Source: Companilactobacillus alimentarius DSM 20249 (GTDB taxonomy: Bacteria > Bacillota > Bacilli > Lactobacillales > Lactobacillaceae). From it: a stretch of DNA of 64,000 bases. Position numbers and translations under genes: made by a program. Where the stretch lies: contig NZ_CP018867.1 in assembly GCF_002849895.1 (NCBI RefSeq), forward strand, positions 2,269,866 through 2,333,865. Direction: 5' to 3'. Shown piece by piece: positions 1-64,000 of this stretch. A model generated the notes under the pieces. That model was not told the DNA's origin. It searched no databases and was given only the letters and a program-made list of their open reading frames with translations. The stretch's first letter is position 1, and every line of letters begins with the position of its first letter.

Positions 1-2
1 GT

Positions 3-374
3 CTACGTATCGCTATCCCTGCTGGATTGATTCTTGCAATTGGTGCTGGTCCTGTTAAGGCAATGCTAGATGCTATGCCTACTTGGTTGACAGATGGTTT
101 GTCAATCGGTGGTGGTATGGTTGTTGCCGTTGGTTATGCAATGGTTATCAACATGATGGCTAGTCGTGAAGTATGGCCATTCTTCGCAATTGGTTTCGTA
201 CTTGCTACAGTTACAGATTTAACACTTATTGGTCTTGGTACTATCGGTATTTCTATGGCGCTCATCTACTTGAAATTATCTAAATCAGGTGGCAATGGCG
301 GTTCATCTAACGATGGTGGAGGATCTTCCTCTAACACCGGTGATCCAGTCGGCGACATAATAGATAACTATTAA
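3..374 (+). CDS. manY: PTS mannose/fructose/sorbose family IIC component, 3' part
   Basis: This is the C-terminal 123 residues of a membrane-embedded IIC (EIIC-Man type) sugar permease; the reading frame enters from outside the window, so the gene is partial. It carries several hydrophobic segments and a glycine/serine-rich tail (about the last 30 residues). Gene order IIC then IID, with a 19-nt gap to the IID gene, is the standard layout of mannose-class PTS operons. With IID it forms the channel that takes up glucose or mannose while IIAB phosphorylates it. The substrate cannot be decided from this fragment; mannose/glucose is the usual one when a ManO gene follows. Confidence 0.9.
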   Translation, partial: LRIAIPAGLILAIGAGPVKAMLDAMPTWLTDGLSIGGGMVVAVGYAMVINMMASREVWPFFAIGFVLATVTDLTLIGLGTIGISMALIYLKLSKSGGNGGSSNDGGGSSSNTGDPVGDIIDNY

Positions 375-393
375 GAGGGGAGAACACATAAAA

Positions 394-1305
394 ATGGCAG
401 ATCAAGTTAAAATTTCTAAAAGAGATAGAATAGCTGTTTGGTGGCGTTCAACATTCCTTCAAGGTTCATGGAATTACGAACGTATGCAAAATGGTGGCTG
501 GACTTATTCATTAATTCCAGTTTTGAAAAAATTATATAAAACAAAAGAAGATCGTGCTGCTGCTTTAAAGCGTCACATGGAATTCTTCAATTGTCACCCA
601 TACTTGGCTTCACCTATTCTTGGTGTAACAATGGCCTTGGAAGAGGAACGTGCAAAGGGTGCACCTATCGATGATGTTACTATTCAAGGTGTTAAAGTTG
701 GTATGATGGGTCCTTTAGCTGGTATTGGTGATCCTGTTTTCTGGTTCACTGTTAAGCCAATTATCGGTGCTTTAGCTGCTTCACTTGCTATGACTGGTAA
801 TATTCTTGGACCAATTATTTACTTCATTGCATGGAATGCTATTCGTATGGCCTTCATGTGGTACACACAAGAGCTTGGTTATAAAGCCGGTTCAAAGATT
901 ACTGATGACGTTTCTGGTGGTGTTCTACAAGATATCACTAAGGGTGCTTCAATTTTAGGTATGTTTATCCTAGGTTCATTAATTAACCGTTGGGTTGTTG
1001 TTAAATTCACGCCAACAGTTTCAACTGTTAAGTTAGCTAAGGGTGCCTATATTGATTGGTCAAAGATCCCATCAGGTGCACAAGGAATCAAGGAAGCTTT
1101 GATTCAACAAAAATCTGGTCTATCATTGACTGCTCATAAAGTAACAACATTGCAAGATAACTTGGATCAATTGATCCCTGGTTTAGCTGCTTTGCTTCTA
1201 ACATTGTTCTGCATGTGGTTACTAAAGAAGAAAGTTTCTCCAATTGTTATCATTCTTGGATTGTTCGTTGTTGGTGTTCTACTACACGTACTTCATGTTA
1301 TGTAA
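394..1305 (+). CDS. manZ: PTS mannose family IID component
   Basis: A 303-residue EIID-Man subunit, the usual length of the family. The start is supported by GAGGGGAG upstream. The N-terminal half has the family pattern: W-x-R-S-T-F-L-Q-G-S-W-N-Y-E-R near residue 20, MEFFNCHPY near 60, and the G-P-L-A-G-I-G-D-P motif near 110; the C-terminus ends in hydrophobic segments. It partners the IIC protein just upstream in the membrane sugar channel. It is the last PTS subunit gene here, followed by a strong hairpin terminator. Confidence 0.95.
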   Translation: MADQVKISKRDRIAVWWRSTFLQGSWNYERMQNGGWTYSLIPVLKKLYKTKEDRAAALKRHMEFFNCHPYLASPILGVTMALEEERAKGAPIDDVTIQGVKVGMMGPLAGIGDPVFWFTVKPIIGALAASLAMTGNILGPIIYFIAWNAIRMAFMWYTQELGYKAGSKITDDVSGGVLQDITKGASILGMFILGSLINRWVVVKFTPTVSTVKLAKGAYIDWSKIPSGAQGIKEALIQQKSGLSLTAHKVTTLQDNLDQLIPGLAALLLTLFCMWLLKKKVSPIVIILGLFVVGVLLHVLHVM

Positions 1306-1370
1306 TAAATTGAGAAATTATATTGGGGAGCAAAACATGATGTGTTATGCTCTCAGGTTTTAAGAACAGT

Positions 1371-1417
1371 GGACCCAATAACTCAAATTTGAGTTATTGG
1401 GTCCATTATTCTTTTTT
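1371..1417 (+). terminator. Rho-independent terminator of the mannose PTS operon
   Basis: A perfect inverted repeat with 17-bp arms (1371-1387 and 1388-1404) is followed by a T-rich tail with six T's. It ends the IIC-IID transcript. Its tail overlaps the -35 box of the next promoter. Confidence 0.9.
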
Positions 1418-1444
1418 GATAATAGAAAAATTTCGACGTATAAT
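1416..1444 (+). promoter_or_regulatory. Promoter of manO
   Basis: TTGATA (1416-1421) and a perfect TATAAT (1439-1444) are separated by 17 nt. ManO therefore probably has its own sigma-A promoter immediately after the PTS terminator. Confidence 0.75.
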
Positions 1445-1473
1445 ATTTTTAATGAAACATAGGAGGAAGTTAA

Positions 1474-1863
1474 ATGGTCCAATCATTAAATACCAAAGCG
1501 GATTTGGTCATTAAAGGCACTTCACATTTAGGATTAACTGATTATGGGAAAATCATGGTTGGCGATAAAGGGTTCGAATTTTATGACGAACGTGATGTTT
1601 CCAACTACATTCAAATACCTTGGAGTGAAGTTCAACAGGTTGTTGTTTCTGTCATGTTTGGTGGCAAGTGGATACCTCGATATGCACTTCAAACTAAAAA
1701 GAATGGAATGTTTGCCTTTTCCTCAAAGGACCCCAAAAGAGTTCTTAGAGCTATTAGAGTTTACATTGAACCTAATCGTATTGTTAAATCTTTGACCTTC
1801 TTCCAAGTGGTTGCGAGGGCCTTTAAAAAGAATCCTAATAAGAAGAATAAAAAGAAAAAATAA
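1474..1863 (+). CDS. manO: DUF956 family protein (ManO-like)
   Basis: A 129-residue protein with a very basic C-terminal tail (mostly Lys/Asn in the last 15 residues), preceded by AGGAGGAAG. I recognise it as the DUF956 family, which is found next to mannose PTS genes in lactobacilli and related bacteria and is often named ManO. A regulatory or accessory role for the mannose PTS is proposed from this association; no enzyme motif is visible. It lies 168 nt after manZ, behind the operon terminator and with its own promoter, so it can be expressed separately. Confidence 0.8.
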   Translation: MVQSLNTKADLVIKGTSHLGLTDYGKIMVGDKGFEFYDERDVSNYIQIPWSEVQQVVVSVMFGGKWIPRYALQTKKNGMFAFSSKDPKRVLRAIRVYIEPNRIVKSLTFFQVVARAFKKNPNKKNKKKK

Positions 1864-1882
1864 GTTTAATTTATAAGTATTA

Positions 1883-1933
1883 AAAATCCCAATATAACAG
1901 TCATTAAGATGATTGGTATATTGGGATTTTTTA
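1883..1933 (+). terminator. Terminator after manO
   Basis: An AAAATCCCAATATA arm pairs with TATATTGGGATTTT across a loop of about 20 nt and runs into a T stretch. Confidence 0.8.
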
Positions 1934-2071
1934 GGTTTAAAGAATAAAATAAATTATGTGTAGCATTTTTATGCCAAACAGACATAATTTGCTTATTTTC
2001 AGAACTTTATTTTGGCTAATTTGTTCATTTAGATATATCTTAAAGATAAATAAATGGTCAAGGTGATTGGG

Positions 2072-2635
2072 ATGGAAAACGAATTGAGTTTTGCTAGAAA
2101 AATCAGTTTTAAACCATTATTAAGTAGTATTTTCCTAGGCACAATGGTAGAAGTAATGGCTTCTGTGGTCTTTTCAAAAGTAATCTTACTAGCAATTCTA
2201 TGCGGTATCCTTGCAATGCTGATTGATAGTCTAGTGATTTATCCTCGTTATTTAAAAGAACTGTATGGAGGCTGGAGAATCGATCAAACGGGCCTTTATT
2301 ATGTAGATTATGATAGTTGGCTCAAACGAGTTGCTTTAATTTATTTCCCGTTGCATCAAAAGAGTATATTTGTGCCCCCGTCTGCAATCAATAGCTTTAA
2401 GATTGTAAATGGTCCGGTAATTATAAATAGTCAGACCGTCAATGGTGGAATTTTAGACGTTAGTCAATTTTGTCATGAAAAGTATTTAGTCGTTTTTATT
2501 GATAATGGAGAAGTTAATTTGGAATTAACTTGGGACTCACAAGGAAAAGTTAGTGAACGTAAAAATATTGATAGACTAATCACGCTTTTGAAACACAGGT
2601 GTGAAATGAATAATCAATTAAATTCTGAAAACTAA
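2072..2635 (+). CDS. Membrane protein of unknown function, paralogue of the 49.4 kb gene
   Basis: 187 residues if started at the ATG at 2072, which has AAGGTG six bases upstream; an in-frame ATG at 2054 has no such site. Two hydrophobic segments lie near residues 20-70, followed by a soluble beta-rich region beginning Y-G-G-W-R-I-D-x-T-G-L. The same layout and the W-x-I-D-x-x-G motif occur in the protein at 49351-49917, so the two appear to be paralogues. The architecture resembles membrane-anchored bacterial PH-like domain proteins, but I cannot name a family. It sits alone between terminators. Confidence 0.6.
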   Translation: MENELSFARKISFKPLLSSIFLGTMVEVMASVVFSKVILLAILCGILAMLIDSLVIYPRYLKELYGGWRIDQTGLYYVDYDSWLKRVALIYFPLHQKSIFVPPSAINSFKIVNGPVIINSQTVNGGILDVSQFCHEKYLVVFIDNGEVNLELTWDSQGKVSERKNIDRLITLLKHRCEMNNQLNSEN

Positions 2636-2637
2636 AA

Positions 2638-2683
2638 AATCCGATGTAACAATCCTTTATTGATTGTTGCATTGGACTTTTTT
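2638..2683 (+). terminator. Terminator
   Basis: TCCGATGTAACAATC pairs imperfectly with GATTGTTGCATTGGA around a 7-nt loop and is followed by CTTTTTT. Confidence 0.8.
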
Positions 2684-2801
2684 GAAGCATTTTTTCAACA
2701 AATAAATAGTGAAATACATGAAGGGTGGTTTTACATTAAGGAGATTGATTGCGATGTGTAGAACCGTATCTCAACAAAAATAGAATAGTTTATCGAACGC
2801 G

Positions 2802-2830
2802 TTTCATGTCAAGTAAATTTCTAATATAAT
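2802..2830 (+). promoter_or_regulatory. Promoter of the CPBP protease gene
   Basis: TTTCAT (2802-2807), a 17-nt spacer and a perfect TATAAT (2825-2830) lie 28 nt before the start at 2858. Confidence 0.6.
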
Positions 2831-2857
2831 TGAAAATAAAAGATGAAGGAGGAGTCA

Positions 2858-3622
2858 ATGAAATTTTTGAAGAGTAATCTCACTAAAATTATTATCGCTA
2901 GTTTAATTTTTCCAATTGTAATGGTAATTCTGGCCTTACTTATAAGGAATCAGAAGGTTGACGAGCTATGGCAAATTATTAGTGATGTTTTGGTATTTGT
3001 TGTAGCATTTTTATTAAACCAAAAGTATTTGAAGCAGAAAATGTTTTGGTTCAATTCAAGAAATTTAGGAACTCAATTGTATACAGCTTTGCCAGCGATA
3101 ATCATTATTTTTATGTTAAATTCGGCCGTATTGGGTGTATCGGATTTTAAAGTTAAATTACGGATTGTCGTATTATGTCTATTAGTGGGTTTAGCTGAGG
3201 AGTATATTTTTCGAGGTATTTTAGTCAGTCTATTTTTAAAATTGTTACACAACAATGCCTTTGGCGCAGTGATTGGATCTAGTATTATGTTTGGCCTGAT
3301 ACATTTGATGAATTTGAAATCTTTGCCGATAGGTTATGTTTCAGGACAAGTAATATTTGCAGCAGCTGTGGGTCTATTATTTGGGACCATTTATGTAAAA
3401 ACTAGAAATTTGTCGATTGTTATTCTTCTGCATGCTTTCAGAGATATGTTTCCAATGTTTTCCGATAAATTGGTGGCTGAATCCGCTCAGATGAAGTTCT
3501 CAATTGATTCATTATACGTAATTGGAGTCCTTTTTCTAATTGCTCTATTTATCTCATATAGGCAATTGAAGGATTTCCAAGTGTCAAAACAAGATGAAGT
3601 TTGGTCAATTTCTGAACGTTAA
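2858..3622 (+). CDS. CPBP family intramembrane metalloprotease
   Basis: A 254-residue polytopic membrane protein. The start at 2858 is preferred over the ATG at 2843 because AAGGAGG lies between them at proper spacing. It has the CPBP (CAAX protease and bacteriocin-processing) signatures: E-E-Y-I-F-R-G (EExxxR) near residue 115, F-G-L-I-H about 35 residues later, and a C-terminal L-L-H. Members cleave peptides in the membrane; in lactic acid bacteria some give immunity to bacteriocins. No bacteriocin gene is seen nearby, so the substrate is unknown. It has its own promoter and terminator. Confidence 0.8.
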   Translation: MKFLKSNLTKIIIASLIFPIVMVILALLIRNQKVDELWQIISDVLVFVVAFLLNQKYLKQKMFWFNSRNLGTQLYTALPAIIIIFMLNSAVLGVSDFKVKLRIVVLCLLVGLAEEYIFRGILVSLFLKLLHNNAFGAVIGSSIMFGLIHLMNLKSLPIGYVSGQVIFAAAVGLLFGTIYVKTRNLSIVILLHAFRDMFPMFSDKLVAESAQMKFSIDSLYVIGVLFLIALFISYRQLKDFQVSKQDEVWSISER

Positions 3623-3626
3623 AATA

Positions 3627-3668
3627 AAATGAATCTAGCAATCAAGTTGATTACTAGATTCATTTTTG
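3627..3668. terminator. Bidirectional terminator between convergent genes
   Basis: AATGAATCTAG and CTAGATTCATT pair, with a further AATCA/TGATT stem inside. A-rich and T-rich flanks make it usable from both strands: for the protease gene on plus and the broken DUF5067-like gene on minus. Confidence 0.75.
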
Positions 3669-3675
3669 AATAATT

Positions 3676-4461
3676 TTATTTTAATTTTAATGGTTGGGTG
3701 GTATCTAGCCATTCGTTAGTTTGAATATTTTTGAAGTACATCGTAATTTCTGAATCGGTGTTTTTAACCTTAACAATTAAAGCACCATCAAAATTCTTAC
3801 CTGGTTGAACTTGTCCTGTATTACTGTTATTGATGATAGTAGTGTAATCACCTGTAGCACTTGTAGGGTTTAATTGTTGCCCATCTTGTTTGATCATAAT
3901 GGCAGTATTTTGGACCTTTTGGGGAACTTCGTTATTCTGAGTTTTATTAGTGTAATTATATTTAACTAATAAAGCAGGATCACCATTTGCATCTTTGATC
4001 AATTTGATTTGATTAGAAATTTTAAAAGTGTACCAATCGGTATCATAAGTTAAGTCATTGTATGTTCCAGCATTTTTAATTTAGTTAGTTTGTGCTTTTT
4101 GCTGACTATCTTTTGCTGGTTCTTTTTTTTGCTCAGTATTATTGTCACTTTTTTGTTCTTTTGAAGTAGGTTCTTTTTCAACTTTTTGTGCTTTTTATTT
4201 TTTAGTTGGTTTCTTTTTAGTCGTTTTCTTGCTTTTAGTTTCTTTTTTAGGTCTTACTTTTTCTATTTTATGAGAAGGCTGCGTTGTGTGGGTGTCGTTA
4301 TTTGACGTATTTGTCTTCCAAAAAATTAGTATACCAATTATCAAAATGATAACTAAAATCAAAGAAATGATAAAAAATTTCTTTTTGTAGAAAGGCTTGT
4401 GTCTGCGACGTAAGCTCTCACGTGTTAAATTTGCTTTAGAATTATTATTATGCCTATTCAT
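3676..4461 (-). pseudogene. DUF5067-like membrane-anchored extracellular protein, broken by two in-frame stops
   Basis: The minus-strand frame from 4461 to 3676 is continuous except for two TAA codons at 4195-4197 and 4081-4083. Piece 1 (88 residues) has a basic N-terminus, one membrane segment near residues 28-48 and a Lys-rich linker. Piece 2 (about 37 residues) is a Lys/Glu/Gln linker. Piece 3 looks like a DUF5067-type beta-sandwich (Y-D-T-D-W-Y-T-F-K-I, ...A-L-L-V-K-Y-N-Y-T-N-K...). No frameshift is needed to join them. GGGGAGAAAAC precedes the first ATG. It is probably a recent nonsense pseudogene of a surface protein; the family name is from memory and tentative. Confidence 0.65.
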
Positions 4462-4585
4462 GTTTTCTCCCCGATGAATAATTGGTCATTGGTAATTAAG
4501 ATTATAGTATCATAATTATTAACTATGAATTAATTTACTAGAAATTGCTAACAATTTTTTAAAAAATAAAAATTAAATTAAAGTG

Positions 4586-4614
4586 TTGAACCGCCTTAAA
4601 AAAAGTGGTATAAA
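4586..4614 (+). promoter_or_regulatory. Strong sigma-A promoter of the 70-aa gene
   Basis: TTGAAC (4586-4591), a 17-nt spacer and TATAAA (4609-4614) give a near-consensus promoter about 50 nt before the small gene at 4663. Confidence 0.75.
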
Positions 4615-4662
4615 TATCTGGTCGATATTAATGAGATGTTATTTTAATAGAAGGGGGTCGCA

Positions 4663-4875
4663 ATGATGATGCTATTTAGAAGTCATGGCGATTATGAAGT
4701 TACTTGTAATTTCTTGAGCAAAGAGGGACAGGAAGTTGCTAAAAAGCGTGTCTGTCATAATGTTTCTAAAAAGGAAGCACGTGACGGTATGAGAGACTAT
4801 ATTACTAATAGATTCTCTGATATTATAGATGTCGCTCATCCCATTAAAGTTGTTGCTAAGTTAACAGCTAAATAA
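4663..4875 (+). CDS. Small hypothetical protein (70 aa)
   Basis: A 70-residue, probably cytosolic protein that begins with three ATG codons in a row behind AGAAGGGGG. It contains two Cys residues (near 16 and 31) and basic patches, with no recognised family. A near-consensus promoter and a strong terminator frame it as a single-gene transcript, which supports it being real. I have no function to offer. Confidence 0.6.
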   Translation: MMMLFRSHGDYEVTCNFLSKEGQEVAKKRVCHNVSKKEARDGMRDYITNRFSDIIDVAHPIKVVAKLTAK

Positions 4876-4900
4876 GGTTTAAAATTAAATACTACTCAAG

Positions 4901-4939
4901 AACGAAGCCAATTCGTATAGTGAATTGGCTTCGTTTTGT
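4901..4939 (+). terminator. Terminator
   Basis: Perfect 14-bp arms AACGAAGCCAATTC and GAATTGGCTTCGTT surround a 7-nt loop and end in a short T-rich run. Confidence 0.85.
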
Positions 4940-5017
4940 AGTTAGAGAAAAAATAAGGGTCATCCTTTTTATATTTTGATAAATGATTGTTATGATAGAC
5001 GCGAGGAGGCAGATTAT

Positions 5018-5896
5018 ATGGATCATGAAAAAGTAACTGGCAAACGCTTTTTTTATGTCACTGCACTCAATGTCATAATTACAATTACAGAATTTATTGG
5101 AGGCTTCTTTTCTGGTAGTTTAGGATTGATTTCAGATGCCTTTCACAATTTGGAGGATTCTTTATCTATTGTGATTTCCTTTGTCGCAAATGTGATTGGT
5201 CAAAAGAAAAATGATGTACAAAAGACCTTTGGTTATAAGCGTGCCGAAATTTTAGCAGCTTTTGTAAACTCGATCATTTTGGTTGTAATTACCGTTATTA
5301 TGGTGTTTGAATCTTTCAGAAGGCTCTCGCAACCTCAAGAGATTAATGGACGCCTAATGATGATTGTTTCAATAATTGGTTTACTAGCCAACTTTATTTC
5401 AATGTGGATTCTTTTTGCTGGATCAAAAGATAATTTAAATATTAAAGCTACTTTTTTGCATATGTTGTCAGATACACTTTCATCAGTGGGCGTTTTTGTA
5501 GCTTCTATTTTTGTCATTTTATTCAATTGGATATGGGTTGATCCTTTAATTACAATTGTGATTGCTTTGTGGCTTTTAAAAGAGGCCTTTAGCGTGGTTT
5601 TTGAAACAATCAATATTCTTATGGAGGCCAGTCCTAAAATTGATTTGGACGCTGTTCAAGAGGCAATTTTAACTGTACCGGAAATAGTCAAGGTTCATCA
5701 CGTACATGTTTGGATGATTGATGAGAATCATATTATGCTAGATGCTCATATTAATGTTAAAAAAACTTGTAATGTGTCGCAATTGGATTCAATCTATGAT
5801 GTCGTTGATAAGATGTTGAATGATAAATTTCATATTACGCATGTAACTTTGCAAGCTGAATGTTCTAGAGGATTGGATAACTCATTGATAGATTAA
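5018..5896 (+). CDS. Cation diffusion facilitator (CDF/CzcD-type) metal exporter
   Basis: 292 residues from the ATG at 5018, preceded by GAGGAGG; the frame is open further upstream but has no ribosome binding site there. It has the CDF layout: about six membrane helices with S-D-A-F-H-N-L-E-D in helix 2 and H-M-L-S-D in helix 5 (the metal-binding positions), then a C-terminal cytoplasmic domain with H-H-V-H-V-W and H-I-T-H-V-T-L-Q. Family members export zinc, cadmium or cobalt against protons. The substrate is not fixed by these motifs; zinc is most likely because of the HxxxD pattern. Confidence 0.9.
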   Translation: MDHEKVTGKRFFYVTALNVIITITEFIGGFFSGSLGLISDAFHNLEDSLSIVISFVANVIGQKKNDVQKTFGYKRAEILAAFVNSIILVVITVIMVFESFRRLSQPQEINGRLMMIVSIIGLLANFISMWILFAGSKDNLNIKATFLHMLSDTLSSVGVFVASIFVILFNWIWVDPLITIVIALWLLKEAFSVVFETINILMEASPKIDLDAVQEAILTVPEIVKVHHVHVWMIDENHIMLDAHINVKKTCNVSQLDSIYDVVDKMLNDKFHITHVTLQAECSRGLDNSLID

Positions 5897-5960
5897 TAAG
5901 AAGTGGCATTTGTGCTAAGATTAGTAGGTAATTTTATAATGAAAGTTGGAATGTCATAAT

Positions 5961-6635
5961 ATGGTAAAACTTGTTATGGTCAGACATGGTGAGAGCATAG
6001 CCAATGCATTGAATCAATACACTGGTTGGAATAATGTTGGTTTGACGCATGAGGGAAGAATCCAAGCACACGTAGCTGCAAAGAAATTGCGAGGTTTTGA
6101 ATTTGAGCATGTTCATACGTCAGTTTTAAAACGAGCAATTATCACAGCTTATATTATTCAAGATGATTTGAATCTTAATTATGTACCGATAACTAAAAGC
6201 TGGCGTTTAAACGAGCGTCACTATGGTGCTTTACGTGGTCAAAATAAAGATGCAACAAGAAGAGAATTTGGCGTTGAACAAGTTCATCAATGGAGAAGGA
6301 GTTTTTATTCAGTTCCTCCTAAGCTTGCTCAACCAGATCCTAATGTAGGTCCATATAAGTACTTTGACGCCAATATTATGCCTGTAGCGGAGAGTTTGTA
6401 TGAAGCCTATCAAAGAATTGTACCTTATTATGTTGATCATGTTGCACCGAGATTACTTGATAATAAAGACCAATTGATAGTTGCACATGGAAGTACGATT
6501 CGGGCTTTGATTAAATATATCGAAGGAATTAGCGATAAAGATATTGACGGAGTTGAAGTTGCTAACGGTACACCATTAATTTATGAATTTGATGAAAAAT
6601 TAAATATTATATCTTCAAATCGTCAAGATCAGTAG
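5961..6635 (+). CDS. gpmA: 2,3-bisphosphoglycerate-dependent phosphoglycerate mutase
   Basis: 224 residues. The start at ATG 5961 (M-V-K-L-V-M-V-R-H-G-E-S) matches the family N-terminus; a TTG at 5946 would lie at the transcription start of a TATAAT at 5935-5940. It carries the RHGES phosphohistidine motif near residue 8, N-E-R-H-Y-G-A-L near 87 and the second catalytic H in V-A-H-G-S-T-I-R. It interconverts 3- and 2-phosphoglycerate in glycolysis. The length is slightly short for GpmA (about 228-250) and some paralogues exist in lactobacilli, so this may be one of several mutases. Confidence 0.88.
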   Translation: MVKLVMVRHGESIANALNQYTGWNNVGLTHEGRIQAHVAAKKLRGFEFEHVHTSVLKRAIITAYIIQDDLNLNYVPITKSWRLNERHYGALRGQNKDATRREFGVEQVHQWRRSFYSVPPKLAQPDPNVGPYKYFDANIMPVAESLYEAYQRIVPYYVDHVAPRLLDNKDQLIVAHGSTIRALIKYIEGISDKDIDGVEVANGTPLIYEFDEKLNIISSNRQDQ

Positions 6636-6674
6636 TGTTTTCAAAGCGTAAAGGCTTTGAAAACATTTTTTTTT
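6636..6674 (+). terminator. Terminator after phosphoglycerate mutase
   Basis: The 12-bp arms TGTTTTCAAAGC and GCTTTGAAAACA, with a 6-nt loop, are followed by nine T's. Confidence 0.9.
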
Positions 6675-6747
6675 AGATTTATTTTTTTAAGAAAATGCTT
6701 TCTTTTTGAAGATTATGATGTAAAATATTTAAATGGTCTAGTCAGTT

Positions 6748-6762
6748 ACATGATTTTCATGT
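6748..6762. promoter_or_regulatory. Palindrome in the leader of the sugar transporter gene, possible operator
   Basis: ACATGA-TTT-TCATGT is a perfect 6+6 palindrome about 140 nt upstream of the transporter start. It lacks a T tail, so it is not a terminator. A repressor site is possible, but no known consensus was recognised. Confidence 0.25.
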
Positions 6763-6901
6763 CAATTAACGATCTAAAATAAAAGTAATAATCATTAAAT
6801 ATTTGAAATATGGCAAGAGTTAATATTGGTAATATTCTTTTAATGAAGAAATTTATTGCTTTTAAAATTATTATTATTTCTGTAAATTAGAGGGAGTTTT
6901 T

Positions 6902-7759
6902 ATGAATATTTTAATTGCACTAATACCAGCACTAGGTTGGGGCTTTATGCCAATCATCACTGGTAAAATTGGTGGATCACCAGCTAACCAAATGTTCGGA
7001 ATCGGTGCTGGAGCAACAATCGTCGGGTTCGTAGCTTATATAATTACGCAGCCAGCAGTAAGCACGACGGCCTTTTGGTTTTCAGTTCTTTGTGGAGCTT
7101 TGTGGACAATCGGTCAAATCGGTCAATTCATTTCTTTCAAGCGAATTGGCGTTTCAGGAACAGTTCCATTATCAACTGTTTTCCAATTGGTAGGTAATTC
7201 TATTATTGGAATGCTAATCTTTGGCGACTGGTCTGGAGTTCAATCGAAAGTAATTGGTATAATTGCTTTATTGATTGTCATTGTAGGAGCACTTTTGACC
7301 TCAGTGACTGATAGTACTGAAGGAAACAAGATGGAATTAAAAGATGCCATATTCCTATTGTGTACTACCGTGGGTTTTTGGATCTATTCATCATTTCCTA
7401 ATATGCCAATTGTTAAAGATCAAAGTGGTACTGGTATTTTTCTACCTGAGATGTTAGGGATTTTAGTTGGAGCAGTGATTTATGCCTTATTTACCGATGT
7501 CAAAGCCTTTAAGCAAAAAGAACATTATTTGAATATTTTTGCAGGTATTGCTTGGGGAATTGCTGCCTTTGCTTATATCTTTTCCGCTAAGGCTAACGGT
7601 AATACATCAGCTTTCATTTGGACACAACTAAACGTAGTGATTGGAACCTTTGGTGGAATCTTTATCTTAAATGAGAAGAAGAGTAGCCGAGAATTGAAAT
7701 TTACGATCCTAGGAATCGTTTTGATTGTTATTGGTAGTGTTGCAACCTCATTCGCATAA
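6902..7759 (+). CDS. GRP-family sugar uptake protein (GlcU/RbsU type)
   Basis: A 285-residue membrane protein with ten predicted hydrophobic segments, starting M-N-I-L-I-A-L-I-P-A-L-G-W-G at an ATG behind AGAGGGAG. It matches the glucose/ribose porter family (GlcU of Bacillus and Staphylococcus, RbsU), which imports sugar by proton symport without phosphorylation. N- and C-terminal halves look like an internal duplication, as expected. Glucose versus ribose cannot be told from sequence alone; no rbsD/rbsK neighbours are present, so glucose is slightly favoured. It is a single-gene transcript with a long AT-rich leader (6675-6901). Confidence 0.85.
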   Translation: MNILIALIPALGWGFMPIITGKIGGSPANQMFGIGAGATIVGFVAYIITQPAVSTTAFWFSVLCGALWTIGQIGQFISFKRIGVSGTVPLSTVFQLVGNSIIGMLIFGDWSGVQSKVIGIIALLIVIVGALLTSVTDSTEGNKMELKDAIFLLCTTVGFWIYSSFPNMPIVKDQSGTGIFLPEMLGILVGAVIYALFTDVKAFKQKEHYLNIFAGIAWGIAAFAYIFSAKANGNTSAFIWTQLNVVIGTFGGIFILNEKKSSRELKFTILGIVLIVIGSVATSFA

Positions 7760-7760
7760 A

Positions 7761-7804
7761 AATCCGTAGTAATTGATTTTTTCAATTACCACGGATTTTT
7801 TTTT
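7761..7804. terminator. Terminator, usable from both strands
   Basis: TCCGTAGTAATTG and CAATTACCACGGA pair with one mismatch. Nine T's follow on plus and five on minus, so it serves the transporter and probably the convergent small gene. Confidence 0.85.
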
Positions 7805-7809
7805 AATCT

Positions 7810-8097
7810 CTAAATATTGACTGCTTGAATAATATGATTTTTGAAATAGTTTGATTCGCCATAGCCACTATTGATAATGAAAATCTTTTTGCCTTTATAG
7901 ACGAAACTAATTCTCTCATAACCATAGAAATCATCGATCAATAAATCAGTGATTTGATTTATTGCAATTTCAATATGATGGGCAGGCTCTGCCCCATGAG
8001 AAATCGTTAGTGAAAGCAACCCCTTGTGAAAACGATAATCGGCATAACCACTGAATAAATGGGAGTTGGAATCAAGGATTTGAATGTAAGTAAACAT
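7810..8097 (-). CDS. Hypothetical protein (95 aa)
   Basis: A 95-residue soluble protein, M-F-T-Y-I-Q-I-L-D..., with alternating hydrophobic residues that suggest a beta-rich fold. No family was recognised. It begins 7 nt before the end of the shared terminator side and is convergent with the sugar transporter. The ribosome binding site (GAGAAGAGATC) is weak. About 130 nt of AT-rich DNA precedes it and may hold its promoter. The coding call rests on frame length and a shared terminator. Confidence 0.5.
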   Translation of the reverse strand: MFTYIQILDSNSHLFSGYADYRFHKGLLSLTISHGAEPAHHIEIAINQITDLLIDDFYGYERISFVYKGKKIFIINSGYGESNYFKNHIIQAVNI

Positions 8098-8240
8098 ATA
8101 TTATTGATCTCTTCTCTAATTTAAGTTAATCAAAATTTTTTGTCTTGATTAATTCAAATTATAATTAATAAATTTTATTAAACCAAAAATAAACTGTGAT
8201 TATGACAAAATGTCTGATCTTAATCAATAAATTTGACACC

Positions 8241-8279
8241 AAAAAAGCGCAATTGCTTTAATGCAATTGCGCTTTTTAG
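8241..8279 (-). terminator. Terminator of kup
   Basis: On the minus strand AAAAAGCGCAATTGC pairs perfectly with GCAATTGCGCTTTTT across a 6-nt loop, ending in a T run, directly after the kup stop codon. Confidence 0.9.
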
Positions 8280-10367
8280 TTATTCGTCCTCGTCGTCATC
8301 ATCAATCTCTTCATCAATCTTAATATCTTTGAGAGCTGAGCGGTCTTTTCTGACCAAACGCAAGCGATTGAGGGAGACTTTCCCAAGTACTAATGGAACA
8401 CGTTCTTCAATAACATCGCTGTATGAAAGACCGAACCAGTTAGCTGGAGAGATAAACTTTTGTAACAAGAGACGTAAGTGAATGATACTCTTCTTCACAT
8501 TACTGATCTTAGTATCAGGTGAGAGAACCTCTTTAATAATAACGAATGAGAAGTCCCCAACATCACGATCAGGAATAGTGGTATATTTCTGTGGTTGAGA
8601 TTTAATCTCGCCATTTGACATCATATCGTTGACGACCTGACGCAAGTAGACGTTAACCTTTTGATCTACTCTAAATCCTAGATAGAGTTGAACGCTGACC
8701 ATGTAGTCAGTGTCAAAAGTCTCAACACTGTAAGCTGCGGTATATGGTTCATCGGTAACGTTAACAGTGACAAACCAATAAACTTGAGCTCGTTTAGGAC
8801 GTTTATCAAGAATTGAATAGAGGATATTTTTCTTAATCCGGTATCCATCATGAACCTTAGTTAAATAAACTAGGTTAGTTGTATATAGTGGATAACTTGG
8901 ATCTTTTCTTAAATCATTTAATTGGTGCTTAAAAGCCAATAGGGAAGCAAAATGACTCCGATAGGTATTATCATCCTTGAGTCTTTCGCCGTATCTCCAA
9001 ACGAACATAACGGCAATTAAGACGGCCGCGATGAACATTGTAATGTAAGCACCGTGAATGAACTTGCTACTATTTGTAACGAAGAAAATACTTTCAATGA
9101 TAAAGAAGAAACTAACGATAACCGTTGTAAAAATACGATTGACCCGTTTCATCAATAACCATTGGTGAAGTAAGATCGTAGTCATTAACATGGTAATAGT
9201 AATTTCTAGACCATAAGCATTTGACATGTTTTCTGAAGTCTTGAAATAGAAAACAATAAATAAACAAACAATCCAAATTATTGAATTAACTGTAGGGATA
9301 TAAAGTTGTCCTTTAAAGTTAGTTGGATAATAAGTTTTTAATCTTGGGAACATTCTTAACTTAGTTGCTTCGGAAACTAGAGTGTATGAACCAGAAATCA
9401 AAGCCTGTGAAGCGATGATTGCGGCAAATGCTGAAAGTAAAATTCCAAAGAGTCTAAAGTCAGAAGGAATCGATTGATAAAATGGATTCATAGCTGAGCC
9501 CATTTTTTGTAATGAAGCATTGTCTTTAACACTAATGATCCAAGCTGCTTGACCTAAATAACTAAGTAGCAAGCAAACTTTAACAAAAGGCCAACTAGTA
9601 TAAATATTAGGTCGACCAACGTGTCCCATATCGGAATATAAGGCCTCAGCACCAGTAGTAGCTAAGAAGATACTACCTAGAATAAAGATTCCGCGAATAT
9701 TCATAGGACTTTGCAATAACTTAATTGCGTAGTAAGGGTTCAAAGCTCGAATAATCGTCCAGTCCGAAGAAAGATTGACGATTCCAATTAGACCCAGAAA
9801 GGCGAACCAAATCAACATTATTGGACCAAAGGCTCGACCGATCATCTGTGTACCAAATCGTTGAATAAAGAACAACGTTGATAAGATGATAATAGTTACA
9901 ATGATAACTTGATTCTGCGTACTAATAAGTACTGCGTTGTGAATCTGGATACCCTTGAGCCCTTCAATTGCCGCCGTAACGGTAACTGCGGGAGTCATCA
10001 TACCATCAGCTAGAAAGGTTGCCCCACCAATCATTGCTGGGATAATCAACCACTTAGCACGCTTTCTAACTAAAGTGTAGAGGGCAAATATACCACCCTC
10101 ACCGTTGTTATCGGCACGTAAAGCAATCAAAACATACTTAATTGTCGTTACCAAGGTCAGTGTCCAAAAGATCAAGGAAACACTACCCAAAATAAAATCA
10201 GTAGACATTTTTTCAAGTCCACCATTCCCAACCATCAAGGAATGCATAACATATAGAGGAGAGGTACCAATATCTCCATAAACGATTCCTAATGCAATTA
10301 GAAATCCTGCAATGCTTCTCTTTGAATGGGGGTTATTTTTCAATGAATTCAGTTGTGTCTTTTCCAT
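8280..10367 (-). CDS. kup: KUP-family potassium uptake protein
   Basis: 695 residues from the ATG at 10367, which has TTGGAG eight bases upstream; the frame stays open 22 codons further but without a site. The N-terminus has the KUP signature G-I-V-Y-G-D-I-G-T-S-P-L-Y-V near residue 35, followed by about twelve membrane helices and a cytoplasmic C-terminal domain. The protein ends in a strongly acidic tail (mostly Asp/Glu in the last 13 residues). KUP proteins import K+ with protons; in lactic acid bacteria they are c-di-AMP targets. It lies downstream of pepX on the same strand with a 118-nt gap and no clear terminator between, so partial cotranscription is possible. Confidence 0.93.
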   Translation of the reverse strand: MEKTQLNSLKNNPHSKRSIAGFLIALGIVYGDIGTSPLYVMHSLMVGNGGLEKMSTDFILGSVSLIFWTLTLVTTIKYVLIALRADNNGEGGIFALYTLVRKRAKWLIIPAMIGGATFLADGMMTPAVTVTAAIEGLKGIQIHNAVLISTQNQVIIVTIIILSTLFFIQRFGTQMIGRAFGPIMLIWFAFLGLIGIVNLSSDWTIIRALNPYYAIKLLQSPMNIRGIFILGSIFLATTGAEALYSDMGHVGRPNIYTSWPFVKVCLLLSYLGQAAWIISVKDNASLQKMGSAMNPFYQSIPSDFRLFGILLSAFAAIIASQALISGSYTLVSEATKLRMFPRLKTYYPTNFKGQLYIPTVNSIIWIVCLFIVFYFKTSENMSNAYGLEITITMLMTTILLHQWLLMKRVNRIFTTVIVSFFFIIESIFFVTNSSKFIHGAYITMFIAAVLIAVMFVWRYGERLKDDNTYRSHFASLLAFKHQLNDLRKDPSYPLYTTNLVYLTKVHDGYRIKKNILYSILDKRPKRAQVYWFVTVNVTDEPYTAAYSVETFDTDYMVSVQLYLGFRVDQKVNVYLRQVVNDMMSNGEIKSQPQKYTTIPDRDVGDFSFVIIKEVLSPDTKISNVKKSIIHLRLLLQKFISPANWFGLSYSDVIEERVPLVLGKVSLNRLRLVRKDRSALKDIKIDEEIDDDDEDE

Positions 10368-10485
10368 ATAATAATCTCCAAAAATAAACAGTTCAACGGC
10401 AATTGTAACATTAAGCATGAAGGTATGAAACATTTATTTTAGTCGACTTTAATTCCCTAATTTAAAGCCTTATGTAGCGCTTATA

Positions 10486-12906
10486 TTACTTATGCAAAGG
10501 GACAATTAATGTAGACTGATCCAGTTGAACTGTATATTTAATATTTTGATTTCCACGTACGGTCATACCAAAGTCGGTTGCATAGATTATCAATCCCAAT
10601 TGGTGATTAGCTTGCAAATTATAAAATGTTGGTTGTAAGTCAACGGTTACATTGTAGAAGATGTTCGGCTTTAATTCATCAACTTTATAATTATTCTTCC
10701 GATTTTGTAAATTAATATGCCCCTTGGTAATCATTTTGGCTGTTGATTCTTTGCCGAGAGTGAATTCTCGAAGATCATCTTCACGCCAATCATAGGTTTC
10801 AGCAAGACTATTTTTAGAAAGTAGACTTGGAGAAACATTAAGACGCTTGGTTTTGCCAAAATCAATTACTTGAAAACTCAGCATACCCAAATCTTCACTA
10901 GAAGATACCTGTAAATTAAGTTTTATTTTTCCATCAAGTAAGAGGTTTTTAGTTAGAGGTGCTGTTTTAAAAGTCAAGTGTGTGTTAAGTAATTTAGCGT
11001 TATCTGCCAGTAGATCTTTTTGCCATGTAACGTTGTCATCACGATAAAATTCAAAATCGGTTTTAGGTAGATTATCGGTAAACGAAGCGGTAGCAGTCTC
11101 AGATTTTTCGGTAGTTAGTTTATCATCTGATAAGTTATACTTGAGGGTATCATCATCCTCATTAGCCCAATCTTTGTAAGCAGTCCAAGTTTCAGGTTTA
11201 ACGTTATCTTGTCTGATGACGTTAGGGATAATTTCTTTTGCCTGATTATCTATACCTAAGAGCTCATTAGTTAACCAGAGATTAATAATGTCGCTGTAAT
11301 CTATGGAACGAAAGGCATTGATATAGATGTGTTGTCCTTGATGTAAGATTATTTTTTGCGTAACGCCGTTATACTTAATACCATTCCAGAGACGTTCAAC
11401 GTTACGAGGTTTGACGTTCCAATCATTTAAGCCATGGACCATGAAAACATCAGCTGTGATATTCTTGAAGTTCTTATGATAATTACGGGCGTCCCAAAAA
11501 GTATTGTAATCACCGCTATCACGATCTTGACCCACTTGAATATCTTTTATTTGTTGGTCCCATTGATCTTCGATTTTGTGGAAATCACCGGGTTGAAGAC
11601 GACGGCTAAAAGTCTCCTCGGCTAAGACATCAGCATCTTCACCAGGGAATCCACCTGGAGCAATAACTAGACCACCGTCACGGTAGTAGTCGTACCAATT
11701 AGAAATGGCGGCTTCACTGATGATAGTTTTCAGACCCTTAACACCAGTGGTTGCAGCTGCTGTAGCAAGTGTTCCTAAATAAGAACGTCCCGTCATAGCG
11801 ACCTTTTTATTTGACCACCAAGCTTTAATCTCAATATTATCAGTACGGTTAGTAAAGGCGGGAAGATCACCAGTTAGCCATTTGATAATGGAAATAGTAG
11901 AAGTAGTTTCATCTGGATCGCCAGTGGTTCTGAATCCGTCAGAATCCTTAGTACCGATCCCAGCCATGTAAATGACCGCAAATCCACGAGCTAAGAAGTA
12001 GTCATTTAAAGTGTAAGAACTTTCTCTAGCAAAAGTCTCTTCAGCTTTTTTGGTTTCACCATTGATAACGCGGGGTTCAGGTAATTCTGTTCTTTTTGCA
12101 ACGTATTCAATATCTTTGTACTGTAAATTATTTGGCTCTTTGTGTGTTAAGGGAACGTTGACGTTATGAGTTAGTTTTTCACCAGTTTCGTCATTAGTTC
12201 CTTGGTTATAGGGACTGGCCGTGTAAAGGACAGGGACTTTCAGACCATGTTCAGTTTCGTAGGGACGAAGGATTTCAGCCTTAAGTAAATCTCTTTTGCC
12301 ATCATGATCGCTATCTTGAGGAGACTCGACATAAACAACCTCTCGAATTAATTTATGAGGATTAAAGACAGGTAGGGTTTTACCATTGAATAGTAAAGGC
12401 TTTGATACTTTGCCATAGAATGTGGTGAAGTAACCTTTAGATGCTAATGAATCGATGAAAGTTTGCCCATCTTTATTGTGAGTAGCTAGAAGCCAATACC
12501 AAGCAGATTTTAGTTCACTCGTGGTAAAATAACCATTCTGATGATTAGCGATTAACAATTGGATTTTTTTCATTGCTGTCAGTGGAGCGTCAAATGAAAA
12601 GTCGACGTCAGGATTGAATTTTAATAACTGTAAGGCAACATTATAAAAAGCGACAACTGAAACATTGGTTGCAGAATCAAGATATTCACTTAGATTCTGT
12701 GTTTCAGTAGCCATATAAGTACGTAATTTTTCTTCAAAGTTAGAAGAAGTCTTTGCTTCTAAGAAAGCCTTACTAAGAAAGCTTTTCCATAACTTGATTG
12801 AGTCTGTTTCAGAACTGTTGTCTTTATCTAGAAATCCGATTTCTTTCAATTCTTTGATTTGGTCATCGAACTTGGTGGGACGAATAGCAAATTGATTATT
12901 TTTCAT
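10486..12906 (-). CDS. pepX: Xaa-Pro dipeptidyl-peptidase PepX
   Basis: 806 residues from the ATG at 12906, preceded by AAGGAGTG; a start 6 codons earlier lacks it. This serine peptidase removes X-Pro dipeptides from casein-type peptides in lactic acid bacteria. The G-R-S-Y-L-G-T motif holds the nucleophilic serine in the middle of the protein, W-Y-D-Y-Y-R-D-G-G follows, H-G-L-N-D-W holds the catalytic Asp and H-Q-G-Q-H the catalytic His. The C-terminal third is the beta-rich jelly-roll domain typical of the S15 family. The length fits lactobacillar PepX (about 790-810). The enzyme is cytoplasmic and works with PepC next door in peptide use. Confidence 0.95.
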
Positions 12907-12973
12907 ATTGACACTCCTTTTCAAATATTAATTTCATTATAAAGCACTGTAGATGAAAGTCTCGAATAAATCA

Positions 12974-13007
12974 ATAAAAAATAGGCCTACAATTGCAGGC
13001 CCATTTT
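12974..13007 (-). terminator. Terminator of pepC
   Basis: On the minus strand GGCCTGC pairs with GTAGGCC (one G-T) around AATT and is followed by a T-rich run, just after the pepC stop. Confidence 0.75.
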
Positions 13008-13019
13008 TCTGGTTTTGTT

Positions 13020-14363
13020 TTATGCTAAAGCACCCATTGGGTCCCAAGGAGCAAGAACCTTAGGATCTTTAGATTCAGTTTCAAAGGTATTCTTAAGATC
13101 ATCACTTAAATATTTCTTATTGATAACTAATTGATAGACGAATTCATTGAACCATGAGTCGCTCATAACAAAGTATCCTTTGTTACCAACTTTTTCACCC
13201 CATGAATTTTCAACTTTCCACTTGAGTGGATTGCCATTTTCGTCTAAATCAACACCAGTGATAACCATTGCGTGTGTCATCATACTTTCAATGTAATCAA
13301 GACGTTCTGCTTTGGTCATCTTAAGGTCAGTATTGAGTAAACCTTCGAGGTCATAGATCTTTGTATCCATGATACCAATCTTACGATCGGAACTTTGACC
13401 AACATCACTACCAAACCAAACTGTTTCACCAGCTTGAAGTTGTTTAACAGCTAATTTCTTGAAGTCATTGATTTCAAGGTTCAAGTGGCGAACTTGACGA
13501 CCACCGATAACATTGCCTAGCATTTCAACGGTATAAACGTGATTGTATGGTTTATCAGCTGTTGGAGCGTTGATAGTTGAAATGTAGCTATCTAAGTCCC
13601 AGCCGACATATTTCTTGAAGAATTCTTGTGGTGTAATACCGGTTTCTTTATGATAGTTCTTATCATCATCACGGTAAGCCCAGTCAAATTTAGTAGGTGG
13701 TACGCCTACTGTATAAACTAAGATCTTGTAGATTTCACTTAACAATTCGTTTTTCTTACGTTCAATATCTTCTTCAGATTTGTTGTCATTAACGAGGTCA
13801 CGCAAGATGATGGCATCTTTACATAATTTCTTGTTGAGCACGTTATTTAGTTCAGAGGAGTTTGTACGACTGAATGTATCTGGCATAACGGCCTTAGGAA
13901 CGACGCCATATTTTTGAACTAGTGCCATAACCATATCCCATTGACCACCATCTTGTTGAGGTGTTGCCATTAGGAAATCGACTTTGCGATCACCAGTTGG
14001 TAAAGCTGCTGTTTTAATAACATTTTCAAAGAAGTAATTTGACTTTTCCAATTTATCCCAGAAAAGCATGTAGCCTTGAGATAACTCGAAGCCCTTGATC
14101 TTGAAGTTATCTTGAAGAGGGTGTCTCATTGTATTCAAAGCTGCAAAGACCCAGCAAAGTCCTGATTGCTTTTGATCAGCAACCTTACCAGTATCCAATT
14201 CGATTGAGAAAGTTGGATCCATTGCTACCTTAGAAGCAAGGGTCTCACTTGATTTAAAGAGGCCGTTGTTAATAACAGCATTTTTAATTGCTGAAGAACC
14301 TGGTGTATTTTCAAAGGCTGTTTGAAATTTATCTAATTCTGATGATGTGATTTCTTTTGTCAT
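13020..14363 (-). CDS. pepC: Aminopeptidase C (bleomycin hydrolase family)
   Basis: A 447-residue C1-family cysteine aminopeptidase, the normal length. Active-site residues are visible: Cys in Q-S-G-L-C-W-V-F-A near residue 70, His in M-T-H-A-M-V-I-T-G-V and Asn in V-E-N-S-W-G near the C-terminus. The C-terminus ends P-M-G-A-L-A, as in homologues where the last residues enter the active site and trim specificity to aminopeptidase. It has AAGGAG at the start. It lies 15 nt after rpiA on the same strand, so rpiA-pepC may be cotranscribed. Confidence 0.95.
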   Translation of the reverse strand: MTKEITSSELDKFQTAFENTPGSSAIKNAVINNGLFKSSETLASKVAMDPTFSIELDTGKVADQKQSGLCWVFAALNTMRHPLQDNFKIKGFELSQGYMLFWDKLEKSNYFFENVIKTAALPTGDRKVDFLMATPQQDGGQWDMVMALVQKYGVVPKAVMPDTFSRTNSSELNNVLNKKLCKDAIILRDLVNDNKSEEDIERKKNELLSEIYKILVYTVGVPPTKFDWAYRDDDKNYHKETGITPQEFFKKYVGWDLDSYISTINAPTADKPYNHVYTVEMLGNVIGGRQVRHLNLEINDFKKLAVKQLQAGETVWFGSDVGQSSDRKIGIMDTKIYDLEGLLNTDLKMTKAERLDYIESMMTHAMVITGVDLDENGNPLKWKVENSWGEKVGNKGYFVMSDSWFNEFVYQLVINKKYLSDDLKNTFETESKDPKVLAPWDPMGALA

Positions 14364-14378
14364 ACAAAAATTCTCCTT

Positions 14379-15068
14379 TTATCTGATATTATCAATTACT
14401 TTAGGTCCATCTTCGTAACCGACGATAATAGTATTAACTATATCAAGAAATAATCCATGTGCAACTATTCCAACTTGATGATCTAACCAGTCAGCTAGTA
14501 GATGGGGATGATTGATTGTACCAATTTTTAAATCAATAATATAATTTTTATTGTGTGTTAAAAAGCGACTGCCATCTTCATTGAGACGAAATTCTGGATT
14601 CAAACCTTCTTTTTGAAGATCGTTAAAAGTCTTTTCGCTACCAAAGGGGATTACCTCAGTTGGTAATGGAAAACTTCCCAATTTGTCAGCCATTTTTGAT
14701 TTATCAACGATCCAAAGGTTACGGTTAGAGTTTGTAGCAACCATTTTTTCTAGTAGATGAGCGCCACCGCCGCCTTTGATACCTTGACCATTTTTGTCAA
14801 TTTGGTCGGCACCATCAATGGTTAAGTCGATGTGATCCACTTCGTTGAGGTCTTTGGTTTGAATGCCCAATTCTTGAGCTTGTTTTTCAGAACGAGAAGA
14901 TGTTGTTACGGCAACAATATTTTCAAGTTCTCCATTCTTTAATCTGCGACCCAATTCCTCAATCATATAGTAGACAGTCGAGCCAGTACCTAATCCTACT
15001 ACGCTATTACTCTTGAAGTAATCGACCGATTTAGTACCGACAGCTTTCTTTAATTCATCTTGGTTCAA
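14379..15068 (-). CDS. rpiA: Ribose-5-phosphate isomerase A
   Basis: 229 residues. Family motifs are G-L-G-T-G-S-T near residue 25, D-G-A-D-Q-I-D near 85 (catalytic Asp) and [11 protein letters not shown] near 98 (catalytic Glu/Lys). It interconverts ribose-5-phosphate and ribulose-5-phosphate in the pentose phosphate pathway. Its start codon directly abuts the stop of the acetyltransferase gene upstream, which indicates translation from one message. Confidence 0.95.
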
Positions 15069-15371
15069 CTAATTTTCCCCCTTTAAGAGCTTTTGGTAAT
15101 TTTCAGTTAATAAAAATCTAATTTCTGGTCTATTTTGAAAGGCGACTTTAGCATATTCACAAACTGGAACGATTTTTAACCCCTTTAAATCAGAGAAATC
15201 TAAGACGGCATTCAAAAGCTTTTTTGCTAAGCCTTGATTGCGATATTGTTCATCGACATAAGTATGATCGAGTGAAATTACACCGTCCTTAACAGTCGAA
15301 TAGGTAAGTTCACCGATTGTTTTACCATCATTTACAAGGTAAAAACGTCCATCCTCATGATTCATTTCCAT
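15069..15371 (-). CDS. GNAT-type N-acetyltransferase (small, COG2388-like)
   Basis: A 100-residue protein with a well spaced AGGAGGT before its ATG. It matches the short GNAT domain of the YidJ/YjdJ group: D-H-T-Y-V-D-E-Q-Y-R-N-Q-G-L-A-K-K-L-L is the acetyl-CoA-binding motif A, and ...K-I-V-P-V-C-E-Y-A... follows. These proteins lack an assigned substrate. It is the first gene of a minus-strand unit with rpiA and pepC. A possible minus-strand promoter has TATAAT at 15419-15414 with a TTGATT 15 nt upstream. Confidence 0.8.
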   Translation of the reverse strand: MEMNHEDGRFYLVNDGKTIGELTYSTVKDGVISLDHTYVDEQYRNQGLAKKLLNAVLDFSDLKGLKIVPVCEYAKVAFQNRPEIRFLLTENYQKLLKGEN

Positions 15372-15501
15372 AAAATTACCTCCTGCTTAATTTATTTAAT
15401 TTAATATTACTCTATTATAAGAAGAAAGTCAGTGAATCAATAGTTTTATATGAGCTAAAATGCTATTATTTTAGTTATCTAATGCTTAAGGAGTTTTCAA
15501 T

Positions 15502-16044
15502 TTGACAAAAAAACGTGGATTTGAGATTGTGAAAAAATATGAAGGCAAAGGAATAAATTTGCCAGTACGTCAAACTAAAAATGCTGCTGGATATGATATT
15601 GAAAGCGCCCAGGACTTTATTGTCCCTTCAATTTGGAAATTTGGCTTTTTTAATGTTTTGAAATTTATTTTGAATAAAGGAAAAATGGATGACGAAAAAA
15701 TTGCTGAGGTACAAAAGTCAATCAAGCCAGTTTTAGTACCAACAGGTATTAAAGCCTATATGCAAGAAGACGAAGTATTGATTATAGCTAGTCGTTCTAG
15801 TAATCCCTTAAAACGTGGCTTAACAATTCCTAATGGGATTGGCGTGGTTGACGCTGACTACTATAATAATGATAGTAATGAGGGTGAATTGTTTGTTCAA
15901 CTGATCAATTTTTTCCCAGTCGACTATAAAGTGAAAAAGGGCGAACGTTTGGCTCAAGGAATTTTTATAAAATATTTAACGTCTGATAATGATGAAGGCG
16001 GCTTGAGAAAACGCAATGGAGGATTTGGTTCCTCAGGAATATAA
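15502..16044 (+). CDS. dut: dUTP diphosphatase-like protein
   Basis: 180 residues from a TTG start with AAGGAG at ideal spacing. dUTPase motifs are present: A-G-Y-D-I-E-S-A near residue 30, [11 protein letters not shown] near 108, the G-V-V-D-A-D-Y motif near 125, L-A-Q-G-I-F near 155 and a final G-G-F-G-S-S-G-I. It should hydrolyse dUTP to dUMP, keeping uracil out of DNA. An insert of about 35 residues (near 40-75) makes it longer than classic trimeric dUTPases; this form is common before radA in lactobacilli. Confidence 0.9.
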
Positions 16045-16063
16045 TAAGAAAGGAACTATTTTA

Positions 16064-17437
16064 TTGGCTAAAGCTAAAACAAAATTTGTATGTCAAAATT
16101 GTAGCTATGTTTCACCACGTTATTTGGGACGTTGTCCTAATTGTGGGGCATGGAATCAAATGGTGGAAGAAGTTGAACATCCAGAAGCCATTAAGGCCAA
16201 AGCTACGCCAAGTCGTCGTGTGAGTGATTTGGAATCTAAGCCGGTTAGTATTGATGATGTTTCATTTGAAAAGGAACCACGGATTAAAACAGAACTTTCA
16301 GAATTAAATCGTGTTTTAGGTGGCGGAATCGTTCCGGGATCATTGATCTTGATCGGTGGTGATCCAGGAATTGGTAAATCGACGCTTTTAACTCAAGTTT
16401 CAGGACAATTAGCTAGCAGCGGTAAAGTGTTGTACGTTTCTGGTGAAGAGAGCGCTTCGCAGATTAAGATGCGAGCTGATCGTTTAGGAATTTCAGGTAA
16501 GAATTTATATCTATATCCTCAGACTGACATGAGTTATATCAGAGATACTATTTCCGATATGAAGCCTGATTATTTAATTATTGACTCGGTTCAGACAATG
16601 GACGAGCCAGAGATTACTTCAGCAGTTGGGAGTATTTCTCAGATTCGAGAAGTAACGGCTGAATTGATGAATATTGCTAAACAAGATAACATTACAGTCT
16701 TTGTCGTCGGTCATGTTACTAAAGGCGGTGCGATTGCTGGTCCCAAAATACTGGAACATATGGTTGATACTGTTCTATACTTTGAAGGGGACACGCATCA
16801 TAGTTATCGAATTTTACGTTCAGTTAAGAATCGTTTTGGATCGACTAATGAAATCGGTATTTTTGAAATGAGGACAAAGGGATTAGTTGAGGTCACTAAT
16901 CCTTCAGAGATTTTCTTAGAAGAACGATTGGCTGACACTAATGGTTCAGCTGTGGTTGTCTCAATGGAAGGAACTAGACCAATTCTGGTTGAAATCCAAT
17001 CATTAATTACCCCAACTATCTTCGGTAATGCTAAGAGAACCGCAACTGGTTTGGATCACAATCGGGTTTCAGTTATCATGGCTGTTTTAGAAAAACGTGG
17101 TAACTTGATGCTTCAAAATCAAGATGCATATTTGAAGTCAACTGGGGGAGTTAAATTGGATGAACCAGCAATTGATTTGGCTTTAGCAATGTCAATTGCA
17201 TCAAGCTACAAAAATCTTGGTATTCCTGCGACTGACTGTTTTGTTGGCGAAGTAGGTTTGACAGGCGAGATCCGCCGAGTCAATCGAATTGATCAACGAG
17301 TTAATGAAGCTGAGAAATTAGGCTTTAAACGAATATTTATTCCCAAAAATAATATGGGTGATTGGTCTAAGAAAAACAAGATTCAAATTGTTGGCGTCAG
17401 CACTGTAACTGATGCGATGAACAAAATTTTTAATTAG
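16064..17437 (+). CDS. radA: DNA repair protein RadA
   Basis: 457 residues from a TTG at 16064 with AAAGGAA upstream; an ATG at 16016 would overlap dut and lacks a site. The order is a zinc finger C10-x2-C13 ... C24-x2-C27, Walker [10 protein letters not shown] near residue 85, the RadA motif K-N-R-F-G near 250, and a C-terminal Lon-like domain. RadA is a DnaB-like branch-migration helicase acting in recombination and, in streptococci, transformation. It is placed between dut and the PIN/TRAM gene, the usual Firmicute order. Confidence 0.95.
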
Positions 17438-17447
17438 GAGGTTTTCC

Positions 17448-18719
17448 ATGCGAAAGATCGTAATAAATATAATTTTTGCATTGCTTGGTATTGCCGTCGG
17501 AATTACGGTTCTACCAAGTTTGTGGTTAGTTTCAGGTCTAGCGGGAGTTGCATTCATTAATAACGGCTATTTTGACGGACTTATTGGTGGTATTTTATTT
17601 TATTTCTTGTCGTTCTTATTTGTTAATTCAATTCTGAATTTAAATCAAAAGATTGAGAAATACTTAAATTCCCGTTCACCAGGTTGGATCATTTATGGAG
17701 CTGGATTCTTAATTGGTGGTTTAGTTTTAGCTAATATCATTTCAATTCCGTTCTATTTGATGAGCAATATGTTTTCAAATGTGATTCCAGTTATTTTGAT
17801 GATCGTCTTTGGTTGGATTGGTTTCAGAATGGGAACAAGTCGTCGAAATGATTGGAGTAATTTTTCAATCACTAAACGAAATACCAAGACTGCTGCCAGT
17901 GATAAAGCGGAGGACTTAGCTTCTGAAGGAGAAGTGACACGTCGTTCTGCCAAAAAAGATTTTTATCCATATAAGATTTTGGATACGTCAGTAGTCATTG
18001 ATGGAAGAATTCATCAGTTGGCCCACACCGGATTTTTGGAGGGTAAATTGATGATTCCTGATTTTGTTGTTCATGAATTACAATTGATTTCTGATTCTAG
18101 TGATAATCAAAAACGTGAGCGTGGTCGTCGAGGGCTTGATATCTTGAACGAAATGAAGATGGATAAAGCTATCAATTACACCACAACGACGCGTGATTAT
18201 GATAATATTCCAGAAGTGGATATGAAATTGCTTAAATTAGCTAAAGAAATCGGTGGTGCTGTCATCACAAATGATTATAATTTAAGTAAGGTAAGTGAAT
18301 TTCAAAACGTTCAAGTACTTAACATTAACGAACTAGCCAAAGTCTTGAAACCCATGGTTTTGCCAGGAGAGACAATGACTGTTAAAGTTATAAAAGAGGG
18401 TACTGAAAGAGAGCAAGGTGTCGCATACCTAGAAGACGGAACGATGGTTGTTGTTGAAGAAGGTAAATACTTCATTAACAAGGAAGTCGAAGTCGTCGTA
18501 ACTAGTGCATTGCAAACTGATGCTGGTAAAATGATATTTGCAAAACCTAAACATTCAATGCATGGTATCCAAGAGAAGAGCGAATCCAAAGAGAATTCTA
18601 ATAACCACAATAACGGTAATAACAAACGTAATAATCGCAATAATGGCAATAAGAATTCAAATCGGAACAACTCTAGAAACAGAAGGGGAGAACACAGAAA
18701 TGGCAAAAAAGTCAGATAA
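17448..18719 (+). CDS. PIN/TRAM domain membrane protein (YacL-like)
   Basis: 423 residues behind AGGAGG. The first about 125 residues hold four hydrophobic segments. A PIN (PilT N-terminal) nuclease-like domain follows ([11 protein letters not shown] near 178; N-D-Y-N-L near 274), then a TRAM RNA-binding domain. The final about 55 residues are an unusual Asn/Arg/Lys-rich low-complexity tail. This is the conserved YacL of the radA-gltX region, a suspected RNase with no defined substrate. Its 3' end overlaps the gltX start by 20 nt, so the two are translationally linked. Confidence 0.88.
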
Positions 18720-20196
18720 TAAAATTCGTGTAAGATATGCACCAAGTCCAACAGGTCACTTACACATTGGGAATGCTAGAACGGCTATCTTTAACTACCT
18801 ATTTGCACGTAGTCACAAGGGAACATTTGTAATCCGTATCGAGGATACAGATACAAAACGTAACGTTAAAGGTGGTACAAAGAGTCAACTAGAAAACCTT
18901 AAATGGTTAGGCGTTGATTGGGATGAAGGTCCAGATGTCGGTGGTGACTATGGTCCTTATCGTCAATCAGAAAGAAAAGAAATTTATCAAAAATATATTG
19001 ATGAATTGCTTGAAAAGGGCTTAGCTTACAAATCATATCTGACTGAAGAACAACTTACAAAAATGCGTGAAGACCAAGAAGCTCATGGTCAAATGCCTCA
19101 TTACGAATACGAATTCGAAGGCATGAGTGAAGATCAAAAAGCTGCAAAAATCAAGGAAGCAGAGGATGCTGGTTTACAACCAGTTGTTAGATTCCATGTA
19201 CCAGTTGGTAAGAATTACGAATGGGACGATATCGTAAAGGGTAAAGTTTCAATCGGTTCTGATACTATCGGTGGCGATTGGGTCATTCAAAAACGTGATG
19301 GTATGCCAACATACAACTTTGCCGTTGTTGTTGATGACCATTTGATGGAAATCAGTCATGTTCTTCGTGGTGATGACCATGTTGCTAACACTCCTAAACA
19401 ATTAATGATCTATGATGCCTTAGGCTGGGAAGCACCTAAGTTCGGCCATATGACACTTATCATTAATACAGAAACTGGTAAAAAATTAAGCAAACGTGAT
19501 GAATCAATTCTCCAATTCATCGAACAATATCGTGAACTAGGTTATTTACCAGAAGCTATGTTTAACTTCATCGCTCTACTAGGTTGGTCACCAGTTGGTG
19601 AAGATGAACTATTCACACGTAAACAATTTATCAAGATCTTTGATGAACATCGTTTGAGTAAATCACCAGCTAAATTCGACCAAAAGAAACTCGAATGGGT
19701 CAACAATCAATATGTTAAGCATGCTGATGTCAGTGAAATCACTGATTTAGTAATCGCCAATTTGATTGAAGCCAAACGAGTATCAGAAGATCCATCAACC
19801 GATGAGATCCAATGGGTAAGACATTTAACAGAACTTTACATGCCACAAATGAGTTATACACAACAAATCATTGACTTGGCAGATGTCTTCTTCAATCAAC
19901 CAGAACATTTAACAGACGACGAACAAAAAGAATTAGCAGATGATGATGCTAAGACAGCTATTGAAGATTTGAAAGGCAAGTTAGAGAAATTACCTCGCTT
20001 CACAGCTGCACAAATCATGGCTGCTATTCAATCAGTCAGAGCTGATACTGGCGTTAAGGGTAGAAAACTTTATATGCCAGCTAGAATTGCAACTACTAGA
20101 ACAATGCATGGTCCAGCAATTGCTGAAACAATCGAATTGTTCGGTAAGAAGCAAGCTCTAGAAAATATTGATAAGACTTTGTCAGAAATGAACTAA
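18700..20196 (+). CDS. gltX: Glutamyl-tRNA synthetase
   Basis: 498 residues from the ATG at 18700, behind AAGGGGAG; the open frame upstream is the other-frame shadow of the PIN/TRAM tail. It has the class I signatures P-S-P-T-G-x-L-H-I-G-N (HIGH type) near residue 15 and K-L-S-K-R (KMSKS type) near 260. It charges tRNA-Glu and, in organisms lacking GlnRS, tRNA-Gln. The position after radA and before cysS matches the Firmicute order; the cysE gene often found in between is absent and replaced by a structured 300-nt intergenic region. Confidence 0.97.
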
Positions 20197-20513
20197 AAGC
20201 CATTTTCAAATAGACTGAATAGTATTTGGAAGTCCTATATTGATAGAATGTTAAAAAGTAGAACAACTATTCAGTTCGGAATAGTAAAGCTGATTTGGCT
20301 CAGCCGCCAGATTATTCTTAGCGCTTTAGCGCTTAGAATAAGGCCTAGTTTTGAGACTTTGCGTATTTTACAAAGGCTCAAAATAATGCCGGCAGCGTTC
20401 CAGCCAAAATCGGCTTTACTATGGAGGACGGCATTATAAAAATAAAGAAAAGAAAAAGAGGTTGAAGGAAAACTTAGTTTGCCTCCAAGCTCTTTTTTAT
20501 ATAGGTGAAGAAT
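20197..20513 (+). other. Intergenic region gltX-cysS with large nested stem-loop element
   Basis: No gene is supported here. A long outer stem pairs 20281-20300 with 20402-20422 (about 19 pairs with wobbles and one bulge). Inside it lie two further hairpins: 20315-20340 (TATTCTTAGCGC/GCGCTTAGAATA, one mismatch) and 20349-20383 (TTTTGAG.CTTTG/CAAAG.CTCAAAA, one mismatch). The whole resembles a cloverleaf of about 140 nt. A further weak hairpin with T run (about 20453-20497) precedes cysS. The T-box consensus was looked for and not found. The element may be a small RNA, a leader or a dispersed repeat. Confidence 0.55.
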
Positions 20514-21917
20514 ATGTTGAAAATTTTCAATACATTGACCCGTGAAAAAGAAGAATTTAAACCGATAACACCTAATCAAGTTAATATGTACGTCTGTGGA
20601 CCAACTGTGTATAACTACATCCATATCGGCAATGCCCGTTCGATCGTAGCTTTTGATACAGTTCGCCGTTATTTAGAATTTCTAGGATACAAAGTAAAAT
20701 TTGTTTCTAATTTCACCGATGTCGATGACAAGATGATCAAAGAAGCCAATCGTGAAGGCATTACCGTACCAGAAGTAGCGGACCGCTTCATCAAGGCTTT
20801 CTATGAAGATATAGCAGCCATCAATGTTCAAAAAGCTACTATTAATCCTAGAGCTACAGACAATATTCAAGATATTATTGATTTTGTTAAAGTTTTGATT
20901 GATAAAGGTTACGCTTATGAATCCGACGGGGATGTTTTCTATCGGGCTCGCAAGTTCAAACATTACGGCGAATTGTCTGATCAAAATATCGATCAATTGG
21001 TTCAAGGTGCTAGTGAACACATTGGTGAAGCCGAATTTGATAAGAAACAAGATCCAATCGACTTTGTTCTTTGGAAAAAGGCCAAACCAAATGAAATCGA
21101 ATGGGATTCTCCATGGGGCATGGGTCGCCCAGGTTGGCACATTGAATGTTCCGTTATGTCAACAAAATATTTAGGCGATACTTTCGATATTCACGGTGGC
21201 GGACAAGACCTAGAATTTCCTCATCATGAAAATGAAATTGCCCAAAGTGAAGCTAAGACGGGTAAGAAGTTTGTTAACTATTGGATGCATAATGGCTTCG
21301 TGACAGTTGAAAATAATGAAAAAATGAGTAAATCGTTAGGCAATTTTGTGACGGTTCATGATTTAGTTAAGCAAACTAATCCTCAAGTTTTGAGATTCTT
21401 CTTGTCTTCAACACATTACCGTCGTCCTTTGGAATATTCACAAAGTAATTTGCAAAAAGCAGCTGATAATTTAGAAAAAATTAAGAACGCTTATAACAAT
21501 TTGAAATTCAGATTGGCCGACGCTACAACTGAAACTGATGATATTCCAGCTCAAGTGGAAAAGATTGTTACGGATTTCAAGACGGCAATGAATGACGATT
21601 TCAATGTTCAAAATGGTTTAACAGAAATATTTAATTTAGTGAACTTGGCTAATAATTATTCGGCTCAAACTGCGGTTGCAAAAACAAGCGTGAATGTTAT
21701 CCTGAAAGCTATGGTCGATTTGACTAGTATTTTAGGAATTAAGTTGGATGAACAGAAAGATCTTTCAGATGAGATTCAAAAAATGGTCGATCAACGTGAT
21801 CAAGCTCGAGCAGATAAAGATTTTGCCACAAGCGATAAATTACGTGACCAATTAAAAGAGATGGGTGTAATCCTCGAAGATACACCACAAGGAACACGGT
21901 GGCATATTAATGACTGA
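20514..21917 (+). CDS. cysS: Cysteinyl-tRNA synthetase
   Basis: 467 residues from ATG 20514 with AGGTGAAG upstream. Class I synthetase motifs are [17 protein letters not shown] near residue 25 (zinc Cys and HIGH), W-H-I-E-C-S near 205, H-H-E-N-E near 235 and K-M-S-K-S near 265. It charges tRNA-Cys. It overlaps mrnC by 8 nt. Confidence 0.97.
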
Positions 21918-22323
21918 TGTGAAACAATTTAACGGCGTGACTTTAGCTTATTTAGGAGATGCGGTTTACGAAGTTTTCATTCGCGAACATTTATTAGGCA
22001 AGAATATAACTAAAGTCAACAAATTACAGAAACAAGCTAAGCATTACGTTTCAGCTAAAGCTCAGGCGTCATTGATAACTTTGATGATTGATAAAGGGAT
22101 TCTTTCTGAAAAAGAAATCAGAATCTATAAAAATGGACGCAATGCGAAAAAATATACTAAAGCAAAGAATACAAGTGTCGTCACTTATCATATGTCTACT
22201 GGTTTTGAAGCACTCTTTGGTTATTTAGATATTACAGGTAACAAGAAACGTGTCATAGAATTGGCACAATGGTGCATAAATGAAGTGGAAACAGGGGAGT
22301 CAGATGACAGAAAATTCGAATAA
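21910..22323 (+). CDS. mrnC: Mini-ribonuclease III
   Basis: 137 residues, the standard size of this RNase III catalytic domain without a dsRNA-binding domain. [10 protein letters not shown] near residue 13 carries the acidic catalytic residues. It matures 23S rRNA ends. It overlaps cysS by 8 nt and rlmB by 20 nt, indicating a tightly coupled operon. Confidence 0.95.
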
Positions 22324-23071
22324 AAGTGAAGAAAAAGAATTAATTTACGGAGTTCATTCCGTAATAGAACTTTTGAAATCAGCTACAGCTAATCAACGTG
22401 TTAACAAAGTTTTAGTACAAAAGGGACTTACGAGTGAACATATTGGCGAAGCAGTTAAGTTAGCTAAACGTGACCGCTTGATTGTTCAAGAAGTTCCTAA
22501 GAATAAGTTGGACGATATTAGTGATGGTGGCAATCACCAAGGGATGGCAGCTTACATTGCCCCTTATCAGTACGCTGAATTAGATGATATTTTTAAGAGT
22601 GCTGAAAAAAAGGGCACCGATCCGTTTATCTTAATTTTAGATAAAATTGAAGATCCCCATAATTTAGGCTCAATCATGCGGACTGCTGATGCTGTTGGAG
22701 TAGATGGAATTATCGTTCCTAAACATCGTTCAACAGGTTTAACTTCAACTGTTGCTAAGACATCAACTGGAGCAATCGAGCACGTTCCAGTTGTGCGTGT
22801 TACTAATTTAGTTAACACAATCAAAGACTTGAAGAAACGTAACGTCTGGGTCTTTGGAACAGCTATGGAGGGTGACAACTACCGTAACTGGAATGCCAAG
22901 GGTGCCATTGCACTCATTATTGGTAACGAAGGTAAAGGTATTTCACCACTTGTTTTGAAGCAGGCTGACCAAACTTTGAATATTCCGATGTTTGGACACG
23001 TGCAAAGTTTGAATGCTTCGGTTGCAACTGGAGTTTTGTTGTATCAAGCTTTTGCTTCAAGAAATGCTTAA
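22304..23071 (+). CDS. rlmB: 23S rRNA 2'-O-methyltransferase, TrmH family (RlmB type)
   Basis: 255 residues from ATG 22304 behind GGGGAG. The N-terminal substrate-binding domain begins Y-G-V-H-S-V-I-E-L-L; the SPOUT domain has D-P-H-N-L-G-S-I-M-R-T-A near residue 115, I-I-G-N-E-G-K-G-I near 205 and a C-terminal S-L-N-A-S-V-A-T-G. It methylates a guanosine ribose in 23S rRNA (RlmB/YacO group). The exact target is inferred from synteny after mrnC. Confidence 0.92.
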   Translation: MTENSNKSEEKELIYGVHSVIELLKSATANQRVNKVLVQKGLTSEHIGEAVKLAKRDRLIVQEVPKNKLDDISDGGNHQGMAAYIAPYQYAELDDIFKSAEKKGTDPFILILDKIEDPHNLGSIMRTADAVGVDGIIVPKHRSTGLTSTVAKTSTGAIEHVPVVRVTNLVNTIKDLKKRNVWVFGTAMEGDNYRNWNAKGAIALIIGNEGKGISPLVLKQADQTLNIPMFGHVQSLNASVATGVLLYQAFASRNA

Positions 23072-23081
23072 AATATTAATT

Positions 23082-23123
23082 AATAGGCTAACAAAAAACA
23101 TTCAATTTTTTTGTTAGTCTATT
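23082..23123 (+). terminator. Terminator after rlmB
   Basis: AATAGGCTAACAAAAAA pairs with TTTTTTGTTAGTCTATT (one wobble) around a short loop. The tail is not a clean T run, so strength is uncertain. Confidence 0.6.
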
Positions 23124-23211
23124 TAAATTATTGTAAACAAATGTTCTCTTAAAATGAGTTAACAAAGATGTTATTTTAAAATTACAAAATTATTATTTGC
23201 AGATTCAAGTT

Positions 23212-23774
23212 ATGATCAACAACGAAGTTCTATGGATTGAATTAGTTAAAGAAAAAAATGATTCAACAGCTTTAAATAATTTAGTAAAAAGATATCGTCC
23301 AATGATCGATAACATGTATATTCAGTACTTTATTGATGGTTATGATCGAAAAGACTGGTATCAGGAAGCTTTCATCGTCTGTTACAATACTTGCAAGTTT
23401 ATAATGGTAAAAATGGTTCTAAATTTGGGAGCTTCTTTAAGTTAAAATTTCAAAATCATATCATTGATATTATTCGGCGTGAGAATGCAATTAAAAGAAA
23501 AGCCAATCATTGTCCGGAGTCATATGACAATTTGGCAAGTAATGGAAAATTGAATGACAGAATAGTTGATGACAGTGAAGATGCTGTTGATATTTCAAAC
23601 CAATTTGAAAAAATCATGGCTAAAATGAGTTGTCTGGAATTAATTGCTTTCCAGTTTTTACTGGGAAAGATTACTAAAGAAGATGCTTGTGAGTCTGCTA
23701 AATGTGATATGAAGCAGATTTTAAGGGCTGTGCGTCGTTGTAAAAATAAATTGAAAAATAATAACAAACCTTGA
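23212..23774 (+). pseudogene. Sigma-70 family factor (SigH/ComX-like), frameshifted
   Basis: Two overlapping frames encode one protein. The first (to about 23390) ends ...W-Y-Q-E-A-F-I-V-C-Y-N-T; the second continues L-Q-V-Y-N-G-K-N-G-S-K-F-G-S-F-F-K and runs to 23774. Adding one T in the CTT at 23390-23392 joins them into a protein of about 187 residues with a region 2-like N-terminus and a region 4-like C-terminus. Position between rlmB and rpmG is where lactobacilli carry the SigH/ComX-like sigma factor linked to competence genes. It is either a one-base loss or a sequencing error. The ATG at 23212 is chosen; a TTG at 23197 is also possible. Confidence 0.75.
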
Positions 23775-23859
23775 TTGTCATGAGATTGCAATGGACAAAA
23801 CACCTTCCAGAGTTTACAATTAATAAGATTAAGATATAGAATGAATTTTGGAGATAAAC

Positions 23860-24009
23860 ATGGGATTAAGAAAAGTCGCCCTTGCTTGTACTGTTTGTGG
23901 ATCACGTAACTATACAATTACAGAAAACCCAAATAGAACAGAACGCTTAGAAGTTAAAAAGTTCTGTAAGCACTGTGGTAAACATACGTTGCACAAAGAA
24001 ACAAGATAA
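23860..24009 (+). CDS. rpmG: 50S ribosomal protein L33
   Basis: 49 residues starting [10 protein letters not shown], with TTGGAG upstream. It keeps the two zinc-binding C-x2-C pairs (C-T-V-C and C-K-H-C), i.e. the zinc-containing L33 form. It lies directly before secE and nusG, as in other Firmicutes. Confidence 0.93.
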
Positions 24010-24023
24010 CTCTGGAGGAACAA

Positions 24024-24209
24024 ATGAAACTATTTAAATTTTTTGGTAGTGTAAAAAAAGAAATGAAATTAGTCGTTTGGCCTACATTTAAGGAAAACAG
24101 ACGTGATACATGGACTGTTATTGCTACTTCATTGATGTACGCAATCTTCTTTGCACTAGTTGATTGGGGTCTAGTTACATTATTACAACACTTTGTAATG
24201 GGTAAATAG
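24024..24209 (+). CDS. secE: Preprotein translocase subunit SecE
   Basis: 61 residues with the short Gram-positive SecE form: an amphipathic basic stretch containing K-L-V-V-W-P-T near residue 16 and one membrane helix near 30-55. It stabilises SecY in the Sec translocon. GGAGG precedes the ATG; the gap to rpmG is 14 nt. Confidence 0.95.
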   Translation: MKLFKFFGSVKKEMKLVVWPTFKENRRDTWTVIATSLMYAIFFALVDWGLVTLLQHFVMGK

Positions 24210-24210
24210 A

Positions 24211-24239
24211 TTGTAAGAACGATAGAAATTTGCTATGAT
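24211..24239 (+). promoter_or_regulatory. Promoter in the secE-nusG gap
   Basis: TTGTAA (24211-24216), a 17-nt spacer and TATGAT (24234-24239). The predicted transcript would start just before the hairpin at 24252. Confidence 0.55.
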
Positions 24240-24251
24240 AATGGCAACGAG

Positions 24252-24283
24252 AAAAAACTTCGACCTGTTCGGAGTTTTTTTAT
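24252..24283 (+). terminator. Terminator or attenuator in the nusG leader
   Basis: AAAAAACTTCGA and TCGGAGTTTTTTT form a hairpin followed by a T run. It sits between a predicted promoter and the nusG ribosome binding site, so it could terminate secE read-through and also attenuate nusG. Confidence 0.6.
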
Positions 24284-24303
24284 TTTGATTTTTGGAGGAA
24301 ATT

Positions 24304-24849
24304 ATGGCTGAAGCTGGCGAAAAACAATGGTATGTTTTGCATACCTATTCAGGATATGAAAATAAAGTTAAGGAAAATCTCGAATCACGTGCCCAATCAA
24401 TGGGTATGGAAGATTATATTTTCCAAGCAGTTGTTCCTGAAGATGAAGAAACAAAAATGAAAAACGGTAAAGAAAAGAAAGAAATGGAAAAAACTTTCCC
24501 TGGATATGTTCTAGTAGAGATGGTTATGAGTGATGAATCATGGTTTATCGTTCGTAATACACCAGGTGTTACCGGATTTGTCGGCAGTCACGGTTCTGGT
24601 AGTAAACCTGCACCATTACTACCTGAAGAAATTGATAACATTCTAAAACAGTATGGTATGAGCACTAATAAGCCATCTGACTTTGAGGTCGGTGAAACTG
24701 TTAAGATCACTGATGGTGCTTTCACAGATACTACTGGTAAGATTACTGAAATTGATGATGAACACAGAAAACTTAAGGTTGACGTTGATATGTTTGGACG
24801 TATGACTAGTGCTGAAGTTGATTTCACTGCAGTTGAAAAACAGAAATAG
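24304..24849 (+). CDS. nusG: Transcription termination/antitermination protein NusG
   Basis: 181 residues from ATG 24304 behind TTGGAGGAA. The NGN domain has Q-W-Y-V-L-H-T-Y-S-G-Y-E near residue 7 and F-P-G-Y-V-L-V near 65; the C-terminal KOW domain has F-E-V-G-E-T-V-K-I-T-D-G near 135. It binds RNA polymerase and modulates pausing and termination. The leader carries a promoter followed by a terminator-like hairpin. Confidence 0.96.
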   Translation: MAEAGEKQWYVLHTYSGYENKVKENLESRAQSMGMEDYIFQAVVPEDEETKMKNGKEKKEMEKTFPGYVLVEMVMSDESWFIVRNTPGVTGFVGSHGSGSKPAPLLPEEIDNILKQYGMSTNKPSDFEVGETVKITDGAFTDTTGKITEIDDEHRKLKVDVDMFGRMTSAEVDFTAVEKQK

Positions 24850-24852
24850 TTA

Positions 24853-24881
24853 TTGCTAAGACTAGTAGACCGTGCTACTAT
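24853..24881 (+). promoter_or_regulatory. Promoter of rplK-rplA
   Basis: TTGCTA (24853-24858), a 17-nt spacer and TACTAT (24876-24881), about 90 nt before the rplK start. Confidence 0.6.
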
Positions 24882-24908
24882 ATAACGGTATGTTTTTGAC
24901 ACATACAT

Positions 24909-24944
24909 GTGGGAGAGAAAATTTAGATTCTCATCATGACCACA
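24909..24944 (+). promoter_or_regulatory. L1-type ribosomal protein leader before rplK
   Basis: GTGGGAG ... TTCTC ... GACCACA forms a short closed stem with an AAAAT internal segment. The same pattern recurs before rplA at 25440-25476. It is likely an mRNA mimic of the 23S rRNA L1-binding site through which L1 represses the L11 operon; this is known for the operon in other bacteria and inferred here. Confidence 0.6.
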
Positions 24945-24968
24945 TCACGGAACAAGGAGGTATGCACC

Positions 24969-25391
24969 GTGGCTAAAAAAGTTGCTAACGTAGTAAAATT
25001 ACAAATCCCTGCTGGACAGGCTACTCCAGCTCCTCCAGTTGGTCCTGCTTTAGGACAAGCTGGAATTAACATTGTTGCCTTTACAAAGGACTTCAATGCG
25101 CGTACACAAGATCAAAAGGGTATGATTATCCCTGTTGTTATCTCAGTATATGAAGATCGTTCATTCGATTTCGTTACTAAGACACCACCAGCTGCTGTTC
25201 TTTTAAAGAAAGCTGCTGGCGTTGAAAAGGGCTCTGGCGAACCTAACACAAATAAGGTTGCCACAGTTTCTGAAGACCAAGTTCGCGAAATTGCTGAAAC
25301 CAAGATGAAAGACCTAAACGCTGCTAGTGTTGAATCTGCAATGCGTATGGTTGCTGGTACTGCAAGAAGTATGGGCTTTGAAGTAAAGTAA
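24969..25391 (+). CDS. rplK: 50S ribosomal protein L11
   Basis: 140 residues from a GTG at 24969 with AAGGAGG upstream; the ATG at 24936 lies inside the regulatory leader. It shows [18 protein letters not shown] near residue 15 and the GTPase-centre RNA-binding domain at the C-terminus. First gene of the rplK-rplA unit. Confidence 0.97.
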
Positions 25392-25439
25392 AAGACTAGA
25401 TCAAGCAGTTTACAAAGAGTGTGAAAATACTCTTAACAA

Positions 25440-25476
25440 GTGGGAGGGGAAAATATACTTCTCCGTAAAGACCACA
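25440..25476 (+). promoter_or_regulatory. Second L1-type leader, before rplA
   Basis: GTGGGAGG ... CTTCTC ... GACCACA matches the rplK leader motif almost base for base. A small hairpin AAGAGT/ACTCTT lies just upstream (25416-25435). It places an L1-binding site directly in front of the L1 gene itself. Confidence 0.55.
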
Positions 25477-25495
25477 AAGCAAGGAGGAACTTAGC

Positions 25496-26176
25496 ATGGC
25501 TAAGCATGGAAAAAAATATTTAGAAGCAATGAAACAAGTTGATAAAAACAAGAAGTACTCTGCTACAGAAGCTGTTGACTTACTTAAGAAGGTTAACTAC
25601 GCTAAATTTGATGCAACTGTTGAAGTTGCCATCAACTTGGATGTAGATCCTAAACAAGCTGATCAACAAATTCGTGGCGCACTAGTACTACCTAATGGTA
25701 CTGGTAAAACACAAAAGGTTATCGTCTTCGCTGAAGGCCAACAAGCAAAGGATGCAGAAGCAGCCGGTGCTGATATTGTTGGATCAGATGACCTTGTTGA
25801 AAAGATTCAAGACGGCTGGTTAGACTTTGATGTTGCCGTTGCTACACCACCTATGATGGCCAAAGTTGGTCGTTTGGGTCGTGTTCTTGGACCTAAAGGT
25901 TTGATGCCAAACCCTAAGACAGGTACAGTTACAATGGATGTTACTAAGGCCGTTAATGATATTAAGGCTGGACAAGTTACATACCGTGTTGACTCAAATG
26001 GTCTTATTCATGCACCAATTGGTAAGTTATCATTTGATACAGACAAGATCGCAGCTAACTTCGATGCATTCTTTGGTGCAATCGCTAAGGCTCGTCCTGC
26101 ATCACTTAAGGGTAACTACATTACAAGTGTTAATATGACATCTACATTTGGACCTGGTCTAAAAATTAACGCTTAA
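25496..26176 (+). CDS. rplA: 50S ribosomal protein L1
   Basis: 226 residues with AAGGAGG upstream. Family motifs include L-P-N-G-T-G-K near residue 65 and [14 protein letters not shown] near 130. It builds the L1 stalk and is a known autoregulator of the L11-L1 operon. The gap to the L10 operon contains the L10 leader. Confidence 0.97.
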
Positions 26177-26220
26177 TGTTGACTAATAACCAAAATAATG
26201 ATAGATTAATATAGTTGATT

Positions 26221-26322
26221 TCTACCGAAGACTCAGGTGATGAAAGTCTTAATATCCTGCCGAGGCCAGAAGATTATTTCACTTAATCTCTGTGTCCTTA
26301 GGGCACAGAGATTTTATTTTTT
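26221..26322 (+). promoter_or_regulatory. L10 leader with terminator (L10(L12)4 autoregulation)
   Basis: About 100 nt between rplA and rplJ shows the family pattern: C-C-G-A-A-G-A-C ... G-G-T-G-A ... C-C-T-G-C-C-G-A-G-G and then a strong terminator (AATCTCTGTGTCC/GGCACAGAGATT, 26285-26313, with T tail). This fits the Firmicute ribosomal L10 leader, in which bound L10(L12)4 favours the terminator. Confidence 0.8.
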
Positions 26323-26373
26323 AAGCCGAATTTGTAGATATTAACTAAAAAATTGTGGAGGTGAAACGTAATA

Positions 26374-26880
26374 ATGAAGCAAGAAGTATTAGCACAAAAA
26401 CAAGCACAAGTTGATGAAGTTGCTAAACAACTTACAGGCGCAAAGTCAGTTATTGTTGTTGACTACTTAGGTCTAACTGTTGAACAAGCTACAGAAATGC
26501 GTGCTGAACTACGTGAACAAAATGCTACTATGCAAGTTGTTAAGAATACAATCTTGAGACGTGCAGCTGAAAAAGCTGGTGTTGAAGGTCTAGAGAAGTT
26601 TTTCGTTGGACCAACAGCCATTGCTTATTCAGAAGAAGATCCTGTTGGACCTGCTAAAGTAGCTGCTAAGTTTGCCAAAGATGTTGAATCCGTTGAAATC
26701 AAGGGTGGAATCATCGAAGGTAAAGCAGCATCTCTTGACCAAATTCAAGAACTTGCAACATTACCAGACAGAGATGGCATGCTATCAATGTTGGTATCTG
26801 TATTACAAGCTCCTGTACGTGACTTTGCTATGGTTGTTAAAGCACTCGCAGACAAAGAAGACGACGGACAAGAAGCTTAA
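26374..26880 (+). CDS. rplJ: 50S ribosomal protein L10
   Basis: 168 residues behind GGAGGTG. The N-terminal RNA-binding domain has V-V-D-Y-L-G-L-T near residue 27 and V-V-K-N-T-I-L-R-R-A near 53; the C-terminal helix binds L7/L12 dimers. It is controlled by the leader just upstream. Confidence 0.96.
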   Translation: MKQEVLAQKQAQVDEVAKQLTGAKSVIVVDYLGLTVEQATEMRAELREQNATMQVVKNTILRRAAEKAGVEGLEKFFVGPTAIAYSEEDPVGPAKVAAKFAKDVESVEIKGGIIEGKAASLDQIQELATLPDRDGMLSMLVSVLQAPVRDFAMVVKALADKEDDGQEA

Positions 26881-26914
26881 CTAAAAAAACTCATAATATT
26901 TGGAGGATACAATA

Positions 26915-27283
26915 ATGGCTTTAGATACACAAAAGATTATCGATGATTTAAAAGATGCTTCAATTCTAGAACTAAACGACCTTGTTAAGGCTATCGAAGA
27001 AGAATTCGACGTTAAGGCTGCTGCTCCAGTTGCTGCTGGTGCTGCTGCTGGTGGCGATGCTGCTGCAGAAAAGGACTCATTCGACGTTGAGCTTACAGAA
27101 GCTGGACAAGAAAAGGTTAAGGTTATCAAGGAAGTTCGTGGTATCACAGGACTTGGCTTGAAGGACTCAAAGGACCTTGTTGATGGTGCTCCTAAGGTTA
27201 TCAAGGAAGGCGTTGCTAAGGCTGACGCTGACGACATGAAGACTAAACTAGAAGCTGTTGGTGCAACAGTTACATTGAAGTAA
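26915..27283 (+). CDS. rplL: 50S ribosomal protein L7/L12
   Basis: 122 residues from ATG 26915 behind TTGGAGG. It has an N-terminal dimerisation domain, an Ala/Gly hinge near residues 35-52, and a C-terminal domain with [15 protein letters not shown]. It recruits translation factors to the ribosome. Followed by a terminator. Confidence 0.97.
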
Positions 27284-27299
27284 TTTCTTTATGTTAAAA

Positions 27300-27328
27300 T
27301 TAATCCTCGTAAGAGGATTTTTTTTTAC
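27300..27328 (+). terminator. Terminator of rplJ-rplL
   Basis: AATCCTC-GTAA-GAGGATT is followed by eight or more T's. Confidence 0.9.
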
Positions 27329-27355
27329 CCTCAAATGCGAAAGGAAGAGAAATTT

Positions 27356-27958
27356 ATGGCTAATCAGTATTTTGACAATACCCCAGATTTAGAGCATGAA
27401 ATTAAGAAATTCGATTTTACTTTGAGAAAGCATAATTTGAATTTTATTTCTGATAGCGGAGTTTTTTCTCGCCAAACCATTGACTATGGTTCTAGAGTTT
27501 TAATTGAAGCAATTGATTTTCAAAATATTCCAGAAGGAAATATTTTAGATGTCGGCTGTGGTTATGGACCTATCGGCTTAGCTTTAGCCAAGGAACAAAA
27601 GAATAGAAAAGTTACGATGGTCGACGTTAATTTACGTGCTTTAGATTTAGCTAAGAAGAATGCTGTAAACAATGACATTGAGAATGTTGATATTTTTGAA
27701 TCTGATGTCTATAAGAATGTTGGTCAAAAATATGCTTTAGTAGTTTCGAATCCACCAGTTCGTGCTGGTAAAAGTGTTGTAACAGCAATCTTAGAAGAAT
27801 CGAAGAATTATTTGGAACCTCAAGGTGAGTTATGGATTGTTTTACAAAAGAAACAAGGTGCTCCATCAGCTAAAAAGTTAATGAATCAAACATTTGGTAA
27901 TGTTGAAATAGTTACCCGTGCTAAGGGTTACTATGTTTTGAAAAGTAAATTGATTTAA
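27356..27958 (+). CDS. Class I SAM-dependent methyltransferase (RsmC/YbxB-like)
   Basis: 200 residues from ATG 27356 with AAGGAAGAG upstream. The SAM motif D-V-G-C-G-Y-G-P-I-G lies near residue 65, and the N-P-P catalytic motif in V-V-S-N-P-P-V-R-A-G-K near 130. It is the YbxB/RsmC-type protein regularly found after rplL, presumably methylating guanine in 16S rRNA; substrate inferred from family only. Confidence 0.85.
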   Translation: MANQYFDNTPDLEHEIKKFDFTLRKHNLNFISDSGVFSRQTIDYGSRVLIEAIDFQNIPEGNILDVGCGYGPIGLALAKEQKNRKVTMVDVNLRALDLAKKNAVNNDIENVDIFESDVYKNVGQKYALVVSNPPVRAGKSVVTAILEESKNYLEPQGELWIVLQKKQGAPSAKKLMNQTFGNVEIVTRAKGYYVLKSKLI

Positions 27959-28001
27959 ATTTTTTCTTAATGTGTTATATTCTTGTTGGAGGCGTTTGCA
28001 T

Positions 28002-28316
28002 ATGAAGAAGAAAATCAGTATTTTAGCAATTTTATCAATAATGTCAGCAGGTTTATTCTTAATAGTTCATTTCTTGATCAAACTGATGAAGAGTCAAGCT
28101 GTTAAAAAGGATCGTCAAAAATTAGAAGAGCTCGTTGGTAAGTATCTCCATGGCAATGAAAAATTATTGGAATTTGTTGGGACATTGTCAGATAGTCAAG
28201 TTAAAGAATTGGTTGAAATCTTGGATTCATTGGAGAAACAAAGGAATCAATTAAAGTTAAAATCACCCGCAATTCCAAAATACATCGAACAGAAAGTAAC
28301 CAATTTAATCAGTTAA
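28002..28316 (+). CDS. Small single-pass membrane protein, unknown
   Basis: 104 residues from ATG 28002 with TTGGAGG upstream. One membrane segment lies near residues 6-27, followed by a charged, helical cytosolic or extracellular part (...L-E-E-L-V-G-K-Y-L-H-G...). No family recognised. Its stop lies 1 nt before tadA, so it likely forms a two-gene unit with it. Confidence 0.6.
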   Translation: MKKKISILAILSIMSAGLFLIVHFLIKLMKSQAVKKDRQKLEELVGKYLHGNEKLLEFVGTLSDSQVKELVEILDSLEKQRNQLKLKSPAIPKYIEQKVTNLIS

Positions 28317-28317
28317 A

Positions 28318-28794
28318 ATGATATTTTCAGATAGCAAAATAGAAAAATATATGGATCTAGCTTTAGATGAAGCTAAAAAAGCTGGTGACAGAGGAGAAGT
28401 TCCAATTGGTTGTATTATTGTCGATAATACAACTGGCGAAGTAATTTCTGCTGGATCTAATGAACGTGAAGAAACTCAAGATGCAATCAAGCATGCAGAG
28501 ATCATAGCGATTGAAAGTGCTTGTGCCGCAGTTGGGAGCTGGCGTTTGGAGCATACAAGTTTATTTGTGACTTTGGAACCTTGTCCAATGTGTGCCGGTG
28601 CTATTATCAATAGTCGAGTGGAAGAGGTTATTTTTGGCGCTAGTGATCCTAAGGCTGGTTCGGTTGGTTCAATCAATAATCTACTAGCTGAAACTAGATA
28701 TAATCACCAGCCTGAGGTTCTTAGCGGCGTAAAAGAACAAGAAGCTGGAGATCTTTTGAGAAATTTCTTTAGAGAAATTCGCCGTAAAAAGTAG
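28318..28794 (+). CDS. tadA: tRNA-specific adenosine deaminase
   Basis: 158 residues. The zinc-binding H-A-E near residue 60 and P-C-P-M-C-A-G near 90 are the cytidine/adenosine deaminase motifs. It converts wobble A34 to inosine in tRNA-Arg. The ATG follows directly on the upstream stop codon; no separate ribosome binding site is seen, so translational coupling is likely. An internal ATG 10 codons later is an alternative. Confidence 0.93.
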   Translation: MIFSDSKIEKYMDLALDEAKKAGDRGEVPIGCIIVDNTTGEVISAGSNEREETQDAIKHAEIIAIESACAAVGSWRLEHTSLFVTLEPCPMCAGAIINSRVEEVIFGASDPKAGSVGSINNLLAETRYNHQPEVLSGVKEQEAGDLLRNFFREIRRKK

Positions 28795-28825
28795 AAAAAT
28801 ACTGCTATTTATAGTATGATAGTTA

Positions 28826-28918
28826 TTGCCGCAAGGCCTTAGGGCAATGGTGCTCTTGTAAATCGTGTCAGATCCGGAAGGAAGCAGCACTAAGCAAGGT
28901 GTGTCATGTGCCTTTTGT
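28826..28918 (+). ncRNA. ffs: Signal recognition particle RNA (small, 4.5S-like)
   Basis: The universally conserved domain IV is present (GTCAGATCCGGAAGGAAGCA, 28867-28886), flanked by complementary segments. A TATGAT at 28815-28820 supplies a -10 box and a strong terminator follows at 28931. It lies between tadA and dnaX, the usual Firmicute position. Ends are approximate. Confidence 0.93.
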
Positions 28919-28930
28919 TATGTATATTAG

Positions 28931-28960
28931 CCTCCTAACCGTTTGGTTAGGAGTTTTTTT
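28931..28960 (+). terminator. Terminator of the SRP RNA gene
   Basis: CTCCTAACC-GTTT-GGTTAGGAG... stem is followed by seven T's. Confidence 0.92.
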
Positions 28961-29057
28961 GTGATTAATTAAATGTTAAATCGTAATTTTTTCCCAAGCA
29001 GCATTTGATAAAAGTCTTGTGGTAAAATTTAGATATTAGATTTTTAAAGGAGAAAAA

Positions 29058-30767
29058 ATGGCATATCAAGCACTTTATCGAGTTTGGCGTCCCCAAACTT
29101 TTTCTGATGTAATCGGTCAAGATGTCATTACTCAAACTTTACGTAACGCGGTTGCTAGTCAGATGACCAGTCATGCCTATTTATTCAGCGGTCCACGTGG
29201 AACTGGTAAAACATCCTGTGCTAAAATTTTAGCCAAAGCGGTGAATTGCCTTAATCCACATGATGGTGAGCCATGTAATGAATGTGAGATTTGTAAAGCT
29301 GCCAATGAAAATCGTTTAAATGATGTAATTGAAATTGATGCGGCTTCTAACAACGGTGTTGAGGAAATTCGAGATATTCGTGATAAGGTTAAATATGCGC
29401 CTACCGAAGCCAAGTTTAAAGTTTATATTATTGACGAAGTTCATATGCTTTCTCAAGGAGCTTTCAATGCGTTGTTAAAGACCTTGGAAGAGCCACCCGA
29501 AAACGTAATGTTTATTTTGGCTACAACTGAACCACAAAAAATTCCCGCAACAATTATTTCTAGAACACAGAGTTTTAATTTTAGAAGAATTTCTCGTCAA
29601 GATATTTTGGATCGAATGGAATTCATCTTAAATGATAAAAAAATTGAATATGATACAGAAGCATTGAATATCATTGCTGCCTCAGCTGAAGGTGGAATGC
29701 GTGACGCTTTGAGTATTTTGGATCAGGCTTTATCTTATGGCGATGATAAGTTGACCTTAAAGAATGCTCAGGAAGTAACTGGTGCTTTAAGTAATGAACA
29801 AATAGTCTCATACATGACAGCTATTGCTGATAATAATCCGGCTGAAGCTTTGACCAATTTGTATCAGATTCTTGCCAGTGGTCGGTCAGCTTTACGATTC
29901 ACGGAAATGATTATTCGAGTTTGTCGCAATCTGATCTTGTATAATTCCGATTCTGATTTAACTAATCAGATGGATAAGTCTATTATGACTAAAGAATTGT
30001 TAGCTATCGCTGATAAGTTTGATAATCAACAACTGTTTAATATTGTTGACCAAGTCAGTGCAACTCAAAAGAATCTTAAAAATTCCAATCAGACTGATAT
30101 TTATATGGAGATTTTAACGGTAAAGATCAGTGAACCAAAGGTTAAAGAAATACCCAAGGAGACTGATGATTCTAGTAGTGGAGTTGGCAGTGAAGCAGTC
30201 GATAAATTGCGTGATGAGATTACGCAGCTTCAAAATACCGTTAAAAATTTGTCCACAGGGACTGTTACTAAAGAAAAGGCACCTAAAAAGACCCATCGCA
30301 AAACTACTAATGCTCGTTTGAATAAGACGGCTATTTATAAAGTTCTCAGCAATGCTACGAAAAAGGATCTTAATGAAGCCAAGGATATTTGGCCGGATTT
30401 AATGAGTATGCTTTCAATAACGCAACGTGCTATGATGAAAGTTGCAGAGCCTGTGGCCGCATCAGCTGATGGTATTGTAGTGGCGTTTGATTATGAGATG
30501 TGGTTTGAACAAGCTCAAGATGATTCTGAATTCTTGAAGGAACTTAGTAACAATGCTGGTCGACTCTTGAAGAAGGACTGTCAAATAGTTCTAGTTCCGA
30601 AAGCTGATTGGCCGAAAATTCGAAAAGAATATATTGATAATAATATTGATTTAAGTAATCAAGGCAATGTAGAATCAAAGCAAGAACCAAAAAAGAAAAC
30701 TGATCCCACCGTTGATGAAGCAGTAAAATTATTTGGTGACGATATAGTTGATATTAAAAATGACTAG
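29058..30767 (+). CDS. dnaX: DNA polymerase III subunit gamma/tau
   Basis: 569 residues behind AAAGGAG. Walker A G-P-R-G-T-G-K-T-S near residue 45, four zinc-binding Cys in C-L-N-P-H-D-G-E-P-C-N-E-C-E-I-C near 65-80, Walker B I-I-D-E-V-H-M-L near 128 and the sensor region follow; the C-terminal third is the tau-specific part. It is the clamp-loader ATPase. I did not see a convincing programmed frameshift for a short gamma form. First gene of the dnaX-ybaB-recR-yaaL cluster. Confidence 0.96.
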   Translation: MAYQALYRVWRPQTFSDVIGQDVITQTLRNAVASQMTSHAYLFSGPRGTGKTSCAKILAKAVNCLNPHDGEPCNECEICKAANENRLNDVIEIDAASNNGVEEIRDIRDKVKYAPTEAKFKVYIIDEVHMLSQGAFNALLKTLEEPPENVMFILATTEPQKIPATIISRTQSFNFRRISRQDILDRMEFILNDKKIEYDTEALNIIAASAEGGMRDALSILDQALSYGDDKLTLKNAQEVTGALSNEQIVSYMTAIADNNPAEALTNLYQILASGRSALRFTEMIIRVCRNLILYNSDSDLTNQMDKSIMTKELLAIADKFDNQQLFNIVDQVSATQKNLKNSNQTDIYMEILTVKISEPKVKEIPKETDDSSSGVGSEAVDKLRDEITQLQNTVKNLSTGTVTKEKAPKKTHRKTTNARLNKTAIYKVLSNATKKDLNEAKDIWPDLMSMLSITQRAMMKVAEPVAASADGIVVAFDYEMWFEQAQDDSEFLKELSNNAGRLLKKDCQIVLVPKADWPKIRKEYIDNNIDLSNQGNVESKQEPKKKTDPTVDEAVKLFGDDIVDIKND

Positions 30768-30779
30768 GAGGATTTTTTC

Positions 30780-31109
30780 ATGAGTAAAGGAATGCCAAAT
30801 ATGGGTGGAATGGGCGGCAATATGGCCAACATTATGCGCCAAGCTCAAAAGATGCAAAAAGAGGTTCAATCAACAACTGAAGAACTTAACAAAAAAGAGT
30901 ATACTGGTAAATCAGTTGATGATTTTGTAACAGTTAAGGTTACTGGCGATAAGAAGATTGCTGATTTAACAATTAGTGAAAAAGTCATTGATCCAGATGA
31001 TCCTGATACATTGCAAGATATGTTGATTGACGCTTTGAATAATGCATTTGAAGAAGTAGATAAAGATAAAGAAGAAAAATTAGGTAAATACACAAACGGG
31101 TTGATGTAA
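30780..31109 (+). CDS. Nucleoid-associated protein, YbaB/EbfC family
   Basis: 109 residues with AGGAGG upstream. The Gly/Met-rich N-terminus (M-G-G-M-G-G-N) is followed by the family helix-strand-helix: M-R-Q-A-Q-K-M-Q-K and G-D-K-K-I. It binds DNA as a dimer. It overlaps recR by one base (TAATG). Confidence 0.94.
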
Positions 31110-31708
31110 TGAGATATCCAGAACCAATTTCTAAATTAATTGATAGTTATATGATGTTACCTGGTATCGGTCGTAAGACGGCTACCAGAATGGCGTTTTT
31201 CACGCTTGGGATGGATAAAGACCAAGTTCAGGAATTCGCTGATAATTTAATTTCTGCAAAAACAGATTTAAAATCGTGTAGAATTTGTGGAAATATTACT
31301 ACTGAGGATATATGTGATATATGTAGTGATAAGAATCGTGATCAATCGACAATTTTAGTTGTTGAACAAGCTAAAGATATTATGTCTTTGGATGATATGA
31401 ACGGCTATAATGGTCTGTACCACGTTCTAGGAGGGGTCTTGTCGCCAGTTGATGGAGTTGGCCCAGAAGATTTGAATATTAAGCTCTTGTTGAATCGTTT
31501 GAAGACTAATCAAAGTGTTAAAGAATTGATTATTGCGACGAACGCAACCCCAGAAGGTGAAGCAACTGCTCAATATTTAGCCAAATTAGTTAAGCCAGCA
31601 GGAATAAAAGTAACTAGATTAGCACACGGATTAGCTGTTGGTTCTGACATTGAATATGCAGATGAAATGACTTTGAAGAGTGCCGTTCTAGGTCGCAGGG
31701 AGATTTAA
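31109..31708 (+). CDS. recR: Recombination mediator RecR
   Basis: 199 residues: helix-hairpin-helix L-P-G-I-G-R-K-T-A near residue 18, zinc finger C-R-I-C ... C-D-I-C near 58-73, Toprim domain ([10 protein letters not shown]) near 85 and C-terminal Walker-like G-S-D-I-E-Y-A-D. It acts with RecF/RecO in loading RecA on gaps. The start overlaps the ybaB stop. Confidence 0.96.
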
Positions 31709-31709
31709 C

Positions 31710-31997
31710 ATGTTTGGTAGAAAAAAAATATCTGTCCAAAAGATGGAAGATGATCGCCTCTTAGACAATATTCGCCAGATTCAGCAAAGAATCGGGAATA
31801 CGCAAAGAATGATCAATAATTCGGTTGATGTTGATGAAACAACTAGAATTAAATTAAAGCTCGACCAATTGAAGTATCAATTTTTATATTTAGAAGCAAG
31901 AAGAAGAAAGGCTACGGCTAAGGCAACTACTAATATTATTTTCGGAGATGAAGATACATTTTTGAAACAACCTAGTCGTGCCGAGAAACATTGGTAA
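31710..31997 (+). CDS. DUF2508 family protein (YaaL-like)
   Basis: 95 residues, mostly helical and basic, one base after recR. It matches the small YaaL/DUF2508 protein that follows recR in Bacillus and lactobacilli. Function unknown. It ends the operon before a terminator. Confidence 0.8.
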   Translation: MFGRKKISVQKMEDDRLLDNIRQIQQRIGNTQRMINNSVDVDETTRIKLKLDQLKYQFLYLEARRRKATAKATTNIIFGDEDTFLKQPSRAEKHW

Positions 31998-32008
31998 AAT
32001 AGAAATCA

Positions 32009-32055
32009 TAAAAAAGATTCCATTGATGAGAAAAACTCTGATTGGAATCTTTTTT
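32009..32055 (+). terminator. Terminator after yaaL
   Basis: AAAAAGATTCCA and TGGAATCTTTTT form the stem; the T run is part of the 3' arm. Confidence 0.8.
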
Positions 32056-32069
32056 GCTACGCTGAGAAG

Positions 32070-32098
32070 TTTCATTTATTGCTGATTTCAAGTAAAAT
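32070..32098 (+). promoter_or_regulatory. Promoter of the tmk operon
   Basis: TTTCAT (32070-32075), a 17-nt spacer and TAAAAT (32093-32098), 26 nt before the tmk start. Confidence 0.5.
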
Positions 32099-32124
32099 AG
32101 GAGTAATCATTTAGGAGAGATTAT

Positions 32125-32778
32125 ATGTCAGGAATATTTATTTCGTTTGAAGGACCAGATGGGGCCGGTAAGACGACGGCCATTAAAAGAATTATGCCAC
32201 AATTACAAAAGATGACGGATAAAGAAGTTGTCTTATCAAGGGAACCTGGTGGAAGCCCCATTTCTGAAAAGATTCGTAAGATTATTTTAGATATTCACGA
32301 TGAGGAAATGGACCCTAGAACTGAAGCTTTGTTGTATGCCGCATCAAGACGCCAACATTTAGTTGATGTAATTTTACCAACTTTAAATGAAGGAAAAGTC
32401 ATGCTCAGCGATCGTTTTGTCGATAGTTCCATTGCCTATCAAGGTGGTGGACGTGAGATTGGTACTAAAGAGGTAGCTAATATCAATAATTTTGCCATTG
32501 AAGGTCATTTACCTGACCTGACAATTTATTTTGACGTAACCCCTGGTGTCGGTCTAGCTAGAATAAAAAAGGACCATGAAGGGGAAATGGACCGTTTAGA
32601 GAAAGCTGCTATTAGTTTCCATAATCGAGTTTATGATTCATATGCAGAAATAGTTAAACAAAATCCGAATAGAATCAAAACTGTTAATGCTGAGCAAAGT
32701 CCTGATAAAGTGGCGGCAGATGCTTTAAACTTAATAACAACGAGATTTCCCAAAATCTTTAAGGTGCAAGGAGAATAA
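32125..32778 (+). CDS. tmk: Thymidylate kinase
   Basis: 217 residues behind AGGAGAG. P-loop E-G-P-D-G-A-G-K-T-T near residue 10, S-R-E-P-G-G near 38 and D-R-F-V-D-S-S-I-A-Y-Q-G near 93 (DRx motif). It phosphorylates dTMP to dTDP. It heads the tmk-darA-holB-yabA-rsmI run. Confidence 0.96.
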   Translation: MSGIFISFEGPDGAGKTTAIKRIMPQLQKMTDKEVVLSREPGGSPISEKIRKIILDIHDEEMDPRTEALLYAASRRQHLVDVILPTLNEGKVMLSDRFVDSSIAYQGGGREIGTKEVANINNFAIEGHLPDLTIYFDVTPGVGLARIKKDHEGEMDRLEKAAISFHNRVYDSYAEIVKQNPNRIKTVNAEQSPDKVAADALNLITTRFPKIFKVQGE

Positions 32779-32780
32779 CG

Positions 32781-33107
32781 ATGAAATTAATTTTAGCTAT
32801 AATCCAAGATAAAGATAGTCAACAATTACAAGAAGAATTGGTTAAGGGTAACTTTAGAGCAACCAAATTGCCTTCAACAGGTGGTTTTTTAAAAGCAGGT
32901 AACTGTACTTTTATCATTGGGGTTGAAGAAGAAAAGGTTGATGATGTTTTAACCATTATCAAGAAAAATTGTCACACGCGTTCACAATTTGTGACACCAA
33001 CTTTCTTAATGCCAGAGGCTGCATCCAGTTTGACAGAGCCGGTTGAAGTTCAAGTCGGTGGGGCAACTTGCTTTATTTTGCCAGTGGATAAATTCGTGAG
33101 ATTCTAA
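32781..33107 (+). CDS. darA: Cyclic-di-AMP receptor, PII-like (DarA/PstA)
   Basis: 108 residues, PII-like fold: M-K-L-I-L-A-I-I-Q-D-K-D near the start and T-G-G-F-L-K-A-G-N near residue 35, the c-di-AMP-contacting loops. It lies 2 nt after tmk, as yaaQ does in Bacillus. The protein senses c-di-AMP; its output partner is unsettled. Confidence 0.92.
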   Translation: MKLILAIIQDKDSQQLQEELVKGNFRATKLPSTGGFLKAGNCTFIIGVEEEKVDDVLTIIKKNCHTRSQFVTPTFLMPEAASSLTEPVEVQVGGATCFILPVDKFVRF

Positions 33108-33108
33108 A

Positions 33109-34062
33109 ATGGAAAGTCTAGAAGAAGAGCAGCCCAAAGTTATCCAGGAATTTAAAAAAATTATTTCATCAAATATGTTGTCGCATGCTTATTTGATTGA
33201 TAATGCATCTACAAAAGTTAGGCAGCAGATGGCTATTTGGCTAGCGCAAAGTCAATTTTGTGAACATTTACAAGATGGCGCTCCTGATCAAACTTGTCAA
33301 AAGTGTCAAACGATTGCCTTGGGCGATAATCCGGATGTCTTAGAAATTGAGACTGAAAAACAAAGCATTGGGGTCGACGATATTAAATTCTTTAAAAAAG
33401 AAGCTAATATGACAGCAACTCAAGGTAAAAGAAGAATCCTGATTATTGATGAAGCAGAAAAGATGACTAACGCTGCCAGTAATAATTTATTGAAGACAAT
33501 TGAAGAGCCTGAGGGAAATTTGATGATTATTTTATTGGCAGATTCAGCTAAACAATTGTTGCCAACGATTCAATCACGAGTGCAGACGTTTCATTTGTCG
33601 AACAAAAGTAACGATGACGAGATAGCTAGCTTAGTTAGTGATGGTTTCAAAAATGATCAGGCGAAAAAAGCTTTAAAGTTTACTGATATTAAGTATTTAG
33701 AAAATATTACTGGTGATAAATATCAAAGTTTATTGACAGCAATAACGAATTGGCTAAAAGAAATTAATAAACAAAAAATAAATAGTTTTATCGACATACA
33801 GACTGATATCATGCCTTTGGTGGAGAACAAAAATCAGCAGCATTTGGTTTTTGACATGTTGAATCAAATTTTTAGTGATATATTATCAATTAGGTACAAT
33901 TTAGAAAAATCAACATTAACGACTGAGGATTTGCTTTCTAACAAGGGTATAAAAAAAGTTATTGGGATGTCTGATGACTTATTCACAGCCGAACAGATGT
34001 GGAAAAGTAATGTATCTTTTCAAGCTATTTTAGAAGATTTGTCATTAAAATTTGTGGATTAG
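33109..34062 (+). CDS. holB: DNA polymerase III subunit delta'
   Basis: 317 residues. H-A-Y-L near residue 25, zinc Cys in C-E-H-L ... C-Q-K-C-Q, and I-I-D-E-A-E-K-M-T in place of a Walker B identify the delta' clamp-loader subunit; as usual there is no functional Walker A. It starts one base after the darA stop without a strong binding site. Confidence 0.93.
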   Translation: MESLEEEQPKVIQEFKKIISSNMLSHAYLIDNASTKVRQQMAIWLAQSQFCEHLQDGAPDQTCQKCQTIALGDNPDVLEIETEKQSIGVDDIKFFKKEANMTATQGKRRILIIDEAEKMTNAASNNLLKTIEEPEGNLMIILLADSAKQLLPTIQSRVQTFHLSNKSNDDEIASLVSDGFKNDQAKKALKFTDIKYLENITGDKYQSLLTAITNWLKEINKQKINSFIDIQTDIMPLVENKNQQHLVFDMLNQIFSDILSIRYNLEKSTLTTEDLLSNKGIKKVIGMSDDLFTAEQMWKSNVSFQAILEDLSLKFVD

Positions 34063-34073
34063 TAGGTGAAATC

Positions 34074-34436
34074 ATGGCAGAGAAAGATTTATATGATGAA
34101 TTTGAAACAATCACAAATCAACTAAATGATATAAGTAAAAAAGTTTCTTTGCTCAAAGAGGAACTATCCGATACTTTGGAAAAAAATGAAGAGATTAAGT
34201 TGGAAAACCAAAATCTTCGGAAACATTTAGAAAAAGTTGGCTATGAGGAAAAGGACTTCAACGGCAATGCATTGTCGGATTCAAGGTTGAATTTGGAAAA
34301 GCTTTATCGCAAAGGATTTCATGTTTGTCAGCAATATTATGGCTCGCATCGCGATAATGATGAAGAATGCCTGTTTTGTATGAACGTTTTATATGGTACA
34401 AATTGGAAAAAGAACAAAAAAGTTAAAAAGATTTAG
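34074..34436 (+). CDS. yabA: Replication initiation control protein YabA
   Basis: 120 residues: an N-terminal leucine-zipper coiled coil (about 1-60) and a C-terminal zinc motif (H-V-C-Q-Q near residue 80, then C-L-F-C). YabA bridges DnaA and the DnaN clamp to limit initiation. Located between holB and rsmI as in other Firmicutes. Confidence 0.93.
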   Translation: MAEKDLYDEFETITNQLNDISKKVSLLKEELSDTLEKNEEIKLENQNLRKHLEKVGYEEKDFNGNALSDSRLNLEKLYRKGFHVCQQYYGSHRDNDEECLFCMNVLYGTNWKKNKKVKKI

Positions 34437-34454
34437 ATAAGGGGAGCTATTTGG

Positions 34455-35327
34455 ATGAAGGAACAAAGAAGTTTTGTTGACAATTCGAAGGGCTGCCTTT
34501 TTTTAGTGCCAACACCAATTGGTAATTTAGAAGACATGACTTTTCGGGCTGTTAACACTTTAAAAGACGTTGATTTAGTGGCAGCAGAGGATACACGTAA
34601 TACTAAAAATTTATTGAATCATTTTGAAATACCAACAGAATTAATAAGTTTTCATGAACATAATACTGCCCAAAGGATTCCAGAATTAATAGAAAAAATG
34701 AATGCAGGGATAAAAATTGCTCAAGTAAGCGATGCTGGTGCTCCTTCGATTAGTGATCCGGGAAAAGAATTAGTCAAAGCTGCTATCAAAGAAAATATAC
34801 CTGTAGTGCCATTACCTGGAGCAACGGCATCAATAACAGCTTTGATTGCCTCAGGAATTGAACCACAGCCATTTTATTTCTACGGCTTTTTACCACGGAA
34901 GGGTAAAGAAAGAACCCAAGCGTTAGTCGAGTTATCTAATCGTGCTGAAACAACGATTGTCTATGAATCACCTTATCGAGTTAAGAAAACGATTCGTGAT
35001 TTAATTGATAAATTTGGTGGCGATAGACAGATTGCACTAGCTCGTGAATTAACTAAAATACATGAGGCCTTTTTACGTGGCAGTTTAAACGATGTAGCTA
35101 AGTATTATGAAGAAAATGATCCTAAAGGCGAATACGTTTTGATCATAGCTGGAAAACCAGAACAAGAAATCCAAACCAGTTCTGATACTGACTTAGTAGC
35201 ATCAGTTAATAACTTGATTGCTGCTGGTCAAAAGCCCAATAAAGCAATCAAAGAGGTAGCGTCGGAAAACGGATTAAAGAAACAGGCTGTGTATAATCTC
35301 TATCATGGAATTGGAGAAGAAGAATAG
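34455..35327 (+). CDS. rsmI: 16S rRNA (cytidine-1402-2'-O)-methyltransferase
   Basis: 290 residues behind AAGGGGAG. V-P-T-P-I-G-N-L-E-D-M-T near residue 17, A-E-D-T-R near 42, D-A-G-A-P-S-I-S-D-P-G near 92 and P-L-P-G-A-T-A near 115 are diagnostic of the tetrapyrrole-methylase fold RsmI. It methylates C1402 of 16S rRNA. Confidence 0.95.
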   Translation: MKEQRSFVDNSKGCLFLVPTPIGNLEDMTFRAVNTLKDVDLVAAEDTRNTKNLLNHFEIPTELISFHEHNTAQRIPELIEKMNAGIKIAQVSDAGAPSISDPGKELVKAAIKENIPVVPLPGATASITALIASGIEPQPFYFYGFLPRKGKERTQALVELSNRAETTIVYESPYRVKKTIRDLIDKFGGDRQIALARELTKIHEAFLRGSLNDVAKYYEENDPKGEYVLIIAGKPEQEIQTSSDTDLVASVNNLIAAGQKPNKAIKEVASENGLKKQAVYNLYHGIGEEE

Positions 35328-36070
35328 TGAATCAAAGAGAAACATATTCAATAGAAACAGAAGTACCATACTATTTTGTTAATTTTACGGGTGATATCCG
35401 TTTATCAGCTTTAGTTGATATCATGCTTTTGACATCAGAGAAACAACTCCATCAAGCCGATGCTGACAGTACTGAGATGGTTCAAAACAATGGCTTAGGT
35501 TGGGTTGTAGTCCAATATCATATGGATATTAATCAGATGCCTAGTTTGGGACAGAAGTTAAAAGTCATGACGCAAGCTACTAGCTATAATAAGTATTTCC
35601 TCTATCGTGATTTCTGGGTTGAGGACATGGATGGAAATGTGATGGTCAGCGCTAAGAGTGCCTTTGTTTTGATCGATATTAAGGAACGAAAGATTGTTAG
35701 TGCAACTGATCGGTTGGATAATAAATTTGGCGCTGATGAAATCAATCGAATTCAACGATTCAATCGAATCAAGCTTCCGGATGATTATGACTACAGTCAA
35801 AAGCAACATATTGGATATTACAATATTGATGTTAATAAACATGTTAATAATTCATATTATTTTGACTGGATGGTCGACACACTCGATACTGATTTTATCG
35901 CTTCTCATCAATTGAAGAGTCTTGATATTAAGTATGAAAAAGAACTCAATTTAGATAGCAAACCAGTAGCTTTTGCCAAAGTTGATAATACGAATAATAA
36001 ATCTATTCATTGGATAAAGAACGGTGACGTCCTGAACGTTTCAGCACAATTCGAGTGGAAAGATAAATAA
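35327..36070 (+). CDS. Acyl-ACP thioesterase
   Basis: 247 residues from a GTG overlapping the rsmI stop by one base. It has the double hot-dog architecture of the FatA-like family (PF01643 type), with N-x-D-x-N-x-H-V-N-N near residue 165 (here Y-N-I-D-V-N-K-H-V-N-N-S). It hydrolyses acyl-ACP and releases fatty acids. Placement after rsmI is common in lactobacilli. Confidence 0.88.
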   Translation: MNQRETYSIETEVPYYFVNFTGDIRLSALVDIMLLTSEKQLHQADADSTEMVQNNGLGWVVVQYHMDINQMPSLGQKLKVMTQATSYNKYFLYRDFWVEDMDGNVMVSAKSAFVLIDIKERKIVSATDRLDNKFGADEINRIQRFNRIKLPDDYDYSQKQHIGYYNIDVNKHVNNSYYFDWMVDTLDTDFIASHQLKSLDIKYEKELNLDSKPVAFAKVDNTNNKSIHWIKNGDVLNVSAQFEWKDK

Positions 36071-36086
36071 ATTACAAACTAATTAC

Positions 36087-36115
36087 TTGAATCCTACTTT
36101 TTTGTGCTATTATAT
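36087..36115 (+). promoter_or_regulatory. Promoter of the folate transporter gene
   Basis: TTGAAT (36087-36092) with TATTAT/TTATAT around 36108-36115 (spacer 15-17 nt), directly before the THF riboswitch. Confidence 0.5.
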
Positions 36116-36136
36116 TTGAGTACTTAAAAATATTTG

Positions 36137-36227
36137 GGGTAGGATTCAAGGCGTTAAGTGCTGATGGAACGGAATGTGAACATCGGACAAAGAGTTATCT
36201 CGCGATCTTGTTTCCGCATTCGCCACT
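36137..36227 (+). promoter_or_regulatory. THF (tetrahydrofolate) riboswitch
   Basis: The conserved GCGTTAAGTG is followed by stem CTGATG/CATCGG whose loop holds GGAATGT. A hairpin ACAAAGA/TCTTGT and a 3' segment GCATTCGCC come next. GAATG in the loop can pair with CATTC at the 3' end, the expected pseudoknot. It lies in the leader of a folate-type ECF S-component. Downstream GTGGC (36254-36258) can pair with GCCAC of the aptamer, and CTCC with the GGAG of the ribosome binding site, suggesting translational control. Confidence 0.85.
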
Positions 36228-36282
36228 TTATATATGCCTCTTTTTTATATTCGGTGGCAGCTCCGTTTGGGAGATGTCGATT

Positions 36283-36807
36283 ATGGACAGTAGAACTAAA
36301 GTAGTTAGTGTTCAAGAGATTACATGGATGGCACTGCTAATAGCATTGCAAATGGTTTTGGGAAAATTATCAATTGGTAGCAATACCTTAAAAGTTGGTT
36401 TTAGTTTCATTGCCATTGGATTATTAGGTTATTATTTCGGACCGTTTAAAGCCGCGGTAGCTAATGTTTTAGCAGATATTATCAGTCATACGGTAATGGC
36501 AACAGGAGGTAGTTTTTTTCTAGGATTTACTTTTTCAGCTTTAGTAGCTGGAGTGATTTATGGATATATGTTGTATAATCACAAAGTGACAGTCTTAAGA
36601 ACTTTTATTACAGTTTTGTTGATCACAGTAATTGTTAACACAGGTTTAAACACTTTGTGGATTCACATGATGACAAACTTACCTTACGTTACGTTGTTAG
36701 TACCAAGGCTTACCAAAGAGGCATTTAGTTTGGTTTACCAAACAGGTCTACTCTTTATCGTCCTAAGATGGATAGATAATTCTAAGTTTAATAAAATCGG
36801 CCAATAG
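36283..36807 (+). CDS. folT: ECF transporter S component, folate type (FolT)
   Basis: 174 residues from ATG 36283 behind GGGAG; the longer open frame upstream is inside the riboswitch. About six membrane helices; S-V-Q-E-I-T-W-M-A-L-L-I-A near residue 10 is the S-component helix-1 pattern for binding the EcfT unit. The substrate is inferred to be folate because of the THF riboswitch upstream. The energising EcfA/EcfT proteins are encoded elsewhere. Confidence 0.88.
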   Translation: MDSRTKVVSVQEITWMALLIALQMVLGKLSIGSNTLKVGFSFIAIGLLGYYFGPFKAAVANVLADIISHTVMATGGSFFLGFTFSALVAGVIYGYMLYNHKVTVLRTFITVLLITVIVNTGLNTLWIHMMTNLPYVTLLVPRLTKEAFSLVYQTGLLFIVLRWIDNSKFNKIGQ

Positions 36808-36821
36808 GTCGGTTTTTTTTT
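36793..36821 (+). terminator. Terminator of folT
   Basis: AATCGGCC-AATA-GGTCGGTT (with G-T pairs) overlaps the folT stop codon and is followed by eight T's. Confidence 0.8.
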
Positions 36822-36869
36822 GTGCAAAATTATGTGTTAAAATAATTCTATTAAGAATGAGGGATAAAT

Positions 36870-37595
36870 ATGAAAATATTAGCGTTTGATACATCGAATA
36901 AGCCATTATCCGTTGCTGTAGTAGTAGATGGAAAAATTTTGGCACATGTGGAATCGACTGAACAAAAGACTCATAGCGTGACACTATTGCCAGATATAAA
37001 AAAAAGTCTTCAAGAATCTAATTTGACGATGGATGAGATTGATTTAATCGCGGTTGCTAAGGGACCGGGGTCATATACTGGAGTGAGGATTGCTGTAACA
37101 GTTGCGAAAACTTTGGCAGATACACTTAATAAGAAATTAGTTGGCGTTTCTAGTTTGAAATTATTGGCTGCTAATGGAGATAAAAAACATATTTTAGTTC
37201 CATTGATGGACGCACGAAATGACAATGCTTATGCTGGAGTCTACGTGGTTAACCGCGATAATCGTTTGTTGACAGTAATCGATGATCACCACACCCCAAT
37301 GAAAAATTTGTTTGAGTCATTAGATCAATTTGAGTCACACGAATTAGAATTCATTAATGCCACACCAAAATTACAGGAATTGATCAAAGCTCGTTTTCCT
37401 AAGGCTACGATTATTCCTAGTGAAAATTCAGCACCAGATGCCGCTAAATTAGCTAAAATTGCCGAAACAACTAGAGTAGTTAAAGATATTGATAGCTTTA
37501 TCCCAACCTATTTGCGTTTAACTCAAGCTGAGCATGATTGGTATGCTAAGGGTAATAAGGAAGACAAAAATGTTTCCTATGTTGAAGAAGTTTAA
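36870..37595 (+). CDS. tsaB: tRNA threonylcarbamoyladenosine biosynthesis protein TsaB
   Basis: 241 residues. L-A-F-D-T-S-N near residue 4 and G-P-G-S-Y-T-G-V-R near 67 define the ASKHA-fold TsaB/YeaZ. It is the scaffold partner of TsaD in t6A37 modification of tRNA. It leads the tsaB-rimI-tsaD operon. Confidence 0.95.
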   Translation: MKILAFDTSNKPLSVAVVVDGKILAHVESTEQKTHSVTLLPDIKKSLQESNLTMDEIDLIAVAKGPGSYTGVRIAVTVAKTLADTLNKKLVGVSSLKLLAANGDKKHILVPLMDARNDNAYAGVYVVNRDNRLLTVIDDHHTPMKNLFESLDQFESHELEFINATPKLQELIKARFPKATIIPSENSAPDAAKLAKIAETTRVVKDIDSFIPTYLRLTQAEHDWYAKGNKEDKNVSYVEEV

Positions 37596-38112
37596 AAATA
37601 TTTTAACCAATAATAAAGTCGAGAAATTTAATTTTGAAAAACAGGTAGTTACGATTGATGGACGAAAATTTACCTTACGTAAAGCAATTGCTAAAGATGC
37701 AATTGAATTCATGCGAATTCAAGAAACCATTTATCCAATCCCTGTACCATGGCCTATAGATATAGTGGAGATGGAACTTGGCAATAAGAATGCGCTTTAT
37801 TTATCTTTAGTCAGCGATACAACTGTGATTGCTTTTATCGGTGTGGCTTTAAGTGATAAAAAGGAGTCACATATTACAAATCTGGCCGTTAGTAAAGATT
37901 ATCAGAATCTAGGCGTTGGTCATTTGTTACTGAATCAAGTCTTTGGATATTGTAAGGACCGTGATTTTTTGAAGATGTCTTTAGAAGTAGATGTGACTAA
38001 TAAAGCGGCAATCACACTCTATGAGGCATTCGGCTTCAAAGTTAAAACAGTTCATAAAAAGTATTATTTTAGAAATCATCACGATGCACTAGAGATGATG
38101 GTGGATCTGTAG
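37570..38112 (+). CDS. rimI: Ribosomal protein S18-alanine N-acetyltransferase (RimI-like)
   Basis: 180 residues from ATG 37570, with AAGGAAG upstream, overlapping tsaB by 26 nt. The GNAT motif is [17 protein letters not shown] near residue 110, followed by [10 protein letters not shown] near 140. An N-terminal extension of about 25 residues precedes the domain. RimI identity rests on the tsaB/tsaD context. Confidence 0.88.
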
Positions 38113-38123
38113 GGGAGAACATT

Positions 38124-39143
38124 TTGAAAAAAGATACGTTAATCATGTCATTTGAAAGTAGTTGTGACGAAACATCTGTCGCAATTATTAAGAATGGAAA
38201 AGAAATCCTATCAAATATTATTGCAACACAAATAAAGAGTCACCAACGTTTCGGCGGAGTTGTCCCAGAAGTTGCCAGTCGACACCATGTTGAAGAGATC
38301 ACACATTGCATTAATTTAGCCTTAGATGAAGCTAAAACTAGTTATAAGGACCTCGATGCAGTTGCTGTGACCTATGGTCCCGGATTAGTTGGATCACTTC
38401 TCATTGGCATTATGGCCGCTAAAACAGTTGCCTTTGCACATGATTTGCCATTGATTAAGGTAAATCATTTGGCAGGACATATTTATTCCGCTAATTTTGT
38501 GATTGAATTACAGTATCCTTTCATGTCATTGTTAGTATCAGGTGGACATACAGAGATTGTTTTAGTTACAGCTCCTGGAGTTTTCCACACGTTAGGTGAT
38601 ACAAGAGACGATGCCGTTGGAGAAGCTTATGATAAAATTGGCCGAATCCTAGGAATTAATTACCCAGCAGGTAAACAAGTTGATCAAATGGCCGCTAAGG
38701 GTCAAGATACCTTTGATTTTCCTAGAGCTATGGTCCAAGAAGATAACCTTGACTTTAGCTTTAGTGGTTTGAAGAGTGCCTTTATCAATCGAGTTCATCA
38801 TGCTGATCAAGTTCACGAAGAATTGAATAAAAATGATCTAGCTGCCAGTTTTCAAGGGGCTGTCTTGGACATCTTAAGCAACAAAGTTTTTCGTGCTTTG
38901 AAACAACATCCAGTCAAACAATTGATCGTGGGCGGTGGTGTTTCAGCTAATCAAGGTCTCAGAAAGAGATTGGCTCAAGAAATCAAAGAACGCCATTTAG
39001 ATATGGAATTAGTGTTTCCACCGTTACGCCTTTGCGGTGACAATGCAGCGATGATTGGGGCTATGGCTCAGATTCAATATGACAAAGGTGATTTTGCTGA
39101 TTTAGATTTGAACGCTGATCCTAGTTTAGATTTTGATATGTAA
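38124..39143 (+). CDS. tsaD: tRNA N6-adenosine threonylcarbamoyltransferase TsaD
   Basis: 339 residues from a TTG behind [14 protein letters not shown] near residue 9, the metal-binding H-x3-H in R-H-H-V-E-E-I-T-H near 55-60, Y-G-P-G-L-V-G-S-L near 85 and S-G-G-H-T-E near 138 are typical. It transfers the threonylcarbamoyl group to A37 of ANN-decoding tRNAs together with TsaB. Confidence 0.96.
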
Positions 39144-39154
39144 TAATTAATAGG

Positions 39155-39192
39155 GATGCTATCGAAGGTTTTTTATCGGTAGCGTTTTTTAA
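39155..39192 (+). terminator. Terminator after tsaD
   Basis: ATGCTATCGA and TCGGTAGCGT pair with wobbles around a T-rich loop, followed by six T's. Confidence 0.7.
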
Positions 39193-39314
39193 TTTCTGGG
39201 AAATTTAGAAAAGTTCTATGATATATTTTAAGAAAATCAATGAAAACGTATTAATTTCAAAAAAATATTAATAAATCCCATAAGTTGTGGTAAAAAGAAT
39301 GGGAGGTGTAATTA

Positions 39315-40028
39315 ATGGAGAATAGAACAACGGTTTCATACGTAATTTTAAAGTATGATAAAAAATCTGACGGTATTTATAAAAAGACGGTTAATGATAA
39401 TAATGGTAAATTCAAAATTCCTAATTTTAAATTCAGTTCATCAAATAATATGACTACTAATGATTTAAAAATGGAAATTATGGAATATCTGAGATTTGTG
39501 GACGCTGGAATCGACATTGATCATCTGTTTATTCCTTTTGTAAATTTATCAATTTCACGTGACTTAAAAACCTATAATTATTCAGCAATTGTTTTTGAGT
39601 CTGATCGCGATGTCTTTGCGACTGTGAATAATGAATCCTGGCGTCTAGTTCAATATGATAAAGTGAGTCAAACTTGGATTCTGCCTTGGCAAAGGGGAAT
39701 GAATCAGACGGCAGATATTAAAATTTCTAATTCGTCCTCCATTAATTATGTTGCTAATCCTAATTTACAAGATGATAGAATCGATTTTTGTAATACGATG
39801 CATTTTATCATACGAAAGATGCAAGAGTTTCCCATTTTAGGCTTATTGTCAGGAATGGAATTCACTCGTAATGAGGTTTTACACTATCAAAAGTTATTAG
39901 GACTTGAGAATGTTGATATTAAGACTTCTTCAGCTTTTGAGAGTAAATATTCTGATTCGATCCAAGCAATTAGTGATAATAATTTCGATAAGATTTATAA
40001 GATTAAAGATAAATATCTCCAAAAATAG
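39315..40028 (+). CDS. Hypothetical protein, possibly NrtR-like (degenerate Nudix plus winged helix)
   Basis: 237 residues behind GGGAGGTG. No catalytic Nudix box is seen. The N-terminal 150 residues alternate strands and helices, and the C-terminal stretch G-M-E-F-T-R-N-E-V-L-H-Y-Q-K-L-L-G resembles the F-T-x-x-E-x-x-x-x-Y-x-x-x-L-G winged-helix start of NrtR-type regulators. That comparison is from memory and weak. It is a single gene with its own terminator; function unknown. Confidence 0.45.
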   Translation: MENRTTVSYVILKYDKKSDGIYKKTVNDNNGKFKIPNFKFSSSNNMTTNDLKMEIMEYLRFVDAGIDIDHLFIPFVNLSISRDLKTYNYSAIVFESDRDVFATVNNESWRLVQYDKVSQTWILPWQRGMNQTADIKISNSSSINYVANPNLQDDRIDFCNTMHFIIRKMQEFPILGLLSGMEFTRNEVLHYQKLLGLENVDIKTSSAFESKYSDSIQAISDNNFDKIYKIKDKYLQK

Positions 40029-40042
40029 GATGTAGTATAAAA

Positions 40043-40087
40043 GAATAAGCCTAGTAATCATTTTTGATTACTAAGCTTATTTTTTTC
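40043..40087. terminator. Bidirectional terminator
   Basis: AATAAGCCTAGTAATCA and TGATTACTAAGCTTATT pair with one mismatch; T runs on both strands serve the convergent genes. Confidence 0.85.
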
Positions 40088-40091
40088 AATA

Positions 40092-40937
40092 TTATTTATA
40101 TCGGTCTTCAAGTTTACTCATCCACAGAGCTAAGAGACATCCTAAGATGAAGAAAATTAGGCTTAAGACGATGTCTAATCCACTAACACCGGCATAAGAA
40201 ATGCCATCTTTTAAATACGGATTAGGAATTAGAATCAAAACAGTACTAGCCAAAACAATTCCTAAAATAAAATGATAAACTCGCGAATGATGGTGTTGGA
40301 TTAGTTTTTCCATTGCTTTAGAGAAAGTCAACATAGAAATGATTCCGCCCAGTGCAATCGGTACAAAGACCATTGGATCAAAACTTTTGAATCCTTTCAA
40401 CATTGGGGAATACAATCCTAAAATTATTAAGAGATTTGAAGGGCTTAATCCGGGAACCAAAACGCCTAAGGCAATTAATATTCCTGCAATGACGAAACCT
40501 AAGAAATTAGCAGGGATCGTCCCAAAAATTTCACTCATGAAAAATAGGAAAAATCCGCCCCCAATAAAAGTAACTAGGAACCAACCAATGTCGAATTTAT
40601 CGCGTTTAGTTCTAGAGGTCGATTCTTTTAATAAGGTGGGCATGGTCCCAATAATAGTTCCGGCAAAGCCCCATAGAACAATCACTTGAAAGTTTTGGAG
40701 TAAAAAATCTAATGGCTTAGATAAAACACCGATTCCGACGATTCCACCGATTCCAATTGGTAAAAAATAGAGAAAATCACGTTTGAAGTTATCCCTAACA
40801 TGTGCCATGAAGCTTAACATTCGTTCGTAGATTCCCATGATGGCAGCTAAGACACCACCGGAAACTCCTGGCAAAATAAAGCCTAAGGCAATAATTACCC
40901 CTTTGAAAAATCTGATTAAAAAATTTTCTTGTTTTAT
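40092..40937 (-). CDS. DUF368 family membrane protein with apparent ATA start
   Basis: A DUF368 polytopic membrane protein (P-G-V-S-G-G near residue 22; ...P-G-L-S-P-S-N-L-L... in the second half). The first ordinary start, TTG at 40874, would cut off about 21 conserved N-terminal residues. The frame continues upstream through F-F-K-G-V-I-I-A-L-G-F-I-L to an ATA at 40937, seven bases after GGGAG. No ATG, GTG or TTG exists at that place, so the start codon is ATA as sequenced: a mutated ATG, a rare start or an error. Full length would be 281. DUF368 proteins are linked to polyprenyl-phosphate flipping in some Firmicutes; not tested here. Confidence 0.75.
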   Translation of the reverse strand: MKQENFLIRFFKGVIIALGFILPGVSGGVLAAIMGIYERMLSFMAHVRDNFKRDFLYFLPIGIGGIVGIGVLSKPLDFLLQNFQVIVLWGFAGTIIGTMPTLLKESTSRTKRDKFDIGWFLVTFIGGGFFLFFMSEIFGTIPANFLGFVIAGILIALGVLVPGLSPSNLLIILGLYSPMLKGFKSFDPMVFVPIALGGIISMLTFSKAMEKLIQHHHSRVYHFILGIVLASTVLILIPNPYLKDGISYAGVSGLDIVLSLIFFILGCLLALWMSKLEDRYK

Positions 40938-41032
40938 TGTTATTCTCCCATCTAACGTATTATAAATAAGCTATCAAATTAAATTGTTTATAGCAATGAA
41001 AAACCTTAGTTGTAAATAATATTATTTTTTTG

Positions 41033-42943
41033 TTAATTTTTAAATTCTTCTAATTCAACTGATTTTTCAGTCCATTGCTCTTCAATCTTATCTTGTTGCT
41101 GTTTGTTTTCATCGAGCTCCTTTTGCAGATCAGCCAATTTACTGTAAGAAGTGAGGTTCTCGTCTTTAGTCATTTCTTTTTGAATCGCAGTATTTTTTTC
41201 CTCTAAGTCAGAAAGTTGTTGCTCAAGACTTTCAACTTCACGACGTAATTTACGTTCCTGCTTTTGCTGTTCCTTAGATTGTTGGTATTGAACTTTCTTT
41301 TCACTTACAGTTGAAGTCTGCGTAGTTTCGACGGTGGGAGTATCGGTAGTTTTTTCTAGATAGTAATCGTAATCACCTAAGTAAATCTTACTGCCCTGAT
41401 CGCCAATATCAACGATTCTGTCGGCTAAAGTATTTAGGAGGTAACGATCATGGGAAACAAAGAGAACTGTGCCCTCAAAGTTCTTTAAGGCGTCTTCTAA
41501 GACTTCTTTGCTGTCGATATCCAAATGGTTGGTAGGTTCATCCATTACTAAGAAGTTATCATGTTCCATGGCCAATTTGGTCAACGTCAAGCGAGCTTTT
41601 TCACCACCGGAGAGTCCAGCAACGGGTTTTAGAACATCGTCGCCACTGAAAAGAAATGCTCCCAGCATATTTCTAATGATTTGTTCATCTAAGCGAGGGT
41701 AGAGATCCCAAATTTCATGGAGAACATCTTTTTTAGGATCTAAATTCTTTAAATTCTGATCGTAGTATCCGACTTGGACGTTAGCACCGAATTGAGCCGA
41801 ACCTTTGATGAATGGAATTTGTCCTAAAATTGACTTGAGAAAAGTTGATTTTCCAATACCATTGGGTCCAATGATACCGACACGTTCACCTTTTTTGACA
41901 TCTAAATTGATTGGTTCAGACATGATTTGATTGTCATAACCAATCGCGGCATCGCGAACAGAAAGAACGTCGTTACCACTTTCTTTATCAATTTCAAATT
42001 TAAAGTGAACCGATCCTTGATCGCTACCAGGACGGTCTAAAACATCCATATGCTCCAATTTCTTACGACGGCTTTGAGCCATTTTGGTGGTAGAAGCGCG
42101 AACGATATTTTTTTGGATATATTCTTCAGTCTTTTTAATTTCAGCTTGTTGTTCTTCATAATGTTTCCAAGCGACTTCTTGATTCTTTTTCTTCTCTTGA
42201 AGATAAAAAGTATAGTTACCGGAATAATGCGTTGAAGAGTGGTGATTGATCTCTACAATCTCAGTTACTACTTTATCCAAGAAATATTGGTCATGGGACA
42301 CAATAACTAAGGCTCCACGATAGTTTTTCAAATAGCCTTCCAACCATTCGACAGTATTTATATCTAGGTGATTAGTAGGTTCATCCAATAGTAAGATGTC
42401 GTGGTGTTCTAAAAGCATTTTAGCCATTGCTAAACGAGATCTTTCACCACCAGATAATGTGGAAATGTTGTCTTGCCAAACATCTTCATCGAAGCCGAAT
42501 CCCTTGAGGACGCTGCGGATTTCTGATTGATAGCCATAACCATTTTCACGTCGGAAAGTATTTTGTAATTGATCATATTGTTTTAAGAGAGAATCATAAT
42601 CTTGCACAGTCGTGTCGGCTAATTTTTCTTCCAGACTATGCATCTTTTTTTCCTGAATCTTCAAATAATCAAAAACTTTTTCCATTTCGTTAAAAATTTT
42701 ATTTTCGCTATTTAAGCCAGAATCCTGAGCTAAATAACCAATATTAGTATCCTTTTTGAGAGCAATATTTCCACTATTATAATTTTCTTGATCGGAGATA
42801 ATTTTCAAAAGAGTAGATTTTCCGACTCCGTTCCGACCTACTAAGCCAATGCGGCTGTTGTCTTGCACCTCGAAACTAACATTTTCAAAAAGTTTCTTAG
42901 TACCAAAATTTTTAGTAATATTCTGTGCTTGTAATAAAATCAA
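41033..42943 (-). CDS. ABC-F family ATP-binding protein
   Basis: 636 residues from a TTG behind AAAGGAG. Two ABC domains: Walker A G-R-N-G-V-G-K-S-T near residue 38 with L-S-G-G-E-R-S and L-L-D-E-P-T-N-H-L-D, and a second with G-P-N-G-I-G-K-S-T near 360 with L-S-G-G-E-K-A and V-M-D-E-P-T-N-H-L-D. A linker joins them and a C-terminal coiled coil (about 550-636) follows. No membrane segments. ABC-F proteins act on ribosomes (translation factors or antibiotic protection). The C-terminal coiled coil resembles Uup/YdiF; no resistance claim is made. Confidence 0.9.
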   Translation of the reverse strand: MILLQAQNITKNFGTKKLFENVSFEVQDNSRIGLVGRNGVGKSTLLKIISDQENYNSGNIALKKDTNIGYLAQDSGLNSENKIFNEMEKVFDYLKIQEKKMHSLEEKLADTTVQDYDSLLKQYDQLQNTFRRENGYGYQSEIRSVLKGFGFDEDVWQDNISTLSGGERSRLAMAKMLLEHHDILLLDEPTNHLDINTVEWLEGYLKNYRGALVIVSHDQYFLDKVVTEIVEINHHSSTHYSGNYTFYLQEKKKNQEVAWKHYEEQQAEIKKTEEYIQKNIVRASTTKMAQSRRKKLEHMDVLDRPGSDQGSVHFKFEIDKESGNDVLSVRDAAIGYDNQIMSEPINLDVKKGERVGIIGPNGIGKSTFLKSILGQIPFIKGSAQFGANVQVGYYDQNLKNLDPKKDVLHEIWDLYPRLDEQIIRNMLGAFLFSGDDVLKPVAGLSGGEKARLTLTKLAMEHDNFLVMDEPTNHLDIDSKEVLEDALKNFEGTVLFVSHDRYLLNTLADRIVDIGDQGSKIYLGDYDYYLEKTTDTPTVETTQTSTVSEKKVQYQQSKEQQKQERKLRREVESLEQQLSDLEEKNTAIQKEMTKDENLTSYSKLADLQKELDENKQQQDKIEEQWTEKSVELEEFKN

Positions 42944-43079
42944 TTTAAAACTCCTTTATGTATTCACAATTTTATCATTATTTAATAATTTATGTCTTTA
43001 TAGGTTTAACGTGTTGCGTTTTTGTCGATTTTTATTTACTATAAATGTTAGTGAAAACACACACATATGGTGGTAAATT

Positions 43080-43736
43080 ATGACAAAAACAATAGTTCCA
43101 AACGCAACAATAAAGCGTTTACCAATCTATTATCGATATTTCCAATTTTTAAAAGATGAGGGTACAAAAAAAATCTCTTCTGGCGAATTGTCCGAAGGAG
43201 TCAAGATAGATAGTGCTACAATTAGACGTGACTTCTCATATCTAGGAGCACTTGGAAAACGTGGTTATGGCTACGATGTTAACAATTTGGTAGCTTTCTT
43301 TAAAAAGCTATTGAATCAAGATAAGCGTACTAATGTAGCCTTAATTGGTGTTGGTAATTTAGGTAATGCCTTATTAAATTATAACTTTTCTCGGACTAAT
43401 AATGTTCGAATTGCAGCAGCTTTTGATGTAAATAAGGATATTGTTGGAACTGTTAAGAGTGGAGTTCCTGTTTATGACATTAGTGAATTAAAGGAACAGC
43501 TCCACTTGCAACAGATTGATGTCTGCATTTTAACGGTCTCTTCAAATGCTGCTCAAACAATAGCTGACTTATTGGCTGATGCGGGAGTTAGAGGGGTTCT
43601 GAACTTTACACCGGTTATTATCAACGTTCCAAGCAGTATTCGAGTTCATTATGTTGATTTAGCTAATGAATTGCAGACACTGATCTTTTTCTTAGATCGT
43701 GATAAGTCGAATAATAATGAAGAACAAGAAGAATAA
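43080..43736 (+). CDS. rex: Redox-sensing transcriptional repressor Rex
   Basis: 218 residues. The N-terminal winged helix has R-L-P-I-Y-Y-R-Y near residue 12 and D-S-A-T-I-R-R-D-F near 42; the Rossmann domain has G-V-G-N-L-G-N-A-L near 90. It senses the NADH/NAD+ ratio and represses fermentative genes. It is divergent from the ABC-F gene and followed closely by manA. No full Rex palindrome was found in its own upstream region. Confidence 0.94.
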   Translation: MTKTIVPNATIKRLPIYYRYFQFLKDEGTKKISSGELSEGVKIDSATIRRDFSYLGALGKRGYGYDVNNLVAFFKKLLNQDKRTNVALIGVGNLGNALLNYNFSRTNNVRIAAAFDVNKDIVGTVKSGVPVYDISELKEQLHLQQIDVCILTVSSNAAQTIADLLADAGVRGVLNFTPVIINVPSSIRVHYVDLANELQTLIFFLDRDKSNNNEEQEE

Positions 43737-43757
43737 TATTTTTGGGGGAAAGTAATT

Positions 43758-44726
43758 ATGAGTGAACCATTATTTCTAAAACCAGTATTCCACGAAAAAA
43801 TTTGGGGTGGAAGAAAGCTTGCAACTAAGTTTGGTTATAAGATTCCTGATGGCACAATTGGAGAATGTTGGGCTATTTCAGGACATCCAAATGGTAGAAC
43901 TAAGGTAGAAAATGGTGAATTTGCTGGTCAATATGTTGATGACCTGTGGAAGAATCATAGTGAACTATTTGGCAATCCGAAAGGCAAGGTCTTTCCACTT
44001 TTGACAAAGATTTTGGATGCTGAAGATAGTTTATCAGTTCAAGTTCATCCCGACAATGAGTATGCAGAGGAACATGAGCATGAATTGGGTAAGACTGAAT
44101 GCTGGTATATCATTGATGCTGAACCAGGTTCATATTTGATTTATGGACACAATGCAAAGAACAAAGCTGAACTCGATAAAATGATCGAATCAGGCGACTG
44201 GGAGCACCTTTTGAGAAAGGTTCCTGTTAAGACTGGTGAATTCTACTTTGTCCCAAGTGGGACTGTTCATGCTTTGAACAAGGGTATCATGGCTTTGGAA
44301 ACTCAACAAAGCAGTGACACAACATATCGTCTTTATGATTATGATCGTGTTGATAAGACTACTGGTAAGAAACGTGATCTTCATATTAAACAATCTGAGG
44401 ATACAATCACGGTTCCTCATAAAGATCCAAAATTAAATATTGAGACTAAAGAAGAGGGCAAGAACAAATTTACAACTTTTGTTCAACCACCAGTTTCACC
44501 ATTCTTCTCAGTTTATCACTGGGAGATTAAAGAACCAGCTGAAATGCATCATCAAATCGGTAAATATACTTTGATTTCTGTAATTAATGGTCAAGGTAAG
44601 ATTACTGTTGATGGTAAAGACTATGACTTGAAGAAGGGGATTCACTTGATTGTTCCCGCTACAGTTGATAGTTGGAAGCTTTCAGGAGATTTGGATATCA
44701 TTGCTTCTGAATCCGGCGAAGATTAA
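43758..44726 (+). CDS. manA: Mannose-6-phosphate isomerase, class I
   Basis: 322 residues behind GGGGGAAAG. E-K-I-W-G-G-R near residue 14, the zinc site Q-V-H-P-D-N-E-Y-A near 98 and P-S-G-T-V-H-A-L near 172 are class I motifs. It interconverts mannose-6-P and fructose-6-P, complementing mannose PTS uptake. It lies 21 nt after rex. Confidence 0.95.
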   Translation: MSEPLFLKPVFHEKIWGGRKLATKFGYKIPDGTIGECWAISGHPNGRTKVENGEFAGQYVDDLWKNHSELFGNPKGKVFPLLTKILDAEDSLSVQVHPDNEYAEEHEHELGKTECWYIIDAEPGSYLIYGHNAKNKAELDKMIESGDWEHLLRKVPVKTGEFYFVPSGTVHALNKGIMALETQQSSDTTYRLYDYDRVDKTTGKKRDLHIKQSEDTITVPHKDPKLNIETKEEGKNKFTTFVQPPVSPFFSVYHWEIKEPAEMHHQIGKYTLISVINGQGKITVDGKDYDLKKGIHLIVPATVDSWKLSGDLDIIASESGED

Positions 44727-44747
44727 AAATAAACTTAAATAAAAGAG

Positions 44748-44815
44748 AAAGTAGTATCTATTAGGATTACACATCATAAAGTGTTAATCCCGATAGATAC
44801 TACTTTTGGTTTTTG
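44748..44815 (+). terminator. Terminator of rex-manA
   Basis: AAAGTAGTATCTAT...GGATTA and TTAATCC..ATAGATACTACTTT form a long stem, followed by a T-rich tail. The rest of the 298-nt gap to the next gene is AT-rich with a promoter at its end. Confidence 0.8.
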
Positions 44816-44961
44816 GGATAAAATTGTTCTAAAAAAAGCCGGATGTTTCGTTTGCTTTTATTCTGAAATTAAGCAAAAAAAGAACTATTATTTGGCATCT
44901 CTAATAAAAGGTTCGTACATTAGAAGCAAATGAAAAAAAACTAAGTTGGAACCGTTATCAA

Positions 44962-44991
44962 TTTCATTTTTCACAAAAAATCGTCTATAAT
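44962..44991 (+). promoter_or_regulatory. Promoter of the dicarboxylate symporter gene
   Basis: A perfect TATAAT (44986-44991) with TTTCAT at 44962-44967 (18-nt spacer), 34 nt before the start. Confidence 0.55.
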
Positions 44992-45024
44992 TATAGATAA
45001 GTTATTTTCAAAGGGGACTTTAAA

Positions 45025-46305
45025 TTGCAAAGACAACGATTTTTTCGAGTCAGTCTAGGTTGGCAAATTATTATTGGTTTGATCTTAGGAATTGTTCTAG
45101 GTCAAGTGTTTTACCAAAATAAGGCTGCTATTCAAGTAATGCAGAATATTGGTACTATGTTCATCTCGATGATTCAGATGATTGTTTTACCAATTGTTAT
45201 ATCATGTTTGACAGTTGGAATTGCCAATATGGGCGATATCAAGAAATTAGGACGGATCGGATTAAAAACTTTATTATATTTTGAGATCATGACAACATTA
45301 GCGATTATTATTGGTATTATCGTGGCTAATGTTACACATCCCGGTACCTTTATTGATATTCATAGCTTAAAAGGTTCGGATATTAGTCAATACACGTCAA
45401 CGGCCAAAACTGCCAAACATTCGGGTATTTGGTCAATTTTGATGGGAATCATCCCTACTAATATTTTTGCGTCATTAGGAAAGGGTGATATGTTACCAAT
45501 CATCTTCTTTTCAGTACTATTTGGTTTAGGAACAGCTTCGATTGGTAAGCAGGGACAAATTATTACTGATACTTTGAATGCTGTTGCCAACGTTATGTTT
45601 AAAGTTACTAATTGGGTCATGCGCCTAGCTCCAATTGGTGTCTGTGCGTTGATTGGAGTAACTGTTGGTGAGATGGGCTTTAACTCACTGAAACCTTTGG
45701 CGTTATTTATTGTAATTGCTTATGCGACAATGGCTTTCTTCGTCTTTGTTGTTATGGCGGGTGTTGGACATTTGTTCCACGTTAGATTTTATGAATTATT
45801 TAGAATTATTGAAAATGAAGTAACTTTAGCTTTTACAACTGCTAGTTCGGAAGCAGCGCTTCCTAAAATGATTGAAAAAATGCAGAAATATGGTGCCTCT
45901 AAAGGGATTGTCTCCTTTGTTATCCCAACTGGATATACTTTTAACCTTGATGGTTCCGCCATTTATCAATCTTTAGCGGCTTTATTCTTAGCTCAGGCTT
46001 ATAATATTCATCTAACTCTTGGGCAACAAATTACCCTTGTAGTGGTATTGATGTTAACATCTAAAGGGATGGCCGGGGTGCCAGGTGCCTCATTTGTTGT
46101 ACTCTTAGCCACAGTATCAACAATCGGTGTTCCAATGCAAGGTTTGACCTTCATTGCTGGTATCGACCGTCTTGTAGATATGGGACGTACCGCTGTTAAC
46201 GTTGTCGGTAATTCTTTGGCAACTATTATCATTGCAAAGAGTGAAAGGGAATTTGATGAGGATAAGCGGGAGAAATATGTCGCATCCTACAAACGTGGAA
46301 AGTAA
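45025..46305 (+). CDS. Dicarboxylate/amino acid:cation symporter (DAACS family)
   Basis: 426 residues from a TTG behind AAAGGGGA. About eight membrane helices with two hairpin loops. The serine-rich T-T-A-S-S-E-A-A-L-P near residue 273 and the N-L-D-G-S-A motif near 313 are DAACS signatures. Members cotransport glutamate, aspartate or C4-dicarboxylates with Na+ or H+. The exact substrate is not determined by these motifs. Confidence 0.92.
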   Translation: MQRQRFFRVSLGWQIIIGLILGIVLGQVFYQNKAAIQVMQNIGTMFISMIQMIVLPIVISCLTVGIANMGDIKKLGRIGLKTLLYFEIMTTLAIIIGIIVANVTHPGTFIDIHSLKGSDISQYTSTAKTAKHSGIWSILMGIIPTNIFASLGKGDMLPIIFFSVLFGLGTASIGKQGQIITDTLNAVANVMFKVTNWVMRLAPIGVCALIGVTVGEMGFNSLKPLALFIVIAYATMAFFVFVVMAGVGHLFHVRFYELFRIIENEVTLAFTTASSEAALPKMIEKMQKYGASKGIVSFVIPTGYTFNLDGSAIYQSLAALFLAQAYNIHLTLGQQITLVVVLMLTSKGMAGVPGASFVVLLATVSTIGVPMQGLTFIAGIDRLVDMGRTAVNVVGNSLATIIIAKSEREFDEDKREKYVASYKRGK

Positions 46306-46345
46306 TAAAAGTTTCCATGTAGTAAAAAACGATTTAAACACAAAC

Positions 46346-46396
46346 AAGACAATGGATTCAGTAACTTATTTTTAAGTTATTGGGTTCATTGTTTTT
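46346..46396 (+). terminator. Terminator after the symporter
   Basis: ACAATGGATTCAGTAACTTA pairs with TAAGTTATTGGGTTCATTGT (a few mismatches) and is followed by TTTTTATTTT. Confidence 0.8.
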
Positions 46397-46406
46397 ATTT
46401 TGTATT

Positions 46407-46456
46407 AAAAAAGGCATCTCTTGTAATCATTAGTGATTGCAAAAAATGTCCTTTTG
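46407..46456 (-). terminator. Terminator of the second CPBP gene
   Basis: On minus, AAAGGACA.. GCAATCA pairs with TGATTAC..TGCCTTT and ends in six T's, 10 nt beyond the stop codon. Confidence 0.7.
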
Positions 46457-46466
46457 ATAGAAAAAT

Positions 46467-47093
46467 TTATCTCATTGAAATTGTTAAGACTATGGCATTC
46501 ATCAAAATATGACTGCCAGCACTGATGTATATATTCTTAGATTTGTAATAAATGAAGGAGAACCAAAGCCCCATTGCTACATAAACTAAAAATCTGGTGT
46601 CTTGGTGCATAAAGGCAAACAGAAAAGCAGAAATAATTGCGGCGATGTAAATGTTCGTTGGCTTTATCAAGTTAGCAAAGAAAAGTCGTCTGAAGATAAC
46701 TTCTTCCATGATAGGGGCACAGATCAAAACGTAAAGGAAATAGTACGGATAGGCTTTGATCATTAATAATAATTGCATAGTATTTTGTGAACTAGTACTT
46801 GTGTGAAAGATTAATTGATCCAAGAAAATAGCACCGTATTGTAAAACTATGGCGCCAATCGTACCTAAAATGATCCATTGTAAACTGTGGTTCAATGTTG
46901 GTCGACTTTCGAAAGGAAACTTTTGGTCAAGCTTGACTAAATACATCATGATTCCAGTGGCAACTAAAGCGCCAAGGGTTAGAATGATGAAATAGATGCT
47001 GCCGGTAATTGATAACATATTTAGAATTGAGCCTAATAACAATAATAATATGTAAGTTAATAATGTAAAAAATTGATTTTTAGGAAAAGTCAT
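46467..47093 (-). CDS. CPBP family intramembrane metalloprotease
   Basis: 208 residues with several membrane helices. It carries M-E-E-V-I-F-R-R (EExxxR) near residue 126 and F-A-F-M-H about 35 residues later. It is a second CPBP-type protease in the window, with little resemblance to the one at 2858 outside the motifs. It is divergent from groES, with a start behind AAGGAG. Substrate unknown. Confidence 0.78.
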   Translation of the reverse strand: MTFPKNQFFTLLTYILLLLLGSILNMLSITGSIYFIILTLGALVATGIMMYLVKLDQKFPFESRPTLNHSLQWIILGTIGAIVLQYGAIFLDQLIFHTSTSSQNTMQLLLMIKAYPYYFLYVLICAPIMEEVIFRRLFFANLIKPTNIYIAAIISAFLFAFMHQDTRFLVYVAMGLWFSFIYYKSKNIYISAGSHILMNAIVLTISMR

Positions 47094-47124
47094 GATAACT
47101 CCTTATTTTTTTGAAGGTAAATAC

Positions 47125-47155
47125 TTGCATGTTTTCAATATAATGTTAATATAAA
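47125..47155 (+). promoter_or_regulatory. Promoter of groES-groEL
   Basis: TTGCAT (47125-47130) with AATATAAA around 47148-47155, just upstream of the CIRCE operator. Confidence 0.5.
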
Positions 47156-47163
47156 ACTTGTGA

Positions 47164-47190
47164 TTAGCACAAGAGATGTTCGAGTGCTAA
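47164..47190 (+). promoter_or_regulatory. CIRCE operator (HrcA site)
   Basis: TTAGCACAA-N9-GAGTGCTAA matches the CIRCE consensus TTAGCACTC-N9-GAGTGCTAA with two changes in the left arm. It places groESL under HrcA heat-shock repression. Confidence 0.88.
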
Positions 47191-47234
47191 AGCTAATAAA
47201 AATATAACAGAAATAATAATCGGAGGGATTTAAA

Positions 47235-47519
47235 TTGTTAAAACCACTTGGAGATAGAGTAATTGTAACAGTCGATGAAGAAGAAGAAAAGACAGTCGGC
47301 GGGATTGTTTTAGCAAACAATGCTAAAGAGAAGCCACAAACAGCAGAAGTTGTAGCTGTAGGTGACGGGTTAGTTACTGACGATGGAAAGAAATTGCCTA
47401 TGAGTGTTAAAAAAGGTGATAAAGTTCTTTTTGATAAATACTCAGGCTCAAAAGTTAAGTATGAAGACAGTGAATATTTAATCCTTCATGAAAAAGATAT
47501 CATGGCAGTTATTGACTAA
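47235..47519 (+). CDS. groES: Co-chaperonin GroES
   Basis: 94 residues from a TTG behind [16 protein letters not shown] near the start, the mobile loop [10 protein letters not shown] near residue 17, and K-D-I-M-A-V-I at the end. It caps GroEL. Under CIRCE control. Confidence 0.97.
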
Positions 47520-47567
47520 TAAATATTAAATAAAAAAATTATTAATTAAAATTATGACGGAGTGTGA

Positions 47568-49208
<1,641 letters not shown>

Positions 49209-49245
49209 TAAAGATTTTCTAATCTTTAAAATTGATTGAAATTTA

Positions 49246-49287
49246 ATAAAAGCGTTGGCAGATTAAGTTCTGTTGACGCTTTTTTTG
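49246..49287 (+). terminator. Terminator of groESL
   Basis: AAGCGTTGGCAGA and TCTGTTGACGCTT pair with wobbles and are followed by a T run. Confidence 0.75.
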
Positions 49288-49350
49288 CTGTAGATTGAAT
49301 TGACACGTATAATGTTACTTAATGTAGAAAATTAGAAAAGAGAACAAAAG

Positions 49351-49917
49351 ATGGAGAGTATTGATTTTGGACGAAAGATTAATTACGTGCCCATGGCAAT
49401 CAGTTGGGGAGTAGGATTAATTGCTGGTATTTTAATTTATATATTCACAAGACAAGCGTTGCTAGCAGTTATTTTGGGGGTGGCAATTTTAGTAGTAGTT
49501 GCCTTGGTATACGCCAAAACCTTATCGGATTTTTATGGTTACTGGTCCATTGATGATAAGGGAATCACAAGCTTTAATTATCAGAATTTTAATGTAAGAT
49601 TTCAATCCGTTTTACTAACTTTTAGCGAGGATCCATTGAAGATTGAATTCAAAAATATTAAATCTTTAAAAGTCGTCGTCGGTAAAGATATGAATGCTCC
49701 AGCTAATATTTTGGGAGGTTCGTTTAATGCTCCAAAGAGAATCATGTTTCATTTGCCAACACCTTATTATTTGGAATTGCAATTAAATGATGGCCGAGAA
49801 ATTTATTTGGATCTATCGGCTGATTGGGATGATACTCAGACGATTCAGTATGTGATTGGTTTGATAATGAGTAAGGCTAATATTGAAGCTAGTATTGTTA
49901 AACAAGCCCAAGAATAA
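49351..49917 (+). CDS. Membrane protein of unknown function, paralogue of the 2.1 kb gene
   Basis: 188 residues. Two membrane segments (about 15-60) are followed by F-Y-G-Y-W-S-I-D-D-K-G-I and a soluble beta-rich domain. Length, topology and the W-x-I-D-x-x-G motif match the protein at 2072-2635. Family unnamed; PH-like fold possible. AGAGAAC precedes the ATG. Single gene. Confidence 0.6.
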   Translation: MESIDFGRKINYVPMAISWGVGLIAGILIYIFTRQALLAVILGVAILVVVALVYAKTLSDFYGYWSIDDKGITSFNYQNFNVRFQSVLLTFSEDPLKIEFKNIKSLKVVVGKDMNAPANILGGSFNAPKRIMFHLPTPYYLELQLNDGREIYLDLSADWDDTQTIQYVIGLIMSKANIEASIVKQAQE

Positions 49918-50025
49918 GATTAAGAATTGTATATTTACGTAAATAAAATTCAAAAACTCAAACTTTTTGTTGTTTAGAAGTTTATACTTATAAATTAAAA
50001 TAATAATAATTTGAGGGAGTTTATT

Positions 50026-50721
50026 TTGATAGGGACATTATTTAACGTTGCCATGATTATAGTGGGTAGCTTTGCGGGAAGTTATTTTAAAAAAGGTATT
50101 AAAGCAGAATATAATAAGATTTTGACGCAGGCTTTGGGCTTAGCAGCAATAGCGGTTGGTATCAATGCGGTAGTGCAAAACATGCCAAAAAGCCACTATC
50201 CTGTGTTGTTCATCGTCAGCCTAGCAATTGGTGGCGTGATAGGACAATGGCTCGATCTGGAAAAACATTTTGACAAATTAGTTGGAAGATTCTCTAAACC
50301 TAGTGCTGATGGTAAAAATAATCTAGCTGAAGGCTTAGCAACCGGAATTTTGTTATATTGTATCGGTTCATTGTCGATTCTAGGACCAATTCAAGCCGCT
50401 TTGAATAAGGATTACACATTCTTGTTTACCAACGGAATGTTGGATGGAATTACTTCGATAGTTTTGGCTTCGACCTTTGGGTTTGGAATGGTCCTTGCAG
50501 CAGTGGCAGTTTTTTGTTGGCAGGATAGTATTTATTTGATCGCTATGTTATTGCAGAATTCAATTAATACTAATATGATTACCGAATTAACCGTTGTCGG
50601 TGGAATTTTGATCTTGGCTTCCGGATTAGGATTGTTGAATATTAAGAAAATTAAAGTTTTGAATCTTTTACCATCTTTGATTGTGCCAATTGTGGTTGTT
50701 GGGGTTTTGTCGATGTTTTAG
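50026..50721 (+). CDS. DUF554 family membrane protein
   Basis: 231 residues from a TTG at 50026 behind GAGGGAG, giving M-I-G-T-L-F-N-V, the usual DUF554 N-terminus. About seven membrane helices with glycine-rich stretches. Function unknown. It is the last gene before the BREX locus. Confidence 0.82.
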   Translation: MIGTLFNVAMIIVGSFAGSYFKKGIKAEYNKILTQALGLAAIAVGINAVVQNMPKSHYPVLFIVSLAIGGVIGQWLDLEKHFDKLVGRFSKPSADGKNNLAEGLATGILLYCIGSLSILGPIQAALNKDYTFLFTNGMLDGITSIVLASTFGFGMVLAAVAVFCWQDSIYLIAMLLQNSINTNMITELTVVGGILILASGLGLLNIKKIKVLNLLPSLIVPIVVVGVLSMF

Positions 50722-50733
50722 GAATAGATTGAA

Positions 50734-50776
50734 TGGGAACATTTCTTATTGTTAAAAGGGATGCTTCTTTTTTTTA
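50734..50776 (+). terminator. Weak terminator before the BREX locus
   Basis: GAACATTTC can pair, with wobbles, with GGGATGCTTC and is followed by eight T's. A TATAAT at 50784-50789 lies right after and may be the BREX promoter -10 box. Confidence 0.45.
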
Positions 50777-50836
50777 CGTAATTTATAATATACTAGGAAT
50801 ATATACTGCAGATTATGCTTTAGAAAGTGGTAAAAG

Positions 50837-51430
50837 ATGAAAAAATATAGTGCAGGAATGGTATCACATGCGTTTTGGTTAAATGAGTTTTCTCAGTACA
50901 TTGATCTAGTAAATGATGGAATTTCAACGGAAGAAATAAAAAGAAAAAGCATTGAAGACAACTGTTTTAAACAGAGCACTAAAGCACGTGCTAAAGATAT
51001 TTTTAACATTTTAAATAGACGCGTTGGGAGTTTAGATGAAGATTATTTGGAGCTTTATCCTAGGTTAGATATAACTAGTCAAAAAATGGTTAACTTGATT
51101 ACAGTGATGAATAATAATCAATTATTTAAGGAATTTATGTATGAGACTTACCGTGATGAATTGATTGTTGGTGATGCAAAATTGTATGACTATGAGGTCG
51201 AAAGCTTTTTTAATCAAAAAATTCAGGAAAGTGAACAAATTGCTAATTGGACAGATGTAACAATCAAGAGACTTGCTGGCGTTTTTAAGACTTTTAATCG
51301 TGAAGCTGGATTATTAAAAAATCAAAGTAAGTATGACGATGTTATTCGGCCGGTTATTGATTATCGCTTGGAAGATTTATTGGTTACAAAAAAGAATAGC
51401 GAAATGCTAGCAATTCTTTTAGGGAGATAA
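50837..51430 (+). CDS. brxA: BREX protein BrxA (DUF1819)
   Basis: 197 residues, the family length. K-Y-S-A-G-M-V-S-H-A-F-W at the N-terminus is typical of DUF1819. BrxA is a small DNA-binding helical protein of type 1 BREX. It starts the brxA-brxB-brxC-pglX order, separated from brxB by 2 nt. The ribosome binding site (AAAGTGG) is modest. Confidence 0.92.
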   Translation: MKKYSAGMVSHAFWLNEFSQYIDLVNDGISTEEIKRKSIEDNCFKQSTKARAKDIFNILNRRVGSLDEDYLELYPRLDITSQKMVNLITVMNNNQLFKEFMYETYRDELIVGDAKLYDYEVESFFNQKIQESEQIANWTDVTIKRLAGVFKTFNREAGLLKNQSKYDDVIRPVIDYRLEDLLVTKKNSEMLAILLGR

Positions 51431-51432
51431 GG

Positions 51433-52005
51433 ATGAGTACAAAAACAAAATTAGATCATTTAAAAAACAAACTACAGAATAGCGATTTTCAAAATAATCA
51501 AGGTTTGTCCAACGAAGTTTCATATTATATTTTGGCCTATGATCCTAAAGATTTTCCAATAGTTAGACGAGAGTTGGATAGTATTAAACGTGAATTTAAT
51601 CAAGATACAGCAGATTATAAAATCAAGGAATTCAATGTTTATAAAATTATGTGGAAACTATTGGAGCAACGAGGCATAAAAAAAGCTGTTTTTGAAATGG
51701 AGAAAGATGATGGAATCGAATACTTGTCGGAACAAATTAATAATGTTTTGAGGATGACTAATTCTGATAATGAATTAGTTAAGTATATGGAGGATCATAT
51801 AAATCCTGACACAATTGTATTTCTAACAGGTATCGGCGAAATTTATCCATTAATAAGAGCACACAAAATATTAAATACAATGCATCAGATTATTTCAGAC
51901 ATTCCTGTGGTATTATTTTATCCAGGAAAATATGATAGTTTGAGCTTGAGTATGTTTGGAGAGTTAAAAGAAGATAATTATTATCGAGCATTTCAAATAA
52001 ATTAG
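51433..52005 (+). CDS. brxB: BREX protein BrxB (DUF1788)
   Basis: 190 residues. The pattern ...D-T-I-V-F-L-T-G-I-G-E-I-Y-P-L-I-R-A-H near residue 130 and the C-terminal P-V-V-L-F-Y-P-G-x-Y are typical of DUF1788. It is an essential BREX component of unknown activity. AAGGATG precedes the start. Confidence 0.92.
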   Translation: MSTKTKLDHLKNKLQNSDFQNNQGLSNEVSYYILAYDPKDFPIVRRELDSIKREFNQDTADYKIKEFNVYKIMWKLLEQRGIKKAVFEMEKDDGIEYLSEQINNVLRMTNSDNELVKYMEDHINPDTIVFLTGIGEIYPLIRAHKILNTMHQIISDIPVVLFYPGKYDSLSLSMFGELKEDNYYRAFQIN

Positions 52006-52017
52006 GGGTTACTGATA

Positions 52018-55000
52018 ATGATAATTAAAGATGTTTTTACTAAACCGATTGATCGTAATATCAAGGGTGTAATTACCATTGGTAATGAACGTGATAACAA
52101 TATTAAACAGGAATTGGAGGAGTACGTTGTTACTAGAGAATTAAAACATCACTTTAGTGATTTCTTTGATGCGTATACTTCTAGTATCGGTAAAAATACT
52201 ACAAATATGGGAGTGTGGATTTCCGGATTCTTTGGATCAGGTAAATCACATTTCTTAAAGATTTTGTCTTATTTGCTCGAAAACCGTGAAGTAAAGGGTA
52301 AAAAGGCAATCGATTATTTCACGGATGATAAAAAAATAACTGACATTACAACAATTCGTAATATGCAAAAGGCTGTTGAAATCGATAATGAAGTTATGTT
52401 GTTCAATATTGATTCCAAAGCTCGTGACAATAATAAAGAGCAAAAGAACGCCATTCTAAATGTTTTTCTACAAGTATTTAATGAACGTTTAGGATTATCT
52501 GGGGAGAGTTTTTGGTTAGCCGATTTAGAAAGAAAATTAATTAAAGATAATCGCTATGAAGATTTCAAAGAAGAATTTAAGAATACTAATGATGAGCATT
52601 TGGATTGGATAGGGGCAAGAAACGGTTTTGCTTTTATGAAGGGTACAATTAAGGAAACCTTAGTTAATATCGGCTATATGTCGGATGCTGATGCACAAGG
52701 ATTCGTTGATAATTTGTCTTCAAGCTATTCCATTAGTGTAGAAGAATTTGCTAAGATGGTTAATTCATACATTAAAACTAAACCTGAAAATTACCATATG
52801 ATTTTCTTAGTTGATGAAATTGGTCAATATATCGGTGATTCTCAGCAAAGAATGTTGAACTTGCAAAGTATTGTTGAGGATTTAGGAACTTATACTCAAG
52901 GAAAAGCTTGGGTCATTGTTACTAGCCAACAGGCAATTGATCAAGTTACCGATAATATTAATGGACAAGATTTTTCAAAAATTCAAGGACGTTTCCACAC
53001 GAGAATTTCCATGTCTTCTGCTAACGTTGATGAAGTTATTAAAAAACGTTTGTTAACAAAAACTTCTGAAAGTGAAGCTTTACTAGAAGACACATATTCA
53101 CAAGAACAACACTCGATTAATAATTTGATTGATTTTGATGGGGATGTTGAACGAAAGAAGTATGATAATGGAAAAGTCTTCTCTGAGGTTTATCCATTTG
53201 TTCCTTATCAATTTAATTTATTACAGGAAACCTTAACTGCTATTCGTGAAAACGGGTCTGATGGGAAACATTTAGCTGAGGGTGAACGTTCGATGCTGGC
53301 TGTTTTTCAAGAATCAGCCCAATATTTTGAAAAGCATGATACAAGGTCGTTGATTCCATATAGTATTTTCTTTAGAGGGTTGGAACAGTTTCTAGATCAT
53401 ACTCATGCCATTGTTATTCAGCATGCAATCGATAATGAAAAGATCAATCCTAATAACGACCCTAAGCCTTTTGCCGTGCAAGTCTTAGAAACGTTATTTA
53501 TGGTTAAGTATGTTAAGAATTTTGATGCAACATTAAACAATGTTACTACATTAATGATCGATTCAATTGATACCGATCGAATTGAATTAGAAAAGAAAAT
53601 CAAGAAAGCATTAGATATTTTAATCAATCAAGAATTAGTTGAAAAAACAACGCATGGCTATGAATTTTTAACGGATGCAGAACAAGATATTAGTAAGCAA
53701 ATTAATAGACAAAGTGTAGACGTTGCAGAGATTTCAAGAAGCATTGGAGATCAATTATTTGCTAATTCTAATATTTCCAAAAAATTTACTTATCCTAAAT
53801 TAAATAATCAATACACATTCTCATTTAATCCTTATGTTGATGGTTATCCGGTTGCCTCAACTAATAATGAAATGAGTATAAGAGTTAATACTCCTGAAAG
53901 TGATTATCATAGGGATAAAGCGGAATTGGCCCGAATTTCCATTGATCCGGGGCAGCCACCAATTATCATTGATATGCCAGAGGAGAATTCCTATATTGAT
54001 GATATGCGTCAATCTATTAAAATTAGAAAATTTGCTTATGGATTCAATAACCAGCCAAGTGATGAACGTTCTAAGCAAATTATCGAAATTAAAAAAATGG
54101 AACGTAATACATTAAATGATAATGCTTCTAAAGAATTAATGGCTGCTTTACAAAATGCGGATATTTATATTTCTGGTAAAAAATTAGAGAATACCGGTAA
54201 GGATTTCTTTAAACGTCTCAATGAAGCCGAAATTGCTTTGGTTGATGAGGTATATCGTAATCTTAGTTATATTGAAGTAACTAAGAATGAAAAGGACATT
54301 GTTTCTCTATTTAAGAACAATGATTTGAATGTTAAAACTAATGAAAATGAACAAGCTACACAGGCAATTCTGGATAGCATTTTACGTTCATTTGACGGTC
54401 ACAATAAGATTTCTTACAAGTCAATTTTAGATAAGTTCAGTCGGATTCCATTCGGTTATAACGATATAGATATTAAGTGGCTTGTTGCTGAATTATTTGC
54501 TGATGCAAAGATAAAACTTTACGTTAATAATGCTTCGGTAAACTTCAATCCTAATTCAGATCCATTGGAAATGGCTCGTTACTTTACTAAAAAATCCTTT
54601 ATTGACAAAGTTCAATTTGAGCCTCGTCGTGAGATTTCAGTTTCAAAGAAAAAGGATTTACAAGAGATTGCTGATGAGGTCTTCAATAAAGTAACCTTTA
54701 CCAATTATGAAGACGATACTGTGATGAATGAATTAAAAGATAAAGTTCAAATGGACTTGAGAAATTTGAGATTCTTCAAGGAAATGCCTAATTATTATCC
54801 AGGTAAAAATTGGATCGAGCAAGGAATTAATATGCTTGAGAAATTAGACAATATCGTTGACGTTGATAATTTTTATGATTATGCAAGTAAAGAAAAAGAT
54901 GATCTGCTTGATTGGCATGATGATATGGAAGATTATGGAATTCTTGAATTTTATCATAGCGATAGTCAACAAAATATTTGGAAAGAAGCACATCAGAAAC

Positions 55001-55641
55001 TTGATATTTATGATAATTCCAAGGATTTTATAACTGGTAAAGAATTGCCCAAAGTGGTAAATAGTATTACAGAAATTATCCAATCTAATAAACCCCAAGG
55101 AAGAGTTCATGAACTAAAACAACTTAGTGATGATTTTAAAGATGAATATAATAAGGAATTTGATCGTAAATTGGATGATATTAATGTTCAAATTGAGGTT
55201 GAACGATCAAATACACTTGATTATATTGCTAAAACTGATTGCTTGGATAAATTAGAAAGTGAAGTAAATCACCGGTTTGATGAATTTATTAAAGAAGCTG
55301 AGGAATCAGTTAACTTGGATAAATTGGTTGTTGTTAAGGATAAGGTATTGCCAGTTGGTTCAAGATTTAGAGAAAGAGCTGATAAAATTGTCGAGGAAAG
55401 AAATTCTTCAAAAGAGCCAAGTCCGAATCTAAATGGCGGTAATAGTGGAGATGATTCCATACACGGTGAACCTAAAAAATCTGTTTCACAACCAATACAC
55501 ATTAATATCAGACAATTACAAATTCCAAAGAATTGGTCGTTGAAAGATGAAGATGACGTAGATGCTGAGTTGAAACTTTTAAAGAGAGCTTTAATAGAAG
55601 AATTAAAGAGAAATAATAACAATATTAATTTGAGTCTTTAA
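52018..55641 (+). CDS. brxC: BREX ATPase BrxC
   Basis: 1207 residues, full length and intact. Walker A G-F-F-G-S-G-K-S-H lies at residues 70-78 and a Walker B-like I-F-L-V-D-E-I-G-Q near 262. It is the large P-loop protein of type 1 BREX (DUF6079 / PglY-like). The long C-terminal half is helical and charged. It lies 13 nt after brxB and 17 nt before pglX. Confidence 0.95.
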   Translation: MIIKDVFTKPIDRNIKGVITIGNERDNNIKQELEEYVVTRELKHHFSDFFDAYTSSIGKNTTNMGVWISGFFGSGKSHFLKILSYLLENREVKGKKAIDYFTDDKKITDITTIRNMQKAVEIDNEVMLFNIDSKARDNNKEQKNAILNVFLQVFNERLGLSGESFWLADLERKLIKDNRYEDFKEEFKNTNDEHLDWIGARNGFAFMKGTIKETLVNIGYMSDADAQGFVDNLSSSYSISVEEFAKMVNSYIKTKPENYHMIFLVDEIGQYIGDSQQRMLNLQSIVEDLGTYTQGKAWVIVTSQQAIDQVTDNINGQDFSKIQGRFHTRISMSSANVDEVIKKRLLTKTSESEALLEDTYSQEQHSINNLIDFDGDVERKKYDNGKVFSEVYPFVPYQFNLLQETLTAIRENGSDGKHLAEGERSMLAVFQESAQYFEKHDTRSLIPYSIFFRGLEQFLDHTHAIVIQHAIDNEKINPNNDPKPFAVQVLETLFMVKYVKNFDATLNNVTTLMIDSIDTDRIELEKKIKKALDILINQELVEKTTHGYEFLTDAEQDISKQINRQSVDVAEISRSIGDQLFANSNISKKFTYPKLNNQYTFSFNPYVDGYPVASTNNEMSIRVNTPESDYHRDKAELARISIDPGQPPIIIDMPEENSYIDDMRQSIKIRKFAYGFNNQPSDERSKQIIEIKKMERNTLNDNASKELMAALQNADIYISGKKLENTGKDFFKRLNEAEIALVDEVYRNLSYIEVTKNEKDIVSLFKNNDLNVKTNENEQATQAILDSILRSFDGHNKISYKSILDKFSRIPFGYNDIDIKWLVAELFADAKIKLYVNNASVNFNPNSDPLEMARYFTKKSFIDKVQFEPRREISVSKKKDLQEIADEVFNKVTFTNYEDDTVMNELKDKVQMDLRNLRFFKEMPNYYPGKNWIEQGINMLEKLDNIVDVDNFYDYASKEKDDLLDWHDDMEDYGILEFYHSDSQQNIWKEAHQKLDIYDNSKDFITGKELPKVVNSITEIIQSNKPQGRVHELKQLSDDFKDEYNKEFDRKLDDINVQIEVERSNTLDYIAKTDCLDKLESEVNHRFDEFIKEAEESVNLDKLVVVKDKVLPVGSRFRERADKIVEERNSSKEPSPNLNGGNSGDDSIHGEPKKSVSQPIHINIRQLQIPKNWSLKDEDDVDAELKLLKRALIEELKRNNNNINLSL

Positions 55642-56247
55642 ATTTAGAAGGAAAATACATGGATAAAAACGCGATAAAAAAGTTTGCTATCAATGCCCGT
55701 AATGAGCTACGTGCAATGGTCAAACAAAAAGCCAATGTAATAGGAATTACTGAGAATGGAATTGAAGATAAATTATCAATTTCTACTAAAGAAATCGAAT
55801 ATTATATTGATGATAAAGTTCCATTAATTGGAAAAGATATTCAAAAGCGAAAAAACTAGTTGATGAATTGAATACTCGTGCCAAAAAAAGCGACTATAAG
55901 ACAGCCTTCAATGACTTAGTTGAGGAAGTGGCTTACACATGGTTTAACAGAATTGTGGCCATTCGTTTCATGGAAGTTAACGATTATTTACCAAGTAGAA
56001 CCAGAGTCTTATCAAGTACTCAGAATCGTAATGAACCAGATATTATGATTGATCCGTTATCTCTGGAAGATGATTTAGGGGCTTTTTCAGACGATGACCG
56101 TCAGTTGATTAGTGATGCTTGGGATACTGAAGATCCCACGACTATGGATAAGTTGTACAAGATGTTGTTTATCAAACAAGCCAATGCTTTGAACAAGAAC
56201 TTGCCGTATCTATTTGAAAGAACAAATGATTATGCAGAATTATTGTT

Positions 56248-56375
56248 CACTCCAAGCTATAATCACGGTGTGATAAAAGATATTGTTACTGAGATTCCAG
56301 AGAGTAATTTTGATGTTGAACAAGGCGGTCAGGTTGAGATTATTGGATGGATTTATCAGTATTACAATACGGAAC
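56248..56375 (+). repeat. Inverted repeat A, left copy (128 bp)
   Basis: Read on the opposite strand, 62337-62464 is identical by eye over all 128 bases. It lies in the coding frame (T-P-S-Y-N-H-G ... W-I-Y-Q-Y-Y-N-T) before the catalytic core. Confidence 0.95.
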
Positions 56376-57527
56376 TGCATGACGAAGTTGTAAACATTAG
56401 TGGCGGTGCCATTCAAAAAAGTGATATCCCAGCCGCAACCCAGTTATTTACTACTGATTGGGTCGTTAGATATATGGTCGACAATTCACTTGGTAAATAC
56501 TGGCTTGAAAGACATCCAAATAGTTCATTAAAGAAAGAACTCAAATATCTTTTACCAGAAAAATTAAATATTGTGCCAAATGATAAGGATATTCAAGATA
56601 TCAAATTTGTTGATAATGCTATGGGGTCCGGACATATTTTAATTTATGCATTCGATGTTCTTATGAAGATTTATCAAGAAGAAGGATATTCAGCCAGGGA
56701 TGCAGCAGTTGATATTATTACTAAAAATCTATATGGATTAGAAATCGATCAACTAGCAACATTTTCTTTAATGATGAAGGCTAGACAGTACAATCGTCGA
56801 ATTTTAAGAAAATCAGATATTAAACCTAATTTACATGTTTTTGTCGAAACAAATAACATATCTTCAGAATTTTTAGAATTAATACCTGAAGATTCTCAAA
56901 AAGATGTACAAGAGCTAGTTAATACATTTAAGAATGCCAAAGAATTAGGTTCTATTACTAAACTTGAAAGACAATATAATTATGAGAAATTACGTTTAGA
57001 CGTAAATAATATTAAAGATCCTGGAATTGATTTATACGGCATTCAGTCTTCCAAAGAATTAGTATTAAAGGTGTTAGATTTAGCTGAAGTTATTAGTGCC
57101 AAATATGATGTTGTAGTCACTAATCCTCCATACTTGAATAAAATGGACAAAAATCTCAAGAAATACGTTAAAAAATATTATTCAGATTATTCTGGTGATC
57201 TTTTCTCGGTCTTTATTTATAACAATATAAGTTGGTTAAAGCCAGGTGGATATTCAGCCTATATGACACCATTTGTTTGGATGTTTATCAAAACATATGA
57301 AAAATTGAGAACATTTATCGTTGAAAACAAAAAAATATCTAGCTTGATTCAAATGGAATATTCAGCATTTGAAGAAGCTACTGTGCCAATTAATACCTTT
57401 GTGATTAAGAATTCTAAGCCTAATGATGAAGGAATTTATTTAAAGCTTTCTGCTTTTAAAGGTGGCATGGAAGTTCAAAATCAAAAGGTTCTAGAAGCAA
57501 TTGGGAATCCAGACTGTGGATATATTT

Positions 57528-57866
57528 ATCGAACTAATCAAGCGAACTTTAGTAAGATTCCTGGTAGTCCTATTGCTTATTGGGCTAGTGAAAATTTGAT
57601 TAAGGATTTCGAAAAAGGAACTAGAATGGACGAATTAGTTGACCCAAGACAGGGATTAGCAACAGCTGATAACAATAGATTCTTACGAATGTGGTATGAG
57701 GTTATAAATAGCAATATTAGTTTTAATTCTCATTCTATAAAAGAATCATTAGAATCTAATAAAAAATGGTTTCCATATAATAAAGGTGGATCTTATAGAA
57801 AATGGTATGGAAATTATGATTATGTAGTTAATTGGGAAAAAGATGGCTATGAAGTAAGAAATTTCA
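57528..57866 (+). repeat. Inverted repeat B, left copy (339 bp)
   Basis: It matches 60778-61116 on the other strand with only a handful of substitutions and no indels. It encodes R-T-N-Q-A-N-F-S-K-I-P-G ... V-N-W-E. Confidence 0.95.
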
Positions 57867-58176
57867 CTGATGCTAATGGAAAAGTTAGATCAAGACCCCA
57901 AAATACTGATTATTACTTTCATGAAGCGATAACATGGTCTAAATACTCTGGCAATTTAGTATTAGATAGGATTTCAGGATCATTCATGATACCGGGTATG
58001 CTGCATTTTCTAAAAACATAAAACTTATTAATGATGTAGGATTCTTAAATACTAAGTAGGCAGTACATATTAAATTTTTAAATCCAACGATAAATGCCAA
58101 ATTGGTGATTTTTAAATTTCCAGTTTTAAAATGTTGAACAGTATATCAAAGAATGATAACATAAAATTCCAAAGAA

Positions 58177-58248
58177 GATTGGGATTCAGCGAAATCTCAT
58201 GGGATTTCAAACAACATCCACTCTTAAATCACATCGCTGATGATAAGC
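58177..58248 (+). repeat. Inverted repeat C, left copy (72 bp)
   Basis: It matches 60391-60462 on the other strand with one mismatch seen. It encodes ...E-I-S-W-D-F-K-Q-H-P-L-L-N-H-I-A-D-D-K. Confidence 0.93.
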
Positions 58249-59168
58249 GAACAGAAGTAAATGGTAGTTTACAAAATGCGTTTAGTATTTGGAAATCAGA
58301 GGCTCAAGATAGATTTGACCAATTAAAGTATAATGAAGAAGAATTAAATAAGATTTTTATTGATCTATATGGTTTACAAGATGAGTTGACTCCGGATGTT
58401 GCCGATAAAGATGTTTCTGTACGTTTGGCTAACGAAAAACGTGATATTAAATCTTTCTTGTCTTATTTTGTTGGCGTAGTATTTGGCAGGTATTCTCTTG
58501 ATACTGAGGGTCTTGCTTTTGCTGGGGGACAATGGGATAGCTCTAAATACGATTCCTTCGTGCCAAATGACGATAATATCTTGATGTTAAATGATAAGAA
58601 ATATTTTGATGATAAGCGCGATATCATGAGTCGTTTGAAAGAATTTTTGACTGTAACTTTTGGTGCAGATAATGTAAAAGATAACCTTGAGTATATTGCT
58701 TCAGTTGTTGGTAAAAAAGCAGATAATACTGAGGATTCCATTAGAAGGTACTTTGTTGAAGACTTCTTTAAAGATCATAAGAAGATATATCAAAAACGTC
58801 CAATCTATTGGGAATTTTCAAGTGGTCGAGCTAATGGATTCAAAGCTTTAATGTACTTACATAGATACAACGAAAATGAATTAGCAATGATTAGAACTAA
58901 TTATTTGCATCCATTGCAGGGTAGATATGAAACCAATCTTAAACAATTGGATCAATTATTAGAATCTGAAACCGTTGCTAAAGAGAAGAAGAAACTTGAA
59001 AAAGAAATTAATCATGTAAATAAGCAACTATCTGAAATTAAGAAGTATGATCCGTTAATTCAACATATTGCTAATGAGAAAATATCGTTAGACTTGGATG
59101 ATGGTGTAGTGGTTAATTATGAAAAACTTCAAAATGGTGAGAAAATTTTAACTAATTATAAGTAGATA

Positions 59169-59199
59169 AAAGGGCTTTTCCAATCGGAAAAGCCTTTTT
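59169..59199. terminator. Terminator between pglX and the recombinase
   Basis: AGGGCTTTTCC-AATC-GGAAAAGCCTTTTT, directly after the pglX stop. A-rich 5' side allows use from both strands. Confidence 0.85.
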
Positions 59200-59200
59200 A

Positions 59201-59220
59201 TGTGCCAAGAAATGTGCCAA
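59201..59220. repeat. TGTGCCAA direct repeats next to the recombinase
   Basis: TGTGCCAA occurs twice (59201-59208 and 59213-59220), 12 nt apart, right after the terminator. A third copy in opposite orientation lies at 60345-60352 just upstream of the recombinase start. They may be arm-type binding sites for its N-terminal domain; this is inference. Confidence 0.5.
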
Positions 59221-60308
59221 CTATTTTATGGCATTATCTAGAATAGAAATTATCTTATCTTGATCCTGAGATTGCAATTCTCTAATTATATGTAAGTAAG
59301 TTGATTGAGTTGTTGTGATGTTACTATGACCCAATCTTCTCGAAACGGAAAGTACGCTAACTCCTTTATAGAGTAAGATTGAAGCATGCGTGTGACGCAA
59401 TCCATGAAATGTTATACGGGGAATATTAAGTGATTCAAGTTTATTAGTTAGTGACTTATTTATTTCAGCACTTACCAAAATATGATCTTTCTTATTCATA
59501 AATATTGGCTGGTTGTTTTTAAATTCATGAAGTTTCAGGTATTCTTTTAATTTAAAAACTGTCTGTTCATCGATAGCAATTTTTCTGATAGAGGATTTCG
59601 TTTTAGTCTTCATAAAGCCAGTTTTATATTTATAATCCCAAGTCTTATTTACGCTAATATATCCGGATTTGAAGTCAAAGTCTTTAGTTGTCAAACCCAC
59701 AACTTCGCCATATCTCATCCCAGTCACAGCCGCAATAAAAATAATCATTTCATCTATTTTGTTGGTATTAAGATTCTTTATTAAAATTGACCAATTTTTA
59801 TAACTCAAGACTTTATTAATTTTTGGTCGTTCTATTCCAGTTATAACGGCTTTTCTAGTTGGATCCGCCATAATTATTTTTTCATCTAAAGCCTCAAGCA
59901 AACAAGCCCTTATTTGTTTATGAAAGCATGATACAGTGCGCTTTGCGTGTGTTTTAGCAAATTGGTTAATGCCTTCTTGATAACGTAGTTTAGTTAAATC
60001 CTTTAGTTTTAAATCGCCAAATATTTCATAAATGTGTTGAGCAGTATTTTGATATTTATTGAAAGTGATTTTAGACACTACATTTTTCTTAAAAACATTG
60101 ATCCAACGTTTGTAGTAACTGACCAAGGGTTCTTCACTTGATTTTGCACTGGATAGATTAGGGTATTCAATTTGTATCTGACTAGCTGCTAGAATAGCTT
60201 CTGATTGTGTTCAAAGCCCGATTTACGTAGTTTCTTGTATTTACCAAATTGATCTTTGTATGATATTTCATATTGCCAAACGTGTCCTCTTTTACGATAA
60301 CTGACCAT
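59221..60308 (-). pseudogene. Phage-type tyrosine recombinase/integrase in the pglX locus, one frameshift
   Basis: The 59221-60126 frame holds the core and catalytic domains: G-M-R-Y-G-E (Arg), H-G-L-R-H-T-H-A-S (HxxR) and S-T-Y-L-H-I (Tyr). The true start is the ATG at 60308 behind GGAGGG; this N-terminus (M-V-S-Y-R-K-R-G-H-V-W-Q-Y-E) is an AP2-like arm-binding domain. One lost A near 60210 (GAAC for GAAAC) separates the two parts; restoring it gives a protein of about 362 residues. It is flanked by both pglX copies and has no phage genes around it, so its job is probably inversion of pglX cassettes. Confidence 0.85.
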
Positions 60309-60390
60309 TATTTGAGCCCTCCAAACGGAACAGTTGTCACAATTTTGGCACATACGTAACTATATTCCAATAATTTTGCATTAAATAATT

Positions 60391-60462
60391 GCTTATCATC
60401 AGCGATGTGATTTAAGAGTGGATGTTGTTTGAAATCCCATGAGATTTCGATGAATCCCAATC
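60391..60462 (-). repeat. Inverted repeat C, right copy
   Basis: Partner of 58177-58248; one mismatch seen. Confidence 0.93.
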
Positions 60463-60777
60463 GTTTTTAGATATTAATAGATTATCTACATTGAATCCTT
60501 TATAGATTTTAAAACTGGAATTTAAAAATTCCCAATCTGCAATGTATCGTTGGTTTAAAATTTTAAGATGTAATTCCTACTGACGAATTCATTAATCCAA
60601 TAAGTCAAACAGTTTTATTTTTATTAGAAAATGCACATACCCCGTAACATCATTTATGCTTCCCGGAAATCTGTATCTAATACTAAAGTTACCACAGTAA
60701 TATCAGACCATGTTATCGCTTCATGAAAGTAATAATCAGGATTTCTTGTTACGGACCTTATCTTTCCATTGGACCAT

Positions 60778-61116
60778 TGAAATTTCTCACTTCATAACCA
60801 TCATTTTCCCAATTAACTACATAATCGTAATTTCCATACCATTTTCTATAAGATCCACCTTTATTATATGGAAACCATTTTTTATTAGATTCTAATGATT
60901 CTTTTATAGAATGAGAATTAAAACTAATATTGCTATTTATAACCTCATACCACATTCGTAAGAATCTATTGTTATCAGCTGTTGCTAATCCCTGTCTTGG
61001 GTCAACTAATTCGTCCATTCTAGTTCCCTTTTCGAAATCCTTAATCAAGTTTTCACTAGCCCAATAAGCAATAGGACTACCAGGGATCTTACTAAAGTTC
61101 GCTTGATTAGTTCGAT
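60778..61116 (-). repeat. Inverted repeat B, right copy
   Basis: Partner of 57528-57866; same length, a few substitutions. Confidence 0.95.
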
Positions 61117-62336
61117 TATAACGATTACCAGGTATTGGAAGTTTAGAGGGAATCTTACCCGAAGTATCTGCAGTTTTGATTTGATGATAGGTCCCAATGA
61201 AATTAGGTAAGTTCATATTTCTTACAATCGTGACTGCCGTACCAAATGCAATACCCATAACATTATTTTCCATATGCATGAGGTTAGAAATTGTAAAGTT
61301 ACTTAAAAGATGTGTCCTCATTTTTTCAAAACTTGATAGAAACATCCAAGATTGCATAGTAACCATGCAATTATATCCACCAGGAATCATTGATTTATTC
61401 CATCGTTCGATGAACATTGAAAATAAATCAGACTTTGCATCTGGATAGTTAGTTTTTGCAAAATTACCGAGAATTTTATTCATTCTTGACGAACCCATAT
61501 ATGGTGGATTGGTAATGATAATGTGATATTGTGCAGATAAGATTTTAGAAACACTCAATAATTGCTTCAATGAATTAATTAAAGGAATCAATTCGAATGA
61601 CATTTGTTCTTGATTTAGATTTGACAATTTTTGATATAAATCATCATAATCAATATCAAGCCCCATAATTAGTGATCCTAAATCATTTCCATTATGGAAT
61701 AAATTAATAACATTATTAAATAAGGTTACATCATGTTCATTTAATTCATTAAACAAAAGTTCAAAATCATCACTGTTAAATTCATTCGTTTCAGGAATGT
61801 CATAAATATTCAATTTGATATTACTTGTCAAAGCACGTCTATTGTATTGACGCAATTTCATGTATACAGCAAAATATGATAACTGGAATGCTCTAGTGTC
61901 TATATCTAATCCAAATAAATTATTGGTTACAATTGATTTTGAAGCCTCTCTTTCAGAATATCCTTCTGATTGATAAATCTGCATTAATAAATCAAATGCA
62001 TAAACCAGTATGTGTCCAGACCCCATCGAAGGATCAATCATTTTTAAATCTGTTATTTCAAGATTACTTAGACTTTTGTCAACATCTTTTAATGACACAA
62101 TAACATTCTCTGGTTGCTGAGCATCTTTCATGTAATATTGCCAATTGAAGTCACTTGCAATTTGTTCTTCTAAACGAGTGTCATTTTTTTCAAGTAAAGA
62201 TTTAATCCATATTTTCCCCAATGAATTTTGGACCATATATTTAACAATCCAGTCAGGTGTAAAAATCTGTGTCACTGAAGCAATTTCTGTATCTTTAAAT
62301 TATGTGATTTTGGAGAAGAAATTGCTTTTTCTTTTG

Positions 62337-62464
62337 GTTCCGTATTGTAATACTGATAAATCCATCCAATAATCTCAACCTGACCGCCTTGTTCAACATC
62401 AAAATTACTCTCTGGAATCTCAGTAACAATATCTTTTATCACACCGTGATTATAGCTTGGAGTG
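62337..62464 (-). repeat. Inverted repeat A, right copy
   Basis: Partner of 56248-56375; identical by eye. Confidence 0.95.
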
Positions 62465-62557
62465 GACGAAAATTGCCAAACAAAAATGTTATAGGTAGCA
62501 GTAAATATATTATTCAAACGGATAGTGGCCATCGATTCTTATCCAGTTGATTTACAA

Positions 62558-62685
62558 ATGACTGAAAAAGAGAGGGCTACATTAGAATTAAAAAAGCATT
62601 AAAAGATATTCCTGTTAAGGATTTAAATACACCACAAGAAATTTCTGATTTTTTTGAGGATGGAAATAATGATAATCAAAACTAA
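62558..62685 (+). pseudogene. Probable antitoxin of a PemK/MazF-type pair, frameshifted
   Basis: From ATG 62558 the frame reads M-T-E-K-E-R-A-T-L-E-L-K-K and breaks. Adding one A to the run at about 62590-62595 continues A-L-K-D-I-P-V-K-D-L-N-T-P-Q-E-I-S-D-F-F-E-D-G to TAA at 62685. A small acidic protein overlapping a toxin-like gene by 17 nt is the usual antitoxin arrangement. The frame may begin further upstream. Confidence 0.5.
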
Positions 62686-62873
62686 TGATATCTTTATTAT
62701 GTTCCGCTTATGGATAAAAAGGCGGTAAACATCGTCCTGTGTTGATAATAGATAGTGATGAAAAAAACATTATTTTTTCAAAATAACAACAAATACGAAG
62801 ATAAATCTTCACAAATTAAAAACAATTACTATCCAATTGTGGGATGGTTTAATCAGAATTACTTGTTTTTTTA
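62669..62873 (+). pseudogene. PemK/MazF-like toxin, several frameshifts
   Basis: Starts M-I-I-K-T-N-D-I-F; after adding single bases to homopolymers the frames join as ...V-P-L-M-D-K-K-G-G-K-H-R-P-V-L-I-I-D, then ...K-I-T-T-K-Y-E-D-K, then ...Y-P-I-V-G-W-F-N-Q-N-Y-L. The G-G-K-x-R-P-V-L-I-I segment is characteristic of PemK/MazF-type ribonuclease toxins. Not functional as sequenced. Confidence 0.55.
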
Positions 62874-62966
62874 ACTTTTGGCGTCTAAAGACTTGAGTTT
62901 ATTTAATAATGTATATCGATAATGTATTATTAATATTGCGAGTAATAATTGAAAAGAGGCACTAGC

Positions 62967-64000
62967 ATGGCTGATGTCAATAATGAAAAATATTAGATAA
63001 TTTAAAAAGAAAATTTAATCATGGTAGTCACATTATTTTTTGGTATGACGATAATGGTGAATTTACGGATAAAATAATGAAATCACAAATGGATTAACAG
63101 GAATTGCACAAGTAGTTGTTCTACATCTGGGAAACAACTTAAGTTGAAATTAAAGTTCTTATCAGCTTCGGAAGAAGAAAATTTTTTGATTTATCTCCTG
63201 AGAAACAACCCGTTCTTGAAGATAATCATTTACGAGATATTATTTTATATTCAGATACATTTACTGCTGACGCACAAGAAATGATTAGACGTGATTTGGG
63301 ATTACCGGAGAAAATGGGATCCTTTGTTAAAGAACATTCTAAGTTTTTTGGTAGTAAGGCTCGTCGGAAGAGTTTTAGCAAATATGATCCGAAGAGTTTT
63401 GATAATAATCCTGAACTAGCAATTCTAGCTACTTTGGTTAATTCTCAACGGGTTTTGGTCAGTTACTTTGATATTTTAAGAATTGTTTGTGTGCAGGAGT
63501 TCATAATGATAGTTATTTAAATGAATTTGCCAAATATGGTGTGTTAGATGCATTTTGGGATAATGCGCGAAAAATTTTTGGTTATGAAGAGAAACAACCT
63601 AGTTTAATAAGACTAGCCACTTCATTATTTTTACTGAAACTTTCCATCAAATGGATAAGGAAGTACCTAAGCAAGTTAATGTTTACGATTTGATGACTAA
63701 ATATCCGAACGTAAGTACCTTTGTGAATCAATTTAGTAACTTGAATTTTAATGGTGATGATAAATTTGAAGAAGTAGCAGATGAAGTTTGGAGATTTGTA
63801 GATGGTAATACCTTATTCAAGAATATCAAAGTGGATGATTTTGCTAAATCTTCAGTATTTTCTATTTTTGATAGATGGATTCTTTTATGGGAACAAGGAC
63901 GTTTAAAATTATCGGATTTTGACAGTCAAATTAATGGTGAATCTTTTCCAGAGGTAGTGAAACATCGACTGGAAATGCACTATGGTAGTAAATATAAAGT
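62967..64000 (+). pseudogene. pglZ: BREX phosphatase-like protein PglZ, 5' part, frameshifted and cut by window end
   Basis: Reads M-A-D-V-N-N-E-K, then in other frames L-D-N-L-K-R-K-F-N-H-G, F-W-Y-D-D-N-G-E-F-T-D, N-E-I-T-N-G-L-T-G-I-A-Q-V-V-V-L, L-S-P-E-K-Q-P-V-L-E-D, and from about 63630 one open frame to the end of the window. Breaks occur near 62990, 63080, 63140, 63195, 63485 and 63630, apparently each a one-base slip. N-terminal W-Y-D-D-x-x-x-F is typical of PglZ. AAAGAGG precedes the ATG. PglZ follows pglX in type 1 BREX, so the identity is safe even though the frame is broken. Confidence 0.8.

Follow-up and report, generated by a model that had tools for sequence, protein, structure and literature searches.

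The locus and its repeats at the contig end

The window, a 64,000-nt stretch of contig NZ_CP018867.1 of Companilactobacillus alimentarius DSM 20249, carries the gene order brxA-brxB-brxC-pglX, followed by a tyrosine recombinase, a second pglX copy on the opposite strand that lacks the N-terminus, and the start of pglZ. The BREX type 1 cluster of brxA, brxB, brxC, pglX and pglZ is present in the locus, with pglX and pglZ frame-broken as assembled. In the part of PMC12707154 available to us, brxL is called characteristic of type 1 BREX; no PF13337 (BrxL) match occurs anywhere in the genome, and we therefore describe the system as BREX-1-like without BrxL. A BrxL match is also absent from 20 of the 40 other pglX-bearing genomes searched. 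The genes are as follows:

50837..51430, + strand: brxA (Pfam BrxA, 4.6e-46)
51433..52005, + strand: brxB (Pfam BrxB, 1.3e-40)
52018..55641, + strand: brxC (Pfam BrxC domains; PADLOC BrxC, 1251.7 bits)
55659..59165, + strand: pglX main copy (NTD-MTD-TRD-CTD) with a broken frame in the assembly (PADLOC PglX matches to both open pieces; region repeated at the contig start)
59221..60352, - strand: tyrosine recombinase, frame broken in its N-terminal part in the window and upper end only approximate (open, with 377 aa, in L096, the copy at the contig start)
62968..64000, + strand: pglZ 5' part, frame-broken, continuing at the contig start to L096:10548 (PADLOC PglZ on 63651-63998; Pfam PglZ on L096:9352-10545)

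Within the window the recombinase is an open frame from 59221 to 60126 (PF00589, E 5e-25), and its contig-start copy has Phage_integrase, Arm-DNA-bind_4 and SAM-like domains. Its relatives of solved structure are phage integrases, an ‘Int protein’, Xer proteins and IntI4.

The original prediction, made from the sequence alone, described three inverted repeat pairs in the same order in both pglX copies with the recombinase between them. These are real and, as recomputed, measure 138 nt (A, 98% identity), 342 nt (B, 98%) and 88 nt (C, 92%). They lie near the domain boundaries of PglX, with A at NTD/MTD, B at the MTD/TRD hinge and C at the start of the CTD; the TRD was placed between B and C by alignment to E. 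coli BrxX. The predicted loss of the N-terminus from the second copy also holds, as its match to the main copy starts with A (codons 196-239 of that copy). The repeats, sites and blocks are:

56238..56375, + strand: repeat A, spanning the NTD/MTD junction (inverted-repeat comparison)
56242..56260, + strand: site A, ATTG.TTCACTCC.AAGCTAT (site pattern comparison)
56376..57527, + strand: block X1 (MTD), active position (comparison with related loci)
57528..57869, + strand: repeat B, MTD/TRD hinge and proximal TRD (inverted-repeat comparison)
57528..57546, + strand: site B, ATCG.AACTAATC.AAGCGAA (site pattern comparison)
57870..58160, + strand: block Y1 (distal TRD), with Y2 mixed into its consensus in the window (comparison with the contig-start copy)
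58161..58248, + strand: repeat C, start of the CTD (inverted-repeat comparison)
58233..58251, + strand: site C, ATCG.CTGATGAT.AAGCGAA (site pattern comparison)
58252..59165, + strand: block Z (PglX CTD), split off from pglX in OFF states (PADLOC, related loci)
60388..60406, - strand: site C', ATCG.CTGATGAT.AAGCAAT (site pattern comparison)
60391..60478, - strand: repeat C' (inverted-repeat comparison)
60479..60774, - strand: block Y2 (distal TRD), silent (copy comparison)
60775..61116, - strand: repeat B' (inverted-repeat comparison)
61098..61116, - strand: site B', ATCG.AACTAATC.AAGCGAA (site pattern comparison)
61117..62336, - strand: block X2 (second-class MTD, NPPY present), silent (PADLOC, related loci)
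62337..62474, - strand: repeat A' (inverted-repeat comparison)
62452..62470, - strand: site A', TTCG.TCCACTCC.AAGCTAT (site pattern comparison)

Both inter-repeat blocks had been taken to differ between the copies. This stands for A-B, where a single 153-nt stretch can be aligned (71%), whereas the two versions of B-C are homologous, though diverged, and belong to the TRD: they align over 66 nt at 82% in the window, and over 504 nt at 88%, B included, in the contig-start copy. Repeat B is long in the window because the two TRDs have their first half in common.

The window reaches the end of the contig, and positions 54988-64000 recur at the contig start with 99.1% identity. The two copies of this roughly 9-kb overlap differ by 62 events, 49 of them in the two Y blocks and 13 being single-base length differences. 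The pglX frame is broken in both end copies, one break lying near 55,860 in each, and pglZ is split at the contig start too; the recombinase and the second pglX copy are open there. Because pglX is not open in the window as assembled, the claim that the locus can rebuild PglX rests on intact relatives. It is unlikely that the breaks are real and the locus a dead remnant without switching, as the interruption of pglX in both copies, the split pglZ and the missing BrxL match might suggest. The frame breaks seen in these genes are confined to the unmerged overlap, whose copies disagree, or lie within about 300 nt of it, brxA, brxB, brxC, the recombinase and the second copy are each open in at least one copy, and half of the other genomes searched lack BrxL as well. 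We dropped the pseudogene view as our main one on the evidence of the contig-start copy, and keep it as a rival. The window's broken frames are largely contig-end consensus errors, among which a real pglX lesion could be hidden.

Relative to the contig-start copy, the main Y block of the window is shifted toward the silent Y at 16 of 21 substituted diagnostic columns (chance 7e-5), with 23 of 305 non-diagnostic columns also differing between the end copies; the silent Y block has no such bias (3 of 6 columns). This mixed B-C sequence hints at a mixed culture, and a Y mosaic could arise from cross-mapping during polishing. The evidence that switching may occur in DSM 20249 itself is circumstantial.

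The 19-nt site in related loci

Each repeat contains a 19-nt site resembling ATYG-N8-ARNCKAW, as seen across 28 related loci. When partner sites were compared in 28 of the 30 ON/OFF loci (all except L136 and L104), positions 7-13 were the same in both partners in 26/26 A, 28/28 B and 28/28 C pairs, or 82/82, with sites placed by best match to the consensus, a procedure that favours likeness between partners. Flanking site positions, unlike positions 7-13, do differ between partners; in the window, A' departs from A at positions 1, 3 and 6 and nowhere in 7-13. The C spacers are of 12 different kinds that covary between partners, 26 of 28 matching over all 8 nt. Within one locus, the 7-mers of A, B and C differ from each other at at least three of seven positions (28/28 loci).

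The strict pattern fits 103 of 166 sites. In L139 and L145 it matches exactly six times over 17.5 kb, each time at one of the sites A, B and C or at a partner site, while the same scan of 11 control loci yields two matches in total and none in pglX. The window has eight, four of them away from the sites, L119 has no strict match, and shuffled L096 sequence gives 1.2.

Could the repeats merely reflect protein conservation? We rejected this on the tests of synonymous sites and partner identity, with a caveat for site B. The synonymous-codon test used 24 of the 28 ON loci, with a recombinase and an inverted copy, omitting L096, L111 and L119 (broken or short frames) and L136. When its 1161 windows are ranked by identity, the top 25 all begin within codons 190-196, 623-632 or 870-877. 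For the 11 single-copy controls (L123 and L126 were removed as contig-broken, with their remaining pieces on other contigs), A ranks 93 and C 138 of 1143 windows; site B ranks 10 of 1143 there, so part of its conservation is due to protein coding. L136, nearly identical to L131, was omitted from the codon and site tests and counted in the X1/X2 tally below. Outside the sites, to the left of A and to the right of C, partner identity in pooled loci drops to background within a few nucleotides.

The original prediction placed inversion at the repeats. These are present among relatives, and yet the part that is invariant between partners is 7 bp within the 19-nt site, not the repeat length. Repeat A measures 128-150 nt at 94-100% identity in 25 of 27 loci with a silent X (the exceptions being L115, 260 nt at 97%, and L111, 579 nt at 83%), the common stretch at B can be as short as 22-32 nt (L119, L128, L109), and that at C shrinks to 11-19 nt in some relatives (e.g., L098, L128, L131, L138, L143, L145). 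These short stretches bear on a rival view in which general homologous recombination, or gene conversion, between the copies moves the blocks and the recombinase is incidental. Repeats A and B are long enough in the window to invite that explanation, the part of PMC6620402 available to us describes pneumococcal switching without any known site-specific recombinase, and the one-directional block moves described below could be conversions. Even so, we consider it quite unlikely, given that B and C can be so short in relatives, that identity stops at the same site coordinates in pooled loci, that the 7-bp stretch is invariant where its flanks are not, that synonymous conservation peaks at the three sites, and that OFF loci require inversion rather than conversion.

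Domain exchange and OFF arrangements among relatives

The original prediction proposed a comparison of orientation among related genomes, and arrangements do vary, with X, the TRD alone or both exchanged, and with OFF states. The three-pair, two-block layout that it singled out is present, but is not peculiar to this genome, as many related loci have it. The nested scheme of eight arrangements, four full-length and four truncated, can be deduced from the anatomy, and related loci agree with it.

X1 is paired with X2 in 24 of 30 ON/OFF loci, X1 being active in 14 and X2 in 10. Between the plasmid loci of L. brevis pl12108-2 and L. plantarum K25, whose outer flanks are 99.0-99.5% identical, the X1 and X2 positions are swapped (98.1% and 90.9%). 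Elsewhere, the active TRD of one locus is the silent TRD of the other with X unchanged (L140/L142, 95%), X has moved together with the TRD (L106/L128, 96% and 99%), or X1 has moved (L108/L130, 97%); these three swaps are seen in one direction only, the counterpart block having no match. Two other plasmid pairs are without a switch (two identical L. brevis loci, and two L. plantarum loci in the same arrangement), and between L. brevis and SRCM103426 X2 is the only match. Among L. plantarum-type PglX proteins, all four combinations of X1/X2 with TRD4/TRD7 occur with one N class and one C-terminal class. TRD exchange, a hallmark of hsdS-type phase-variable restriction-modification, is thus seen in relatives by sequence comparison.

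The original prediction treated B-C as the second swap block; it belongs to the TRD, which in L. plantarum-type proteins is exchanged as one unit running from the B core to C. The B class and the Y class change in step throughout 29 such proteins (all 14 table rows), and we rejected B-C as a stand-alone block on this coupling. The rhamnosus/paracasei-type table has one B class paired with two Y classes.

The C-terminal part is inverted in L104 and L109, the OFF loci, which make up only 2 of 30. A candidate OFF product is the 906-aa P0004, whose end closely resembles the tail that follows C' in the window. Horizontal replacement between strains, rather than inversion within a cell, is a very unlikely source of the X/TRD combinations. 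It fits the one-directional moves, and since the 29 L. plantarum-type proteins fall into nine TRD classes, a number beyond what two copies in one genome could supply, cassettes must also be imported, but the reciprocal active/silent exchange between closely related plasmid loci and the inverted C-terminal blocks are what inversion predicts. Sequence comparison of the loci shows how the sites are built and where partners are identical, and documents exchanged blocks as well as OFF arrangements among relatives.

A probable three-site switch and known inversion systems

We consider it highly probable that pglX carries a three-site, recombinase-driven inversion switch. The recombinase encoded between the copies most likely recognises the 19-nt site in both copies of each repeat. 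Since the overlaps (positions 7-13) of A, B and C are unlike, A should recombine with A' only, B with B' and C with C'. A single event would invert all DNA between the partner sites. Given the position of the sites close to the NTD/MTD, MTD/TRD and TRD/CTD boundaries, combined events would swap X1 with X2 (the catalytic domain), the recognition domain, or the two together. The expected outcome is four full-length PglX proteins and four OFF arrangements, in which pglX would run on into a short tail in place of the CTD. We infer the role of this recombinase, the occurrence of switching in this strain and its effect on methylation specificity and phage defence.

One tyrosine recombinase with three mutually incompatible overlaps would look like this site pattern. 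On whether this is a natural orthogonal-site code, in which one recombinase and similar arms leave distinct 7-bp overlaps alone to separate three reactions and domains are shuffled independently, we are evenly divided. If so, one clone would carry as many as four methylation specificities and, in addition, an off state; the last bases of the motif would depend on the catalytic cassette and the first on the recognition cassette. The orthogonal-site principle is known from engineered lox variants, and this would be a natural example. The available part of PMC11842806 presents a loop of E. coli BrxX that suggests an MTD contribution to the BREX motif; as the MTD is swapped along with the TRD, whether its cassette sets part of that motif becomes a testable question. 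More broadly, these comparisons suggest, site by site, how a phage-defence methyltransferase might change its self mark without mutation, and exact junctions are now defined for testing in food lactobacilli.

Goldfarb et al. are said to have described pglX inversion in lactobacilli in 2015. As in the window, the L. rhamnosus locus has a full-length and a partial pglX separated by an integrase, and its description, in the part of PMC7513527 available, does not include a three-site layout, independent MTD/TRD exchange, a site sequence or an overlap code; the accessible parts of PMC10164179, PMC9427043 and PMC12324116 contain nothing on pglX inversion. The pneumococcal cod/Spn556II (SpnIII) hsdS system with PsrA, as far as the available portions of PMC4948785 and PMC7096588 describe it, also has three inverted repeat pairs (15, 298 and 85 bp), eight inversion arrangements and a tyrosine recombinase in the locus, but shuffles a separate specificity subunit, hsdS, among three genes. 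It is disputed what the neighbouring recombinase contributes in pneumococcus (PMC6620402, in part). In the window, by contrast, the BREX methyltransferase is a single chain, its catalytic domain forms a cassette as well, there is one silent copy, and an OFF product would arise. In the shufflon of plasmid R64, one tyrosine recombinase, Rci, makes several inversions that yield alternative proteins, exchanging alternative C-termini at sites with one common core, whereas in the window internal domains would be exchanged at three sites with different overlaps. Inversion of pglX, reportedly, and three-repeat inversion of hsdS were thus already known, while we know of no precedent for the two-domain shuffle or the overlap code.

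Architecture of the probably invertible pglX locus

The window carries pglX and an opposite-strand silent copy that share three inverted repeat pairs. These lie where the original prediction had placed them (A, 138 nt, 98% identity; B, 342 nt, 98%; C, 88 nt, 92%), nested and enclosing a tyrosine recombinase. The genes brxA, brxB and brxC lie 5' of pglX, and pglZ starts downstream and continues past the window end. Between the silent copy and pglZ (62540-62860) are short open fragments that may be left over from a small toxin-antitoxin pair. BrxL (PF13337) had no match in the whole genome, nor in 20 of the 40 other pglX-bearing genomes searched, including 9/9 of one genus (g29); BrxL-less BREX clusters seem common in some lactobacillar genera. 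On another contig of this genome (C2, 68 kb), the first 20 kb are similar to lactobacillar plasmids that encode a MobQ relaxase and a replication initiator.

E. coli BrxX is divided, in the excerpted text of PMC11842806, into NTD (1-210), MTD (211-650), TRD (651-837) and CTD (838-1205); residues 638-675 form a hinge. A 19-nt candidate recombination site inside each repeat was placed on BrxX by aligning it with P0002, a protein related to PglX of the window. Site A falls near BrxX 183-190, so that repeat A spans the NTD/MTD boundary, site B near 642-648, within the hinge, and site C near 872, some 35 residues inside the CTD. Because of these positions, block X (A to B) corresponds to the MTD, and the stretch from the B core to C contains the TRD. 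According to the same excerpts, an MTD loop of BrxX (587-601) sets the motif's last base pair and TRD residues read positions 1-4 (PMC11842806); both cassettes could thus affect methylation specificity.

Candidate recombination sites and switched arrangements in relatives

With a cutoff of E 1e-30, P0002 had matches in 53 of 397 Lactobacillaceae genomes. We examined 60 loci: 58 stretches from these 53 genomes, plus a single locus from G016 and another from G019. The three-site layout is common to many relatives: 28 loci are ON, with the order N-X-B-Z (Z being the CTD block), recombinase and silent copy, and two, L104 and L109, are OFF, with the C-terminal block inverted. In four variant loci the CTD lies past the recombinase, 13 loci are partial, and another 13 show no second copy within the stretch; L123 and L126, which belong to this last group, are contig-broken. 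Among the 30 ON/OFF loci, which include the near-duplicates L131 and L136, active/silent X classes were X1/X2 in 14, X2/X1 in 10, X2/X2 in two and X1/X1 in one; silent X was not seen in L099, L119 and L104, the last cut by a contig end. At the variant loci L107, L113, L116 and L129, the pglX match ends near residue 870 and the C-terminal block lies past the recombinase, oriented like pglX; these loci perhaps encode a split PglX.

For 24 ON loci (all 28 except L096, L111, L119 and L136), windows of eight codons were ranked by synonymous identity, and the 25 top windows of 1161 start solely at codons 190-196, 623-632 and 870-877. In the 11 loci with a single copy, the ranks of A and C (93 and 138 of 1143) are unremarkable and that of B (10) is still high. 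All three places resemble ATYG-N8-ARNCKAW, with a strict fit in 103 of 166 sites. The six matches in L139 and the six in L145 all coincide with the sites; of the window's eight matches, four do so, and L119 has none. Partner sites were compared in every ON/OFF locus except L136 and L104 (28 of 30). Positions 7-13, the proposed 7-bp overlap, are identical in every pair (26/26 A, 28/28 B, 28/28 C), and mismatches occur at positions 1, 3-6 and 14-19. Over the full 8 nt, spacers are equal in 23/26 A, 25/28 B and 26/28 C pairs, with four forms of A, six of B and 12 of C across loci. Within one locus, the A, B and C 7-mers differ at at least three of seven positions (28/28 loci). To the left of site A, and likewise to the right of site C, partner identity falls to background within a few nucleotides (profiles of 25 and 27 loci above the score filter). 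Strand exchange inside a 7-bp overlap would produce such a pattern.

Related loci also differ in arrangement. Between the plasmid loci of L. brevis pl12108-2 and L. plantarum K25, X1 (98.1%) and X2 with part of the TRD (90.9%) have swapped positions, while the outer flanks are 99.0-99.5% and the CTD and recombinase 94.3% identical. The two L. brevis plasmid loci are identical to each other, with no switch, the two L. plantarum plasmid loci share one arrangement, and between the L. brevis and SRCM103426 plasmid loci X2 alone matches, inverted. L108 and L130, which share N, BrxC and recombinase at 98% each, hold the same X1 (97%) in opposite states, active at one locus and silent at the other; their X2 blocks do not match each other. 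Older reciprocal X exchanges are seen in L113/L129 (81/80%) and L132/L137 (71/77%). The TRD alone has moved in L140/L142, one's active TRD being the other's silent TRD at 95% with X unchanged (93%, 92%), and no match in the reverse direction; in L106/L128, X (96%) and TRD (99%) have both moved, in one direction. A set of 29 L. plantarum-type proteins has a single N class and, except in three that lack it, a single C-terminal class. In this set, three X classes (32-41% identical) combine with nine TRD classes, and all four combinations of X1/X2 with TRD4/TRD7 are present. Among candidate OFF products, the tail of P0004 (906 aa) is closely similar to that encoded after C' in the window; P0017 and P0025 share another terminal tail, and P0021, also without a CTD, has a different end.

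The contig-end overlap and its mixed sequence

The first 9070 nt of the contig (L096:1-9070) repeat window 54988-64000 at 99.1%, apparently an unmerged overlap of the circular chromosome with low consensus quality. This overlap coincides with the invertible locus; a random break would place it there with a chance of roughly 0.7%, estimated from lengths, and its position is in keeping with a structurally mixed culture. Sixty-two events separate the two copies, assigned by position: 32 in the main B-C block (57938-58187), 17 in the silent one (60449-60776), and 13 single-base length differences, substitution-type events being confined to the two blocks. Both contig-end copies of pglX are interrupted, with a shared break near 55,860, and pglZ is split in the contig-start copy just past the overlap; at the contig start, open frames are present for both the recombinase (377 aa) and the silent pglX copy (661 aa). 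Given these open frames and the 62 events, much of the frame disruption is attributable to poor consensus, and a real lesion is possible. Both contig-end copies of pglX go out of frame near an A run (~55845-55860), which would be a slippage site or else the place of a systematic homopolymer error; part of PMC6326788 mentions a homopolymer tract in brxX.

The window's main block Y (B to C) has 21 substitutions at columns distinguishing the contig-start copy's main and silent Y, and 16 carry the silent copy's letter (P 7e-5 against a one-third expectation; 17/22 and 16/25 under other alignment settings). Silent Y has no matching bias (3/6, 2/5 and 3/6 columns across settings), and main Y also differs at 23 of its 305 non-diagnostic columns. 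The main-Y pattern fits reads from B+C-inverted cells blended into the consensus, and may alternatively reflect cross-mapping during polishing.

Comparison with known systems

The locus is a genuine three-site shuffler of BREX methyltransferase domains, with a mechanism well supported by comparison with related sequences; in this strain, shuffling is predicted. Inversion of pglX in lactobacilli was reportedly described by Goldfarb et al. in 2015. No description of a three-site pglX shuffle was found in titles and abstract openings of the papers listed from the open-licence literature, which is weak evidence of novelty. In L. rhamnosus, an integrase lies between full-length and partial pglX, as excerpted from PMC7513527. 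Passages of two pneumococcal papers present three-repeat hsdS inversion with PsrA as established, the longer repeats needing IR1-like sequences (PMC4948785; PMC7096588), and one study, in its abstract, describes pneumococcal switching independent of known recombinases (PMC6620402).
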